DNA of 45,307 nucleotides from a virus: IMG/VR virus record IMGVR_UViG_3300046794_000441, positions 1-45,307 of that record. The stretch is one strand, 5' to 3'. How positions within the stretch are numbered: position 1 is the stretch's first letter; each line of letters begins with the position of its first letter. A model generated the notes under the pieces. It was not told the DNA's origin, ran no database searches, and saw only the letters and a program-made list of their open reading frames with translations. Positions 1 to 45,307 of this stretch are shown here, piece after piece. Made by a program: the position numbers and the translations under genes.

Positions 1-254
1 CGCCGGAGTGCCTCGCACGGTCGGCGAGGTCAAGGCGGCCGTCAAGATCGAGCTGGCCAAGTGGCAGCGCGAGACGCTGACCGAGATGGAGAACGCCGGG
101 GAGCCCAACTGCTTCTTGCTGATCAAAGTCCCGTACAAGAGCGTCGCGAAGTGGGACTTCTGGATCCCGGCCTATCAGGTCGGGTTGGAAGACCGGTCCT
201 TCACGCCCGAAGAGAAGCTGCCGGAGGTCTGCCGATGGATCCACATGGACTTCG
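1..254. repeat. Left copy of the 254-bp terminal overlap
   Basis: Bases 1-254 match 45054-45307 at every position except 127 (A here, G at 45180). The difference is silent (Lys AAA/AAG) in the nuclease gene that crosses the junction. This is best read as assembly overlap of a circular or circularly permuted genome of about 45,053 bp rather than a biological terminal repeat, because the repeat begins and ends inside one gene. Confidence 0.93.
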
Positions 255-304
255 AGCTGGGACGCGACGTTATCCGGACGCTCGCCAGCCAGGGCTGGCT
301 ATAG
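2..304 (+). CDS. Holliday-junction-resolvase-like nuclease, C-terminal part
   Basis: This is the 3' part of the gene that begins at GTG 44932 and continues across the circular junction; the joined protein is 141 residues. It resembles phage and archaeal Hjc-like PD-(D/E)XK endonucleases. The joined protein shows the GSKDRGDI motif (Asp37, Asp40) and then GEVK (Glu50, Lys52), the expected metal-binding and catalytic residues. Such enzymes cut branched DNA made during replication or recombination before packaging. The gene is followed by primase genes, which fits a replication role. An internal GTG at 8 is only an artefact of where the contig was cut. Family assignment rests on motif and length, so the exact substrate is inferred. 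Confidence 0.8.
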   Translation, partial: AGVPRTVGEVKAAVKIELAKWQRETLTEMENAGEPNCFLLIKVPYKSVAKWDFWIPAYQVGLEDRSFTPEEKLPEVCRWIHMDFELGRDVIRTLASQGWL

Positions 305-672
305 CTCCTGTCCTCGCCCATTACGGCGTCGACCTGAACGAGGGCCGCTGGGGCAACGAGCTGGTCTGTTGCCCCGTGCACGGCGAGCGCCGTGCGTCCA
401 TGTCGGTCAATATCGAGAAGGGCGTGGTCCATTGCTTTGCGTGCGGCTTCGGAGGCGGCGCCATCCGCCTCGTGATGGCTATGGAGTCGTGTGACCGTGC
501 AGACGCTGAGCGCAGAACAGCGGAGATTCTTCGAGCAGGCGGCCACCCAGTACCAGAGCGATCTGGCGGCCGATACCGCCGCCCAGGCCTATCTGATGAC
601 GAGGGGTCTGGGCCCCGAGGCCGCGGCCTTGTTCCGACTCGGAGTCGTTACGTCCCCCCTGGCCGGACATGA
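235..672 (+). CDS. DnaG-type primase, CHC2 zinc-finger module
   Basis: The protein carries a CHC2 primase zinc finger: CCPVHGE, a spacer of about 20 residues, then HCFACG, followed by a helix like the one after the zinc finger in DnaG. It would bind template DNA and act with the TOPRIM protein encoded by the next frame. The proposed ATG at 235 has a GGAGG seven bases upstream but overlaps the nuclease gene by 70 bp; no better ATG or GTG lies closer to the domain, which begins near base 316. The C-terminal half (after about 560) overlaps the next gene and looks less like a folded domain, so the functional product may end early or pass into the next frame by a +1 shift between 491 and 672. Confidence 0.65.
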   Translation: MDPHGLRAGTRRYPDARQPGLAIAPVLAHYGVDLNEGRWGNELVCCPVHGERRASMSVNIEKGVVHCFACGFGGGAIRLVMAMESCDRADAERRTAEILRAGGHPVPERSGGRYRRPGLSDDEGSGPRGRGLVPTRSRYVPPGRT

Positions 673-1135
673 GCAGTACCGCGGGCGTCTGGCCATCCCG
701 TACCTGACCCCCGCCGGGGTCGTGAACCTGCGCTTCAGGTGCGCAGCGTCGCACGATTGCGAGGCCGAGCATCACCCGAAGTACCTGAGCGCCGAGGGCG
801 CGGGGTCCAACCTGTTCAACGTGTTGGACCTCAAGAAGGACTCGCCCTTCGTCTGCGTGGCAGAGGGCGAGATCGACACCATGAGCCTCTCCCTGGCCGG
901 CCTGCCGGCCGTGGGCGTGCCCGGGGTCGACACCTGGCAGAAGCACTTCTCGCGCTGCCTGGAGGACTTCGAGGTCATCTACGCCTTCGGCGACGGCGAC
1001 AAGGCCGGCGGCAAGTTCTCCAACTTCCTGGCCCGGGAGACCCGGGCCCGTCCCATCCGCATGCCCAACGGCAAGGACTGCAATGACATCTTCCGAGAGC
1101 AGGGGGCCGATGGCCTCCGAGCACTCATCGACTGA
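491..1135 (+). CDS. TOPRIM-domain primase subunit (DnaG-like)
   Basis: This 214-residue protein has the TOPRIM signature: AEGEID near residues 124-129 supplies the conserved Glu, and FGDGDKAG near 166-173 supplies the Asp-x-Asp pair, followed by a KDCND stretch. Such domains catalyse RNA primer synthesis. The zinc finger is missing here and sits in the preceding overlapping frame, so the primase is split in two. GTG 491 has a weak GGAG five bases upstream. The gene overlaps the zinc-finger gene by 182 bp and the cysteine-rich gene by 26 bp, indicating translational coupling. Either two subunits assemble or a ribosomal frameshift joins them; the sequence does not decide. Confidence 0.82.
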   Translation: MTVQTLSAEQRRFFEQAATQYQSDLAADTAAQAYLMTRGLGPEAAALFRLGVVTSPLAGHEQYRGRLAIPYLTPAGVVNLRFRCAASHDCEAEHHPKYLSAEGAGSNLFNVLDLKKDSPFVCVAEGEIDTMSLSLAGLPAVGVPGVDTWQKHFSRCLEDFEVIYAFGDGDKAGGKFSNFLARETRARPIRMPNGKDCNDIFREQGADGLRALID

Positions 1136-2093
1136 CCGCTGCCGCCGCTGCGGTCAGTCGATCGAGTACGACCAGACCTGGTTCCACACCCGCTTTGCCC
1201 GAATGCCCTGCACTCGGCCCGCGCCCGATCTGCGCTGCGTGTGCGGCGCCTTGCGGACCCGGCATGCGGGCGACTCGGGCTCTTGCTACGGGGAGACCTG
1301 CGAGTGCACGCAGTTCCGCTGCGACCACACGCGGTGCGGCTGGAAGCCGCGCGAGGAGCCCGAGTACGAAGCTCACGACTTCATCGAGAAGGGGCACTGC
1401 GCCGCTTGCGCCAAGGACTTCGAGGACCAGGTGAAGAGGGCCAGGATGATCCCCCGACCGGAGCCCAAGCGCCTCTCGCTCACCACCGTGTGCGCCTGCT
1501 CGCACGTCAACAACTGGCACGTACGGACCGACCACAACGACACGCACTGTGCGGCCGTCGACTGCCCGTGCGGGGCCTTCAGGGCCTCGTCAGAGGACGA
1601 GAAGTCCCTCCCGCCCTGCACGTGCGGCCCTGACGAGGCCTGCGGCGACCCGTGCGACTACGAGTCCCGCTGTAACGGCTGCGGGCACCATGGGGGCGAA
1701 GGGTGCGGTTGCCCTGCGCACGCCTTCGTCTCCTTCGAGCACTGCGACCGGTGTGCCGGTACGTGGCTCCTCAGGAACGCGGGTGAGGAGCCGCCCCTCA
1801 CGCCCGAGGAGGAAGAGGAGGCCGCGCCGGAGGTCGCCGTGGACGACTTCGGCCAGCCCATCCGCGAGTGCTACGCCTGTGACCGCGTGGGCTGCTCTGG
1901 CTGCGCTCCGCCCCAGCCCGAGCGGCGTCCTCCGTACGCCGTTGCCTACTCCGTCCAGGGCCACCTCTTCGAGGTGGCCCTTCCTGGTGACGCCACCGTG
2001 AGGGCCGTGGACGGGGCCCTCGTCATCCAGCACCACCTGGGGCCCGTGGCCGGGATCGTCAGCGTGCTGCCCGTGATCAACAAGGAGAGCTGA
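1110..2093 (+). CDS. Large cysteine-rich, zinc-ribbon-like protein
   Basis: A 327-residue protein with more than 30 cysteines in CxxC, CxC and CxxxC clusters (for example CRRCG near the start, [56 protein letters not shown]), many with nearby His. It probably binds several zinc ions and has the look of nucleic-acid-associated ribbon proteins, but I recognise no family. After the cysteine region is an acidic run of Glu near residue 240, then a short cysteine-free C-terminal segment. ATG 1110 is chosen over ATG 1083 because AGGGGG precedes it closely and the overlap with the primase gene is shorter. It ends with a one-base overlap with the next gene. Confidence 0.7.
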
Positions 2094-2434
2094 TGCCCCG
2101 CTTCCGCAAGAAGCCGGTAGAGATCGAAGCCGTGCAGTTCACGGGCAACTTCGACGAGATCGAAAGGTTCGTCGGGGGTGATGCCGAGTTCCGGAACAGC
2201 GAACTCGTGGTTGCCACCCTGGAGGGCCCCCTCCGCGCCCGGTCGGGCGACTGGATCATCAAGGGCGTGGCGGGCGAGTTCTACCCCTGTAAGCCGGACA
2301 TCTTCGCCAAGACGTACGAGAGCGCCGACGAGCCCAGCGACTCGGACAGGCTCGCCGCCCTGGAGGCGGCCGGGGTGGACAACTGGGAGGGCTACGAACA
2401 CGCGATGGCCATCCTGCGCGGAGAAGAGGACTAA
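2093..2434 (+). CDS. Conserved phage protein of unknown function ([11 protein letters not shown] type)
   Basis: This 113-residue protein opens with [14 protein letters not shown] and has [22 protein letters not shown] near its middle, a pattern I know from many phage hypothetical proteins. Its function is not established. It is probably a small soluble mixed alpha-beta protein. The start overlaps the upstream stop (TGATG), and the stop overlaps the next start (TAATG), so it is translated as part of the left-arm operon. Confidence 0.75.
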
Positions 2435-2763
2435 TGCTCAAGCTGACCACTAAGGGCACGGTGCGCTTCTCCTGGGCCTCCGAGGCCATGGAGGCCATCT
2501 GGGCCCTGAACCCGGGCGACTCCGAAGAGGAGCTGCTCGCCAAGATGAAGCTGATCGTGCGCTTCGTGGAGGAGCAGGGCAAGCCCCCGCTGCCCGAGCG
2601 GCTCCCCGGCTTCGCGCTGGGGATGGCGCAGACCGCCCACCCGGCGCCTGAGCCGGTCACGGGGAACGGCTGGGCCCCGACTGCGGGGATCGTGCCCCCG
2701 GTCCCGGAGCTTCCCGCCGACCGTCAGGGCGAGTGGGAGCTCATCCCGCCGGAGGAGCAGTGA
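2434..2763 (+). CDS. Hypothetical protein, Pro-rich C-terminus
   Basis: A 109-residue protein of unknown function. The first 65 residues look helical and mixed (SEEELLAKMKLIVRFVEEQ). From about residue 66 it becomes rich in Pro, Ala and Gly and is probably disordered, ending in acidic residues. The gene starts inside the upstream stop codon and overlaps the next gene by four bases, so it is part of the same coupled operon. No family is recognised. Confidence 0.6.
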   Translation: MLKLTTKGTVRFSWASEAMEAIWALNPGDSEEELLAKMKLIVRFVEEQGKPPLPERLPGFALGMAQTAHPAPEPVTGNGWAPTAGIVPPVPELPADRQGEWELIPPEEQ

Positions 2764-2984
2764 GCGCCCGGGAGACGCTGATCGAGCAGGTGAAGCTCGT
2801 GGAGGACAACTACGGACCGACCGAGGGCTTCAATCCGGAGACCCTTGTCGACGCCTACGCCCACGAGCTGGCGGAGAAGATCCGGGCGGAGCGGTACATC
2901 CACGACTGCTGTCCGGAGTGCCACGCGGCGGCTGACGCGTGCGCCAATCTGATCGACCCGGAGGTGTCTGACAGTGGCGCATGA
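2760..2984 (+). CDS. Small hypothetical protein with paired Cys
   Basis: A 74-residue protein. GTG 2760 is chosen because it forms a GTGA overlap with the upstream stop and follows GGAGGAGCA; an in-frame upstream ATG at 2733 would lie wholly inside the previous gene. The middle is amphipathic helix. The stretch DCCPECHAAADAC in the last third could bind a metal. The function is unknown. It overlaps the next gene by 11 bases. Confidence 0.6.
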   Translation: MSARETLIEQVKLVEDNYGPTEGFNPETLVDAYAHELAEKIRAERYIHDCCPECHAAADACANLIDPEVSDSGA

Positions 2985-3168
2985 CCTGCCCAAGCTGGGC
3001 AGACAGGCGTCTGCCCGCATTGACGACCAGATGCGCAAGGACCTGAACGTCCTGTGCGTGACGTGGGGCGGGACCGTGTCTGACGTCCTGCGCAAGGCCG
3101 TCAACCAGGAGGCCGAGGCCGTCAGGCAGGCCTGGCAGGCGGCTGGAGTCGATCAGCCGGACGCGTAA
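2974..3168 (+). CDS. Ribbon-helix-helix-like DNA-binding protein
   Basis: A 64-residue protein whose pattern (SARIDDQMRKDLNVLC, then GTVSDVLRKAVNQEA) fits the beta strand, helix and helix of the Arc/CopG ribbon-helix-helix fold. Such dimers repress promoters by inserting the strand into the major groove. It is the last gene of the left-arm operon, just before a strong terminator. Its target is unknown; autoregulation of the operon or control of the convergent late genes is possible. The GTG start at 2974 overlaps the upstream gene. Confidence 0.6.
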   Translation: MAHDLPKLGRQASARIDDQMRKDLNVLCVTWGGTVSDVLRKAVNQEAEAVRQAWQAAGVDQPDA

Positions 3169-3254
3169 CATGGATGCCGTCGACCCTCTCCGGTCGGCAG
3201 GCGCCCCGTACCTCCGGATTCATCACCCGGAACCTCTCCTCGGAGCGCGAAAGA

Positions 3255-3286
3255 AAAAGGCCCCCACCTCACGGTGGGGGCCTTTT
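3255..3286. terminator. Two-way intrinsic terminator between convergent operons
   Basis: A perfect 14-bp stem (AAAAGGCCCCCACC / GGTGGGGGCCTTTT) closes a TCAC loop, with an A-run on the left arm and a T-run on the right. It therefore works as a Rho-independent terminator on both strands. It lies between the plus-strand operon ending at 3168 and the minus-strand late operon ending at 3335. Confidence 0.92.
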
Positions 3287-3334
3287 CTGCGTTCCGGGAC
3301 AAGGGGTGCCCGGAACGACTGCTGCTCGGGGAGG

Positions 3335-3631
3335 CTACCCGGGGGGTGTGACATCAGGCCGATCTTCACCGGAACTCTGCGCATTGAGCGCGTTGTTCAC
3401 AGCCTTTTCGATGCGCTCGGTCAGCACCCCGTTGGTCTGGTGCGTGATCTTTTCCAGCGCCTTGTCCTGATGGTCCGACCTGGTGTCCAGGTGGTTGATC
3501 ACGAAGACGGCGCCCAGGATCGGCATCACGAGCGCGACGTACGACGTGGTGTCCGACCCCTTCAGGGTCAGCACCACGAAGCCGCCGATGGTCAACGCGG
3601 CGGTGCCCAGCTGAAGAATGGTCGATCTCAT
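3335..3631 (-). CDS. Holin-like membrane protein
   Basis: A 98-residue protein with two hydrophobic segments: about residues 4-24 (ILQLGTAALTIGGFVVLTLK) and about 29-48 (SYVALVMPILGAVFVINHL). A charged, probably helical and cytoplasmic tail follows. Size, two-helix topology and place as the last late gene next to a peptidoglycan-binding gene fit a class II holin or an endolysin-release membrane protein. The ATG at 3631 overlaps the upstream stop. The amidase endolysin itself lies about 20 kb away, near the terminase. A structural membrane protein cannot be excluded. Confidence 0.65.
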   Translation of the reverse strand: MRSTILQLGTAALTIGGFVVLTLKGSDTTSYVALVMPILGAVFVINHLDTRSDHQDKALEKITHQTNGVLTERIEKAVNNALNAQSSGEDRPDVTPPG

Positions 3632-3867
3632 TCGTCCCCCCTCAGGGATGGTGGCCGCAGGCGGTCCAGCGCCTCGGCCGTGGGTCGGTCGAGCACTCCC
3701 GTGACCGGGAGCTTGAAGAGCTGCTGTACGCCCCTCAGGGCGCTCAGGGTGGCGTGGTCCATCTCTCCGGTCACGTCCACGTTCAGAGCCCGCTGAGCGG
3801 TCCGCACGGCCGCTCTCTCGGCCTCGGAGGCCGGCGCGATGATGACGCGGTCTGGTGGCCATGTCAT
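3628..3867 (-). CDS. Small peptidoglycan-binding-domain protein
   Basis: This 79-residue protein consists almost entirely of a PG_binding_1-like unit: RTAQRALNVDVTGEMDHATLSALRGVQQLFKLPVTGVLD followed by TAEALDRLRP, with the usual VTGEMD / VTGVLD turn pattern seen twice. No catalytic domain is attached. It may anchor the lysis machinery or the tail tip to the cell wall. The ATG overlaps the stop of the tail gene (ATGA), and its own stop overlaps the holin-like gene. Lysis helper is the likeliest role given the neighbour, but this is inferred. Confidence 0.65.
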   Translation of the reverse strand: MTWPPDRVIIAPASEAERAAVRTAQRALNVDVTGEMDHATLSALRGVQQLFKLPVTGVLDRPTAEALDRLRPPSLRGDE

Positions 3868-5795
3868 GCCGTGATCACATCCGCGATGGTGCGCAGTTCG
3901 ACCCACAAGATCCCGCCGCTCGTGGAGGCGTTGGACCCAGGCTGGGCCTTCTGCTCGAAGCGGTAGTCGTCGATGACTACCAAGTAGGACTGATCGTTCT
4001 TCAGGTCCTGGAAGGACACCGCGTCGCCGCGGGCGAAGAGCTGCTCGAAGGCCGCGAGACGGGACAAGGTGCGTCCCTCGTAGCCCACGGTCTGGCCGGA
4101 GCGGGTCTGCTCCTTGTCGAAGCACAGGAGCGGGATGGTGAACACGCGCTGGCGCACGGCGCCGGGCATGGCCTTGAGCTGCCAGCCGTTGACCTCCCCG
4201 CCCTGCGAGAGGTCCGTCCCGGAGCGGGCCAGGGTCAGCTTGAGCTGGATCCACTCCACTGCCGTGGAGGGCGCGGCCATCACCACGTTGTCGATGACCG
4301 AGGCGCCGCCCTGCGAGATGGTCAGGATCGAGGTCTCGGCTCCGCCGGGCTCGATGACGGAGACGCCCACCGAGCCCATCAGGCCCGTCGGGGTCTTCAC
4401 CGAGACGACCTTGAAGATCTTCGGCTCCAGCGTGGAGTACCGCACGCGTCCGGTCTGGAGGTATCCGGTCGCCTCCCTGTCGGAGGCGTGCTCGAGGTAG
4501 GCCCCCTGGCCGACCACGGCGAACGCCATGCGGTCGCTGTTGCCGAAGTTCGTTGCCGAGGTGACCTCGCCCGTCACCAGGGCCTGGAGGTCCGTGGCGT
4601 ACGCGAAGCGCCCGCCGGCCGCGGAGCTGGTGTCCTGGACGGGCTGGCCCAGGTCGACCCGGTAGAGCCCGCTCTTGGAGTCGATGCCGTTGCTGGCCCC
4701 GACGAAGAAGAACCGGTCGTAGGCCGCCACGGCCTTGCAGCCAAGGCTGTTGGCGATGAGCAGCGGGCCGTACTGGATGTCCCCGTTGGAGTCGATCTGC
4801 CCGACCCTGAAGCCCCGGTTCGTGCCGATGCCCACGAACGTACCCAGGTACGTCGTCAGGGCGTACACGACCTCTCCCAGCGGGAGCTGGGCTGTCTGGA
4901 TGCCGCCGGAGGCGAGCGTGGGGACAGAGCCCGTGCTGTCCAGCACGAACTTGTAGATGGCGCCCTGGGAGCCCGCATTGCCCGCGGCGTAGATGGCGTT
5001 GGTGCCCTCGGCTATCGCCGTCCACGTCCATGCGGCGTTCAGGTGCGTGAAGCGCAGGGTCTGCGTACCGGTTGAACTCAGCTCGTACAGCTTGTTGTCC
5101 AGACCCAGCATCATGCGGCCCTTGGCCCAGCCCAGGGCCACGTTCGTCGTACCGGTGGCCGACCAGGCCGCCCCGGCGCCGTTCCCGGCACCCTTGTAGA
5201 CCTGCACGTTGTCCGCGGCGAAGTAGTTCGTGCCGTCGCTCGCCAGGGCCCTGATGGTGTTGGCTCCGCCCCAGGTGATGACGGTGGAGGCCGTCCCGTC
5301 GTCGCTCTTCAGGACGTTGCCGACCGCGGACCAGAAGCGGTCCGTGCCGTTGTTCCAGCCCACGGTGAAGTGCGGGTTGCCGGAGGCGTCCGCGATGCGC
5401 TGCGCCGTGCGGCGCAGCAGCGTCAGCTTGCCGTTCGTCCAGGGGTTCACGCCCACGCTGTGGCCGTACTGGATCGCGTGGCGGTTCTGGAGGTTCGCCA
5501 CCTGGACCTGGTCAGGGTCCTGGTAGAGCAGGCCCTCGCCCCCGATGAACGTGGCCTGCGAGCGCAGCCACCAGTTCGCGAGCGACTGCTCACCGGGCTC
5601 GCGCTGGTTGTCGAACTGATCCTTCTTCAGCTGGGCGCCGGCGCGGGTCATGGTGCGGTCGTCGCTGATTCCGGAGAGCCACGGCATGCCGCCGATGGCG
5701 TAGGTGTACTGCACGCCCTCCAGGGCGAAGGTCATGCTGGCCGACGACGTCCGCCCCGACAGGGGGAACGGCAGCCGAGAGACGATCCCAGCCAT
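3864..5795 (-). CDS. Tail protein, probable beta-propeller minor tail protein
   Basis: A 643-residue protein rich in Gly, Thr, Ser and beta-strand patterns. The central part (about residues 130-420) has repeated blades such as GWNNGTDRFWSAVGNVLKS, LASDGTNYFAADNVQVYKG and AAYDRFFFVGASNGID, suggesting a propeller-like fold. The end resembles tail-tip proteins that bind receptors. It directly follows the tail-fibre gene with TAATG coupling. I place it in the distal tail or adsorption apparatus; the exact role is inferred from position and composition. Confidence 0.68.
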   Translation of the reverse strand: MAGIVSRLPFPLSGRTSSASMTFALEGVQYTYAIGGMPWLSGISDDRTMTRAGAQLKKDQFDNQREPGEQSLANWWLRSQATFIGGEGLLYQDPDQVQVANLQNRHAIQYGHSVGVNPWTNGKLTLLRRTAQRIADASGNPHFTVGWNNGTDRFWSAVGNVLKSDDGTASTVITWGGANTIRALASDGTNYFAADNVQVYKGAGNGAGAAWSATGTTNVALGWAKGRMMLGLDNKLYELSSTGTQTLRFTHLNAAWTWTAIAEGTNAIYAAGNAGSQGAIYKFVLDSTGSVPTLASGGIQTAQLPLGEVVYALTTYLGTFVGIGTNRGFRVGQIDSNGDIQYGPLLIANSLGCKAVAAYDRFFFVGASNGIDSKSGLYRVDLGQPVQDTSSAAGGRFAYATDLQALVTGEVTSATNFGNSDRMAFAVVGQGAYLEHASDREATGYLQTGRVRYSTLEPKIFKVVSVKTPTGLMGSVGVSVIEPGGAETSILTISQGGASVIDNVVMAAPSTAVEWIQLKLTLARSGTDLSQGGEVNGWQLKAMPGAVRQRVFTIPLLCFDKEQTRSGQTVGYEGRTLSRLAAFEQLFARGDAVSFQDLKNDQSYLVVIDDYRFEQKAQPGSNASTSGGILWVELRTIADVITA

Positions 5796-7102
5796 TACGC
5801 CTCCCGGTACCAGCCCTGGATGGCGATCAGGCCACCAGCCAGGAGGTTGGAGCCCTGGAGGTTGGCCTCGTTACCTGACCCCAGGTCGATACGGATACGG
5901 TCGCTCGTGGCACCGGAACCGCTCGTAAAGAAGACGCACTCGCCGCCGCGGATGGCCGACACCAGCTCCGACCCCTGGCCGGAGCTGCCCGCACCGTTCG
6001 ATTCCGAATGGATGAGCAGGCACTGACGGGTAGTACGGTCCACATTGGACGGCATGGTCACCGTTACAAGACCCGTGCCAGAACCGGCGACATTGACCCC
6101 CAGGTAGATGTTGACGTAGACCATCTTGCCGACGCGCCAGTACCACCCGTTGTTCGTGTTGAAGGTGGCCGAGCCCTGGTTGGTCACTGTCGTGACCCAT
6201 GGCGTAGGTGAGTTGCCGCCGTAGGTACGGAACTGGCCGTCATTGCCCATGGCGGCCTGGATGGCGTTGTTCACCCGCAGGTTGAGCAGGTCGCCCGCGG
6301 TACCCGAGGGCAGGTTGGCGGCCAGGGCGTCCACCACGGTGGACGTGGGCGCGCCGGTGATCGTGCCGGCGGCAAAGAAGGCGTTGTCCGTGGACAGGAT
6401 GCCTATGCCACTGCGGTAGAGGTTGGTGTCCCGGGTTCCCGAACCCGGCCCCCAGAGGTGCTTGCCGTCCGACTGGATGCGCAGGCGGTCGAAGGCGTCG
6501 CCCGTGACCGCCGTGCTCAGCGAGGCGTTGGCCGGTGCGGCGCTGTTGAAGTTCGGGCCGCCCGTGAACAGTGGCGCACCGCTGAAGGTCGGCCCGCCGG
6601 TGAAGGTGCCCGCAAGGCCGCCAGCGCCCGTCAGGGTGCCTGAGAACGTGGCGTTGCCCGACAGGGTGGGGTTGCCTGTGAACGTCCCCGAGAGGGCCGC
6701 TGCGTTGATCGTGGGGTTCGTCAGCGTCTTGGCGCTCAGGGTCTGCGTGTCGGACGTACCGACGATGGACCCGGTGAGGCCGTGCACGGCCCCCGTGGAG
6801 GCCTCGTGGGTACGGAAGTCCGTGGCGTCCTGGGCGTTGTAGACGTGCCGTACGACGGCACCCAGAGAGTGGCTCTGGGCGCTCGTGCCGCCGTAGCCGC
6901 GGGTGCACGTCAGGGTGGTCCCCGCGACAGCGCTGACGCTGACCAGCTCTTCCGTGGCCGCCCCGAAGTCCAGGGCGAGAATGAACGGAGTGCTCGGGAA
7001 ACCCGTGGTCGCGCCGACGTTGATAGACGTGGAGCCTGACGAGATGCTGCCGCTCAGCGTCGTCTGCTGGGCGACGTTGGAGTAGAAGAGGGCGTTGGCC
7101 AC
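5795..7102 (-). CDS. Tail fibre protein
   Basis: A 435-residue protein with a fibre-like composition. The N-terminal 100 residues (TLSGSISSGSTSINVGATTGFPS, then GYGGTSAQSHSLGAVVRHV) match the attachment region common in actinophage fibres. It is followed by SDTQTLSAKTLTNPTI, a motif typical of phage tail fibres, and short repeats of GTFTGNPTLSGNATFSG type (about residues 135-185) that suggest a trimeric beta-helix shaft. The C-terminal 130 residues look like a beta-rich receptor-binding head. The start is GTG 7102, three bases after the stop of the connector gene. Confidence 0.8.
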   Translation of the reverse strand: MANALFYSNVAQQTTLSGSISSGSTSINVGATTGFPSTPFILALDFGAATEELVSVSAVAGTTLTCTRGYGGTSAQSHSLGAVVRHVYNAQDATDFRTHEASTGAVHGLTGSIVGTSDTQTLSAKTLTNPTINAAALSGTFTGNPTLSGNATFSGTLTGAGGLAGTFTGGPTFSGAPLFTGGPNFNSAAPANASLSTAVTGDAFDRLRIQSDGKHLWGPGSGTRDTNLYRSGIGILSTDNAFFAAGTITGAPTSTVVDALAANLPSGTAGDLLNLRVNNAIQAAMGNDGQFRTYGGNSPTPWVTTVTNQGSATFNTNNGWYWRVGKMVYVNIYLGVNVAGSGTGLVTVTMPSNVDRTTRQCLLIHSESNGAGSSGQGSELVSAIRGGECVFFTSGSGATSDRIRIDLGSGNEANLQGSNLLAGGLIAIQGWYREA

Positions 7103-7105
7103 GGC

Positions 7106-8014
7106 TCAGCTCCCCTGGAAGTATGCGAAATTGGGGACGTCGTTGAAGAGCTGGTCACGCTCTTCGGTCAGCCGCTGCTGGTAGAGCTGGGCGTACATGG
7201 TCATGGCCCGGGTCGCCGAGGCCGGCGGCACGAGCGGAGCGCGCTCGGTGGCCTCCACCGACTGCTGCTGGAGCCGTGCGGACTCCAGCGCCGGGAGCAG
7301 GCGCATGCAGGTCCCGTAGACCACCAGGTCTACGTACCGGTCCGGGTAGCCGGTGACGGCTGCGAAGTCGTCGCTGTTGTTCACCAGCGCCGTCGGAGGC
7401 TTGCCGTAGACGATGCGGATCTTCTGGCCCGGGGTGACGTAGTCGAAGACCTCGATGGACTTGCCCGAGGAGAACGATGACGGCGAAGCCTTCGGGTTGT
7501 AGCGCCAGTTCGGCAGGGGCTGCCAGACCTTGCTGGGGCCGATCAGCTGGCCCACGACGTACCAGACGTCGGACAGGTCCGCCGGAAGCTCGTACTCGAT
7601 GACGACCGCGTTCTTGATGATCTCCGTTGAGGAGAACACCACCAGCTCCGGATAGAGCGTCTGGATCGTCTGGTTGATCGCTTCCTTGATCCGCGCTCGC
7701 GGGAAGGCCGGGTTGCTTGTCACCAGGGCGTGGGCCGCGTGGCTCGCGGCGGTGGTGCCCTCGTAGCCACGCCCGTTGGTCAGGCCCATCACGGAGACGA
7801 CGCCCGACGTGGAGTCGTACGTCTTGACCAAGACCAGCTCGTCGTCTATCTCGACCAGACCGCGGCTCAGGTTGGTCACCGTGGAGGCGTCGCACGAGAA
7901 GGACGTGTCGCCGGCCGCCATCGCGCCGGCCAGCTCGGAGACGCTCTCCTGGTTCATGGCGAAGCCCAGCACCTGCTGGCGCACCTGCTTCACGAGCTGA
8001 TCGAAGGTCGTCAC
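7106..8014 (-). CDS. Head-to-tail connector or adaptor-type structural protein
   Basis: A 302-residue protein starting at GTG 8014, which overlaps the upstream stop (GTGA). It begins TTFDQLVKQVRQQVLGFA; residues 30-85 form a beta region (DTSFSCDASTVTNLSRGLVEIDDELVLVKTYD) much like the one at the start of tail fibres; a helical region with PRARIKEAINQTIQTLYPEL follows. This architecture is typical of the phage gene between capsid and tail often annotated as connector or adaptor. Gene order (capsid, small neck genes, this gene, fibre) supports that role. No enzymatic motif is seen. Confidence 0.55.
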   Translation of the reverse strand: MTTFDQLVKQVRQQVLGFAMNQESVSELAGAMAAGDTSFSCDASTVTNLSRGLVEIDDELVLVKTYDSTSGVVSVMGLTNGRGYEGTTAASHAAHALVTSNPAFPRARIKEAINQTIQTLYPELVVFSSTEIIKNAVVIEYELPADLSDVWYVVGQLIGPSKVWQPLPNWRYNPKASPSSFSSGKSIEVFDYVTPGQKIRIVYGKPPTALVNNSDDFAAVTGYPDRYVDLVVYGTCMRLLPALESARLQQQSVEATERAPLVPPASATRAMTMYAQLYQQRLTEERDQLFNDVPNFAYFQGS

Positions 8015-8394
8015 GGCCGCTCGTCCACCTTTGTGGCGATGAAGAACACGCTGTAGATCACGCCCGCAGTCGCGCCGGCCGTGGCGTTGACCGAGAAGTT
8101 CGTTGCCCCGTCGCTGGTGAAGTACGTCTCCCACACGGTGGGGACGTTGATCGCCGGTACGAGCGGGATCGAAGACAGCACGGTCGCGCCGAACCTGAAC
8201 TCGATGTTCCCGTTGTCGGCTGCCGCCGGAGCGGCACCGGACAGGTAGGCCCACACCTGAACGCGGTACAGGCCCTTGCCGCTGGGCGGCAGGGACGTCA
8301 CCAGAGCCTGGCCCGCCGTAGGCGCCGTGACGGCCTTGGCGGCCCCCATGCTCGCGTTGGCCAGGGGCGCGGTGGTGACCCTCATGGACGTCAT
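8011..8394 (-). CDS. Small virion-associated protein (neck or decoration)
   Basis: A 127-residue protein with an Ala/Thr-rich N-terminus and a beta-rich remainder (GLYRVQVWAYLSGAAP, ETYFTSDGATNFSVNATAGATAGVIYSVFFIATKV). No family is recognised. It resembles small jelly-roll-like decoration or tail-associated proteins and sits in the neck gene cluster. It is coupled to both neighbours, with two bases before it and a GTGA overlap after it. Confidence 0.55.
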   Translation of the reverse strand: MTSMRVTTAPLANASMGAAKAVTAPTAGQALVTSLPPSGKGLYRVQVWAYLSGAAPAAADNGNIEFRFGATVLSSIPLVPAINVPTVWETYFTSDGATNFSVNATAGATAGVIYSVFFIATKVDERP

Positions 8395-8395
8395 C

Positions 8396-8680
8396 TCAGG
8401 CCTCCGAGGGCATGGGGTCGGCCTTGCTGAAGTCCTTGCCGTACGCCGCTCCTGCGGCGTCGCTGGCCTTCAGGGCCGACATGATCTGGTTCGTCTTCGT
8501 GCCGTCGGGCTGGACGCCCTGCTTGCGTGCCTGGCGGTACAGCTCGAGCTCGCTGTCCCAGCGCTTCTGGACGGTGGCGTCACCGCCACCGATGCCGCAG
8601 TACGCCACACGCAGGTTGGCGGAGCGGGCGCACTCGCCCCACGTGGCGTGGTCCTGGGTCGGGCACCCGGTGCGGCACAT
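8396..8680 (-). CDS. Conserved actinophage protein (MCRTGCPTQDHATWGEC type)
   Basis: A 94-residue protein opening MCRTGCPTQDHATWGECARSANLRVAYC with four cysteines and a His, then a helical Lys/Ala-rich tail. I recognise this opening as a small protein often found in the structural region of actinobacteriophages, but its function has not been assigned to my knowledge. The Cys/His set could bind zinc. The start ATG overlaps the previous stop. Confidence 0.7.
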   Translation of the reverse strand: MCRTGCPTQDHATWGECARSANLRVAYCGIGGGDATVQKRWDSELELYRQARKQGVQPDGTKTNQIMSALKASDAAGAAYGKDFSKADPMPSEA

Positions 8681-8868
8681 CAGGAGCCCGCCACGTCGCC
8701 AGCCATGACCCTGTACTGGCCCTGGAGGTGAGAGTCGTCCTCGGTGCCCAGCGCCGTGCCCTTGACTGGCACGGCCGTCACCGTGGCGGTGAGGATGAGC
8801 TGCTCGTCCTGGTTCGTTATCGTGCTGTTACCGCCGTTGCCGGTCGGGCAGCGCTCCTGGCCGTCCAT
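8680..8868 (-). CDS. Small hypothetical structural-region protein
   Basis: A 62-residue protein beginning MDGQERCPTGNGGNST, with a probable beta region LILTATVTAVPVKG. The ATG at 8868 overlaps the stop of the basic protein gene, and its own stop overlaps the next start, so expression is tightly coupled. No family is recognised. Its place among capsid-tail genes suggests a virion or assembly role. Confidence 0.6.
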   Translation of the reverse strand: MDGQERCPTGNGGNSTITNQDEQLILTATVTAVPVKGTALGTEDDSHLQGQYRVMAGDVAGS

Positions 8869-9047
8869 CACTTGCCTCCGGACTTGCGCGGGGTGCGCTT
8901 CGGAGCGGCCTTCTTGGCCGCCTGCGTGATCCAGGGCGGCATGGCCTTGCCCGAGCCCGAGGGCTGGGGCGTACGCCCGCCGCTGGCGGGCGGCTGGACC
9001 GGCTGAGCCTTCTTCTTGGCCGGGGCCGGGGTGGTCTTCTTCGCCAT
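8868..9047 (-). CDS. Small lysine/proline-rich basic protein
   Basis: A 59-residue protein starting MAKKTTPAPAKKKAQPVQPP and ending KKAAPKRTPRKSGGK. About one quarter of residues are Lys or Arg, with many Pro and Ala, resembling the histone-H1-like basic tails of bacterial nucleoid proteins. It may bind DNA inside the capsid or act as a flexible linker. It lies nine bases after the preceding stop and overlaps the next start (ATGA). The function is inferred only from composition. Confidence 0.6.
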   Translation of the reverse strand: MAKKTTPAPAKKKAQPVQPPASGGRTPQPSGSGKAMPPWITQAAKKAAPKRTPRKSGGK

Positions 9048-9056
9048 GGCGAGTCC

Positions 9057-9338
9057 CTACGGGATCAGGGTGAAGTTCGAGGGGGTGACGCCCACTCCGC
9101 CCGCGATGAGCGCGGCCTTGGTGGCGTCGTCGACCACGTATTCGTGGCCGCCCATGTACATGCCGGGGACAGAGGCTGCGATCTCGTCCTGGGTGGGAAA
9201 GCGGGCCGCCCGGTACGTCCCAGGCGGCCCTTCCAGGATCGAGATCCCGCGGGCGAGCTTGATCCGCAGGAAGAGCCTGTCCTCCCAGGACGCCGGACCC
9301 TCGTCGACCGACGGGGTCCGGAACGTCCACGTGGCCAC
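9057..9338 (-). CDS. Hypothetical neck or head protein
   Basis: A 93-residue protein from GTG 9338, two bases after the capsid stop. The sequence (ATWTFRTPSVDEGPASWEDRLFLR, then GTYRAARFPTQDEIAASVPGMYMGGHEYVVDD) resembles small head-completion proteins that follow capsid genes in actinophages, but no motif proves it. The C-terminal GGVGVTPSNFTLI is hydrophobic. The Shine-Dalgarno sequence is weak, so it probably relies on coupling to capsid translation. Confidence 0.55.
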   Translation of the reverse strand: MATWTFRTPSVDEGPASWEDRLFLRIKLARGISILEGPPGTYRAARFPTQDEIAASVPGMYMGGHEYVVDDATKAALIAGGVGVTPSNFTLIP

Positions 9339-9340
9339 GA

Positions 9341-10315
9341 CTAGTTGAAGTCGATGGAGCTGGTCGTCTCGGCGCGGATCAGCGCCTCGTTGCGGTAGAT
9401 CTTCCAGCCCGCCACGCCGTACCAACCCAGCGGCCGGAACCGCGCGAGCTTGTCCACAATGGGACCGGCCACGACGTGGAACTCATCCGCCACGGCCTCC
9501 GCCAGGGCCTGCTGGCCCGCGTAGTACGTACGGAAGCGGCGCACCGTGTTGTCGCCGGTACCGGCGTCCACGGCGTTGTAGCAGCGAGGGGACTCGATGT
9601 AGTAGGCGCCCTCGTAGGCGCCGATCTCACCGGCCCAGATGTTGCCCGCAGCGCTGTAGTTGTGCGGGTCGCGCCAGGCAGCCGCGCCGGTCTCCGCGCG
9701 GAGGTCGTGAGAGACCTCGGGGTGGATACCGCACCAGTACAGGCCGCTCTTGCGAGGCACAGCCTTGTTGGTGCGCAGCTTCACCGGAGCGAGGCGGGCG
9801 ATGGCGCTGTTGAACGTGTCCGTGGTGGTCATCGTGGTGCCCACGGGCAGCGAGACCGTACCGGTGGTCACGTACGAGACGGTGCCGGCCTTGCGCTGGA
9901 TCACGTTGGTGCCCGAGCGAAGCTCGGTCTGGACCACGGTGTCGATCGAGTCGGCCGCGTTGAACGCGATGATGTTCGCGATCGCCGGGTCCACGTCGGT
10001 CAGCGAGTACAAATACAGCTTCCGAGTCCGGAGGATCGGGTTGCCGTACTCGTTGAGCGTGAGCGTGGTGGTGGTCGGGTTGCCCATCGCCACCGAGTCG
10101 GGGTCAACCGTCTCGGTCAGTGCGGTGGTTGCGACCGCCAGGTCCTGGTATCGCTCCAGGACGATCGAACCGCCGGGGGCGGTGGTGTCCGCAGGTCGCT
10201 TGTCCGCGATGGCGCGGAAGAGCGGCTGCGAGCGGAGCGCGAACTCGAAGCGCTTGTCGTACGCGGTCTGGACCGCGTTGGACATGGCGCTTGTGTCGGT
10301 ATAGGCGTTTGCCAT
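9341..10315 (-). CDS. Major capsid protein (N4-gp56-like, HK97 fold)
   Basis: A 324-residue protein. The N-terminus (YDKRFEFALRSQPLFRAIADKRP), GSIVLERYQDL, ALTETVDPDSVAMGNPTTTTLTLNEYGN and VDPAIANIIAFNAADSID match the pattern I know for N4-gp56-type major capsid proteins of actinophages. The C-terminal segment (GPIVDKLARFRPLGWYGVAGWKIYRNEALIR) matches the end of that family. It forms the icosahedral shell and follows the scaffold gene with about 46 bases between, as in many phages. A good Shine-Dalgarno-like GGAGG lies upstream of the ATG at 10315. Confidence 0.88.
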   Translation of the reverse strand: MANAYTDTSAMSNAVQTAYDKRFEFALRSQPLFRAIADKRPADTTAPGGSIVLERYQDLAVATTALTETVDPDSVAMGNPTTTTLTLNEYGNPILRTRKLYLYSLTDVDPAIANIIAFNAADSIDTVVQTELRSGTNVIQRKAGTVSYVTTGTVSLPVGTTMTTTDTFNSAIARLAPVKLRTNKAVPRKSGLYWCGIHPEVSHDLRAETGAAAWRDPHNYSAAGNIWAGEIGAYEGAYYIESPRCYNAVDAGTGDNTVRRFRTYYAGQQALAEAVADEFHVVAGPIVDKLARFRPLGWYGVAGWKIYRNEALIRAETTSSIDFN

Positions 10316-10361
10316 GGTGGCCTCTCACCCCCTCCGGGGTGCCGTAGATGACGGGGAGAGG

Positions 10362-10892
10362 TCAGGACCAGTCGTAGGGACTGCCGTGCGACTGCATGAG
10401 CTTGTTGAACTCTTCCGGGGTCTGGCATGCCGCGAGAGCGGCGGCCATTTCCTTGTCAGAGCCCTGTGGAGGGGCCACGCCCTGCGTGCCCTGCTCCGCC
10501 ATGCGTTGCATCTGCTCCTGACCCGAAGCCGGAACGGTGGAAGCCGGAGGCCCCGTAAGGGCCTGCTCGCCCGAGCCTTCCTCGCCGGGAGCGGCGGGGA
10601 GCTTGGCCAGGGCACCGCCATTGGCGGTCAGCCAGTCGTCCAGCTTGGCGGGGTCGCCCTGGTACAGGCCTGCGGCCTGCGGTGCGTACCCCTTCGCCTT
10701 GAGCGCGTCTTCCAGCTGGCCCTTGACCTGAGCTGCCTTGAGGCGGTCGTTCTCCGCCTTCAGCTCGCTTACCTGGCTGGAGAGCTTGTCCAGGCCCTCG
10801 CGGAACCACTTGGGTCCCTGGGGCTGGCCCTGTGTCTCGCCCAGGTCCGACGCATCGTCGGAGGGGTCGTAGCCAAAGCTGTACTCGCTCAC
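10362..10892 (-). CDS. Capsid scaffolding protein
   Basis: A 176-residue acidic protein with a predicted coiled coil at about residues 33-65 (LDKLSSQVSELKAENDRLKAAQVK), Gly/Pro/Gln-rich disordered regions, and a short C-terminal helix (DKEMAAALAACQTPEEFNKLMQSHG) that may touch the shell. Size, composition and place directly before the major capsid gene are classic for a scaffold. It is the first gene after a terminator and a promoter-like CTAG element, so scaffold, capsid and tail genes probably form their own transcript. Confidence 0.78.
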   Translation of the reverse strand: MSEYSFGYDPSDDASDLGETQGQPQGPKWFREGLDKLSSQVSELKAENDRLKAAQVKGQLEDALKAKGYAPQAAGLYQGDPAKLDDWLTANGGALAKLPAAPGEEGSGEQALTGPPASTVPASGQEQMQRMAEQGTQGVAPPQGSDKEMAAALAACQTPEEFNKLMQSHGSPYDWS

Positions 10893-11006
10893 TGCGTACT
10901 CCCGTTCATCTGCGCGGCCTACTCGCCCTCCGGGGGAAGGGGTCGTGCTCCGCTACCGGCCTTGTCCTGGGACGGGGCCGGTCGGTCCGTCGGCCGGGGA
11001 ATGTAC

Positions 11007-11037
11007 GCGTGCTAGTGCTTTTTAGCTAGCACTGGTA
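11007..11037 (-). promoter_or_regulatory. Paired-CTAG late promoter/operator element (capsid block)
   Basis: The sequence contains GCGTGCTAG, ten bases with a T-run, then CTAG; the two CTAGs are at 11012 and 11026, 14 bp apart. A similar element with the same spacing lies ahead of the terminase (26941-26972). CTAG is otherwise very rare here. It lies about 120 bases upstream of the scaffold gene, just past a terminator. It is probably a binding site for a late regulator or part of a late promoter; no standard -10/-35 pair is clear. Confidence 0.5.
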
Positions 11038-11060
11038 GTTAAAAGTTGCACGGGCAACAC

Positions 11061-11091
11061 AAAGCCCCCGGGCATTGAGGCCGGAGGCTTT
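11061..11091 (-). terminator. Intrinsic terminator ending the first late block
   Basis: Arms AAAGCCCCCGG and CCGGAGGCTTT form an 11-bp stem with one non-standard pair (a G-T wobble in the minus-strand RNA). On the minus strand it is followed by TTTGTGTTG. It comes after the stop of the internal-protein gene at 11159 and before the paired-CTAG element, separating the terminase-portal block from the scaffold-capsid-tail block. Confidence 0.7.
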
Positions 11092-11158
11092 GGCGAATCG
11101 CCCGCCAGAGTTTGCCTGACGCCGTGACGCCCGCCTTGCGACGCTGGGCGATCGCTTC

Positions 11159-12361
11159 TTACGTCGCAGAGTACCCGGCATTGAGGCCCTGGACGCTGGC
11201 GCCCTGCTGGCCCGCGAAGGACGCCCGCTCCTGGCTCTTGAGTCGCTTGCCCTTCTCCGCGGCGCTCTCGGCGCCCACGGTGCGCGCAGCGCCCGGCGTG
11301 AAGACTTCCTGCTCTGCCTCACGCTGGGACCAGTTGGTCCCGTAGCGCCCGGCGATGCCAAGCATCGACTCGAAGCCGTCGGCGATCTGGCTGTACGCCT
11401 GCTCGGCCTGGTCGGCCGTGATGCCGATCGTCGCGTACGACTCCAGATCCAGCGTGTTTGCCGCGAAGCCGCGGCGGATGGCCGCAGCGCCGATGGCGCC
11501 GGCCGCTGCCTGCTTCTTGAGGATCGGCTCCGCCGTCTTGCGGTCCAGGAAGTAGGCCGTCAGGTCGGCCTCGTTGATCCCGTACATCTGGAAAAGGGCG
11601 TTCTTGTACTCGGGGTTGGCCTGGCCGGTGGCGGCCACGGCCAGGTCCACGCGGGACTTGATCTCTGTCGGAGAGACGTCGGAGGCTATCCAGCGGGTGA
11701 AGTCGGCCGGGTTGTCGTAGAAGCCCTTGGGGAGCCCGGCAGAGCTGAGGATCTGCCGGTAAGACGCCTCGGTCGACAGGTAGTCGGCCGGGCTCAGCAC
11801 GGGCAGGCCCGCCTTGGCGCGGGCCTCGTTGCCCGCGAAGCGGGTCTTGTACTCCTTCGTGTCCTGCAAGAGCAGGCCGATCGTGTCGGCTCCATAGCCC
11901 TGCTTCACGTAGTCGTAGATCCGGCCCGCGAGAGAGTCCAGGCCGAACTGGCCGAACAAGCTCTTGAGCGAGAGGAACGCGTCCCGGTTCGCCCCGCTCA
12001 GCAGCTTGTCGTACTGGCCCGAGACCTCGTAGACCGAGTTCTGAAGCGTGCCCTGCTTCGTGACCGAAGCTGTCTGGGCCGCGGTCTGCGCCTTGACGGC
12101 GGCCTGCTTGGCCGTCAGGCGCGCCTGGAGCGCCCTCTTGTCGCTGGGCGACAGCTTCTTGTTCTTCAGCTGGGCCTGGAGGATCTTCGCCTGGGCGCTT
12201 GCGGCGGTCGCCGCGGCCCTGCTCCGGTTGCCTGCGGCCTTCTCCTTGGCCAGGGCAGCGTTCGCCTTGCTGACCGCGCCCTGATCGACCTGGCCCGGTG
12301 CGGGCAGGTCCAGCACATCCTGGAAGTCGTCGGGAACGTTCTGCTCTACGGGTGTGCTCAT
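11159..12361 (-). CDS. Internal virion (ejection) protein with coiled-coil N-terminus
   Basis: A 400-residue protein. Residues 28-105 are Ala/Lys/Gln-rich and coiled-coil-like. The middle holds DYVKQGYGADTIGLLLQDTKEYKTRFAGN, then GLPVLSPADYLSTEASYRQIL and GLPKGFYDNPADFTRWIASDVSPTEI, which I know from large internal structural proteins of actinophages. No catalytic motif is seen. It follows two muralytic virion proteins in one operon and ends before a terminator, so it probably belongs to the internal core or the DNA-ejection channel. Confidence 0.65.
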   Translation of the reverse strand: MSTPVEQNVPDDFQDVLDLPAPGQVDQGAVSKANAALAKEKAAGNRSRAAATAASAQAKILQAQLKNKKLSPSDKRALQARLTAKQAAVKAQTAAQTASVTKQGTLQNSVYEVSGQYDKLLSGANRDAFLSLKSLFGQFGLDSLAGRIYDYVKQGYGADTIGLLLQDTKEYKTRFAGNEARAKAGLPVLSPADYLSTEASYRQILSSAGLPKGFYDNPADFTRWIASDVSPTEIKSRVDLAVAATGQANPEYKNALFQMYGINEADLTAYFLDRKTAEPILKKQAAAGAIGAAAIRRGFAANTLDLESYATIGITADQAEQAYSQIADGFESMLGIAGRYGTNWSQREAEQEVFTPGAARTVGAESAAEKGKRLKSQERASFAGQQGASVQGLNAGYSAT

Positions 12362-12364
12362 CGC

Positions 12365-13654
12365 CTACCAGGCCAATCCGAAGTCCTTGGCCACGCTCCT
12401 GGCCACCGTCATCATCGATTCACGGGCGTTGTTGGTCTTCCGCCAGAGCGGATCCGCTCTGACTTCGTTCTCGAACTGCCACAGCGGCATCTGGGAGCCG
12501 CTCTCAGCGCCCTTGGCGGGCTTCGCGGTCATCGCCTTGGCGATGTGCGTGTTGAAGAGATCCATGTCCGTCTCGGGCAGCTCCAGGAGCGTGGCAGCGC
12601 TCTTGATGTACGGGGCGGCCAGGTCCATGACGTTCTGGCCGGCGTTGATCTGCTCCGCGAAAGCGCCGTAGCGGGCCGCTGCGGCCTTGCGGATACCTGC
12701 CTCCACGGCCTCCTGGGTGCTCTTCCCGGAGACGATGGAGACGGCGTTCTTCTTGTACCAGTCGCCCGAGTACTTCATCCCATTCAGGTACGCCAGCTCG
12801 TGCATCTTGTCGAAGGCCTGGCCGGCCTCGCCCCACATGATCCCGCCGTGGGTGGAGGCCTTGGCGCCCATCCAGTCCTTGATCCGGGCGTCACTCCAGC
12901 CGAGCGCTGACGAGTAGTAGACCGCGTCCTTGAGCAGCTTCGAGGACTGCCCCTTGGAGTTGATCTGGTTGCCCAGGCCGACGGTGACGGCCAGCGCGTT
13001 GACCTTGTACTGGGCGTTGGCCCAGTTCTGCTTGAAAGTGGCCGGGTCGGTGTACTTGATCGTCAAGTACTTGCGGAGCGTGGAGGACTGGTTCCGCCAC
13101 CACTTGCTGTTCTTCAGCTGCGCACCGAACTTGGCGGCGCTCCAGCCGCCGCTGACGGCCTTGCCGAACAGGCTCTTCAGCTCCTTGTTGGAGTTGATCA
13201 GGGCGGCCGACAGGCCGTACTGCGAGGCAAGCTCGTCACGGTCGAGCTTGGGCGTCACGGCGGCCGTCCCTGAGTAGCTGGAGGATCCGGCAACAGTGCC
13301 CCCGCCGGAGGCGCCCAGCACCTTGTTCACGTACTGGCGGACGGTGTTGCCACCGTCGCTCGCGCTGCTGTTGGGGTTGGGCTGGCCCGAGAACCACATG
13401 GAGGCCGCGCCCGAGGCGCCGTACTTCTTGTAATAGCCCCCGAGGATGACCCGGGCCACGGTGTCCTGAGCGGAGCGCGAATCCCTGAACTGCTGCCAGG
13501 TCATGCTGTAGCCCAGCGCCCGCTTGGTCCAGCTCGGGATGTTGGCCTTCATGACCTGATAGGCGCCCACGGCGCCGATCCCGTTGACGACGGAGTAGTT
13601 GCCGCCGGACTCCACCTGACGGACGCCGTAGAGCAGCTGATCCAGTGTGGTCAT
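12365..13654 (-). CDS. Virion-associated lytic transglycosylase
   Basis: A 429-residue protein whose first 110 residues are a lysozyme-like SLT domain: QVESGGNYSVVNG gives the catalytic Glu15, followed by GAVGAYQVM and a VARVILGGYYKKYG helix. It would cut the glycan strands of peptidoglycan during DNA entry. Residues from about 150 onward form a helical domain clearly related to the C-terminal part of the adjacent NlpC/P60 protein (shared KNSxWW, TDPAT, AFAEQI, LPETD and DPxWRKT stretches). The gene is coupled to the upstream gene by a one-base overlap. No signal peptide is seen, which supports action from within the virion. Confidence 0.82.
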   Translation of the reverse strand: MTTLDQLLYGVRQVESGGNYSVVNGIGAVGAYQVMKANIPSWTKRALGYSMTWQQFRDSRSAQDTVARVILGGYYKKYGASGAASMWFSGQPNPNSSASDGGNTVRQYVNKVLGASGGGTVAGSSSYSGTAAVTPKLDRDELASQYGLSAALINSNKELKSLFGKAVSGGWSAAKFGAQLKNSKWWRNQSSTLRKYLTIKYTDPATFKQNWANAQYKVNALAVTVGLGNQINSKGQSSKLLKDAVYYSSALGWSDARIKDWMGAKASTHGGIMWGEAGQAFDKMHELAYLNGMKYSGDWYKKNAVSIVSGKSTQEAVEAGIRKAAAARYGAFAEQINAGQNVMDLAAPYIKSAATLLELPETDMDLFNTHIAKAMTAKPAKGAESGSQMPLWQFENEVRADPLWRKTNNARESMMTVARSVAKDFGLAW

Positions 13655-14943
13655 CAGTGCATCAACCCCATGTCGCTCAAGACCTGGCGCCCGATGTTCA
13701 TGGTCTTGTCGGCCACGGCCGATGTCTTGCGCCAGGCGGGGTCATTGCGCACGAGCTGTGTGAAGTCGTGCAGATCCATGGGCTCGGGCTGGCCCTGGCC
13801 GTTGGCCCGATTCAGGGCCTGCTTGACCTTCGGGGAGAAGGCGTTGATGTCCGTCTCGGGCAGGCCCAGTTCCTGGGCCACCACCTGGACGTACGGCTGC
13901 GCCAGATCCTGGATCGAGGCTCCCGCCTTGATCTGCTCGGCGAAGGCCGGGTACAGCCCGGCCGACTGCTCGCGCAGGCTGCCCTGGATCTTCTCCATGG
14001 AGGTCAAGCCCCTGACCAGGTACTGCGCGTTGTTCAGGACGCTCTGCTCGGTCACGGCGACGCCGTTCTTGTACGCCTCGTCCTTGATGGCCTTGGCCGC
14101 CTGGCCGGCGAGACCGCCCAGAGTGTGGTCCTTGGCGAAGCCGATGTACTGGCCCAGGAAGTTCTGGACCTGGCCTTCCTCCCAGCCGAACCAGACCATG
14201 TTCTTGGCCAGCTTCTCCACGTTCTTGTCAGAGAGGATCGCTCCGGCCTTCACGGCCATCTGCTGGGCCGCGACGCGGGCGGCCTCCATGCTCGCCTTGT
14301 AGGTGGCCGGGTCGGTCTTCTGCAAGACCTGCTGCTGGCGGACGGTGTCGCTGTTCTTCTTCCACCACGAGCTGTTCTTGACCTCAGCCTGGAACTTGTC
14401 CGGCGTCCACTGCTCGGCAACGGCCCCCTTGAGCATCTTCATCAGCTCGGGCTGGCTCTTGAAGAAGCTGTAGCTCATCCCGTACGTCTCGGCCAGCTCG
14501 GTAGCGTCGAGCCGCGGGGCGACTTCTTCGGCATACCCGCCACCGGACGTGGGGTCGGCAGAGACGCCGGGTATCCGGCGCCCGCCCATCCACCGGTCCA
14601 TGTAGTAGCCCTCGGCCAGGGACGAGATCTTGACGCCCTGGCCCGGGGCCGGAGAGTGGATGAACTTGCCGCCGCCGATGTAGATCCCGACGTGATCGGG
14701 GCCCGTCTGCTTCCGATCCGTGTCGAAGAAGACCAGGTCCCCGGGGCGCAGCTTGTTGGGCTGGACGCTGGCACCCACCTGGATCTGGTTGTACGTGGTC
14801 CGCGGCAGGCTGATGCCGTTCTTGCCGAACGCGTACTGCACCAGCCCCGAGCAGTCGAAACCGCTCGGGGTGGACCCGCCCCAGACGTACTGCGTGCCCA
14901 GGTACTGCCGAGCCAGACTGACGATGTCGTCTCCGTTGGCCAT
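13654..14943 (-). CDS. Virion-associated NlpC/P60 endopeptidase
   Basis: A 429-residue protein. Residues 1-100 form an NlpC/P60 (C40) domain: YVWGGSTPSGFDCSGLVQYAF with catalytic Cys31, LRPGDLVFFD, then DHVGIYIGGGKFIH with His84 and His96. Such enzymes cleave peptide stems of peptidoglycan. The remaining 300 residues are helical and share a domain with the neighbouring transglycosylase. The pair would open both glycan and peptide bonds at the infection site. The ATG 14943 follows the previous stop by three bases. Confidence 0.85.
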   Translation of the reverse strand: MANGDDIVSLARQYLGTQYVWGGSTPSGFDCSGLVQYAFGKNGISLPRTTYNQIQVGASVQPNKLRPGDLVFFDTDRKQTGPDHVGIYIGGGKFIHSPAPGQGVKISSLAEGYYMDRWMGGRRIPGVSADPTSGGGYAEEVAPRLDATELAETYGMSYSFFKSQPELMKMLKGAVAEQWTPDKFQAEVKNSSWWKKNSDTVRQQQVLQKTDPATYKASMEAARVAAQQMAVKAGAILSDKNVEKLAKNMVWFGWEEGQVQNFLGQYIGFAKDHTLGGLAGQAAKAIKDEAYKNGVAVTEQSVLNNAQYLVRGLTSMEKIQGSLREQSAGLYPAFAEQIKAGASIQDLAQPYVQVVAQELGLPETDINAFSPKVKQALNRANGQGQPEPMDLHDFTQLVRNDPAWRKTSAVADKTMNIGRQVLSDMGLMH

Positions 14944-14946
14944 GGC

Positions 14947-15855
14947 TTACTCCGGTGCGCCGAAGACGAGGCTTTCCAGGGCGTTCTCGTACGTGGTCGC
15001 CGCCTGAAAGGCGCCGTACTCCTTCTTCTTCTTGATCTGCTGCTCGCCGATGTACTGCTTGCCCTCGGCCGAGACACCGCCGGAGGACTCGGTGGAGGTG
15101 GAGAGCGCCTGGCCGCTGTCCATGTCGTACTGCGTGGTCGTGTTCTGTACGACCGGGCTGTTCTCCTCCGCGGAGTGCAGGGCGCTCGCGAAGCCGCCCA
15201 GCTCACCCGCTCCGGGGTCGCGGCCCATCATGTCCTGGAAGAGCTTGGTGGCCACGGACTTGGCCGTATCCGGGTCGGTGAGGTCCACGCGGGTGTTGGT
15301 CTCCAGCGCCTGGCCGTTGCCCAGGTACTTGCCGGGACCCTTGTACCGCCGCTCACCGGTGACGGTGTTGACCTCCCATACGCCCTGCTGCGTCCAGGAG
15401 TTGCCCCCGCCGGACTGGCCGACGTACGTGGCCATCAGATCGAACGGCGTGACCTTCTTACCGGCGGCGCCGTACAGGGCTGCCTCATCAACGAGCTTCT
15501 TCCAGAGCTTGGACCCCTCCAGGGGGCCGTCCCCGAGCTTCAGGAGGCCGCCCATGATGCCCTGCGCCACGAAGTCGGACTGCTTCTTCTGGTTCCACGT
15601 GAAGTAGTCCTTGTACGCCTCGTCGCTGGTCATCTTGACGTCGCGCGTGCCGTACGTGGTCTTGCCGCGAGGCAGCGGGCCACCGCTGCCCTTGTCGTAG
15701 CCGCCACTTCCCGGGCCGCTGCCCTTGGTGTAGCGCTCGGAGCCCATGTAGACGACCCCGCCCGAGGCGCTCGGGCCGCTCGCCAGGGACAGCAGGGCCT
15801 TCATCATGTTCGGGTCGACCCCGTCACCACCACCGGTGCTTGCCGCGATGGCCAT
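14947..15855 (-). CDS. Internal virion protein, unknown fold
   Basis: A 302-residue protein with a Gly/Ser-rich first 70 residues, then a mixed region (DVKMTSDEAYKDYFTWNQKKQSDFV, GDGPLEGSKLWKKLVDEAALYGAAGKKVTPFDLMATYVGQSGGG) and a Ser/Gly-rich end. I recognise no domain. It is encoded between the giant internal protein and the peptidase with almost no spacing, so it is probably part of the same internal or ejection assembly. Confidence 0.6.
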   Translation of the reverse strand: MAIAASTGGGDGVDPNMMKALLSLASGPSASGGVVYMGSERYTKGSGPGSGGYDKGSGGPLPRGKTTYGTRDVKMTSDEAYKDYFTWNQKKQSDFVAQGIMGGLLKLGDGPLEGSKLWKKLVDEAALYGAAGKKVTPFDLMATYVGQSGGGNSWTQQGVWEVNTVTGERRYKGPGKYLGNGQALETNTRVDLTDPDTAKSVATKLFQDMMGRDPGAGELGGFASALHSAEENSPVVQNTTTQYDMDSGQALSTSTESSGGVSAEGKQYIGEQQIKKKKEYGAFQAATTYENALESLVFGAPE

Positions 15856-18800
15856 CTACGCCTCCTGCTGAAGATCGACGCCGAGGTCCCTCGACAGATA
15901 GCGGGTGTAGAGGTCTCCGAAGCGGGTGTCCGACTCGATGAGCCCGTCCACGATGCGGCCCCAGGCCGTGGCCAGGTCCGCATTGCTCTTCGCGGTGAGC
16001 GTCGCGGAGCCGCCACCCTTGTCCCGCTGGGCCAGGACGCCCCTCAGGGCCTGGCGGTAGCCCAGGTACTGCTGGAGCGTGCGCAGGTCGGAGCGGTTGG
16101 ACTTCTTCGCCAGGTCCGAGTGCGCCACGGCCGTCAGGGCCGGGATGAGCCTGTCGTACCGCTTGGGGTCCACCGTGTAGTAGTCCCGGCTCCACTGGTC
16201 GTTGTAGTACGGGTTCTGGCTGCCGTCGGGCATCAGCGGGTCGCCCATCAGCTTGGCGATGGCCGAGCGCATGCTCTTGAACTGCTCGGCGCCCGAGTCC
16301 TCGAAGGAGTTGTAGCCGGCCGAGTGCAGCTGGGCCGTGACCGCGTTGTTGAGCTGCGTGAACTTCGCCCAGCCCAGCCGGCGCTGGTTCTCCTGCATCG
16401 CCTGGTCCGCGCTCATGCGCGTGCGCTGCATCTCGGCCCCGCCGGGGGCGAGTGGCGTGGAGAGCTGGTACGCGTACGCCTCCGGCGAGAAGGGGCCGTT
16501 TCCCTCGGGCCCGATGATCAGGGATGCCAGCTCGGGGTTCTTCGCGATCAGGTTCCCGTACTTCTGCTGAAGCTCCGCCGCCTTCATCGTGGCGGGGACG
16601 CCGGAGGCGTTCTCCGTCGTCGACTGCGCGAAGATGAAGTACGACTCGTCGAACCGCTTGAGGAACTCCTCGTCCGCGCTCAGCGGGTTCTTACGGCGCA
16701 GCGCGTTGTACTGGTCCCGGTAGAACTGGTACTGGTCGGGCTTCTGGGTGCTGAAGGGCTGCGTGAAGGCCGAGACCGCGCTGAACATCCAGTAGTTGCG
16801 CGTCCGGTCCGCGATCTCCTGCGCGGACGGCATGGGCTTGCCCAGGTTCGCATGCTCATACGCGGCCTTCTGCATGATCTGGAGCTTGATCCGCTGGTAG
16901 CGCTCGTCACTGGTGTCGAACGCCGTCAGGAAGTTCCGCGCGTATGCGGGCAAGGACTGCTGGGCGAAGGTCTCCTGAATGCCGCCGGGCGTCGGCCCGA
17001 AGGGCAGTACGCCCAGCTTGCGCAGCAGCTCGGCCTGCTTGGGCTTGTCCTTCACGATCATCGAGGCAGGAATGGACACGATGGGGCCCGTGCCCGGGTT
17101 GAACCAGGGGTCGCCCTGGGTGATCAGGTTCATGGAGTCCTGGGAGACCTTCCAGTTCCCTGAGCTGTCCATGCCCCAGATCTTGCCGATCGGCCCGTCC
17201 GCGATGAACTTGGGGACCCTCGCCATGATCTGACGCTCGCTCTTCGGGACGAGCCGCTTGACCGCCTTGCCCTTGCTGTAATCCGTCTCGCCGGTCTTCG
17301 GGTTGATCGGGTGCTCTATCACCCAGGCCGTGCCGTCGCGCTCGACGCGGTTGCCGTCGGCGTCCTGCATCCAGCCCCAGGAGGCGGGCGCGTTGAAGAA
17401 GATCGAGGCGTACCCGACCGTCTGGGGACGGTCCGCGATGATGCGCGCCCAGCGCTGCCACGCCTCCGTGGTCGCCGCGTAGAACGGGCTCATGAAGCGC
17501 AGCATCGCGCCCGCGTCCGTGCGGTGGGCGATATCGAAGACGAGCTTGCGCGTGTCCTTCAGCGCCAGCCGGCGGGCCGTCTCGGCGATACGGTCGGCAT
17601 CCGCCTGGGTCAGCTTCTCGCCCTGCTTCAGCTCCTGGCCCGCGAGGGCGCGGGCGTGGCCCTCGTAGAGCTGGTTGAAGAGCGGGTGACGCGACATGCG
17701 GTCCGCCGGGATCGAGGCGGCCCATTTGTACCACCAGTCGACGACCCGGTCCATGGAGCGCGAGGCCGCATTGGAGCCGGCCAGGGCCTCTCCGAGCTGC
17801 GTCGAGTGCACATACTGCGGGTAGATCCCGCCCTTGGCGGCGTCTGTCAGGAACTCCTGGTCCGCCTTGCCCTCAAGGGCAGCCTCGCGGATGCCCGAGC
17901 CCGCGGGCATGTACTCGTCCACCTCGTGCCAGACGGACTGCGCGATCCGCTCGGGGGTGTCGTACTTGATGCCCAGACGCTTGCGGTATGCCCGGCCGGC
18001 GGGCGTACTCCGTAGCCACCGGGCCATCTCGCCCGGGGACGAGCCCTTGACGGCCTGGACGGCGAACTCGTCCTGCATGATCTGGTGGTTGATCGCCTTG
18101 TCCCAGGACTGAACGAACAGCCGCTCGTTGCCCGGGTAGGAGATCGGCGCAGCTGCCTTGGTGTTGTAGCTCTTCGTCAAATTACTGTGGATCATCTGCT
18201 TGTTCTTCTGGAGCAACGTCCGCAGCGAGTCGTCCGAGCTGATCATCTTCTGGTAGTACTCGCCCTGCTCGCCCCCGAGCGCCGGGGGCAGGACGACCCC
18301 AGGAGCCACCTCGGGCTGCTTGTGGAGCTGTGAGGACTGGCGGAAGCCGCGCTGGCGCGCCTGCTTCGCGGCGTCCGCCGCGGTGACCTGGGTGTCCCGG
18401 TGCGACACCAGCTCGGAGAGCTGGTCGTCCAGGTTCGCCAGGCGCTCCTTGCGCAGGGGTGAATGGCTGGTCAGGCTCTTGTGCGCGATGCGCACCTCGG
18501 CGCTGCGCTTGGCCAGCAGGCTTTGCATGGCCTGGAACTTCACCGGCTCCGCGGTCTGGTCGATCGCGGCGAGCTTGTTCGAGACGGTCTGAGCGCGCCG
18601 CAGCGCGCGAGCGTGATCCGCCTTGAGGACGGCCTCCCGCTGCTCGATCGTCGACCGCAGCTTGTCAGCCTGCGGCTTCAGGGCGTTCAGCTCTTCGTCC
18701 GCGAATTTCACGCCCTCGCGGGCAGCAGCCTCCTGGCCCGCGTAGAAGCTGCCCGGCTTCCAGTGGAACAGGTTCGTGGCCAGGTTCTTGACGCCATAAC

Positions 18801-20739
18801 CGCCGCGGGCCGCCATCGTGGCGGCGCCCACGCGGGCCACCTGGCCCAGCAGGTCGTCCGAGAGCACGCGGGGGATGTAGCCCAATCTGAACAACGTCGC
18901 GAACTTCCACAGGTGCGACAGGCCGTCGAGGCCGTCCACGATCCAGTCCGGGTTGCCGATCCGGGTCGTGCGGATGCCCTTGAGCATCGACGCGTTGCGC
19001 GCGAGCGTCTTGCTCAGCGCCGGGAAGTCGATCAGGATCTGATCGTTGGCCAACTTCGTGACCATGTTCGGGTGCGGGCGCAGGATCGAGCCATCCTCGC
19101 CGCGGAAGAGGTCCGCAGTGGTGCGCTCGTCGCCGTAGTTGGCGCCGGAGTAGCGGCGCAGCTCCTCCTGGCCGTGGGTGATGTTGGCCCGGTACTCGCG
19201 GTACAGGGTCATTCCCTCTTGGTAGGTGAAGCCATGCTTCTGGGCGATCTTCGTGACGCCCAGGCGCTGGATGTCGTCCAGCTGCTGGATACGCTCGCCC
19301 TCGGTCGTGGTCTTCAGGTAGTTGTTCACCAGGTCGGCGCGGATGTTCGAGCCGATACCCGGGATGCGGGCGATCTGCCCGCGCAGCTCGTCAATGGCCT
19401 CGGGGTGGAGGTCATCCACCGCGATCATGCCGTTGGGGTGCGCCTCCTGGAAGGAGCGCACCACCGTGAAGCTCTGCCCGAAGAGATCGTTCGCGTAGAT
19501 CCGCGACTTGCCCAGGGCCGAGACCTCCTTGCCGGTGGTCCCGATGGCCGGGCCCGTACGAAAGAGGTTCTGCTTCGAGGTGCGCGTCTCCGCGCGGGTG
19601 CCGCTGTACTTGGTGAGGTTCAGCGCGTCCAGCTCGCCGTAATGGTCCAGCGTCTGCTTGTAGCGCGCGGCCAAATCCTCGTCCGCCGCGATGCGGTCGC
19701 GCAGCTGGTCAGCCCGGCGGGTGACCAGAGCTTCCAGGTTCGGGTTCGCCAGGGCCTGAACCCGCGGCATGATCTCCAGCGAGAGATTGTCCAAGCGGGA
19801 GTTGTCCTGCTCCATGCGCGTGGCCGCGGCCAGGTTCTCCGACTGGAGCTGAGCGCGGGCCTTCGCGTCGCCCATCGTGGTCCGCAGGAAGAGGTTCACC
19901 TCGTCCGGGGACTTGAGCTGAGAAATGATCCCGCCGGCCCGGGGGCCGAGTGCGCTCTTCTTGAACATGGACAAGTTGTTGATCAGCTGAGCGTTGTCCT
20001 TGTTCTCCCACAGGAACTTCTGCGCCTTGGCCATGCGCGAGGACTTCATCAGGGAGTCGATGTCCCCGCTGGACCAGCCGCCCGCGGGGCGGGGTGTGAC
20101 CACGTACTTCGTACGCGCGGCACCGACAGCCTTGCCGCCCAGAACCACCGGGTCCAGCCACCAGCGGGCCGCGAAGTCCGTCGCGCCGCTGGCGAAGTTG
20201 AAAAACGAGACGTCCCGCTTGATGTCCTCCACCGCGCGGTTGCCGACGACCGGCATCCCGGCCTTGTGCAGCAGATCCTGCTGCTCATCCTCGCTGAGAT
20301 CCTTGAACCCTGGCGGCAGGTAGGCCGCGCCCGGGGTGGCGTACAGCGGGCGGTCCTGGAGGATCTTCTCGACCTCGGGGTGGTTCGCCCAGAATGCCTG
20401 ACCGGGGCTCACGTTGTTCGCCACGTGCCACGCTTTGGCCCACGCGCTGCCGCTCAGCAGCTCGCCCACGCCCTTGGTCTCCGCGTGCGTGCCCGCGAGC
20501 AGGAACGTGGACATCGGCTGGGAGACGCCGTTGTCCCAGAACCACGCCGCACCGTGCATGGCCTTCTCGATCGGCATCGAGCCCGGCTTCAGGAAGTTGT
20601 TCTCGATGAAGTGGCCGGTGCCACTCACGTCATCGTCCACGAAGTGGTTGATGCCGGCGCCGATGTAGGGGCCCACGATGGGAACCAACATCGACCCGTC
20701 GCGGACGTTCTTGAGGAAGTTGCCGAAGCCGTCGCCCAT
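15856..20739 (-). CDS. Giant internal virion/ejection protein
   Basis: At 1627 residues this is by far the longest gene. The ATG at 20739 overlaps the previous stop (ATGA) and follows CGGAGGTCTG. No enzyme motif is evident. It has long helical and coiled-coil stretches (for example residues 260-400 and 670-800), several moderately hydrophobic segments (LVPIVGPYIGAGINHF near the N-terminus; FATLFRLGYIPRVLSDDLLGQVARVGAATMAARGG in the middle; RFMSPFYAATTEAWQRWARII later), and a Pro-rich boundary. Giant proteins of this kind near portal and muralytic genes form the internal core or ejection apparatus of short-tailed phages. An alternative is a tape-measure-like role, but composition and neighbours favour ejection. 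Confidence 0.75.
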   Translation of the reverse strand: MGDGFGNFLKNVRDGSMLVPIVGPYIGAGINHFVDDDVSGTGHFIENNFLKPGSMPIEKAMHGAAWFWDNGVSQPMSTFLLAGTHAETKGVGELLSGSAWAKAWHVANNVSPGQAFWANHPEVEKILQDRPLYATPGAAYLPPGFKDLSEDEQQDLLHKAGMPVVGNRAVEDIKRDVSFFNFASGATDFAARWWLDPVVLGGKAVGAARTKYVVTPRPAGGWSSGDIDSLMKSSRMAKAQKFLWENKDNAQLINNLSMFKKSALGPRAGGIISQLKSPDEVNLFLRTTMGDAKARAQLQSENLAAATRMEQDNSRLDNLSLEIMPRVQALANPNLEALVTRRADQLRDRIAADEDLAARYKQTLDHYGELDALNLTKYSGTRAETRTSKQNLFRTGPAIGTTGKEVSALGKSRIYANDLFGQSFTVVRSFQEAHPNGMIAVDDLHPEAIDELRGQIARIPGIGSNIRADLVNNYLKTTTEGERIQQLDDIQRLGVTKIAQKHGFTYQEGMTLYREYRANITHGQEELRRYSGANYGDERTTADLFRGEDGSILRPHPNMVTKLANDQILIDFPALSKTLARNASMLKGIRTTRIGNPDWIVDGLDGLSHLWKFATLFRLGYIPRVLSDDLLGQVARVGAATMAARGGYGVKNLATNLFHWKPGSFYAGQEAAAREGVKFADEELNALKPQADKLRSTIEQREAVLKADHARALRRAQTVSNKLAAIDQTAEPVKFQAMQSLLAKRSAEVRIAHKSLTSHSPLRKERLANLDDQLSELVSHRDTQVTAADAAKQARQRGFRQSSQLHKQPEVAPGVVLPPALGGEQGEYYQKMISSDDSLRTLLQKNKQMIHSNLTKSYNTKAAAPISYPGNERLFVQSWDKAINHQIMQDEFAVQAVKGSSPGEMARWLRSTPAGRAYRKRLGIKYDTPERIAQSVWHEVDEYMPAGSGIREAALEGKADQEFLTDAAKGGIYPQYVHSTQLGEALAGSNAASRSMDRVVDWWYKWAASIPADRMSRHPLFNQLYEGHARALAGQELKQGEKLTQADADRIAETARRLALKDTRKLVFDIAHRTDAGAMLRFMSPFYAATTEAWQRWARIIADRPQTVGYASIFFNAPASWGWMQDADGNRVERDGTAWVIEHPINPKTGETDYSKGKAVKRLVPKSERQIMARVPKFIADGPIGKIWGMDSSGNWKVSQDSMNLITQGDPWFNPGTGPIVSIPASMIVKDKPKQAELLRKLGVLPFGPTPGGIQETFAQQSLPAYARNFLTAFDTSDERYQRIKLQIMQKAAYEHANLGKPMPSAQEIADRTRNYWMFSAVSAFTQPFSTQKPDQYQFYRDQYNALRRKNPLSADEEFLKRFDESYFIFAQSTTENASGVPATMKAAELQQKYGNLIAKNPELASLIIGPEGNGPFSPEAYAYQLSTPLAPGGAEMQRTRMSADQAMQENQRRLGWAKFTQLNNAVTAQLHSAGYNSFEDSGAEQFKSMRSAIAKLMGDPLMPDGSQNPYYNDQWSRDYYTVDPKRYDRLIPALTAVAHSDLAKKSNRSDLRTLQQYLGYRQALRGVLAQRDKGGGSATLTAKSNADLATAWGRIVDGLIESDTRFGDLYTRYLSRDLGVDLQQEA

Positions 20740-20930
20740 CAGACCTCCGGACCGGCGGGGGACGTCTCTGAGGGGTAGACGTCGATGGGCGTCTGTGCGG
20801 CCTGGAGGCCGAATGCAAGGTCGTAGCCGACGTGGTCCGGGTTCGGCCCGTTCAGGGCCATGTCGACGGCCAGGGCGGGCGTGTCGCCGAAGAAGCTGGT
20901 CATGTTGCCGATCGAGTCCCACCAATCCAC
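20739..20930 (-). CDS. Small hypothetical protein
   Basis: A 63-residue protein starting at GTG 20930, one base after the preceding stop, with AAGGGGAT upstream. It opens MDWWDSIGNMTSFFGDTPALAVDMALNG and ends in a Pro/Ser-rich tail. Its stop overlaps the start of the giant gene. The function is unknown; it may serve to couple translation of the giant gene. Confidence 0.5.
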   Translation of the reverse strand: MDWWDSIGNMTSFFGDTPALAVDMALNGPNPDHVGYDLAFGLQAAQTPIDVYPSETSPAGPEV

Positions 20931-20931
20931 G

Positions 20932-21390
20932 TCAGGCCATCCCCTTCAGCTGTCGTACGAGGTTGCGGGCCGCCTTCGAGCTGCCCGGCTGGTTGGCCAT
21001 GTGCTCGAAGACCGGGAGCCACGCCACCAGGCGGGCCATGTCCTGATCCGGCTGGTTGGGCAGGCCCAGAGCCTCCGGCCCCGGCCCTTCACCCATGGCC
21101 GCGCCGGCTGTGACCGGCGTGTCGGGCTGCTGCGTGGGCTGATCGAAGCCGACGACATTGGCATCGACCGGCGCAGCCTCAGGCGCGCCAACATCGCCGC
21201 CCGGCGACGCCGACAGGGGCGCCGCCTGCTGGAGCTGCTCCAGGGACTGACGATCCCCGTACTTCCCGCCCGAAGGCGCGCGTACGGGCTGGGAGCCACC
21301 GCCCTGCGGTCCGTCCGTCCTTTTGGAGAGGGCGCCCGGCCCGCTGACGGGCGCCGGGTTGCCCGGCTGCCGGTATCCGCCGCGGGCCAT
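20932..21390 (-). CDS. Hypothetical protein, disordered N-terminus with a C-terminal helix
   Basis: A 152-residue protein. The first 105 residues are rich in Gly, Pro, Gln and Ser and probably disordered. The last 40 (DMARLVAWLPVFEHMANQPGSSKAARNLVRQLKGMA) form a likely amphipathic helix pair. It lies in the operon between portal and internal proteins. It could be a chaperone or minor head protein; no family is recognised. Confidence 0.58.
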   Translation of the reverse strand: MARGGYRQPGNPAPVSGPGALSKRTDGPQGGGSQPVRAPSGGKYGDRQSLEQLQQAAPLSASPGGDVGAPEAAPVDANVVGFDQPTQQPDTPVTAGAAMGEGPGPEALGLPNQPDQDMARLVAWLPVFEHMANQPGSSKAARNLVRQLKGMA

Positions 21391-21393
21391 GGC

Positions 21394-21627
21394 TTACTTC
21401 GCCTTGTTGCTGTCGTTGCTGCCCGTGGTCGGGTGGCCCGGCTGAAGGCTGGTGCTGGCCCAGCCCGCGATGTTGCCGGTGGTGTCGTTGGCGCCACCGA
21501 TCGAGTTGCCGGAGTTGTCGCCCGACATGGGCATCTGGGTGTTCGGTGCCTCCATGCCGCCCTTCTGGGACGCCATGGGCTGGCTGCCGCCCTCGTGGTA
21601 CGGGTCGCCTGCGAGTCCTTCGGACAT
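21394..21627 (-). CDS. Small hypothetical Gly/Ser/Asn-rich protein
   Basis: A 77-residue protein. ATG 21627 is preferred over an earlier in-frame ATG at 21696 because GGGAGAAG precedes it and it starts two bases after the previous stop. The composition (Gly, Ser, Asn, Met, Pro; no clear helices) suggests disorder. The function is unknown. Confidence 0.55.
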   Translation of the reverse strand: MSEGLAGDPYHEGGSQPMASQKGGMEAPNTQMPMSGDNSGNSIGGANDTTGNIAGWASTSLQPGHPTTGSNDSNKAK

Positions 21628-21629
21628 GG

Positions 21630-21869
21630 TCACTTCTCCCTGCTCTTGGGGTCCTTGTGGGTCGTGCAGAACTTCGTGCGCGGCCCGTCGCTCCACTTCG
21701 GCTCAGTGCATCCGTCGTGCTCGCACTCGTTGGCCGCAATGTCGGCGTCGTGCGGGGTGATGAACCCGACGTCAAGAGCACGACGGTTCCGGCCGGGCTC
21801 CTCGCAGCCCAGCCAGTGCGTCGGTACGCCGTTCTCGGCCGGACGGCCGCAGGTCTCGCAGTTCGTCAC
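21630..21869 (-). CDS. Zinc-ribbon-like small protein
   Basis: A 79-residue protein with CETCGRP near the start and CEHDGCTEPKW...KFCTTH near the end, giving two Cys/His pairs able to bind one or two zinc ions. The GTG start overlaps the portal stop (GTGA). Its role is unknown; its position between portal and internal proteins suggests an assembly factor or a passenger gene. Confidence 0.65.
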   Translation of the reverse strand: MTNCETCGRPAENGVPTHWLGCEEPGRNRRALDVGFITPHDADIAANECEHDGCTEPKWSDGPRTKFCTTHKDPKSREK

Positions 21870-23689
21870 GCCGGGACACTCCTCTTCACGGATGCGGACG
21901 CACGCGGGGCTCCCCCGGAGGTCAATCCCGCCAAAAGCGACATCACATCCGGCTTGCCGCCGGGGCCCATCTGGGCCTGGCCCGGGGCCGTACCGCCCGG
22001 AGCGCCTGTGGTCGGGTTGATGCCGAAGGGCACCCCAGGACCGCCCTCACCCGGCCCTGGGGTGCCGGGAGTCCCATCCGCCGACATGGCGGGCGACGGC
22101 TGAGGCTCCGGCTTGAACGCGGTCAGGATCGCCTCGTGCATGGGCATGCGCTCACGCAGATCGATCAGCTTCGCCGCGTTGGTCAGCAACATCGTGGGGT
22201 CCATGCCCTGCTGGGCCATGATCCCGATGGACGAGAGCAGGGCGAACACGCCCTGCTTGAGGGCGTCGGTCGTCTGCTCCTTGTCCACCTCGACCTGGAG
22301 CGAGGCCACGTCGACATCCATCGGCAGCTGGCGCTGGACGAAGTCCCGGGAGACGAGCTGGTCTCCGCGGAGCTGGAGCAGGAAGATCAACGCTTGGTTG
22401 GGGTTCATCCCCGAGGCGAAGCCGTAGCTCACGCTCACGCGGTAGTTGCCCTTGATGTCCTTCGAGGGCGTGTACGTCTCCTCGAAGGGCGTGCCGTTGA
22501 TGACGCCGCCGATGGACTTCTTCGAGTCCGGCCAGAACTTCTCGTCCATCTCGAAGGCCAGCTCGAGCGCCCGCTCGAGCGCGAAGCCGATCATCAGCTG
22601 GCCGGTGGCCACCTGGATGTCGTAGCCGCCGTTGAGGGCGTCCACGCCGCGGCCGGTGATGATCGAGGCGTTCACGTCGCCGGTGGCACTGGCCGGCGTG
22701 CGCGTGCCCTTCATGACCTCCTGCTGAAGCAAGGCGTCCTGCTGCCATGCCGCCTGCGGCATGTCCGTGCCCACGCGCCGGATCTTCTCCGGGCTGTTCG
22801 TGCGGATCACCGCGTCGTCACCGAAGGGGATCTTCTGCACATCCGTCGGGATGGCCAAAGGGGCCCTGACGGTCTGCTGCGTGGCCTGGAGGCCCAGCAT
22901 CGCCATGCGGTTGCGGGCCAAGGACGGCCAGATCACGTCATCGAACTGGCCGCGCTCCTGGTCGTCCCACGTCGGCTTCTGCGCGATGGCCACCGGGACG
23001 CGGCCGAAGGTGTTCGGCGTCTCCAGGAGCACCAGGTTCTTGCGCTCCGGCATGTACAGGACGTATTGGTCCTTGTCGCAGAACTTCACCAGCTCAAGTT
23101 CCGTGTCACCGGTGGTCTGCCGGCCGAAGGGCTGGTCCCGGCCCAGGATCGCGGCCTCGTGCTCCGGGAACTTCGCGGCCAGCTGCCGCGCCGGCTCGCG
23201 CCAGACCTTCGTGTACGAGCGCACGTCCCCGTTGAGCGTGTACTCCACGTACGACTTCATCGGGTTGTCGATGCGCAACCGCGGGCGGCCGTTCTCGAAG
23301 TCCGGCTCGACGATGATCGGCATGGACCCGTACGTCAGGTACCAGTCGCAGCCGGTCGGCATGTGCTTCTTCAGCTTCGAGTCGATCACGTACGAGTACG
23401 CGATCTTCGACTTCTTGGCGACGAACTTCTTCTGCCGCTCGCTCGAGACCACGCCCGGGGCGCAGTTGATCGACGGCAACGGCGCCAGGTTCTCCGCCAG
23501 CTGGCGCGCGGAGGTGTCGATGCTGTTCGCCGTGATCGGACGCGGCCAGGCGTCCGGCATGCTGCCCGGCGCGATGTTGTCGATCTTCTGCGCTCGAGCA
23601 TCCGTGACCGTCTGATGCCGGGCGTCCCGCTCCTGGGCATCACGGCGCAGCGCGTCCACGCGGGCCGCTATGCGCTGTATATCCGCCAT
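21866..23689 (-). CDS. Portal protein
   Basis: A 607-residue protein of the size and composition of portal proteins: a helical N-terminus (ADIQRIAARVDALRRDAQERDARHQ), a wing region with NPMKSYVEYTLNGDVRSYTKVWRE, a central segment VKFCDKDQYVLYMPERKNLVLLETPNTFGRVPVAIAQKP, and a long helix with TTDALKQGVFALLSSIGIMAQQG. The C-terminus is Gly/Pro-rich. It forms the dodecameric ring where DNA is packaged and released. ATG 23689 has AGGAGG five bases upstream; the GTG two codons earlier lies within that site. Identification rests on these features and on its place after the terminase. Confidence 0.8.
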   Translation of the reverse strand: MADIQRIAARVDALRRDAQERDARHQTVTDARAQKIDNIAPGSMPDAWPRPITANSIDTSARQLAENLAPLPSINCAPGVVSSERQKKFVAKKSKIAYSYVIDSKLKKHMPTGCDWYLTYGSMPIIVEPDFENGRPRLRIDNPMKSYVEYTLNGDVRSYTKVWREPARQLAAKFPEHEAAILGRDQPFGRQTTGDTELELVKFCDKDQYVLYMPERKNLVLLETPNTFGRVPVAIAQKPTWDDQERGQFDDVIWPSLARNRMAMLGLQATQQTVRAPLAIPTDVQKIPFGDDAVIRTNSPEKIRRVGTDMPQAAWQQDALLQQEVMKGTRTPASATGDVNASIITGRGVDALNGGYDIQVATGQLMIGFALERALELAFEMDEKFWPDSKKSIGGVINGTPFEETYTPSKDIKGNYRVSVSYGFASGMNPNQALIFLLQLRGDQLVSRDFVQRQLPMDVDVASLQVEVDKEQTTDALKQGVFALLSSIGIMAQQGMDPTMLLTNAAKLIDLRERMPMHEAILTAFKPEPQPSPAMSADGTPGTPGPGEGGPGVPFGINPTTGAPGGTAPGQAQMGPGGKPDVMSLLAGLTSGGAPRASASVKRSVPA

Positions 23690-23726
23690 GACCACCTCCT
23701 GCCGGGAAAATGTACGTCCTGTACAG

Positions 23727-24470
23727 CTACTTCTGCGCCCGGAGAGCCTTGACGGCCGCTTCCAGTGCGGCCACGCGCTGCTCCAGCGTCAGCTTCACCT
23801 GGGTAACCACCCCGCCCCACTTGCCGGCCGGCAGGGCCAGGCACGCGGCCACGTCCTTGCGGAGCTTGGGCATCGGCACGCCCTTGGGATCCGACTTCCA
23901 GTCCGACCACTCCAGGTGACCAATGATCGACTTGCCGCCGGTACCCCAGTTGTCACCCTTCGCACGGTGCGCGCGGATCAGGGCGGCCTGGACCTTGACG
24001 ATGGCCACGTACTGCGCGGTGGGCCAGGTCTCCTTGCCGTCACCGGAGTTGACGCACTCCCAGCCGTAGAAGTGGCTGTTGCCGTCCACGGCGCCGCTGG
24101 AACCCTCGTGCTCGTGCGTCGCGGGCGGGTAGTCGCCGTAGTTCTCCGCCACCACCGCGACCAGGACGCGGGGGTCCCCGCCGCCGGCGTGGTTGGCCCG
24201 GCCGTTGGCCGTCAGGTAGACATCACCCTTCTTGCCGATGACGCCCGTGGCGAGCGGCCCCGGAAGGGCGGAGCTTCCGGACCAGATGTAGCCGAGGATC
24301 TCCGCCTCGGTGGTGTACGGGCCCGTGTGATGCACGACGGAGCCGTTCACCGGTCCCCAGCCGCCGTGCCCGGCGCGGTTGTGCGTGCGCCAGCCTGCGT
24401 GCTCGTGGAAGGTGACGCCCTCGGCCCTGAGGGCCGCAAGGAGCTGGTCTGCCGTCAGTGGAGTTGCCAT
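23727..24470 (-). CDS. Endolysin: N-acetylmuramoyl-L-alanine amidase
   Basis: A 247-residue protein with an Amidase_2/PGRP fold: SVVHHTG (zinc-binding His48), NRAGHGGWG, RANHAGGGDP, and IIGHLEWSDWKSDPKG (His185 and the Lys/Asp catalytic part). It would cleave the amide bond between MurNAc and L-Ala at the end of infection. The last 25 residues (LTLEQRVAALEAAVKALRAQ) form a short coiled coil, perhaps for oligomerisation; no separate cell-wall-binding domain is visible. It lies between terminase and portal, about 20 kb from the holin-like gene. The start has GAGGAG upstream and overlaps the previous gene by 16 bases. Confidence 0.88.
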   Translation of the reverse strand: MATPLTADQLLAALRAEGVTFHEHAGWRTHNRAGHGGWGPVNGSVVHHTGPYTTEAEILGYIWSGSSALPGPLATGVIGKKGDVYLTANGRANHAGGGDPRVLVAVVAENYGDYPPATHEHEGSSGAVDGNSHFYGWECVNSGDGKETWPTAQYVAIVKVQAALIRAHRAKGDNWGTGGKSIIGHLEWSDWKSDPKGVPMPKLRKDVAACLALPAGKWGGVVTQVKLTLEQRVAALEAAVKALRAQK

Positions 24471-24700
24471 GGGATCTCCTCACCCGCGTCGTGCCGCGCG
24501 CGGATGTCCGCGGCAGTAGCGGGGCCCTCGATGATGTCCAGGTACTGCCAGTACAGGTCTTCGGTCCAGTCCGGCATCGAGGCTGCGACCTCGGCCGGAA
24601 CCTGGGCGATGGTGCCGTGCTTGACGCAGACGACCTGCCCGAGGCCCGGGGAGACCTCCGGCCCGCGGTACCAGATGTGATCGGGCTCTTCGCCGGCCAT
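24455..24700 (-). CDS. Small acidic hypothetical protein
   Basis: An 81-residue protein starting at ATG 24700, which overlaps the previous stop (ATGA). It includes PDHIWYRGPEVSPGLGQVVCVKHGTIAQVP and an acidic helical end with DWTEDLYWQYLDIIEGPATAADIRARHD. No family is recognised. It sits between terminase and endolysin in the late operon. Confidence 0.58.
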   Translation of the reverse strand: MAGEEPDHIWYRGPEVSPGLGQVVCVKHGTIAQVPAEVAASMPDWTEDLYWQYLDIIEGPATAADIRARHDAGEEIPWQLH

Positions 24701-24942
24701 CAGGTGCGCTCCGGCCAGTGCCAGGTGCCGCCGTCTTGGGCGGCCTCGGAGTGGCGGCAGATCTGGTTGAAGAACATCCCCTCGGGACTCAGGACTGCCA
24801 GAGCCACCGTCTCCGGTCCGCCGGAGTTGGGGTGCACCTCCGTGACGATGGCGGCCCGGCACTGCCGGGTGTACTCGCCGCCAGGGGTCCCGTAGCTGAC
24901 GTAGTGGACGATCCGGCCCACGCTCGGTTGCTGCTGCTCCAC
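24700..24942 (-). CDS. Small conserved-looking hypothetical protein
   Basis: An 80-residue protein starting at GTG 24942, seven bases after the terminase stop, with GGAGAG just upstream. The core VGRIVHYVSYGTPGGEYTRQCRAAIVTEV and the end FNQICRHSEAAQDGGTWHWPE match a small beta-rich protein that I know from many actinophage genomes; its function is not established. Confidence 0.7.
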   Translation of the reverse strand: MEQQQPSVGRIVHYVSYGTPGGEYTRQCRAAIVTEVHPNSGGPETVALAVLSPEGMFFNQICRHSEAAQDGGTWHWPERT

Positions 24943-24949
24943 GTCTCTC

Positions 24950-26887
24950 CTACCAGTCCATGGCGCCGCTCCAGGCGCCCGCGCCCTGCTGCTGCAAGGC
25001 AAAGTCAATGTCGACGACCATCTGTCCGGCCTGGTCGCGCTCCGAGGAGAACTCGGAGGTCTGCATGTGCCAGCCGCTGAAGTCGGATGTCATCAGCTCC
25101 CGGGCGCGGATCTCCGCGAACCAGAAGGCCATGACCGTGTCGGTCAGGCCCTTGGTCTCGGGGAACCACGAGCAGAGCTGCTCGATGAAGGCGCGGATGC
25201 CCTCGCTCTGCGACTGCGACGGCAGATGGATCATGTTCTGGCCGGACTCCCAGCCGGAGAACAAGGTGGCCATCGAGGCCACGCCGAAGTCGGCGTCCCA
25301 CTTGTTCGTGTTCGTGTGGTGCGGGCTGATCAGGCAACCGCGGGCGGCGAGGAAGGACTTGATCAGCTGGTCCTGCACGATGGACGCCTGGTAGGCGTTC
25401 TTCTCCACCCGCCACTCCGAGATGCTGTAGCGCTCGGTCAGGCGCTCCATCTCGGCGCGCATCTCGTGCGGCGGCATGCCGCGCTTGTTGACAACGTCCA
25501 GAACCCACCGCACACCGGTGCGGCGGTCCACGCCCACCACCACCATGGCCGTGCAGCCCGCGGCGGCCGGGTCCAGCCCGGCCACGACTGTGAGGCCGTC
25601 CATGCCGTGGCGCCGGTGCTGCGCCTGCCCGTCGAACATCCGGCCCGGGTAACGGGCCCGGTCGATGCAGCCCTGCACGTCGGCCTGCTTGAAGATCGCG
25701 TCATCCGCGACCTGGTCCTGCATGTAGACCATCGACCAGTTGCGCGGCGTCATCTTGCGCCGCTTCCTGGCCAGGGCCTCTCCGTGCCACATCGGCCAGA
25801 GGCCGTCCTTCGGCCAGCCCTGGTCCTGGGCCGTCTTGCGGGCCTGCACGGTGACGGGCGGCCGGTTGGTGACCGGCCAGAGCGTCTCCCAGTCCGCGGC
25901 CTTGTCAGCGAAGTTCAGGACCGCCGGCTGGGTCAGGTACGTCCAGGGGGACGAACCCTCGCTGTAGTACTGCGGCTTCAGGATCTCCGAGTAGAGGTCC
26001 ACGGTGTTCATGCGCGTACCGATAAGCAGCATCCGCCCGCCGACGTCGGCGACGCGGGAACCCACGATGTTCTGGATCCAGTTGATCTGGTTCTCGAACT
26101 GCTGGTGGTTCGTGTTGTCCACGCAGTCGTCCATGATGACCAGGTCGGTACGCGTGCCGTAGATCTGGCCGCCGATGCCGACGGCTTCGACGGTGTACTC
26201 CTTCTCGCCGGAGTCGGCTCCGGCCACACGGATCTGCGTGCTCGACCAGGTGGACGCGCCCTCGGCGAAGCCGCCGGGCGGGCCGAAGGCCTGCTGGAGG
26301 TCCAAGTACGTCTCGGACTCGGCCAGGCGCTGCTTGATCGAGAAGAGGAACTTCGCGGCCATGGACTGCGTCTTGGACACGAGCAGGATGCGGATGTTCG
26401 GGTCCTGCACGATGCGCCACACCACGTAGTTCACGGTCAGCGTCGTGCTCTTCGCGTGCTCCGGCGGCGTGTTGACGACGATCTGGTCCTCGTCGCCGCG
26501 GATGTACCGCTGCGCCGGGTGGAGCCCGCGGGGCTCGCGGCCCTCCAGCAGGTCGTACCACTGCAAGTGGTGCGTGAAGAGCCTGGTCCCCAGGTACCGG
26601 TCACAGAACTCCGGGAAGTCCGGGACTTCGAGCTTGGCGCCCTTGGACTTCTCGACGTTGCTCTGCAACGCCCGGTCGATCAGGTCCCGGAAGTCGGGGT
26701 CCCGCTTGCGGTAGTAGTCGTACGTCGAGCGGACGATGCCGGCCTGCCGGCAGCCCTCCTCGATCGTGTGCCCCATGCGCACGGTCGCCAGGATGATGTT
26801 GCGGCGGTCCTTGGAGGACGCCTGCGAGATGCGGCGGTCGCGGGGCTTGGCCAGCGACCCGTCCTTGTCGACCCGAAGCCGCGCCAT
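24950..26887 (-). CDS. Terminase, large subunit, with N-terminal HTH
   Basis: A 645-residue packaging motor. Residues 30-75 (LATVRMGHTIEEGCRQAGIVRSTYDYYRKRDPDF) look like a helix-turn-helix of the small-terminase type fused to the motor. The ATPase has NTPPEHAKSTTL as Walker A (about 139-149), TDLVIMDDC as Walker B (about 247-254) and LLIGTRM as the coupling motif (about 287-293). The nuclease has Asp439 (VAGLDPA), Glu496 (RVEKNAYQ) and Asp583 (GLTDTVMAFW). It packages DNA into the head through the portal. No separate small terminase was recognised. The ATG follows GGAGGTGGC. Confidence 0.93.
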   Translation of the reverse strand: MARLRVDKDGSLAKPRDRRISQASSKDRRNIILATVRMGHTIEEGCRQAGIVRSTYDYYRKRDPDFRDLIDRALQSNVEKSKGAKLEVPDFPEFCDRYLGTRLFTHHLQWYDLLEGREPRGLHPAQRYIRGDEDQIVVNTPPEHAKSTTLTVNYVVWRIVQDPNIRILLVSKTQSMAAKFLFSIKQRLAESETYLDLQQAFGPPGGFAEGASTWSSTQIRVAGADSGEKEYTVEAVGIGGQIYGTRTDLVIMDDCVDNTNHQQFENQINWIQNIVGSRVADVGGRMLLIGTRMNTVDLYSEILKPQYYSEGSSPWTYLTQPAVLNFADKAADWETLWPVTNRPPVTVQARKTAQDQGWPKDGLWPMWHGEALARKRRKMTPRNWSMVYMQDQVADDAIFKQADVQGCIDRARYPGRMFDGQAQHRRHGMDGLTVVAGLDPAAAGCTAMVVVGVDRRTGVRWVLDVVNKRGMPPHEMRAEMERLTERYSISEWRVEKNAYQASIVQDQLIKSFLAARGCLISPHHTNTNKWDADFGVASMATLFSGWESGQNMIHLPSQSQSEGIRAFIEQLCSWFPETKGLTDTVMAFWFAEIRARELMTSDFSGWHMQTSEFSSERDQAGQMVVDIDFALQQQGAGAWSGAMDW

Positions 26888-26940
26888 GCCACCTCCGCCC
26901 GCCCAGGGCCCCCTGGGGGCCAGCCAGCGGGTGAGGGTAA

Positions 26941-26972
26941 GCGTGCTAGCACATTTCCGCTAGTGGTCGCTA
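26941..26972 (-). promoter_or_regulatory. Paired-CTAG late promoter/operator element (terminase block)
   Basis: GCGTGCTAG, ten bases with a TTT core, then CTAGTGG; the CTAGs are at 26946 and 26960, 14 bp apart as in the copy at 11007. The left half GTGCTAGCAC is a perfect palindrome. It lies 54-85 bases upstream of the terminase start. On the minus strand TTGCGA, 16 bases and TAGCGA precede it and could be a weak promoter. Confidence 0.5.
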
Positions 26973-27025
26973 TTGCTGACGGAATGTCTCGCAAGGGGCG
27001 CCGACTTTCGCCGGAGGCGAATCAC

Positions 27026-27304
27026 TCAGACGATCTTCCGAATGCCGCGGGTGTGTCCCTGCTTACGGCCCCCGGTGTACCGGCGGGACGTGCCCGAAGA
27101 GGGCGATCCGCCACGCCTCCATTCACTTGGCCTCTGGCCTGCGAATTCAACCCCCTCCAGGATCCTGGTCTTCGCCCTGCCGTCCGCTGAAGCGGCCTGT
27201 GCGCATTCCTGATGAGCCCAATACGCCTCATGGCGGCCCAGGTCCTCCCCGACGGAGATCGGGCGGCAGCAGACCGGGCAGCGGCCCGGGTAGCGGGCCT
27301 TCAC
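27026..27304 (-). CDS. Small zinc-ribbon protein
   Basis: A 92-residue protein opening MKARYPGRCPVCCRPISVGEDLGRHEAYWAHQECA, a pattern common in actinobacterial and phage small zinc proteins: CPVC, then a His and Cys, bind one zinc. The rest is basic and Gly/Arg/Ser-rich and probably disordered. The GTG start overlaps the stop of the ribbon-helix-helix gene (GTGA), so the two form a small minus-strand operon at the divergence point, upstream of the terminase. Its function is unknown; nucleic-acid binding is plausible. Confidence 0.68.
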   Translation of the reverse strand: MKARYPGRCPVCCRPISVGEDLGRHEAYWAHQECAQAASADGRAKTRILEGVEFAGQRPSEWRRGGSPSSGTSRRYTGGRKQGHTRGIRKIV

Positions 27305-27483
27305 AGCTCCCGCTCCAAGAAGCCGCTGCGGTCCCGGTCGATCAGGTACTTGATGTACTCCGACATGGACATACCTCGCCTGGCGGCCTGTTCGCGCAGC
27401 AGCTGGCGCTGCTGGGCGTACATGTAGACCGTCAGCTTGATCAGGGGTTCGGGTCCCTCCAGGGACCTCACGACTGTTGCCAC
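27301..27483 (-). CDS. Ribbon-helix-helix DNA-binding regulator
   Basis: A 60-residue protein: IKLTVYMYAQQRQLLREQAARRGMSMSEYIKYLIDRD fits the Arc/CopG beta strand, helix, turn and helix, with the typical MSMSEYIKYLI second helix. It would act as a dimeric repressor. It is the first gene of the minus-strand arm and directly faces the divergence region, so it is well placed to control the late arm or itself. GTG 27483 lacks a good Shine-Dalgarno sequence, so the message may be leaderless or start at a GTG four codons later. Confidence 0.7.
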   Translation of the reverse strand: MATVVRSLEGPEPLIKLTVYMYAQQRQLLREQAARRGMSMSEYIKYLIDRDRSGFLEREL

Positions 27484-27494
27484 GGCGGAGGAAG

Positions 27495-27510
27495 GTACAA
27501 CCGGTTCAAC
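27495..27510. promoter_or_regulatory. Possible operator for the ribbon-helix-helix regulator
   Basis: An imperfect palindrome, GTACAACC / GGTTCAAC, centred on the perfect 8-bp AACCGGTT, lies 12 bases upstream of the regulator's start. A further CAACCG follows at once. Ribbon-helix-helix proteins usually bind such paired short repeats at their own promoter; the assignment is inferred. Confidence 0.35.
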
Positions 27511-27584
27511 CGTTTCGCTACCTGACGGGGTGTCAGAGTGGTGGCGGAAGCGGCTTGCTACCCGTATGTTGAATGAGCACAGCT

Positions 27585-28360
27585 GCGCCGACTATCCCCT
27601 CAAGTCGGCGCCCCACGCAGAGCAAAGGCCCGGCCCTCCGCCGGGCCTTAAGCATTCCCGAGCCGCCTGAGAGCGGCTCCGCATTGGGGGGTTGCACGCA
27701 GAGTGCTGGTTGGAGACCAGCACTCGGGGGCAGCGTCGGCTTTAACACCGGGGGGTCATACCCGGTGGAAAGCCGCAGGTCAGACACGGTCGAGGCCCAA
27801 GACAGGGCCTCCGCTGCCCCCGAGCTGGCGAGGGGGACCATCGCTCCGCACCACAGTGCGGAGCTCGGTCGCAGCATGCATGAGTGTGCTCGGTCACGAG
27901 CACACAGCATGAGGACACAGCGGTGCACCACTCCGTGGTGCACACCATGGGTGAGCGTGCTGACGCACGCTCACAGCTGTGCATGCACGGCCCTGATGGC
28001 CGTGCATGGTGTGCCCACCACAGTGGGCACTGCTGTGCGTACGGGTGGAGGCTTCGCCTCCCCCTGCACCACACCGTCCGCTCTACCGACAGCCCCCTCC
28101 GGGGGCGTACGTCGGAAGGGGGGAGCATGAGGCCTGTTGGCCTCCCCTCGCCGGCCTGAAGGCCGGCTGCTGCGCGCCTGACGGCGCGCTGCTGTGTCCG
28201 CGCGATGGTGATCCGTTCGGCCGGAGGCCGACCGGTCACCTGCGCTCCGGCCCCACGCACGCCAGTGCGTTGCGCTGGAGCACCAAAAGCGCGCAGCTCT
28301 CGTCACCGTGGCCTGAACGAGCCTTGACATGCGCACGTCCCGCCACACCCTGTGTGTGGC
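27585..28360. other. Array of about twenty adjacent hairpins, non-coding
   Basis: This stretch has no convincing gene and is packed with inverted repeats, usually with 3-6-base loops and few bases between them. Clear examples (start-end, stem): 27585-27611 (9 bp), 27625-27649 (10), 27660-27679 (7), 27701-27725 (10), 27737-27775 (7+7), 27792-27811 (7), 27843-27864 (9), 27884-27905 (9), 27923-27943 (9), 27951-27974 (10), 27982-28008 (11), 28011-28030 (8), 28047-28061 (6), 28086-28115 (5+6), 28129-28144 (6), 28150-28167 (7), 28172-28189 (7), 28207-28240 (14 with gaps), 28244-28281, 28342-28360 (7). Stem sequences differ, so this is not a copied repeat. It could be a structured RNA, an origin or a packaging site. 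The 27625 hairpin is followed by TTT on the minus strand and might terminate. Confidence 0.75.
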
Positions 28361-28951
28361 CCCTGTACCTGCTGTGACGTGCATATATCCATGTGCACAC
28401 CATGGGTGCGCCGGCGCTGCGCCCGAATCTTCACAAGTCGACCTGATGGGGAACGAGCACTCCGGAACCGGGATCGTGCTCAGTCATGAGCGCGTGAACG
28501 ATTACATGCCTCTTAGGCAACAACCCTCATTCGTGCAGGTCATGGAGCATCTCGGAAAGATCTTGAAGAATCTTCGGTGAACCTATTGACCGCGAACGCG
28601 ATCAGGGCGCAGTGTTGCACCACTCACCGAGGACGACGCGAAAGCGGAGGAAACGGGAGTAACCCCGGAGGATCGCTCACCTGGTGTTCACCAGACGTTC
28701 GACGCCTTCGAACAGCACGACAGCACGACAGCCCAAGGGCATCCGTCACTCGGTATCCACTGAGTTTCCGGACAGCTCGGCTGGTTGGAGCAGGGCCCCG
28801 TTGGAGGCGGCAGTCGCCGATGACCTCACGGGCAGGGCGCCAGGACATGGCGCAGGGCATCAGGCTCGGGACCACCCGAGACAGGCCCTGTGGGCACAGG
28901 TGGCGCTTAGACAAGACGATGACGGGCCGTATAGCCCGTCACTCGTCGAGT
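28361..28951 (+). other. Leader region without a supported gene
   Basis: About 590 bases between the hairpin array and the first accessory gene. It contains smaller hairpins (GAGCAC/GTGCTC near 28460, TGCCT/AGGCA near 28508, and TGACGGGC/GCCCGTCA at 28920-28941). Two weak open frames exist on the plus strand (44 codons from ATG 28446 and 93 codons from GTG 28684), but neither has a good start signal, and third-position GC is about 70% or below, which seems low for this genome. I see no certain promoter. Confidence 0.5.
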
Positions 28952-29021
28952 CGGCACGGAAGTGATGAGCCCTGCCGGCTCGATGAGTCCGCATCACATG
29001 ACAGTGGAGAGGCTGATCATG
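28952..29021 (+). promoter_or_regulatory. Two-hairpin translation leader, copy 1
   Basis: Hairpin A (28952-28977) has arms CGGCACGG / CCCTGCCG around the loop AAGTGATGAG. Hairpin B (28997-29021) has arms CATGACAG / CTG-A-TCATG around TGGAGAGG, so the Shine-Dalgarno sequence is in the loop and the start codon ATG is in the stem. The same two loops recur in copies 2 and 3 with different stems, which suggests a selected RNA fold controlling translation. Confidence 0.6.
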
Positions 29022-29255
29022 AACACACGCAGCAACGACTACCCCACGGGCAACGCGAACGGCATGTCGTTCATCAGCAACCGGTGGGTGTTCACCGGTG
29101 CGGAGGGATACCGCGTCAAGCAGGACCCTGACGACGCGCACCTGTTCATGGTGGTGCGCTACAGCGCAGCCGCGGAGACGCCGTTCTACGGCGGTCGCGG
29201 CCTGGCGGAGGACGCGGCGCACGAAATGGCCTGGAGCCTCGCCGGTCCACGCTGA
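29019..29255 (+). CDS. Small hypothetical accessory protein
   Basis: A 78-residue protein opening MNTRSNDYPTGNANGMSFISNRWVF with an alpha-beta pattern (YRVKQDPDDAHLFMVVRYSAAAETPFYGGRG). No family is recognised. The ATG at 29019 is chosen because it follows GGAGAGG in the leader hairpin; in-frame ATGs upstream lie inside the leader. It is a single-gene unit, followed by its own terminator at 29274. Confidence 0.65.
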   Translation: MNTRSNDYPTGNANGMSFISNRWVFTGAEGYRVKQDPDDAHLFMVVRYSAAAETPFYGGRGLAEDAAHEMAWSLAGPR

Positions 29256-29273
29256 AGCCCTGTAAGAGCCATC

Positions 29274-29304
29274 GGGCGTACGGACTTGAGCCGTACGCCC
29301 TTTT
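29274..29304 (+). terminator. Intrinsic terminator
   Basis: A perfect 10-bp stem, GGGCGTACGG / CCGTACGCCC, with a 7-base loop is followed by TTTT. It ends the single-gene unit at 29019-29255 and precedes the second leader copy. Confidence 0.9.
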
Positions 29305-29320
29305 GGTTCCGCAGGAATCA

Positions 29321-29373
29321 CCCTCGGAAGTGATGAGCCGGGGGCCACGTGATCAATGGAGAGGTTGATCATG
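29321..29373 (+). promoter_or_regulatory. Two-hairpin translation leader, copy 2
   Basis: Hairpin A (29321-29344) has arms CCCTCGG / CCGGGGG (one G-T pair) around AAGTGATGAG. Hairpin B (29348-29373) has arms CGTGATCAA / TTGATCATG (one G-T pair) around TGGAGAGG, with the start ATG in the right arm. Stem sequences differ from copies 1 and 3 but pairing is kept, while both loops are identical. Confidence 0.6.
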
Positions 29374-29715
29374 AACACGAAGTGCGACACCATGCAGTGC
29401 GCAGCGACCGCCACCCACCGACTGTCCTGGGTGGACGAGTTCGAAGAGACCGTGAACGAGAAGGTGTGCGAGCCCTGCGGACAGGGCTACGTGACCCGCC
29501 CACGCCTCAAGGCGACGCTGGAACCGCTCGCCCCCACGCAGAGCGGCTACACCCCCTGCGCATGCCGTGACTGCATGGACACCACGGTGTCCCGCAACAC
29601 CAACAATCCGGAGCTGTGCGCGCTGTGCGACGACGCCGGATGCGTCGCCTGGGAGCAGGGCTCCCGGGCGGTCCTTGCGTGGGAGTGCCAACGCGACGAC
29701 GCGTACGGGGGCTGA
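29371..29715 (+). CDS. Cysteine-rich zinc-binding-like protein
   Basis: A 114-residue protein with CDTMQC near the start, CEPCGQG in the middle, CACRDCMD and CALCDDAGC toward the end, plus nearby His: several possible zinc sites. It opens MNTKCDTMQ, so its first bases match those of the 29019 gene within the leader repeat. I recognise no family. Translation is probably controlled by leader copy 2. It is followed by three tightly spaced small genes. Confidence 0.65.
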   Translation: MNTKCDTMQCAATATHRLSWVDEFEETVNEKVCEPCGQGYVTRPRLKATLEPLAPTQSGYTPCACRDCMDTTVSRNTNNPELCALCDDAGCVAWEQGSRAVLAWECQRDDAYGG

Positions 29716-29716
29716 C

Positions 29717-29863
29717 ATGGACCAGCGCGAGTACGAGGACATGATCGTTGCCCGTGCTGCCGATCTCTATCGGCAGTGGGAGGCCCGCCCTTGGCACGCA
29801 AAGCTCAGGGGCCGCGTACGGACCGCATGGCGGCGCTTCCGCGTCGCCCGGAAGGGGTGGTGA
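29717..29863 (+). CDS. Small basic hypothetical protein
   Basis: A 48-residue protein starting MDQREYEDMIVARAADLYRQWE and ending in a strongly basic helix (RGRVRTAWRRFRVARKGW). ATG 29717 lies one base after the previous stop with GGGGG seven bases upstream. The composition suggests RNA or DNA binding. Its stop overlaps the next GTG start. Confidence 0.6.
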   Translation: MDQREYEDMIVARAADLYRQWEARPWHAKLRGRVRTAWRRFRVARKGW

Positions 29864-30015
29864 GCGTGGTCGGTCTCACCCTGGGTGAGGAGAGGCGCCT
29901 CAAGAGGCTTGGCGCCCTCCTCCGCAAGGCTCAGCGCGAAGAGCGCATCGTTGATCAAGTGCGCATCGAGCGCGAGATCACGTCCATCCGCCACGCGGCT
30001 GGACTGACCGACTGA
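29860..30015 (+). CDS. Small helical charged protein
   Basis: A 51-residue protein from GTG 29860 (GTGA overlap with the previous stop; GGAAGGGG upstream). Nearly all of it (EERRLKRLGALLRKAQREERIVDQVRIEREITSIRHAAG) is a charged amphipathic helix that may form a coiled coil. No function is recognised. A terminator follows at 30033. Confidence 0.6.
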   Translation: MSVVGLTLGEERRLKRLGALLRKAQREERIVDQVRIEREITSIRHAAGLTD

Positions 30016-30032
30016 TCATCCGCCGCAGCATC

Positions 30033-30057
30033 GTGGGGCCGTCTCGCACGGCCCCAC
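30033..30057 (+). terminator. Terminator-like hairpin
   Basis: A perfect 10-bp stem, GTGGGGCCGT / ACGGCCCCAC, with a 5-base loop is followed by CCTTGCTCTT. It closes the 29371-30015 unit and precedes leader copy 3. The T-tract is weak. Confidence 0.7.
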
Positions 30058-30080
30058 CCTTGCTCTTACGGATGAGAGCA

Positions 30081-30136
30081 CGCACGGGAAGTGATGAGCC
30101 CGTGCGCCCCATGGTTGATGGAGAGGTCACACCATG
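30081..30136 (+). promoter_or_regulatory. Two-hairpin translation leader, copy 3
   Basis: Hairpin A (30081-30106) has perfect arms CGCACGGG / CCCGTGCG around AAGTGATGAG. Hairpin B (30110-30136) has arms CATGGT-TGA / TCA-C-ACCATG around TGGAGAGG, with the start ATG at the end of the stem. This is the best-paired copy of the family. Confidence 0.62.
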
Positions 30137-30496
30137 AAGATCGTCTACACCCGCGACGACCAGAGCACCCGTCAGCAGGCCCGAGACGCCTGGGAGGACG
30201 CGCAGCAGCGCGCCACGGCCGCGTTCACGTGGCCGATGGAGGAGCCGCGGAGCGTGGATCCGTCCGGAGATCCGCAGTACCCGTACAACCGCCCCTGGGA
30301 GCGCCTGGCCATGCGGGACGCGGACATGTACGAGCCACGACGTGTGGCGCTGTACAACTCCAAGCTGAACGCCCTGGACGACTACAACCCCGAGCGTCAT
30401 GAGCGGCTGTACCACCTGCCGAAGGGACAGCGACCGTTCCGCGACGGTGACGGTGCGATCTACAGCCTGGAGTACCTCAAGCGGACGGGGGCGTAA
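30134..30496 (+). CDS. Hypothetical accessory protein
   Basis: A 120-residue protein starting MKIVYTRDDQSTRQQARDAWEDAQQRA, helical at first and then rich in Pro, Tyr and Arg (DPQYPYNRPWERLAMRDADMYEPRRVALYNSKLNALDDYNPERHERLYHLPKG). No family is recognised. It is controlled by leader copy 3 and followed two bases later by the next gene. Confidence 0.65.
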   Translation: MKIVYTRDDQSTRQQARDAWEDAQQRATAAFTWPMEEPRSVDPSGDPQYPYNRPWERLAMRDADMYEPRRVALYNSKLNALDDYNPERHERLYHLPKGQRPFRDGDGAIYSLEYLKRTGA

Positions 30497-30498
30497 TC

Positions 30499-30738
30499 AT
30501 GTTCGGCAGTCCCGAAGAGCATGCAGCCAACCCACCTTCCAGCTGGAAGGTGGGCAAGGCCGGCCCGCGCTTGTGGCACCTGACCATGAAGGACGGTTCA
30601 GTCCTGACGAGCATGGGCACGAAGCGCGCGGCTGAGAGTGGACGCGAAGAGGGATTCTTCGTGGACCTCTACGAGAAGGAAGGTCGCTGGTTCCGCGGCG
30701 AGCCGGTTTCCGGCTGGAAGCCGTACCAGCGCGCCTGA
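30499..30738 (+). CDS. Hypothetical protein with an internal palindrome
   Basis: A 79-residue protein with beta-rich character (KAGPRLWHLTMKDGSVLTSMGTKRAAESG, EEGFFVDLYEKEGRWFRGEPVSGWKP). A perfect 24-bp palindrome lies inside the coding sequence at 30531-30554, where it encodes ProSerSerTrpLysVal. The ATG has only GGGGG ten bases upstream. No function is recognised; a strongly structured region follows the stop. Confidence 0.6.
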   Translation: MFGSPEEHAANPPSSWKVGKAGPRLWHLTMKDGSVLTSMGTKRAAESGREEGFFVDLYEKEGRWFRGEPVSGWKPYQRA

Positions 30739-30748
30739 CCCACAGACC

Positions 30749-30934
30749 CCCGGCACCCCCCCCGCCGGGATGAGAGGTTCCTGCCCCGCCCCCTCCCCTA
30801 GGGGGCAGGGACCTCGCCCCAAGTCCGTGCGAGCGGAAGTCTGCATGCCTGCCACCTCTCCGGTGGGCATGCAGGCCTCGGTCCGCACGGGCCACACCAA
30901 CCGCCATGAACCTACGGAGAGGTAGAGCAATGGC
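30749..30934 (+). promoter_or_regulatory. Structured leader with multiple hairpins
   Basis: Four structures lie in 186 bases. 30749-30769 is a 6-bp stem after a C-run. 30774-30815 is a 14-bp stem with one wobble pair. 30825-30890 has an outer 7-bp stem (CCGTGCG/CGCACGG) enclosing a coaxial hairpin, CTGCATGC/GCATGCAG plus CCACC/GGTGG. 30903-30934 places CGGAGAGG in a loop closed by CTA/TAG and GCCAT/ATGGC, with the start ATG of the next gene in the stem. The last is a relative of hairpin B. Confidence 0.5.
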
Positions 30935-31529
30935 AGAGCAGGAGACCCGGCAGGTACTGCCGGAAGTCCAGGCGTACATCACCGCCCGTAACGCGGCGGG
31001 CGAGGCGCAGCGTGTCGCAGCTGCGGCGCTGGAAGAGAAGCACGAGCGCGCCTACCAGGGTTACGGGGACGAGTACTACACCCCAGAAAAGAAGGAGCAG
31101 CGCGCGGAGCACAGCCGCGAGCGGGAGGCGACGTACGTCGCCCTCCAGGTCGCGACCAACGAGGCATGGAACACGCTCGGACAGTCCTCGGACCCGCTGA
31201 TCCGCTTCATCGCGGAACAGTGCAAGGACTACCAGGACTACGCCGTCAAGGTGCTGAGCATCCTCCCCGCCTCCGTGGACGAGATGGACGCGCTGGCCGA
31301 GGAGTACGACTGGTGCCACATCTGGACACGCTTCCGTGACCAGGCCATCGAGGCCGGCGTGATGCCCGGCGTCAAGCCCCTCAGTGAGGCGTACACGGCC
31401 GTGCTGGACCGGATCAACGAAGAGTCCTGCTGCGCCCTGAACGGGGGCGCCCGGCGCCGTATCGGCGCCCTCCTGGACGCCCTGGTGGCCGAGGTCAAGG
31501 CCGAGACCGCCCCGGCGGTCACCGCATGA
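30930..31529 (+). CDS. Helical hypothetical protein
   Basis: A 199-residue acidic, mainly helical protein (AEQETRQVLPEVQAYITARNAAGEAQRVAAAALEEKHERAYQ, then EKKEQRAEHSREREATYVALQVATNEAWNTLGQ). No domain is recognised. ATG 30930 is chosen over an in-frame ATG 24 bases upstream because GGAGAGG sits eight bases before it. Its stop overlaps the next start by four bases. Confidence 0.65.
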   Translation: MAEQETRQVLPEVQAYITARNAAGEAQRVAAAALEEKHERAYQGYGDEYYTPEKKEQRAEHSREREATYVALQVATNEAWNTLGQSSDPLIRFIAEQCKDYQDYAVKVLSILPASVDEMDALAEEYDWCHIWTRFRDQAIEAGVMPGVKPLSEAYTAVLDRINEESCCALNGGARRRIGALLDALVAEVKAETAPAVTA

Positions 31530-31897
31530 GCGAGATCGACTACGCGACACGCGTCGCCAAGGGCGCGGCCCTGCTGGACGAGAAGCGCCCCGGGTGGGAG
31601 CAGCTCATCGACCTGGAGATCCTCGACATCGAGAGCCCTACGAGCTGCGTCACGGCGCAGCTCAGCGGACAGCGGCACTTCCGCGTAGGGCTGGCGCAGC
31701 TCGGCCTCACCGAGGGCAGCGACGGCACGTACGTCTCTCACGGGTTCAACGCTGAGGGTGACTGCGACTGCTGTGTCAGTCGGGAAGTCCTGGACCGGCT
31801 CCCCGAGGGCTACGACCAGGACGTGGCGTACGGCACGCTCAACACCCTTTGGAAGGACTTGATCAGCAAGCGTCTGGCCGAGCCGGCTGACAGCTGA
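31526..31897 (+). CDS. Hypothetical protein
   Basis: A 123-residue protein coupled to the previous gene (ATGA). It opens MSEIDYATRVAKGAALLDEKRPGWEQLIDLEILDI, then a beta region with SCVTAQLSGQRHFRVGL and a CDCCVS cysteine cluster near residue 80. I have seen similar openings (one conserved helix, then RPGW) in small Streptomyces-phage proteins, but no function is known to me. Confidence 0.65.
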   Translation: MSEIDYATRVAKGAALLDEKRPGWEQLIDLEILDIESPTSCVTAQLSGQRHFRVGLAQLGLTEGSDGTYVSHGFNAEGDCDCCVSREVLDRLPEGYDQDVAYGTLNTLWKDLISKRLAEPADS

Positions 31898-31963
31898 TCA
31901 GCATGCAGCCCCTGCCCGGCGGTGGTGGCGAAGCCCGCCGGGTGGGGGCGCAAGGGAGTCGCA

Positions 31964-32098
31964 ATGCGTCAACAACGCGTGACCAAGCGCAAGCGAGTGA
32001 CTGACAAGCGCCGTACGGCGCGAGAGGATGAACCGCAAGAGGAGAAACCGGAGATCCGCCCGGATCTCCGGCATTGGTTCACGGAGGCGAACACGTGA
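31964..32098 (+). CDS. Small highly basic protein
   Basis: A 44-residue protein starting MRQQRVTKRKRVTDKRRTARED; about half of the first 20 residues are Arg or Lys, followed by an acidic middle. AAGGGAG precedes ATG 31964. It may bind nucleic acid. Its last third overlaps a hairpin (CCGGAGATCC/GGATCTCCGG) that leads into the next gene's start region, and the stop overlaps that start (GTGA). Confidence 0.5.
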   Translation: MRQQRVTKRKRVTDKRRTAREDEPQEEKPEIRPDLRHWFTEANT

Positions 32099-32238
32099 GC
32101 AGGATCAAGAAAGCCCTTCTGTCCCTTCCCAGGCTCTTCCGCCCGCTGGGCATGACGTGCCCCAACGGCGAGTGCGGCGGCACGATGACCAAGAGCGGTG
32201 ACGTGTACGTGTGCGGCAAGTGCGGCAACGTGCTCTAA
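32095..32238 (+). CDS. Small zinc-ribbon protein
   Basis: A 47-residue protein: a basic start (MSRIKKALLSLPRLFRPLG), then TCPNGECGG and VCGKCGNV, giving four cysteines of a typical zinc ribbon. GGAGG lies upstream in an 8-base loop closed by GTTC/GAAC, a weak relative of leader hairpin B. The GTG start overlaps the previous stop. The function is unknown. Confidence 0.6.
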   Translation: MSRIKKALLSLPRLFRPLGMTCPNGECGGTMTKSGDVYVCGKCGNVL

Positions 32239-32263
32239 GAGCACACACGGAGAGGAGCGGGAC

Positions 32264-32419
32264 ATGGAGTGTCCGCGGTGCAGGTCCACGAACGTGACTT
32301 CCACTGGTCTCGGGACCGGGGTCTGGAAGTGCATGCAGATGACCTGCGGTCAGACGTTCGACCGGGACAGCGCGTTCAAGCGCACCACGCCCGTACGAGT
32401 GAACGGCGCGAAGGGATAA
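32264..32419 (+). CDS. Small zinc-ribbon protein
   Basis: A 51-residue protein opening MECPRCRSTNVTSTG with WKCMQMTCGQTF: a CPxC...C-x4-C zinc ribbon of the type seen in phage transcription-related or Ogr-like proteins, though too short for firm assignment. GGAGAGGAGC precedes ATG 32264. It is the second zinc-ribbon gene in a row. Confidence 0.62.
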   Translation: MECPRCRSTNVTSTGLGTGVWKCMQMTCGQTFDRDSAFKRTTPVRVNGAKG

Positions 32420-32429
32420 CCGACAGACG

Positions 32430-32481
32430 GCCGGAGGCCTGAAGGGGCCTCCGGCACTGGTTCGAGGAGAGGTGAACCATG
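32430..32481 (+). promoter_or_regulatory. Leader hairpins ahead of the DUF5753 gene
   Basis: A perfect 10-bp hairpin (32430-32455) is followed by TGGTTCG / TGAACCA (32458-32479; G-T at the loop), which closes an 8-base loop AGGAGAGG. This is another hairpin-B-type element with the Shine-Dalgarno sequence in the loop and an ATG (32479) starting in the stem. That ATG opens only an 8-codon mini-frame; the DUF5753 frame starts at ATG 32484. Confidence 0.5.
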
Positions 32482-32483
32482 TC

Positions 32484-33269
32484 ATGGAAACCGCCGAGCA
32501 ACTGATCAGAGCGTTAAGAGCCCCGGACCAGCGGGGCATGGGCCGTGTTGAGGCGAGCGACACCGGTCCGTCCAACATCAACCGCCTGGCCGACCTGGAC
32601 GCGATGGCCACGACCATCCGCATCTGGGGCAGTTCGGTGATTCCCGGGAACCTCCAGACGCCGCAGTACTCGGACGCGGTGATCCGGGCAGCGCACCCGC
32701 GACTGCCCACCATGGAGGTGCGCCGGCGCGTCCTTCAGAAGGAGGTCCGCCAGCGGGCCTTCCTCAAGAGGACGTTCGACGAAGCCCTGAGCCACGTATG
32801 GGTGGTCATCTCGGAGCGCGCCATCACGCAGGCCGTCCATCTGGACGGCAGCGTGCACGTACAGCAGCTCTTCCACCTGTCCCGCCTTGCGGCACACGCG
32901 AAGATCATCCTTCAGGTGCTTCCCGAGGGCTTCACTCCAGGACTGGCGGATTCATTCAGCCTGTACACCCTGGACGAGGAACACCGCGTTGGCTACGTTG
33001 AGACGATCATGGGCTCGTGGTACTCCACGCGCTCGGAGGACGTGGCCAAGCTCCACTCGACCTTCAGTGACATCGGGGGCGTGGCCATGTCCCAGACAGC
33101 CACGCGGCTATTCATCCGAGAGGTGCTGAACACATGGCGATCAGCAAACCCCGTGTTGCCCGACAGTATCGAGGAGAGCCGTTCCTCTTCTCCTCGTACT
33201 CCAGTGGTGGAGACGAGTGCATCGGAGTCGCAGGACTCCCCCCGCGCACCGCACCGGACGGAGCCATAG
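32484..33269 (+). CDS. DUF5753 (Scr1-like) regulator lacking its HTH domain
   Basis: About 261 residues. The stretch IWGSSVIPGNLQTPQYSDAVIRAAHPRLP, then RRRVLQKEVRQRAFLKR, VVISERAITQAVHLD, QLFHLSRLAAHAKIILQVLPEGF and the VGYVETIMGSWY region match the DUF5753 domain of Streptomyces Xre/Scr1-type regulators. The N-terminal Xre helix-turn-helix normally present is missing; only about 40 residues precede the domain. Codon 11 is TTA (32514), which in Streptomyces needs the bldA tRNA. The last 45 residues overlap the DUF397 gene in another frame. It may act as a decoy or partner of host proteins. An in-frame GTG lies at 32472. Confidence 0.82.
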   Translation: METAEQLIRALRAPDQRGMGRVEASDTGPSNINRLADLDAMATTIRIWGSSVIPGNLQTPQYSDAVIRAAHPRLPTMEVRRRVLQKEVRQRAFLKRTFDEALSHVWVVISERAITQAVHLDGSVHVQQLFHLSRLAAHAKIILQVLPEGFTPGLADSFSLYTLDEEHRVGYVETIMGSWYSTRSEDVAKLHSTFSDIGGVAMSQTATRLFIREVLNTWRSANPVLPDSIEESRSSSPRTPVVETSASESQDSPRAPHRTEP

Positions 33270-33361
33270 CGGTACTGGACTCCAAGGATCCCGAGGGTCC
33301 CGTCCTGGAGGTCACAGGAGACGCCTGGAGCGCCTTTGTGCGCTCCGTCAAGGCTCTCTGA
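33134..33361 (+). CDS. DUF397 protein, partner of the DUF5753 protein
   Basis: A 75-residue protein: FSSYSSGGDECIGVAGLPP, then GAIAVLDSKDPEGPVLEVTGDAWSAFVRSVK matches DUF397, the small partner encoded beside DUF5753/Xre regulators in Streptomyces (WhiJ- and Scr1/Scr2-type pairs). In some such pairs the DUF397 protein behaves like a toxin and the regulator like an antitoxin. GAGAGG precedes ATG 33134 by ten bases. It overlaps the upstream gene by 136 bp in a different frame. Confidence 0.85.
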   Translation: MAISKPRVARQYRGEPFLFSSYSSGGDECIGVAGLPPRTAPDGAIAVLDSKDPEGPVLEVTGDAWSAFVRSVKAL

Positions 33362-33374
33362 GCCTTCCCGAACC

Positions 33375-33404
33375 GAAGCCCCCACACTGCCTCGTGGGGG
33401 CTTC
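33375..33404 (+). terminator. Terminator-like hairpin after the DUF397 gene
   Basis: A perfect 11-bp stem, GAAGCCCCCAC / GTGGGGGCTTC, with an 8-base loop lies 14 bases after the stop codon. It has no long T-tract but is strong enough to end or process the transcript. Confidence 0.75.
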
Positions 33405-33495
33405 GTCATGCCCGCCCTTGTGGAGCGGATGAGCGTCGGCCCTCATGAAGCCGATCGGCCGGTCTGGCACCACCGGTGACGCGCAACGGTGCCGC

Positions 33496-33566
33496 CCCCT
33501 CGTAGCTCAATTGGCAGAGCAGTCGGCACGGGCGAAAGGTTGCTGGTTCGAGTCCAGCCAAGGGGA
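33496..33566 (+). tRNA. Degenerate tRNA or tRNA-like element
   Basis: The D arm (GCTC-AATTGGCA-GAGC, 33505-33520), T8/A9 and T arm (GCTGG-TTCGAGT-CCAGC, 33542-33558) are canonical. The acceptor stem CCCCTCG / CAAGGGG pairs 6 of 7, followed by A33566. The anticodon arm is damaged: only TCG/CGA pairs around a 7-base loop, position 33 is C instead of T, and the D-to-T spacing is two bases short. It may be a decayed tRNA, a tRNA fragment tied to past integration, or a mimic. No CCA is encoded and no isotype is assigned. Confidence 0.55.
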
Positions 33567-33943
33567 CGAGGTCAGGACACGGGACAAAGCCGCGCGAGTA
33601 GAAATGGCGGCCCTGCCGGAGGCGGCAGGGTGATCAGAGCCGCTGCGCTAGAGCGAAAAGGCACCGACGACCTGACCAGCCCTGGAGGGGGTCAAGCCTC
33701 TCCAGGGCACGGGACCATGAGAGACGCAAGCAGGAACGCCGTGCAGCCCCTTCGGGCAGCTGCGTCACCCCGAAGGGACGGCCAACGCCTGTAGCGGGAA
33801 AAGGTCCTGGTGAGTTTCGCTCCAACCGCATCTCAGGAGGAGCTGTAAGGGTCTGGCCAGCCTGAACCTGATCAATTCGGCCACCGCCCCGCCGGCCTGA
33901 TGACCGGCGGGGCTTCCCATGTCCCGAGGAGAGGAGCCCGGCA
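33567..33943 (+). other. Non-coding, hairpin-rich gap
   Basis: There is no supported gene in about 380 bases. Hairpins: 33611-33630 (8 bp), 33679-33708 (12 bp, one wobble), 33748-33777 (9 bp with GCAGCTGC in the loop) and 33886-33913 (10 bp), the last just before the ParB-like gene. A 25-codon frame from ATG 33718 has no family and poor support. Confidence 0.55.
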
Positions 33944-34846
33944 ATGACCTTGCCGCGCAAGCCCGAGCCGGAAGAGGAGCTCATTCCGGCCAACGATCCG
34001 CACTCGCTCCCGCGGAAGTCGGGGGTTTTCCCCGTCACGCCCGCGATGGCCAGTTCCTGGCTCTCGTACCGCAACCACCCGAAGAACCGTCCCCTCAGCA
34101 AGTCCGTCTCCGCCCGCTACCAGGCGGACATGGAGGCCTGCCGGTGGCGCCAGGGCACCCCCGAGGGCTTGATCTTCGATACGGACGGCTACGTGATCTC
34201 GGGCCAGCACCGCCTGAAGGCGCAGGCGAACGCCGGGACCACGCTCGACTGGTGGATCTTCGTGAACGAGCCCCGCGAGATCTTCGAGCACGTGGACCAG
34301 GGCTTCCGCCGTACCGCGGCGCACCTGATCCGCGGCAAGTACGCCTCCCAGGTCGGCGCCGGAGCGCGTCACCTGGCGGCGCTCGCCTACGGTGACCGCT
34401 GGGGCATGCCGCACTTCAACGGCATCACCACCCCCGAAGTGCTGGCCACCCACCGCGAGTGGCCGGAGCTGACCTGGCACCTGACCGAGGTCATGGCCTG
34501 CCATTACGAAGCCGGGGTCGCAGGCCCCCCGCACCTGGCCGTGATCGCCCAGGCGGACCGCACGGAGCACCGGGACATGATCCCCTCCTGGCTGGAGGGC
34601 GTGCGTACGGGTTACGACCTGAGCAAGGGCGACCCGCGTGCTCACCTGCGGAACCGTTTCCGCAGCGGATTCGCCATGACGGGTCAGGGCAACAAGCGCG
34701 ACTCGATGTATGCGCAGATCGTCAAGGCGTGGAACGCCTACGTGACCGGCGAGTCCCTGACGGTCCTGCGGTTCATGGCCTCCGAGGAACTGCCCACGGT
34801 CGTGGGCTTCACCTTCAAGAACGACACCAGGGAGGACGCGGCGTGA
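33944..34846 (+). CDS. ParB/Srx-fold-like phage protein
   Basis: A 300-residue protein. The N-terminal half has RPLSKSVSARYQADMEACRWRQGTPEGLIFDTDGYVISGQHRLKAQANAG, where ISGQHRL corresponds to the GxxRhxA/GQHR signature of ParB-like nucleotide-binding proteins; then FEHVDQGFRRTAAHLIRG. The C-terminal half is helical and is known to me from actinophage homologues of unknown function. It may bind DNA or nucleotides near replication or partition. GGAGAGG precedes ATG 33944. Its stop overlaps the next GTG. Confidence 0.68.
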   Translation: MTLPRKPEPEEELIPANDPHSLPRKSGVFPVTPAMASSWLSYRNHPKNRPLSKSVSARYQADMEACRWRQGTPEGLIFDTDGYVISGQHRLKAQANAGTTLDWWIFVNEPREIFEHVDQGFRRTAAHLIRGKYASQVGAGARHLAALAYGDRWGMPHFNGITTPEVLATHREWPELTWHLTEVMACHYEAGVAGPPHLAVIAQADRTEHRDMIPSWLEGVRTGYDLSKGDPRAHLRNRFRSGFAMTGQGNKRDSMYAQIVKAWNAYVTGESLTVLRFMASEELPTVVGFTFKNDTREDAA

Positions 34847-35115
34847 GCGTTCCGAACCAGTACACCAGCCGAGTACCCAAGACCGTCCTGCGCCAACTCC
34901 AGAAGGCCGCCCTGGGCCTCCAGGACGTCGAGGAGAAGGCGCACGAAGACATCCTCGTGTTCATCCACGAGGGCAAAGAGAAGGGGCTCTCGAACGCCGC
35001 GATCGCCGGGATGTTCGGCGTGTCTCCGTCCGGGATACCCGCCAAGGCCGCGCAGGGCGCGGACCTCAAGGCCCAGCGCGCCCGCAGAAAGGGCGCGTCC
35101 CCGACGGACGCATGA
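34843..35115 (+). CDS. Small HTH DNA-binding protein
   Basis: A 90-residue protein starting at GTG 34843 (GTGA overlap). A helical start (VLRQLQKAALGLQDVEEKAHEDILVFIHEGKEK) leads into GLSNAAIAGMFGVSPSGIPAKAAQG, a clear helix-turn-helix of the sigma-like or homeodomain-like type, then a basic tail. It is probably a regulator or a recombination accessory factor. It is coupled to the ParB-like gene and the next gene (ATGA). Confidence 0.68.
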   Translation: MSVPNQYTSRVPKTVLRQLQKAALGLQDVEEKAHEDILVFIHEGKEKGLSNAAIAGMFGVSPSGIPAKAAQGADLKAQRARRKGASPTDA

Positions 35116-35372
35116 CCATCCATCCCGGCACACCGGTACTGGTGCGGGCCCCGAGAGGTCGGGGCCTGCCCAGCTACGCCATGGTGGTACGGACGCTGAC
35201 CCCACACATCGTCAGGGTGATCATCACGGCAGACAGCGGAGGGCGGCGCAAAGGCGCCGTTCTCGCCGTCCCACGGGCCACGCTCCAACGGCGTGCCCGT
35301 GGTTGCCATCGCAGAGCGAAACCGCTGCGTCGCAGGTGGCGACAGTGGGCGCTTGAGTTTGGCAATTCCTGA
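35112..35372 (+). CDS. Small basic beta-rich hypothetical protein
   Basis: An 86-residue protein. The first 55 residues form a probable small beta barrel (TPVLVRAPRGRG...AMVVRTLTPHIVRVIITADSGGRRKGAVLAVPRATL) and the end is strongly basic (RRARGCHRRAKPLRRRWRQW). It could bind nucleic acid. No family is recognised. It is the last gene before a gap of 125 bases. Confidence 0.55.
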   Translation: MTIHPGTPVLVRAPRGRGLPSYAMVVRTLTPHIVRVIITADSGGRRKGAVLAVPRATLQRRARGCHRRAKPLRRRWRQWALEFGNS

Positions 35373-35497
35373 TCCGCGTCCAACTCGGCATGTCGTCGAT
35401 TGAGCTACGTTGCAGTGAGTCACGTACTACCGGAGCAAGAGTCGGGCCTCTCGCGGTCACGTGAACTGCTGCCAAGCCACATCGACAAGGGGAAGAC

Positions 35498-35800
35498 ATG
35501 CCGCCAAGGAAAAGAGTCGACTTGCCGGAGTATGTGAGAGAAGTCGTCCTCCTGGACGTCGAGCGGTCGTATCGAAAGTCGCTCGAGTCCAACGAGGAAG
35601 CCAAGATCCGGATCTACCTGGCCACCGAGCAGGGCCTGACGACGCGAGAGCTCGCCGATCAGCTCGACATCGGTCAGACCTCCGTCAGCAAGTACGCCCG
35701 AGAAGGGAAGGAGGCCTACGAGCTGCGTGACCAGAAGAAGCGAAGTCGACGCACTGGCGAAGGTCCTGATGGACCCTCAGAACGAACAGAGATCGGCTGA
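35498..35800 (+). CDS. HTH regulator, possible phage repressor
   Basis: A 100-residue protein. RIYLATEQGLTTRELADQLDIGQTSVSKYAREGKEAYELRDQ is a clear helix-turn-helix with the recognition helix at QTSVSKYAREG. The ends are charged. AAGGGGAAG precedes ATG 35498. It has its own upstream gap of 125 bases, so it could be separately promoted. It lies 0.9 kb upstream of the integrase, a common place for a lysogeny regulator, but no repressor family is recognised. It overlaps the next gene by 74 bases. Confidence 0.65.
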   Translation: MPPRKRVDLPEYVREVVLLDVERSYRKSLESNEEAKIRIYLATEQGLTTRELADQLDIGQTSVSKYAREGKEAYELRDQKKRSRRTGEGPDGPSERTEIG

Positions 35801-36407
35801 GGAAGTCGCCGAAATCGCCCTTGATGCGCTGACGGACTACGTCAAGAAGGTCAGGGCGGACGAGGTCGACCGCATCGCCAAGCAAGTCGTGGAATCGGTG
35901 GAGGGCGAGAAGGCCGGGGGCATCCCGGCCCGCATCGCCGACCGGATCGACGACATGAGATCCGCGACGCACCGCATCGCGGTGGTCGGGCAGATCCAGC
36001 ACGGGCCCCAGGGAGAGACGCACACGGTCGTCCTGGGGCCTTTCCGTGCCCGGGGCACCCTGGACACGGAGGAAAAGTTCCTGACCGCCATACAGGGCGG
36101 TACAGCCGCCCGCGAGGCGGGCCAGCACGTGGCCTGGGACACCAAGACCGGTACCGGCAAGGGCCGCTTCATGCTCGTGCCGGCCTTCAGGGCCGGCCGG
36201 GACGCCTGGGACTTCTTCCGGGGCCAGGGCCCCGCGGAGGACATCGCCCAGGTACTGCCCATGATCCGCTCCCCGCACTTCGGGCCGGTCTGTGCCTGCG
36301 GCCTGACAAAGACCGAGGTCTGCCGCTGGTGCAGCCTCACCTACGAGCGGCATTGCCCTCTGCATGATCCAGAGGCAGAGGTACACCAGTGCCGCCCCGC
36401 GGCATGA
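35727..36407 (+). CDS. Hypothetical protein with a C-terminal Cys/His cluster
   Basis: A protein of up to 226 residues. The start is either GTG 35727 (GGAGG 13 bases upstream) or ATG 35769 (GAAGG five bases upstream). The N-terminal part is helical (SAEEVAEIALDALTDYVKKVRADEVDRIAKQVV). The middle has a beta pattern (HRIAVVGQIQHGPQGETHTVVLGPFRARGTLDTEEKF), and the end has CACGLTKTEVCRWCSLTYERHCPLH, a likely zinc site. The function is unknown. Confidence 0.62.
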   Translation: MTRRSEVDALAKVLMDPQNEQRSAEEVAEIALDALTDYVKKVRADEVDRIAKQVVESVEGEKAGGIPARIADRIDDMRSATHRIAVVGQIQHGPQGETHTVVLGPFRARGTLDTEEKFLTAIQGGTAAREAGQHVAWDTKTGTGKGRFMLVPAFRAGRDAWDFFRGQGPAEDIAQVLPMIRSPHFGPVCACGLTKTEVCRWCSLTYERHCPLHDPEAEVHQCRPAA

Positions 36408-36420
36408 CACCAGGAGCACC

Positions 36421-36597
36421 ATGCAGGACGGCAACGCCATACCGGCCGACGCAGCCGGCGAATGGCTCCGGAAGAGCGTCACCGATCCAGCCGCACAGAT
36501 CAGCATCACGTGGGAGGTCACCGAACGCAACGATGCTGTCTACGAAGAGGTGTTGAGTATCCTGTTCGGCCCCAATAGCGACGACATGGCGGCATAA
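36421..36597 (+). CDS. Small hypothetical protein upstream of the integrase
   Basis: A 58-residue acidic protein (MQDGNAIPADAAGEWLRKSVTDPAAQISITWEVTERNDAVYEEVLSILFG). CAGGAGCACC precedes ATG 36421. The size and position just before a serine integrase would suit a recombination directionality factor or a plain hypothetical; nothing in the sequence proves either. A terminator follows. Confidence 0.58.
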   Translation: MQDGNAIPADAAGEWLRKSVTDPAAQISITWEVTERNDAVYEEVLSILFGPNSDDMAA

Positions 36598-36613
36598 TCG
36601 CCGCCAGATGAGC

Positions 36614-36648
36614 AGACCCCGGGTGGCGGTGCATGCCTCCCGGGGTCT
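36614..36648 (+). terminator. Terminator-like hairpin ahead of the integrase
   Basis: A perfect 10-bp stem, AGACCCCGGG / CCCGGGGTCT, with a 15-base loop is followed by TCGTC. It separates the upstream genes from the integrase. The gap 36598-36671 is a candidate place for attP, but no core can be identified from this sequence alone. Confidence 0.65.
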
Positions 36649-36671
36649 TCGTCAGTCGCGAAGGGACCGAC

Positions 36672-38405
36672 ATGGGCAAGACTCTCACGGCCACGCTCCG
36701 GGCCGTCGACTACCTGAGGGTGTCGACCGAGGAGCAGGCCAAGGGCTACGGCATCGCCTACACGGGCAAGAAGACCAAGGCCTTCATCGAAAGGAAGGGC
36801 TGGACCTACGTCCAGACCTACGGGGACGAGGGCTTCAGCGGGAGCCTGGAAGCGCACGAGCGCCCCGACCTCAAGCGCCTCATGGAAGCGGCCCGGCAGA
36901 CGCCGCGACCGTTCGACATGGTGGTGGTCAACGAAGGCAGGGCCATCGGCCGTACCGGACGGGCGTTCTGGAAGTGGGTCTGGGAACTGGAAGACCTCGG
37001 GGTCTTCGTCGCCGTGGTCAAGAAGGACTACGACAACTCGACCTCCCAGGGCCGCAGTCAGATGCGCAAGGATGCGGACTACGCCGAGGAGGAGCGGGAA
37101 GCGATCCGCGACCGCACCCAGGGCGGCATCCAGGAGAAGGCCGAAGAGGGCGGGTGGCCCGGAGGGCGCACCCCGTACGGCTGGCGCGTCGAGAACAAGG
37201 GCCAGAAGGGCATCTCCAAGGCCGTACGCGACGACGCCGAACACGCCGTACTTCTGCGGGCATTCGAGTTGATCGCGATCAAGGGCAAGAACGCCCAGGA
37301 GGCGGCCCTGACGCTCAACTTGGAGCAGACGCTCACCCGCGAGGGCAAGCCCTGGTCGAACAAGAACCTCCTGAACAAGCTCAAGTCGTCTGCGGTCATG
37401 GAGGGCCACGTCGTCTTCCGCCAGGAGAAGCGGGCCAAGAAGGACCGCGAGGGCAACCTCATGTGGGGCAAGTCGCTGACCATCCCCCTGGAGCCGGCGT
37501 TCACGGACGCCGAGCTGCGACAGCTCAAGGCCGCCCTGGCGGCCGGCTCGGTCGTCCGCAACGCCTCCGGAGCCCCGGAGTACCAGCTCTCGAAGCGGAT
37601 CACGGGGCAGTGCGGACGGCACTACACAGGCTTCCACCGCGGCTCGCTGCGGGGGTACCGCTGCTCGGGCAAGCAGGAGACGTACGCGGGAGCGGGCATC
37701 TGCTCGTGCTCGCAGGTCTCCGCGGACCTGCTCGAAGAGGCGGCATGGTCGAAGATCTGCCACCTCCTGGGCGACGCAGACCAGCTGCGCGAGCTGTCCC
37801 GGGCCTGGGTGGCCCGCGGCATGGCCGGACAGGTCGACTACGCGCGCCGGCTCAAGGAGCTGGACGCGCAGATCTCGGAGCAGACCGACACCATCGACAC
37901 GATGATGGTCCTCAAGGCCCGCCAGGCGGCCCAGCAGGGCCTGCGCGGAGAAGCGGCCGTAGAGGCCGCTGAGAAGGCCGTGAAGCCCCTTCAGCTGGCT
38001 CTCACGGAGTTGCAGAAGCAGCGCAACGAAGCGGCGGCCTGGGAGGCCGAGGCCCGTCAGGCGGACGAGCGCGCGAGGGACCTGGAGTCACTGGCCAAGG
38101 CGGCGAGCAGCCGCCTGGAGTCGCTCTCCGTCGAGAAGCGCTCGCGGCTCATCACGCTCCTGGATGTCCAGGTGACGCTGACCTCGCCCGTACCGCGGAC
38201 CTGTCCCGGCCGGAAGGCCGGACTCCCGGACTTCGAGGTCCGGGGCGTGGTGGACCCCCGCTTGGTTACGGAGCACATCGAGGCACGATTCCGAGGAGAA
38301 ACATGGCCTCATGTGCCATCTGGGGTTATCCAATTCCGTGTGCGGGTGGCGGCCTCGCTGACCTCGGAAGATGTCCGCGGCCTTGTGGACCGTAGGGCGG
38401 CTTAG
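36672..38405 (+). CDS. int: Large serine integrase
   Basis: A 577-residue large serine recombinase. The N-terminal catalytic domain has YLRVSTEEQ with catalytic Ser18, then GFSGSLEAHERPDLKRLMEAA and NEGRAIGRTGRAFW. The recombinase domain includes GGWPGGRTPYGWRVENKGQ. A zinc ribbon uses Cys314 with His317 and Cys331, then Cys344/346 (GQCGRHYTG, GYRCSGK, GICSC). A long coiled coil follows near residues 380-480. It recombines attP with a host attB. The ATG 36672 has GAAGGG upstream; an in-frame ATG 39 bases earlier is less likely. A GAAA-loop terminator follows. Confidence 0.93.
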   Translation: MGKTLTATLRAVDYLRVSTEEQAKGYGIAYTGKKTKAFIERKGWTYVQTYGDEGFSGSLEAHERPDLKRLMEAARQTPRPFDMVVVNEGRAIGRTGRAFWKWVWELEDLGVFVAVVKKDYDNSTSQGRSQMRKDADYAEEEREAIRDRTQGGIQEKAEEGGWPGGRTPYGWRVENKGQKGISKAVRDDAEHAVLLRAFELIAIKGKNAQEAALTLNLEQTLTREGKPWSNKNLLNKLKSSAVMEGHVVFRQEKRAKKDREGNLMWGKSLTIPLEPAFTDAELRQLKAALAAGSVVRNASGAPEYQLSKRITGQCGRHYTGFHRGSLRGYRCSGKQETYAGAGICSCSQVSADLLEEAAWSKICHLLGDADQLRELSRAWVARGMAGQVDYARRLKELDAQISEQTDTIDTMMVLKARQAAQQGLRGEAAVEAAEKAVKPLQLALTELQKQRNEAAAWEAEARQADERARDLESLAKAASSRLESLSVEKRSRLITLLDVQVTLTSPVPRTCPGRKAGLPDFEVRGVVDPRLVTEHIEARFRGETWPHVPSGVIQFRVRVAASLTSEDVRGLVDRRAA

Positions 38406-38428
38406 TGAACGGAAGATGAACGGACGGC

Positions 38429-38455
38429 GGGCTCCTGGGAAACCAGGGGCCCTTT
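38429..38455 (+). terminator. Intrinsic terminator after the integrase
   Basis: A 10-bp stem (one G-T pair) of GGGCTCCTGG / CCAGGGGCCC closes a GAAA tetraloop, followed by TTT. It lies 23 bases past the integrase stop codon. Confidence 0.8.
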
Positions 38456-38469
38456 GCGTTGGAGGTCAC

Positions 38470-38655
38470 ATGCCCGAACCGGACTGGAAGACCGAGCTAC
38501 GTACCCTCGCCGGCGAACTCGACATATACGGCGATGCGGAGTTCACCATGGCCCGTCTGCTGCCCCACATCGACGCCGCGTACGAGCGCGGCCTGATCGC
38601 AGGCCGGAGCCAGAGCGGCTACACGACCCGCAGCAAGAAGAAGGAGGAGGGCTGA
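38470..38655 (+). CDS. Small hypothetical helical protein
   Basis: A 61-residue protein, MPEPDWKTELRTLAGELDIYGDAEFTMARLLPHIDAAYERGLIAGRS, with a basic tail. GGAGGTCAC precedes ATG 38470. This pattern (DAAYERGLIAGR) is common in small actinophage proteins. The function is unknown. A one-base overlap couples it to the next micro-gene. Confidence 0.65.
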   Translation: MPEPDWKTELRTLAGELDIYGDAEFTMARLLPHIDAAYERGLIAGRSQSGYTTRSKKKEEG

Positions 38656-38699
38656 TGGTCTGCCCGTTCTGCAGGCGCATGCGCTGCATCTGCGGGTGA
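38655..38699 (+). CDS. 14-residue cysteine micro-protein
   Basis: The micro-frame encodes MVCPFCRRMRCICG, with four Cys in a CPFC...CIC arrangement that could hold a zinc or a metal cluster. AAGGAGGAGG lies just upstream of the ATG, a stronger start signal than most genes here, and the frame overlaps the previous stop by one base. It may instead be a translation-coupling leader for the next genes. Confidence 0.45.
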   Translation: MVCPFCRRMRCICG

Positions 38700-38702
38700 G
38701 CC

Positions 38703-38792
38703 GTGGGCTTCACCCGACTCGAAAAGCTGATCATCCTGGCGGCCCTCACGGCCGCCTTCGTCATGAATGGGGCGCCGTACTGGTGGAACTGA
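38703..38792 (+). CDS. 29-residue single-helix membrane micro-protein
   Basis: GTG 38703 opens a 29-residue frame with a hydrophobic helix, LEKLIILAALTAAFVMNGAPYWW. No Shine-Dalgarno sequence is evident, and the start lies three bases after the micro-protein stop. It overlaps the next membrane micro-gene by 10 bases. The hydrophobic pattern and conserved-looking gene packing argue for expression. Confidence 0.42.
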   Translation: MGFTRLEKLIILAALTAAFVMNGAPYWWN

Positions 38793-38920
38793 TCAAGCGC
38801 CTGAGGATGGCGCTCGCGAAGAACCGGGCCCGGGTGGGCTGGGGGATCGCGGAGGGACTCATCGGGGCCGCTATCGGGCTCCTGGCCGCCACCCTGTGGG
38901 GTCACACGGTGGGCTGGTGA
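38783..38920 (+). CDS. 45-residue membrane micro-protein
   Basis: GTG 38783 encodes a basic start (ELIKRLRMALAKNRARVGW) and one membrane segment (GIAEGLIGAAIGLLAATLWGHTVGW). Its stop overlaps the GTG of the WhiB gene. The topology is probably N-in. The role is unknown; it could be a membrane partner in superinfection or lysis control. Confidence 0.5.
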   Translation: MELIKRLRMALAKNRARVGWGIAEGLIGAAIGLLAATLWGHTVGW

Positions 38921-39645
38921 CGATGCTCTACGATCCCGAGCGCCGCTGGCTGGCGCGGAGCATCTGTCGCTGGGAGGACCGTCACCTCTTCTTCGCCGAC
39001 GGCGCATCCGCCGGCCGCACATCGCAGAGCGTCCAGAGGGCGTGGGACCAGGCCAAGGAGATCTGCGCCGTATGCCCGGCACTCAAGGAGTGCGCCCGGG
39101 ACACCCTGGGCGAGGACTTCGGCGTCTGGGGCGGCTTGGACCAGAACCAGCGCGCCGCCATACGGCGCGCTATGCCCAGGGCCATCAAGAAGTGGCCGGA
39201 GGCCAGCCGCTTGCGCTGGGGCAAGGAAGTGCAGCGTCTGCGCGACGGTGAGGTGAGCTGGAGGGACATCACGCTCCAGACCGGCCTGCCGCACAACGTG
39301 GCCGAGACGCTCGCCACGCAGTGGCGCGTTCACCTGATCGAGACCGAGAACCAGCCGAAGGTCATCGACCTGCCCTTGCCCGAGCCGCGGACCCGGGGGC
39401 CGGAGTTCCCGGCCAAGCCGGGTGGGCGGCACGCCTGGGTGCGGCACAACGGCCGCATGTCGGACGCGATCTACCGGGGCGAGACCCCGTCAGGGCGCTG
39501 GATCTTCGTGACCGTCTACTCCGGTCACGGCCACGTCAACAAGTGGGTGCTCCGCAGAGACGTACAGATCTACCATCCCCAGCCCGTGATCATCATGTCC
39601 AAGCGCAGGGAGGAGGCGGATGAGCCCGCCAGGCCAGCTGCCTAA
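38917..39645 (+). CDS. WhiB-family regulator with a long C-terminal extension
   Basis: A 242-residue protein. The first 80 residues are a WhiB domain: Cys17, then CAVCPALKEC (Cys50, 53, 59) for a [4Fe-4S] cluster, and GVWGGL (69-74). WhiB proteins bind sigma factor and alter transcription; phage WhiBs can act against host WhiB2. Unusually, about 160 residues follow, including a possible HTH (RLRDGEVSWRDITLQTGLPHNVAETLATQW) and a beta-rich end (RWIFVTVYSGHGHVNKWVLRRDVQIYHP). GTG 38917 forms a GTGA overlap; an ATG two codons later is an alternative. Confidence 0.85.
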   Translation: MTMLYDPERRWLARSICRWEDRHLFFADGASAGRTSQSVQRAWDQAKEICAVCPALKECARDTLGEDFGVWGGLDQNQRAAIRRAMPRAIKKWPEASRLRWGKEVQRLRDGEVSWRDITLQTGLPHNVAETLATQWRVHLIETENQPKVIDLPLPEPRTRGPEFPAKPGGRHAWVRHNGRMSDAIYRGETPSGRWIFVTVYSGHGHVNKWVLRRDVQIYHPQPVIIMSKRREEADEPARPAA

Positions 39646-40477
39646 GAACACCAGCCACAGCGCCCGTGAGCAGCTTGAGCGGTGCGCCAAGGCGTACTTC
39701 CTCACCCGCATCGCCAGAGCCCCCAAGAGGCCCGCCCTGTGGCTCGCCGGCGGCTCTGCGGTCCACGAGGTCACCGAGCTGTGGGACCTCCACCCGAAGG
39801 CGGGGACGAAGGACTTCGCCTTCGATGTGGATCTGATCTGGAGGAACCAGTTCAACGCCCAGCTCGAAGAGCTGCGCGCCAAGGAGCCCAACGAGAACAT
39901 CTGGCGCCGCTCTCAAGCGGAGCCCATCGAGGCGTGGAACGTCCTCGGGCCACAGTCCGTCCGCTCGTACATCGACTGGCGCAAGCGCTCCCCCTGGGAG
40001 ATCTGGACCACGCCTGATGGCGAGCCCGCCATCGAGCTGGACGTGTCGGGGATACTCCCCGGCTGCCCGGTGGAGATCAGGGCGTACCTGGACCGGGTCT
40101 TCTGGGACCCGGTCTTCAAGAAGCACCACATCGTGGACCTGAAGACCGGCAAGCGGGCGCCGAAGAATGCCGACCAGTTCGGTACGTACGCGGCGCTGCT
40201 CAAGGCCATGTACGGCATCGACGTGGACAGCGGCGTTCCCTTCATGAACCGCAAGGGCGGGCTCGGCAAGCCCTTCGACCTGACCTCGTACACGCCCGAG
40301 TACGTGGGCCTCGTCTTCGGCGAGGCCTGGGAGCAGGTGCAGAGCGGGGACTTCCCCGCCAACGGCTTCGATTCGGAGTGCTTCATCTGCGACGTGGAGG
40401 CCGCCTGCGCGGCCCGCGGCGGGCCCCTGGCCCATCTCTACGACCCGGACTCTCCGGGCTACCAACCACCCTTCTGA
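39620..40477 (+). CDS. Cas4/RecB-like Fe-S exonuclease
   Basis: A 285-residue PD-(D/E)XK nuclease. VHE (His49, Glu50), YLDRV (Asp158), VDLKTGK (Asp173, Lys175) and DQFGTY (Gln186) are the nuclease motifs. Cys22 with Cys254, Cys257 and Cys263 (CFICDVEAAC) fits the four-Cys iron-sulphur staple of Cas4 and AddB-type nucleases. It probably trims DNA ends in phage recombination or replication. GGAGGAGGCGG precedes ATG 39620. The gene overlaps the WhiB gene by 26 bases. Confidence 0.85.
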   Translation: MSPPGQLPKNTSHSAREQLERCAKAYFLTRIARAPKRPALWLAGGSAVHEVTELWDLHPKAGTKDFAFDVDLIWRNQFNAQLEELRAKEPNENIWRRSQAEPIEAWNVLGPQSVRSYIDWRKRSPWEIWTTPDGEPAIELDVSGILPGCPVEIRAYLDRVFWDPVFKKHHIVDLKTGKRAPKNADQFGTYAALLKAMYGIDVDSGVPFMNRKGGLGKPFDLTSYTPEYVGLVFGEAWEQVQSGDFPANGFDSECFICDVEAACAARGGPLAHLYDPDSPGYQPPF

Positions 40478-40483
40478 GGACCC

Positions 40484-40639
40484 GTGATAGCCACCTTGAG
40501 CTTCAGCGACCTGCTGGCCAAGTTCTTACTGCGGACGCGCTCCGTTAACGAGCCCGTGGCGTACGACGACCCACAGCGCGATCCCAACTACTGCTGGACG
40601 CACCACATGATCTATCCCGCCTGTGCGGACATGCACTGA
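40484..40639 (+). CDS. Small protein with a TTA codon
   Basis: GTG 40484 opens a 51-residue frame starting MIATLSFSDLLAKFLLRTRSVNEPVAYDD and ending DPNYCWTHHMIYPACADMH, whose Cys and His could bind metal. Codon 15 (40526) is TTA, rare in Streptomyces. GAGGACCC precedes the start. The stop overlaps the next ATG. The function is unknown. Confidence 0.52.
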   Translation: MIATLSFSDLLAKFLLRTRSVNEPVAYDDPQRDPNYCWTHHMIYPACADMH

Positions 40640-40767
40640 TGCTTCCCAACTGCGACTGCGGCGCCTGCTGCGAGCAGTGCGGGCACTACCCGGGTTGTAT
40701 CCGTTTCGAACTGAGCGAGGGGGACGATGCCGATCCTGAGCCTGTGCACGGGCTACGGCGGGCTTGA
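40639..40767 (+). CDS. Small cysteine-rich protein
   Basis: A 42-residue frame with six Cys in the first 20 residues (NCDCGACCEQCGHYPGC), then an acidic tail. ATG 40639 overlaps the previous stop; the last 41 bases overlap the methyltransferase gene. It probably binds metal; no family is recognised. Confidence 0.5.
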   Translation: MLPNCDCGACCEQCGHYPGCIRFELSEGDDADPEPVHGLRRA

Positions 40768-41479
40768 TATGGCCGTGGAGGCCCTGACCGGTGACAAGGT
40801 CGCCTACGTCGCGGAGAACGACGAGGCGGCCTCTCTTGTGCTCAAGCACCACCGGCCCGATGTGCCGAACATCGGCGACATCACAACGTACGACTTCACG
40901 CAGCTGTCCGGCCTGGTGGACGCCATTGCGGCCGGCTTCCCCTGCCGCAATACCTCCAACGCCGGCCGAAGGGATGGAATCAATGGCCAGTGGTCGCGGG
41001 TCTGGAAGGACGTCTGCCGAGCCATCCGCGATATACGACCTCGTCACGCGTTCCTGGAGAACGTTGCGGCGCTCCGGTCGCGGGGCCTCGATGTCGTCGC
41101 TGAAGACCTGGCCTCGGTCGGGTATGACCTCTGGTGGACGACTCTTCGAGCTTCCGACCTGGGAGCCGCCCACCAGCGAGACCGATGGTTCGGAATCGCG
41201 GTTCCCCACGCCGAAGGCGAGCGACGGCCCGCACGGTGGGCCGAACCAGCGCAGCAGCAAGGGGAAGTACGACGCGCTTCCGGGGATGGTGGTCAACTGC
41301 CTTCCCACGCCGACCGCCAGGGACTGGCGGTCGGGCGCCTCGAACCTGCATGGGGTCAACTCCAGACCGCTGAACGAGGTGGTCTTGCTCCTGAAGACGC
41401 CCACGGCGCAACTCGGGACGAACGGGTCGGCACAGCACCCGGACAAGCGTCGAGGGGGGGGGCACGGACCAACCCTTGA
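40727..41479 (+). CDS. C5-cytosine DNA methyltransferase, N-terminal part
   Basis: This frame encodes LSLCTGYGGLDMAVEAL (motif I), VAYVAENDEAA (II), AGFPCRNTSNAG (motif IV, catalytic Cys; PCR in place of the usual PCQ), FLENV (VI) and QRDRWFGIAVP (VIII). After about base 41200 the frame gives only low-complexity sequence and stops at 41479 at a 9-G tract, while motifs IX-X continue in the +1 frame to 41870. Methylation would protect phage DNA from restriction, and no restriction enzyme gene is near. Start ATG 40727 follows GAGGGGGACG. Confidence 0.8.
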   Translation: MPILSLCTGYGGLDMAVEALTGDKVAYVAENDEAASLVLKHHRPDVPNIGDITTYDFTQLSGLVDAIAAGFPCRNTSNAGRRDGINGQWSRVWKDVCRAIRDIRPRHAFLENVAALRSRGLDVVAEDLASVGYDLWWTTLRASDLGAAHQRDRWFGIAVPHAEGERRPARWAEPAQQQGEVRRASGDGGQLPSHADRQGLAVGRLEPAWGQLQTAERGGLAPEDAHGATRDERVGTAPGQASRGGARTNP

Positions 41480-41870
41480 CGACGAAGTCTCCTTCCTTCT
41501 TCCCCACGCCGACAGCGGCGGACGGGACGGGAGGCCCGGGGACGAGCCCGAATCGCAAGGGCGGGATGAACCTGCGGACGGCTGTCACTCGCCTGCCGAG
41601 TGGTGGGGCGAGTACCTCCCCGCCATCCGCAGATGGGAGCAGCTGAGCGGAATTCCCGCACCAGCGCCCACAGAGACAGGACCCAGAGGGGGCCGCCGAC
41701 TGGCGGCCCCCTTCGCTGAGTGGCTGATGGGCATCCCGCCCGGTCACGTCACGGGCGTACCGGGCCTGGACCGGAAAGACCAGCTTCACAAGATCGGTAA
41801 CGGCGCCATGCCCGTACAGGCATACGCCGCTTACGAACACCTGCTCAACCTGATGAAAGAGGCGTCATGA
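41202..41870 (+). pseudogene. C-terminal part of the C5 methyltransferase, out of frame
   Basis: In the +1 frame relative to the N-terminal part, this region encodes FPTPKASDGPHGGPNQRSSKGK, CLPTPTARDWRSGAS, NSRPLNEVV and HPDKRRGGGHGPTLDDEV, repeats typical of the target-recognition linker of actinophage methyltransferases. It then encodes PAEWWGEYLPAIRRW, FAEWLMGIPPGHVTG and KIGNGAMPVQAY (motifs IX-X). It has no start of its own. One base less in the CCCC at 41204-41207 or in the 9-G tract at 41454-41462 would join the parts into about 380 residues. A stretch after 41497 reads FPTPTAADGTGGPGTSPNRKGG in yet another frame, so the gene may be truly decayed or may contain sequencing errors. Confidence 0.72.
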
Positions 41871-42532
41871 CCGACACCACCACCGAGACCGTGGGCCCCG
41901 ACACCGAGGCCGAGGGCTGGGGCGCCGACGCGCCGGCCGTGACCTACCCCGAGTACTCGGACCGCCCGCACAACCACAACTTCACCATCTCGCTGGACGG
42001 CCGCGGCCCGATGGTCGCGATCCGCGCTCAGACGGCCGAGGAGTTCAACGCTCGTCTCCAGGAGCTGGAGGACGCGGGCACGCTCACCATGGTGGCGTCC
42101 GTGTACAGCCACATGAAGGCCGAGATGGCCATAGCCCAGGGCCTGGGCCCGGTGACCCCGGTGGGGCCGCCCCAGGGCGCTCCTGCGCCCGTGCAGCCCA
42201 TGCCGCTGCCGCAGTCTCCCCAGGCGCAGTACCCGGCCGGTCCGCCGGTGCCCCCGCAGGGCCCGGCTCCGGCGCAGTGGCAGAACGCCGGCGCTCCGGC
42301 CCCGCAGGCCGGCCCGCAGAACCAGGAGTACCGCAACGCGGGCTGGTACCGACTGGACGTGCCCTTCCCGAAGAAGGGCCAGTTCGACGGGATCGTGGCG
42401 CAGTACCAGCTGCGCAAGGGCCGCCCGTCCGAGGGCGGGTCGTACTCCTTCAACTCCAAGGGCGAGAAGGCCTGGTACGTCTCCCCCGAGGTCGCGGGGG
42501 CCTTCCCGATGTTCTCGCCCGTGCCCGCCTAG
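41867..42532 (+). CDS. Phage protein with Pro-rich linker, possible DNA-metabolism role
   Basis: A 221-residue protein. The N-terminal 90 residues include HNHNFTISLDGRGPMVAIRAQTAEEFNARLQELEDAG and VYSHMKAEMAIAQGL. The middle (95-150) is Pro/Gln/Ala-rich and flexible. The C-terminal 60 (WYRLDVPFPKKGQFDGIVAQYQLRKGRPSEGGSYSFNSKGEKAWYVSPEV) are compact and basic. The two-domain layout between the nuclease, methyltransferase and helicase genes suggests a DNA-binding helper, but this is inferred. It overlaps the methyltransferase stop by four bases. Confidence 0.65.
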   Translation: MTDTTTETVGPDTEAEGWGADAPAVTYPEYSDRPHNHNFTISLDGRGPMVAIRAQTAEEFNARLQELEDAGTLTMVASVYSHMKAEMAIAQGLGPVTPVGPPQGAPAPVQPMPLPQSPQAQYPAGPPVPPQGPAPAQWQNAGAPAPQAGPQNQEYRNAGWYRLDVPFPKKGQFDGIVAQYQLRKGRPSEGGSYSFNSKGEKAWYVSPEVAGAFPMFSPVPA

Positions 42533-42592
42533 GCCATGACTTCCCCTCAGCCCCTCCTTGGCGCCACACTGGCGCCGGGGAGAGGGGGTGTG

Positions 42593-42736
42593 ATGGACCA
42601 TCGACTGTCGGACTACGACAAGAAGCGCCTGGACGAGATGAACTCGGCGAACCTGCCGGCCTTCTGGCTGGCTTACCCGGTCGTCGTCTTCGGGGGGTTC
42701 TGGCTGCTGATCCGAGTCCTGGACTGGATCGGGTAA
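42593..42736 (+). CDS. Small single-pass membrane protein
   Basis: A 47-residue protein with a charged start (DHRLSDYDKKRLDEMNSANL) and one membrane segment (PAFWLAYPVVVFGGFWLLIRVL). GGGAGAGGGG precedes ATG 42593; an earlier in-frame ATG at 42536 has no such signal. A 7-bp hairpin (GGCGCCA/TGGCGCC near 42560) lies upstream. The function is unknown. Confidence 0.6.
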   Translation: MDHRLSDYDKKRLDEMNSANLPAFWLAYPVVVFGGFWLLIRVLDWIG

Positions 42737-42739
42737 AAC

Positions 42740-43579
42740 GTGCAGAAAGCATCCCGACGGGTGCGCAAGGGGGCAGTGGGCGTTGACCCGCTGCCCCCTG
42801 CGTTTTCCTCGTGGGCAGAGCGCAAGCTGCGCTTCTACCCCAAGAACGTGCACATGATCAGCGGCAGGCCCGGGTCGTTCAAGACGATGCTGGCGCTCAA
42901 CGCCATCGTCAACATGGGCTTGCCGACGCTCGGCTTCTCCAACGACTCGGACGACCTGACGGTGTTCTCCCGGCTGCTCGCGATCGACACTGGACAGCAG
43001 TCCGAGGACATGGAGGACTGGATCAGCTCGAACCCCGACGAAGCCGCGCTGGCGCTCGGGAAGTTCGACTTCATCGACTGGAACTTCTTCGCGAACCCCA
43101 CGATGGATGACGTCTGGCTGGAGACGTACGCCCACCACGAGGCCAACGGCCAGTGGCCGAAGGTGATCCTGGTCGACATCCTCAAGAACGTCCAGCTGGA
43201 CGGAGGCGGGGACGAGTGGGCGAGCCTGCGTGAGGTGATGCTCCAGTCCCTGGTCCTGGCCAGGGAGACGGACGCTGCCGTGATCCTCGTGCATCACGCG
43301 ACAGACGGAGCACGGGGGTACCCCGTGCCCACCCGGGCCGAGGTGCTCGGCAAGGTCGGCGCCCTTCCGGCGCTGATGGTCAACGTCGGCATGGATGCCG
43401 ACAACCAGATGTGGGTGGCGGGCGTGAAGGTCCGCAAGGGCAAGTCCGATCCGGACGCCAAGAATGCCTTCCGCATGACCGTGCAGCCCGAGTGTGCACG
43501 CGTCGGCGACTACGTACACGTACCCCAGATCCGCGTCCCTTCGTACGGGGGCTGGGGAGGAGGAGAGGGATGGGAATGA
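42740..43579 (+). CDS. RecA-fold replicative helicase-like ATPase (DnaB/RepA type)
   Basis: A 279-residue protein. The Walker A motif is SGRPGSFKT (about residues 41-49) and the Walker B motif VILVD (142-146), followed by VILVHHATDGARG, typical of the RecA fold of phage DnaB/RepA-like helicases. There is no separate N-terminal helical domain, and the protein is shorter than DnaB (about 450 residues). It probably unwinds DNA with the split primase. It starts at GTG 42740, three bases after the membrane protein stop; no strong Shine-Dalgarno sequence is seen. It overlaps the next gene (ATGA). Confidence 0.78.
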   Translation: MQKASRRVRKGAVGVDPLPPAFSSWAERKLRFYPKNVHMISGRPGSFKTMLALNAIVNMGLPTLGFSNDSDDLTVFSRLLAIDTGQQSEDMEDWISSNPDEAALALGKFDFIDWNFFANPTMDDVWLETYAHHEANGQWPKVILVDILKNVQLDGGGDEWASLREVMLQSLVLARETDAAVILVHHATDGARGYPVPTRAEVLGKVGALPALMVNVGMDADNQMWVAGVKVRKGKSDPDAKNAFRMTVQPECARVGDYVHVPQIRVPSYGGWGGGEGWE

Positions 43580-43770
43580 GCGAGGAGCGAGACACCGGGG
43601 GTTGGGCGCTCACGGACGGTTACGCCTCGGACGATCGGCTTTGCCTGATGGCGGATGAGGGGTCTATCGACATCGTTTACAACTCCAACCCACTGTCCGC
43701 CCCGCAGATGCGGGCCTTGGCCAGTGTTCTCGTAGAGAAGGCTGAGGGGCTGGAGGCGAAACGCTCATGA
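43576..43770 (+). CDS. Small hypothetical protein
   Basis: A 64-residue protein, MSEERDTGGWALTDGYASDDRLCLMADEGSIDIVYNSNPLSAPQMRALASVLVEKAEG, with acidic residues and a C-terminal helix. It is coupled on both sides by ATGA overlaps. GGAGAGGG lies upstream inside the helicase gene. The function is unknown. Confidence 0.62.
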   Translation: MSEERDTGGWALTDGYASDDRLCLMADEGSIDIVYNSNPLSAPQMRALASVLVEKAEGLEAKRS

Positions 43771-43952
43771 CCTGCCGCTGGTTCCATCGCTGGGGCGAGT
43801 GGGAGAGCGAGTTCGAAGAGGCCCCTCTCGGGGCGATGACCGTCTGGGAATGGCGCGTACGCCACTGCCAGCGCAAGCGCTGCGACATGTTCGAGGAGGT
43901 GCCGCGGTGCGTGTCATTGTCACCGGAAGTCGCGCGTGGCCTGATCCCGTGA
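43767..43952 (+). CDS. Small Cys/Trp-rich protein
   Basis: A 61-residue protein opening MTCRWFHRWGEWESEFEEAPLG with VWEWRVRHCQRKRCDMFEEV. This pattern (C-W-H-W-W then CxxxxC) recurs in small actinophage proteins and suggests a zinc-binding fold. The ATG overlaps the previous stop; the end overlaps the SLOG gene by 46 bases. Confidence 0.62.
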   Translation: MTCRWFHRWGEWESEFEEAPLGAMTVWEWRVRHCQRKRCDMFEEVPRCVSLSPEVARGLIP

Positions 43953-44275
43953 GGGTCGCCCACGAGCTGAACACGCTGTACCTCCAGCACGGGCCCTTCA
44001 CGCTCATCCATGGCGCCTGCGCCACGGGCGCGGACGCTGCGGCAGCGCACTGGGTGGAGATCGCGGGCCAGGCCCTCGGGTGTATCGAGATCAAGTACCC
44101 CGCCGACTGGGAGCAGTTCGGCAAGAGAGCAGGGCCCATCCGCAATGAGCAGATGGTGAGGGAGGCGGGCGCCGATCTGGTGCTCGCCTTCCCGCTTTTC
44201 GACAGCCGCGGCACGCGGCACACGATCGACCTCGCCCGCGAGGCGGGCATCCCGGTACAGGAGATCAGAGCATGA
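43907..44275 (+). CDS. SLOG-family protein (YspA/DUF2493-like)
   Basis: A 122-residue Rossmann-like protein: VRVIVTGSRAWPDPVRVAHELN, then FTLIHGACATGADAAAAHWVE, and GPIRNEQMVREAGADLVLAFP match the DUF2493/YspA SLOG family related to DprA and LOG nucleotide-binding proteins. It may bind or hydrolyse a nucleotide or nucleotide-derived signal, possibly in anti-defence; the exact substrate is unknown. GAGGAGG precedes GTG 43907. It overlaps the next gene. Confidence 0.8.
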   Translation: MRVIVTGSRAWPDPVRVAHELNTLYLQHGPFTLIHGACATGADAAAAHWVEIAGQALGCIEIKYPADWEQFGKRAGPIRNEQMVREAGADLVLAFPLFDSRGTRHTIDLAREAGIPVQEIRA

Positions 44276-44547
44276 GCACGCTGAAGTTCGAGGGACCGCC
44301 CCCGACGGCCTACGGGACATCCAAGGGGCACCACGCCGACGCCGCCCGGGAGCTGCGCGAGCGGCCCGGAGAGTGGGCGATCGTCGGCGTCTACGCCCAC
44401 AGCGGCTCTGCCGGTGCGGTGGCCCTCCAGGTACGCAAGGGGTCCATAGCCGCGTACGAGCCGGCCGGGGCCTTCGAGGCCAAGGCCCGCACCGTGAACG
44501 GCGAGGCGCGCGTGTACGCCCGCTTCGTGGGCGATCCGGATGAGTGA
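44272..44547 (+). CDS. Small hypothetical protein
   Basis: A 91-residue protein, MSTLKFEGPPPTAYGTSKGHHADAARELRERPGEWAIVGVYAHSGSAGAVALQVRKGS, then an Ala-rich alpha-beta part. It resembles other short actinophage proteins beginning with a Pro-rich arm and ending FVGDPDE. The ATGA overlap couples it to the SLOG gene. The function is unknown. Confidence 0.65.
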   Translation: MSTLKFEGPPPTAYGTSKGHHADAARELRERPGEWAIVGVYAHSGSAGAVALQVRKGSIAAYEPAGAFEAKARTVNGEARVYARFVGDPDE

Positions 44548-44935
44548 CAACCACACGGGCCTCCCGCACGACCTGCCCGAGTACGTGCCGAACGTGGCTC
44601 CGGAGAAGCCCGCCGTAGAGGAGACCGTCAAGGTCGGCCTCGGGGACGACTACTACCAGGGCGCTTACTTCAGCACCGCGGCCACGTACCTGGACTACGA
44701 GGTGCCCAGGTCCCAGCTGGAGCGCTGGGAGGCCGCCCAGGCGGCCTACGGCGCCATGCAGGACGAGATCGAGCAGGTAATGCGCGAGCAGTCGCGCCGC
44801 GTCCTGGCGCTCATGCTGGAGCGCCGCAAGGGGCAGCCCAATACGGTATCGAAGCTTGTCCAGGTCGCGTACGAAGACGCCATTACGCGGATGCTCCAGC
44901 AGGCTCCGCTACTGCGGAGGAAAGAGGGCGAGTGA
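44540..44935 (+). CDS. Hypothetical helical protein upstream of the nuclease
   Basis: A 131-residue protein with a Pro-rich start, then DDYYQGAYFSTAATYLDYEVPRSQLERWEAAQAAYGAMQDEIEQVMREQ and further helix. It overlaps the previous gene by eight bases and the next GTG start by four. No family is recognised; its place next to the junction nuclease suggests a recombination-module passenger. Confidence 0.63.
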   Translation: MSDNHTGLPHDLPEYVPNVAPEKPAVEETVKVGLGDDYYQGAYFSTAATYLDYEVPRSQLERWEAAQAAYGAMQDEIEQVMREQSRRVLALMLERRKGQPNTVSKLVQVAYEDAITRMLQQAPLLRRKEGE

Positions 44936-45307
44936 GTACGAAGTCAAAGCAGAAGGGCACCGCGGCGGAGACCACGGCCGTGCGGTACCTCAAGGAGGTC
45001 TTCCCGGCCTGCGAGCGACGTACCTTGTCCGGCAGCAAGGACCGGGGCGACATCGCCGGAGTGCCTCGCACGGTCGGCGAGGTCAAGGCGGCCGTCAAGA
45101 TCGAGCTGGCCAAGTGGCAGCGCGAGACGCTGACCGAGATGGAGAACGCCGGGGAGCCCAACTGCTTCTTGCTGATCAAGGTCCCGTACAAGAGCGTCGC
45201 GAAGTGGGACTTCTGGATCCCGGCCTATCAGGTCGGGTTGGAAGACCGGTCCTTCACGCCCGAAGAGAAGCTGCCGGAGGTCTGCCGATGGATCCACATG
45301 GACTTCG
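44932..45307 (+). CDS. Holliday-junction-resolvase-like nuclease, N-terminal part
   Basis: This is the start of the nuclease that continues at bases 255-304 of this window after circular joining. GTG 44932 forms a GTGA overlap with the upstream stop, and GGAGGAAAGAGG lies just ahead. The frame gives KGTAAETTAVRYLKEVFPACERRTLSGSKDRGDIAGVP and then GEVKAAVKIELAKWQ: a PD-(D/E)XK nuclease of the Hjc-like group with Asp40 and Glu50/Lys52. The joined protein is 141 residues, normal for the family. Confidence 0.82.
   Translation, partial: MSTKSKQKGTAAETTAVRYLKEVFPACERRTLSGSKDRGDIAGVPRTVGEVKAAVKIELAKWQRETLTEMENAGEPNCFLLIKVPYKSVAKWDFWIPAYQVGLEDRSFTPEEKLPEVCRWIHMDF
45054..45307. repeat. Right copy of the 254-bp terminal overlap
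   Basis: Matches bases 1-254 except for G45180 against A127. The one mismatch is exactly at position 127 of the overlap, with 126 matching bases before and 127 after, a pattern expected from a graph assembler using k = 127 at a polymorphic site. See the left copy. Confidence 0.93.

Follow-up and report, generated by a model that had tools for sequence, protein, structure and literature searches.

The 45.3-kb record of a soil Streptomyces-type phage analyzed here, referred to at its full length as the window, encodes a terminase ∼50% identical to those of Streptomyces phages of the genus Manuelvirus and 76 to 99% identical to those of about 30 metagenomic or prophage contigs. Three of its plus-strand genes are preceded by structured leaders belonging to a family shared by some 20 related phage genomes or contigs of the Streptomyces type. 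A typical leader stacks four hairpins, namely the terminator-like H0, H1, hairpin A, and hairpin B. The loop of hairpin B carries the Shine-Dalgarno (SD) sequence, and the start codon falls within the stem or next to it. The four hairpins adjoin one another in leaders 2 and 3. The hairpins below come from RNA folding, and those of leader 1 A and leader 2 H1 also from relatives.

28941 to 28988, plus strand: leader 1 hairpin A, extended stem ACTCGTCGAGTCGGCACGG/CCCTGCCGGCTCGATGAGT, loop AAGTGATGAG
28997 to 29021, plus strand: leader 1 hairpin B, SD GGAGAG in the loop, start ATG (29019) in the stem
29019 to 29255, plus strand: gene behind leader 1, 78 amino acids (aa), no family match
29274 to 29300, plus strand: leader 2 H0, terminator-like hairpin followed by TTTT
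29304 to 29320, plus strand: leader 2 H1, stem TGGTTCC/GGAATCA, loop GCA
29321 to 29344, plus strand: leader 2 hairpin A, stem CCCTCGG/CCGGGGG, loop AAGTGATGAG
29348 to 29373, plus strand: leader 2 hairpin B, stem CGTGATCAAT/GTTGATCATG, loop GGAGAG, start ATG at 29371
29371 to 29715, plus strand: gene behind leader 2, 114 aa, no family match, homologues behind typed leaders in other phages
30033 to 30057, plus strand: leader 3 H0, terminator-like hairpin
30061 to 30080, plus strand: leader 3 H1, stem TGCTCTTA/TGAGAGCA, loop CGGA, with TGCTCTTA resembling a boxA core
30081 to 30106, plus strand: leader 3 hairpin A, stem CGCACGGG/CCCGTGCG, loop AAGTGATGAG
30110 to 30136, plus strand: leader 3 hairpin B, stem CATGGTTGAT/GTCACACCATG, loop GGAGAG, start ATG at 30134
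30134 to 30496, plus strand: gene behind leader 3, 120 aa, no family match
33886 to 33913, plus strand: fourth A hairpin, stem GCCCCGCCGG/CCGGCGGGGC, loop CCTGATGA, upstream of the gene at 33944

Hairpins A and B were predicted in all three leaders, with minimum free energies of −54.1, −50.1, and −54.9 kcal/mol and z-scores of −5.2, −4.2, and −4.6 for leaders 1, 2, and 3, respectively, bearing out the two-hairpin plan before three unrelated genes given in the preliminary description. That plan had missed H0 and H1 before hairpin A in leaders 2 and 3 as well as the fourth A hairpin, which has no clear hairpin B. The A loop AAGTGATGAG occurs at 28960 to 28969, 29328 to 29337, and 30089 to 30098, with no other match in the window at zero or one mismatch, and the SD octamer TGGAGAGG begins at 29005, 29357, and 30119. 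The B loop, first described as eight bases, does contain the SD sequence but is predicted to be the six-nucleotide GGAGAG, with U·G closing pairs in two of the leaders. The A stem of leader 1 has a C·C mismatch and reaches further out than first described. In the relative L128 one of its G-C pairs has become A-T (TCG/CGA to TCA/TGA), and leader 1 of G001 (36770 to 36870, L140) keeps the outer stem ACTCGTCA/TGATGAGT (ACTCGTCAtGCGGGCAGGG/CCCTGCCCGCtTGATGAGT) around a different apical part of ∼85 nucleotides (nt).

At its gathering score Rfam matched a single element in the window, a tRNA, and gave only chance-level matches in the leader region; no promoter was predicted near the leaders. A leader peptide starting in the A loop was ruled out, its frames not being conserved, and so was a likeness to the C/D box (RUGAUGA), for which snoRNA matches were subthreshold only (E > 2).

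Elsewhere in the window, positions 36633 to 38405 encode what we take to be a serine recombinase/integrase, so that the phage is probably temperate; among relatives this protein is strongly divergent (33 to 67% identity to the window protein). Upstream of the integrase gene lies a 100-aa protein resembling helix-turn-helix regulators (35498 to 35800), found in most complete clade A genomes and without a match in G012 to G015. The early region also encodes a DUF5753 protein (32472 to 33269), DUF5753 being a domain known from Streptomyces regulators. Between the terminase and the first leader there is an array of perfect palindromes (27843 to 28030) with loops of 4 to 5 nt and a spacing of ∼30 bp, for example GTGAGCGTGC/GCACGCTCAC around TGAC, and similar arrays are present in G001, G002, G004, and others. 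The array is possibly a regulator-binding region; it was ruled out as a source of antisense RNA, showing no conservation as a typed loop.

The window's A loop was also found in leaders of L047 (record G001), L128, and L132. An exact 14-mer, GGAAGTGATGAGCC, proved a poor finder of relatives, with mostly chance matches in viral contigs, where L047 was the only true relative, and 10 matches in unrelated phyla in genome contigs, judged to be chance. A blastn search of one leader against isolated phages likewise gave chance-level matches only. The constancy of the loops that had been claimed from the three copies holds inside one genome but not among relatives, whose leaders have other A loops, as follows.

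Type I, loop (A)GUGAUGA(G) or CCUGAUGA(A): the window, G001, G002, L152, L187, L256
Type II, loop UGGCAC: G003, G006, G011, L160
Type III, loop GUGCCA: G004, L166, L184, L260
Type IV, loop CUGAUCA/C or AUUGAUCC: G007, G010
Type V, loop CUGAUUA: G008, G009
Type VI, loop CGGCAU: G005, G015

The table of genomes by loops is nearly block-diagonal, against a chance expectation of 0.02 to 0.06 matches per genome.

The A stems vary beneath these loops while remaining paired. When A sites were picked solely by loop and position (76 in all), flush stems of at least 5 bp were present in 82%, compared to 29% with the arms swapped; this excludes chance for the leaders of the window and is the less biased of our stem tests. 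In the alignments of the type II and type III A hairpins, 89.6% and 84.4% of stem cells are paired (62.9% and 49.2%, respectively, after shuffling), percentages biased upward since these alignments were gathered partly by stem. Their covariation scores by pair counting are 0.60 and 0.68, and 0 of 500 shuffles scored as high. Covarying homologues thus exist in related phages, and the view that stem changes with pairing kept mark a selected RNA structure is sustained. H1 behaves in a similar way, its stem varying among relatives with pairing kept (GCTCT/AGAGC, GGTTCC/GGAACC, GCCCT/AGGGC, and GCTCC/GGAGC) and reaching at least 6 in 45 of 66 sites compared to 20% in shuffles. In clade A, a B stem flanks the SD sequence at 45% of 139 early-strand GGAGAG starts compared to 11% (maximum, 17%) with the arms swapped, the corresponding values in distant relatives being 41% and 11%, and late-strand starts have such a stem in 8% and 5%, equal to their own controls; the Manuelvirus isolates Manuel and JXY1 are without hairpin B (0% and 9% of 10 to 11 starts). 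We are all but certain that the leader family is real and under selection.

Among 64 leader genes we found 47 homologous pairs behind typed leaders, and in 37 of these the two genomes were of different types, each gene carrying the loop of its own genome at protein identities of up to 86%. Because orthologues carry their own genome's loop, something genome-specific would have to read the A loop. This comparison of orthologous sequences is our strongest argument for a diffusible, genome-specific reader, and a reader of this kind very probably acts in trans. Together with the genome-specific loops, it also lends support to the earlier idea that these genes could be switched together by a factor of the phage.

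A candidate for the reader lies on the early strand just downstream of the replication operon, whose last gene (2974 to 3168) ends with a TAA at 3166 to 3168. Between this gene and a bidirectional terminator, at 3179 to 3239, stand two hairpins, b′ and a′, that we call the anti-leader; b′ begins 11 nt after the TAA.

3179 to 3198, plus strand: hairpin b′, stem GTCGACC/GGTCGGC, loop CTCTCC, complementary to the SD loop GGAGAG
3213 to 3231, plus strand: hairpin a′, stem TCCGG/CCGGA, loop ATTCATCAC, complementary to the A loops GUGAUGA and CCUGAUGA
3232 to 3239, plus strand: second anti-SD stretch, ACCTCTCC
3255 to 3286, plus strand: bidirectional terminator, ending the replication operon just past the anti-leader

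As RNA, the b′ loop reads CUCUCC (anti-SD) and the a′ loop AUUCAUCAC, complementary to the A loops of the window phage. The same b′-a′ plan is seen at the homologous place in G001, G007, G008, G009, and G010, and every type I, IV, or V record having that region, six in total, contains the anti-leader. The a′ loop tracks the A loop, being AUUCAUCAC or CUUCAUCAC in type I, CCUAAUCAC in type V, and CUGAUCA or CUGAUCC in type IV. A complementary-loop scan of 23 records on 2 strands with 6 loop types gave six matches, all on the early strand; five were to the genome's own type, and the sixth was an extra type IV match beside the type V match in G009. G007 was missed because its a′ loop is CTGATCC, and a search with a 6-bp stem cutoff misses the a′ of the window, the stem of which is 5 bp.

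Loop-loop pairing within the own type extends over 6 to 7 nt for types I and V compared to at most 4.8 nt across types; for type IV it covers 4 to 5.5 nt, and since that loop is near-palindromic its complementarity is weak evidence. The duplexes of b′ with the SD loop have energies of −8.8 to −13.4 kcal/mol. A comparable a′ arises in at most 0.06% of shuffled 3′ untranslated regions (UTRs) of equal length. The 81-nt anti-leader by itself is not unusually stable (z-score of −0.56). In G008, every TAATCAG is antisense to a leader, and the anti-leader contains TAATCAC.

No anti-leader was found in the type II, III, and VI genomes in which the region is present (G003, G004, G005, and G006), and the A loops of these types are equally constant. 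Their complement-loop candidates were scattered matches outside the anti-leader plan and were rejected; either the anti-leader of these types is located elsewhere or they use a different reader. Further contigs with an anti-leader carry no leaders, several of them ending before these. A conserved stretch, GTGCGCAGCGCC..GAAACGTGGTCCACC..AAGGGAA, lies near the late terminator in the same 3′ UTR of G004, G005, L268, L276, and L285 and may be the anti-leader counterpart of other types. On the early strand of G006 (38226 to 38258) there is a 12-bp hairpin, CCTGCCTGCCGG/CCGGCAGGCAGG with the loop TGCCACTAC, complementary to GUGGCA of the type II loop, a possible type II anti-loop.

We propose that the early accessory genes of the phage would form a posttranscriptional regulon, each gene with a structured leader in which hairpin B would show the SD sequence in its loop and hold the start codon locked within its stem or next to it, with hairpin A, just upstream, as a genome-specific address label. 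The label would be read by a trans-acting antisense RNA, the anti-leader, derived from the replication operon's 3′ UTR, and the b′-a′ order is the antiparallel one that would be required to kiss A and B simultaneously. As the replication operon is transcribed, the anti-leader would build up and kiss both loops, the ribosome site would be blocked, and the early genes would be turned off, the A loop confining the shutoff to leaders of that phage; given how common SD loops are, b′ would lack specificity by itself. We infer a stable anti-leader RNA, its pairing in vivo, and its repressive effect, the direction of that effect because of the anti-SD loop in b′. Judged from the sequence comparisons, the anti-leader is the best-supported candidate for the reader of the A loop in types I, IV, and V, and we hold the arguments for and against this role to be in balance; that a two-loop antisense RNA shuts off the early genes may, with equal justice, be believed or doubted. 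The general statement, that one two-hairpin RNA of the replication operon would read the kissing and SD loops of a whole set of early genes in a temperate phage family through a code switched repeatedly between relatives, we put forward tentatively, at a little under even probability.

An RNA-binding protein had been suggested as the partner of the leaders, and the best candidate is now a phage-encoded antisense RNA, at least for types I, IV, and V. A phage protein could nevertheless read the A loop as N reads boxB, either as a translational regulator or as an antiterminator carrying RNA polymerase through the H0 hairpins, with H1 as a boxA-like element. A variable stem topped by a loop particular to each phage is what lambdoid boxB shows, the genes are separated by terminator-like H0 hairpins, some H1 hairpins contain TGCTCTTA, which is near boxA, and such a protein would account for types II, III, and VI without an anti-leader. 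However, no protein family of at least 60 aa was seen to track the loop type; the helix-turn-helix protein at 35498 to 35800 diverges regardless of it, as do the 226-aa, WhiB-like, and ParB-like families. H1, moreover, is a covarying hairpin and not a constant boxA; TGCTCTTA is found in leader 3 and many relatives and is absent from leaders 1 and 2, and the count of the pattern in the window is not above chance. The complementary anti-leader would also have to be a coincidence, and we regard a protein reader as possible but doubtful.

There might also be no switch at all. Hairpin B would then be an insulated ribosome site that keeps the SD sequence accessible in a GC-rich mRNA irrespective of the gene that follows, and H0, H1, and A would be mRNA-end or processing structures (RNase III, stability). 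An insulated site agrees with the presence of B as far out as distant relatives that lack typed A loops and with near-identical leaders preceding different genes in relatives, as in the leader 2 region (29258 to 29377, 120 nt), which is 95.8% identical in G001 while the start of the gene behind it differs. It leaves unexplained, however, the constancy of the A loop inside each genome, its change from one genome to the next, and the fact that orthologues follow their own genome, and we consider it unlikely. Recruitment of the ribosome through the SD loop, which had been offered earlier, is still likely for hairpin B, yet it leaves hairpin A unaccounted for.

The leader structure appears to work as sense-strand RNA, since interior single mismatches in leader helices favor G·U (41) over A·C (19). 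With stem ends included, there is no bias in the A stems (17 G·U compared to 21 A·C), and the B stems, counting terminal positions, have 32 and 30; in weighing RNA against DNA we gave the interior mismatches more weight than the stem ends. Hairpins in DNA or single-stranded DNA, serving as recombination or cassette-exchange sites or as repressor operators in either orientation, would fit the lack of G·U preference in whole A stems, the type II (TGGCAC) and type III (GTGCCA) loops being reverse complements of each other, and the leaders marking gene-swap junctions. Against this, a constant loop with variable arms is the opposite of a double-stranded DNA operator, the position is fixed at the SD sequence and start codon on one strand, and the interior G·U excess remains, making a DNA role very improbable. 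Equally remote is the idea that the anti-leader is a gene-less second leader, an RNA sponge read from the late strand while some other factor regulates, for although an SD loop and hairpins in the order A-B appear when the element is read as its reverse complement, the late strand offers no convincing reading frame behind it, the bidirectional terminator should stop late transcription into the element, and the b′ and a′ stems have G·U pairs on the early strand that would be A·C on the other (G000, G001, L267, and G010).

If the two-loop antisense RNA is real, these phages would possess a phage-wide RNA regulon with a changeable code, in which a loop of six to seven bases, common to many mRNAs, lets one antisense RNA address them all. 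The loop code would possibly set which phages cross-regulate or exclude each other, cross-regulation groups would be predictable from sequence alone, and leader/anti-leader modules could serve as orthogonal translation switches in Streptomyces.

Lambda boxB and N combine a phage-specific loop with a tolerant stem, at one or two nut sites per genome and with a known N protein, whereas here the element recurs at numerous ribosome sites and no protein was found to correlate with it. In T4, RegB and RegA silence many early mRNAs at GGAG ribosome sites (PMC3014915), a similar early silencing that is protein based and does not involve constant hairpin loops.

The nearest described elements in the open-license literature are the start-associated sequences (SAS) and their extended form (ESAS) of cluster K and EF phages (PMC3203893, PMC7302621). 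They too consist of two parts and recur in actinobacteriophages at the ribosome sites of nonstructural genes that are unrelated to one another; SAS, GGGATAGGAGCCC, has an SD core inside and self-complementary ends, cluster K has an upstream inverted repeat, and the consensus differs among subclusters. The leaders share the position at nonstructural gene starts, on the early strand only, late-strand starts being without B. SAS, however, is one fixed 13-mer, whereas the SD flanks of the leaders vary with pairing kept; allowing up to 2 mismatches, it has one match in the window compared to 1.8 by chance and none at the three leaders. In ESAS the arms of the 17-bp upstream inverted repeats are conserved and the spacer is variable, and the authors saw little support for RNA pairing (PMC3203893, PMC7302621), whereas the leaders of the window have a conserved loop and variable paired arms. 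With both the 13-mer and the conserved arms lacking, we do not file the leaders as SAS/ESAS. Our proposal would supply a concrete RNA-level model that could be tried on the start-associated leader elements of actinobacteriophages, the function of which has been open since 2011.

In mechanism, the nearest systems are the c4 antisense RNA of P1 and P7 (PMC12197685) and the P4 CI RNA (PMC4825925). The latter is a short phage RNA that pairs with leader targets and silences early genes, acting by transcription termination at seqA and seqC of one operon (PMC4825925), whereas the likely target here is translation. c4 is a phage-encoded, phage-type-specific antisense RNA that binds near a ribosome site through complementary sequences probably located in loops (PMC12197685), all of which the proposed anti-leader would share; a trans-encoded RNA with loops complementary to ribosome-site loops was found here for types I and V, weakly for type IV, and not for types II, III, and VI. 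c4 has a single mRNA target, ant, whereas the anti-leader sits in a 3′ UTR and would address a regulon through a shared loop code. By this analogy, the action of the anti-leader would be closest to that of a c4-type antisense RNA having many targets.
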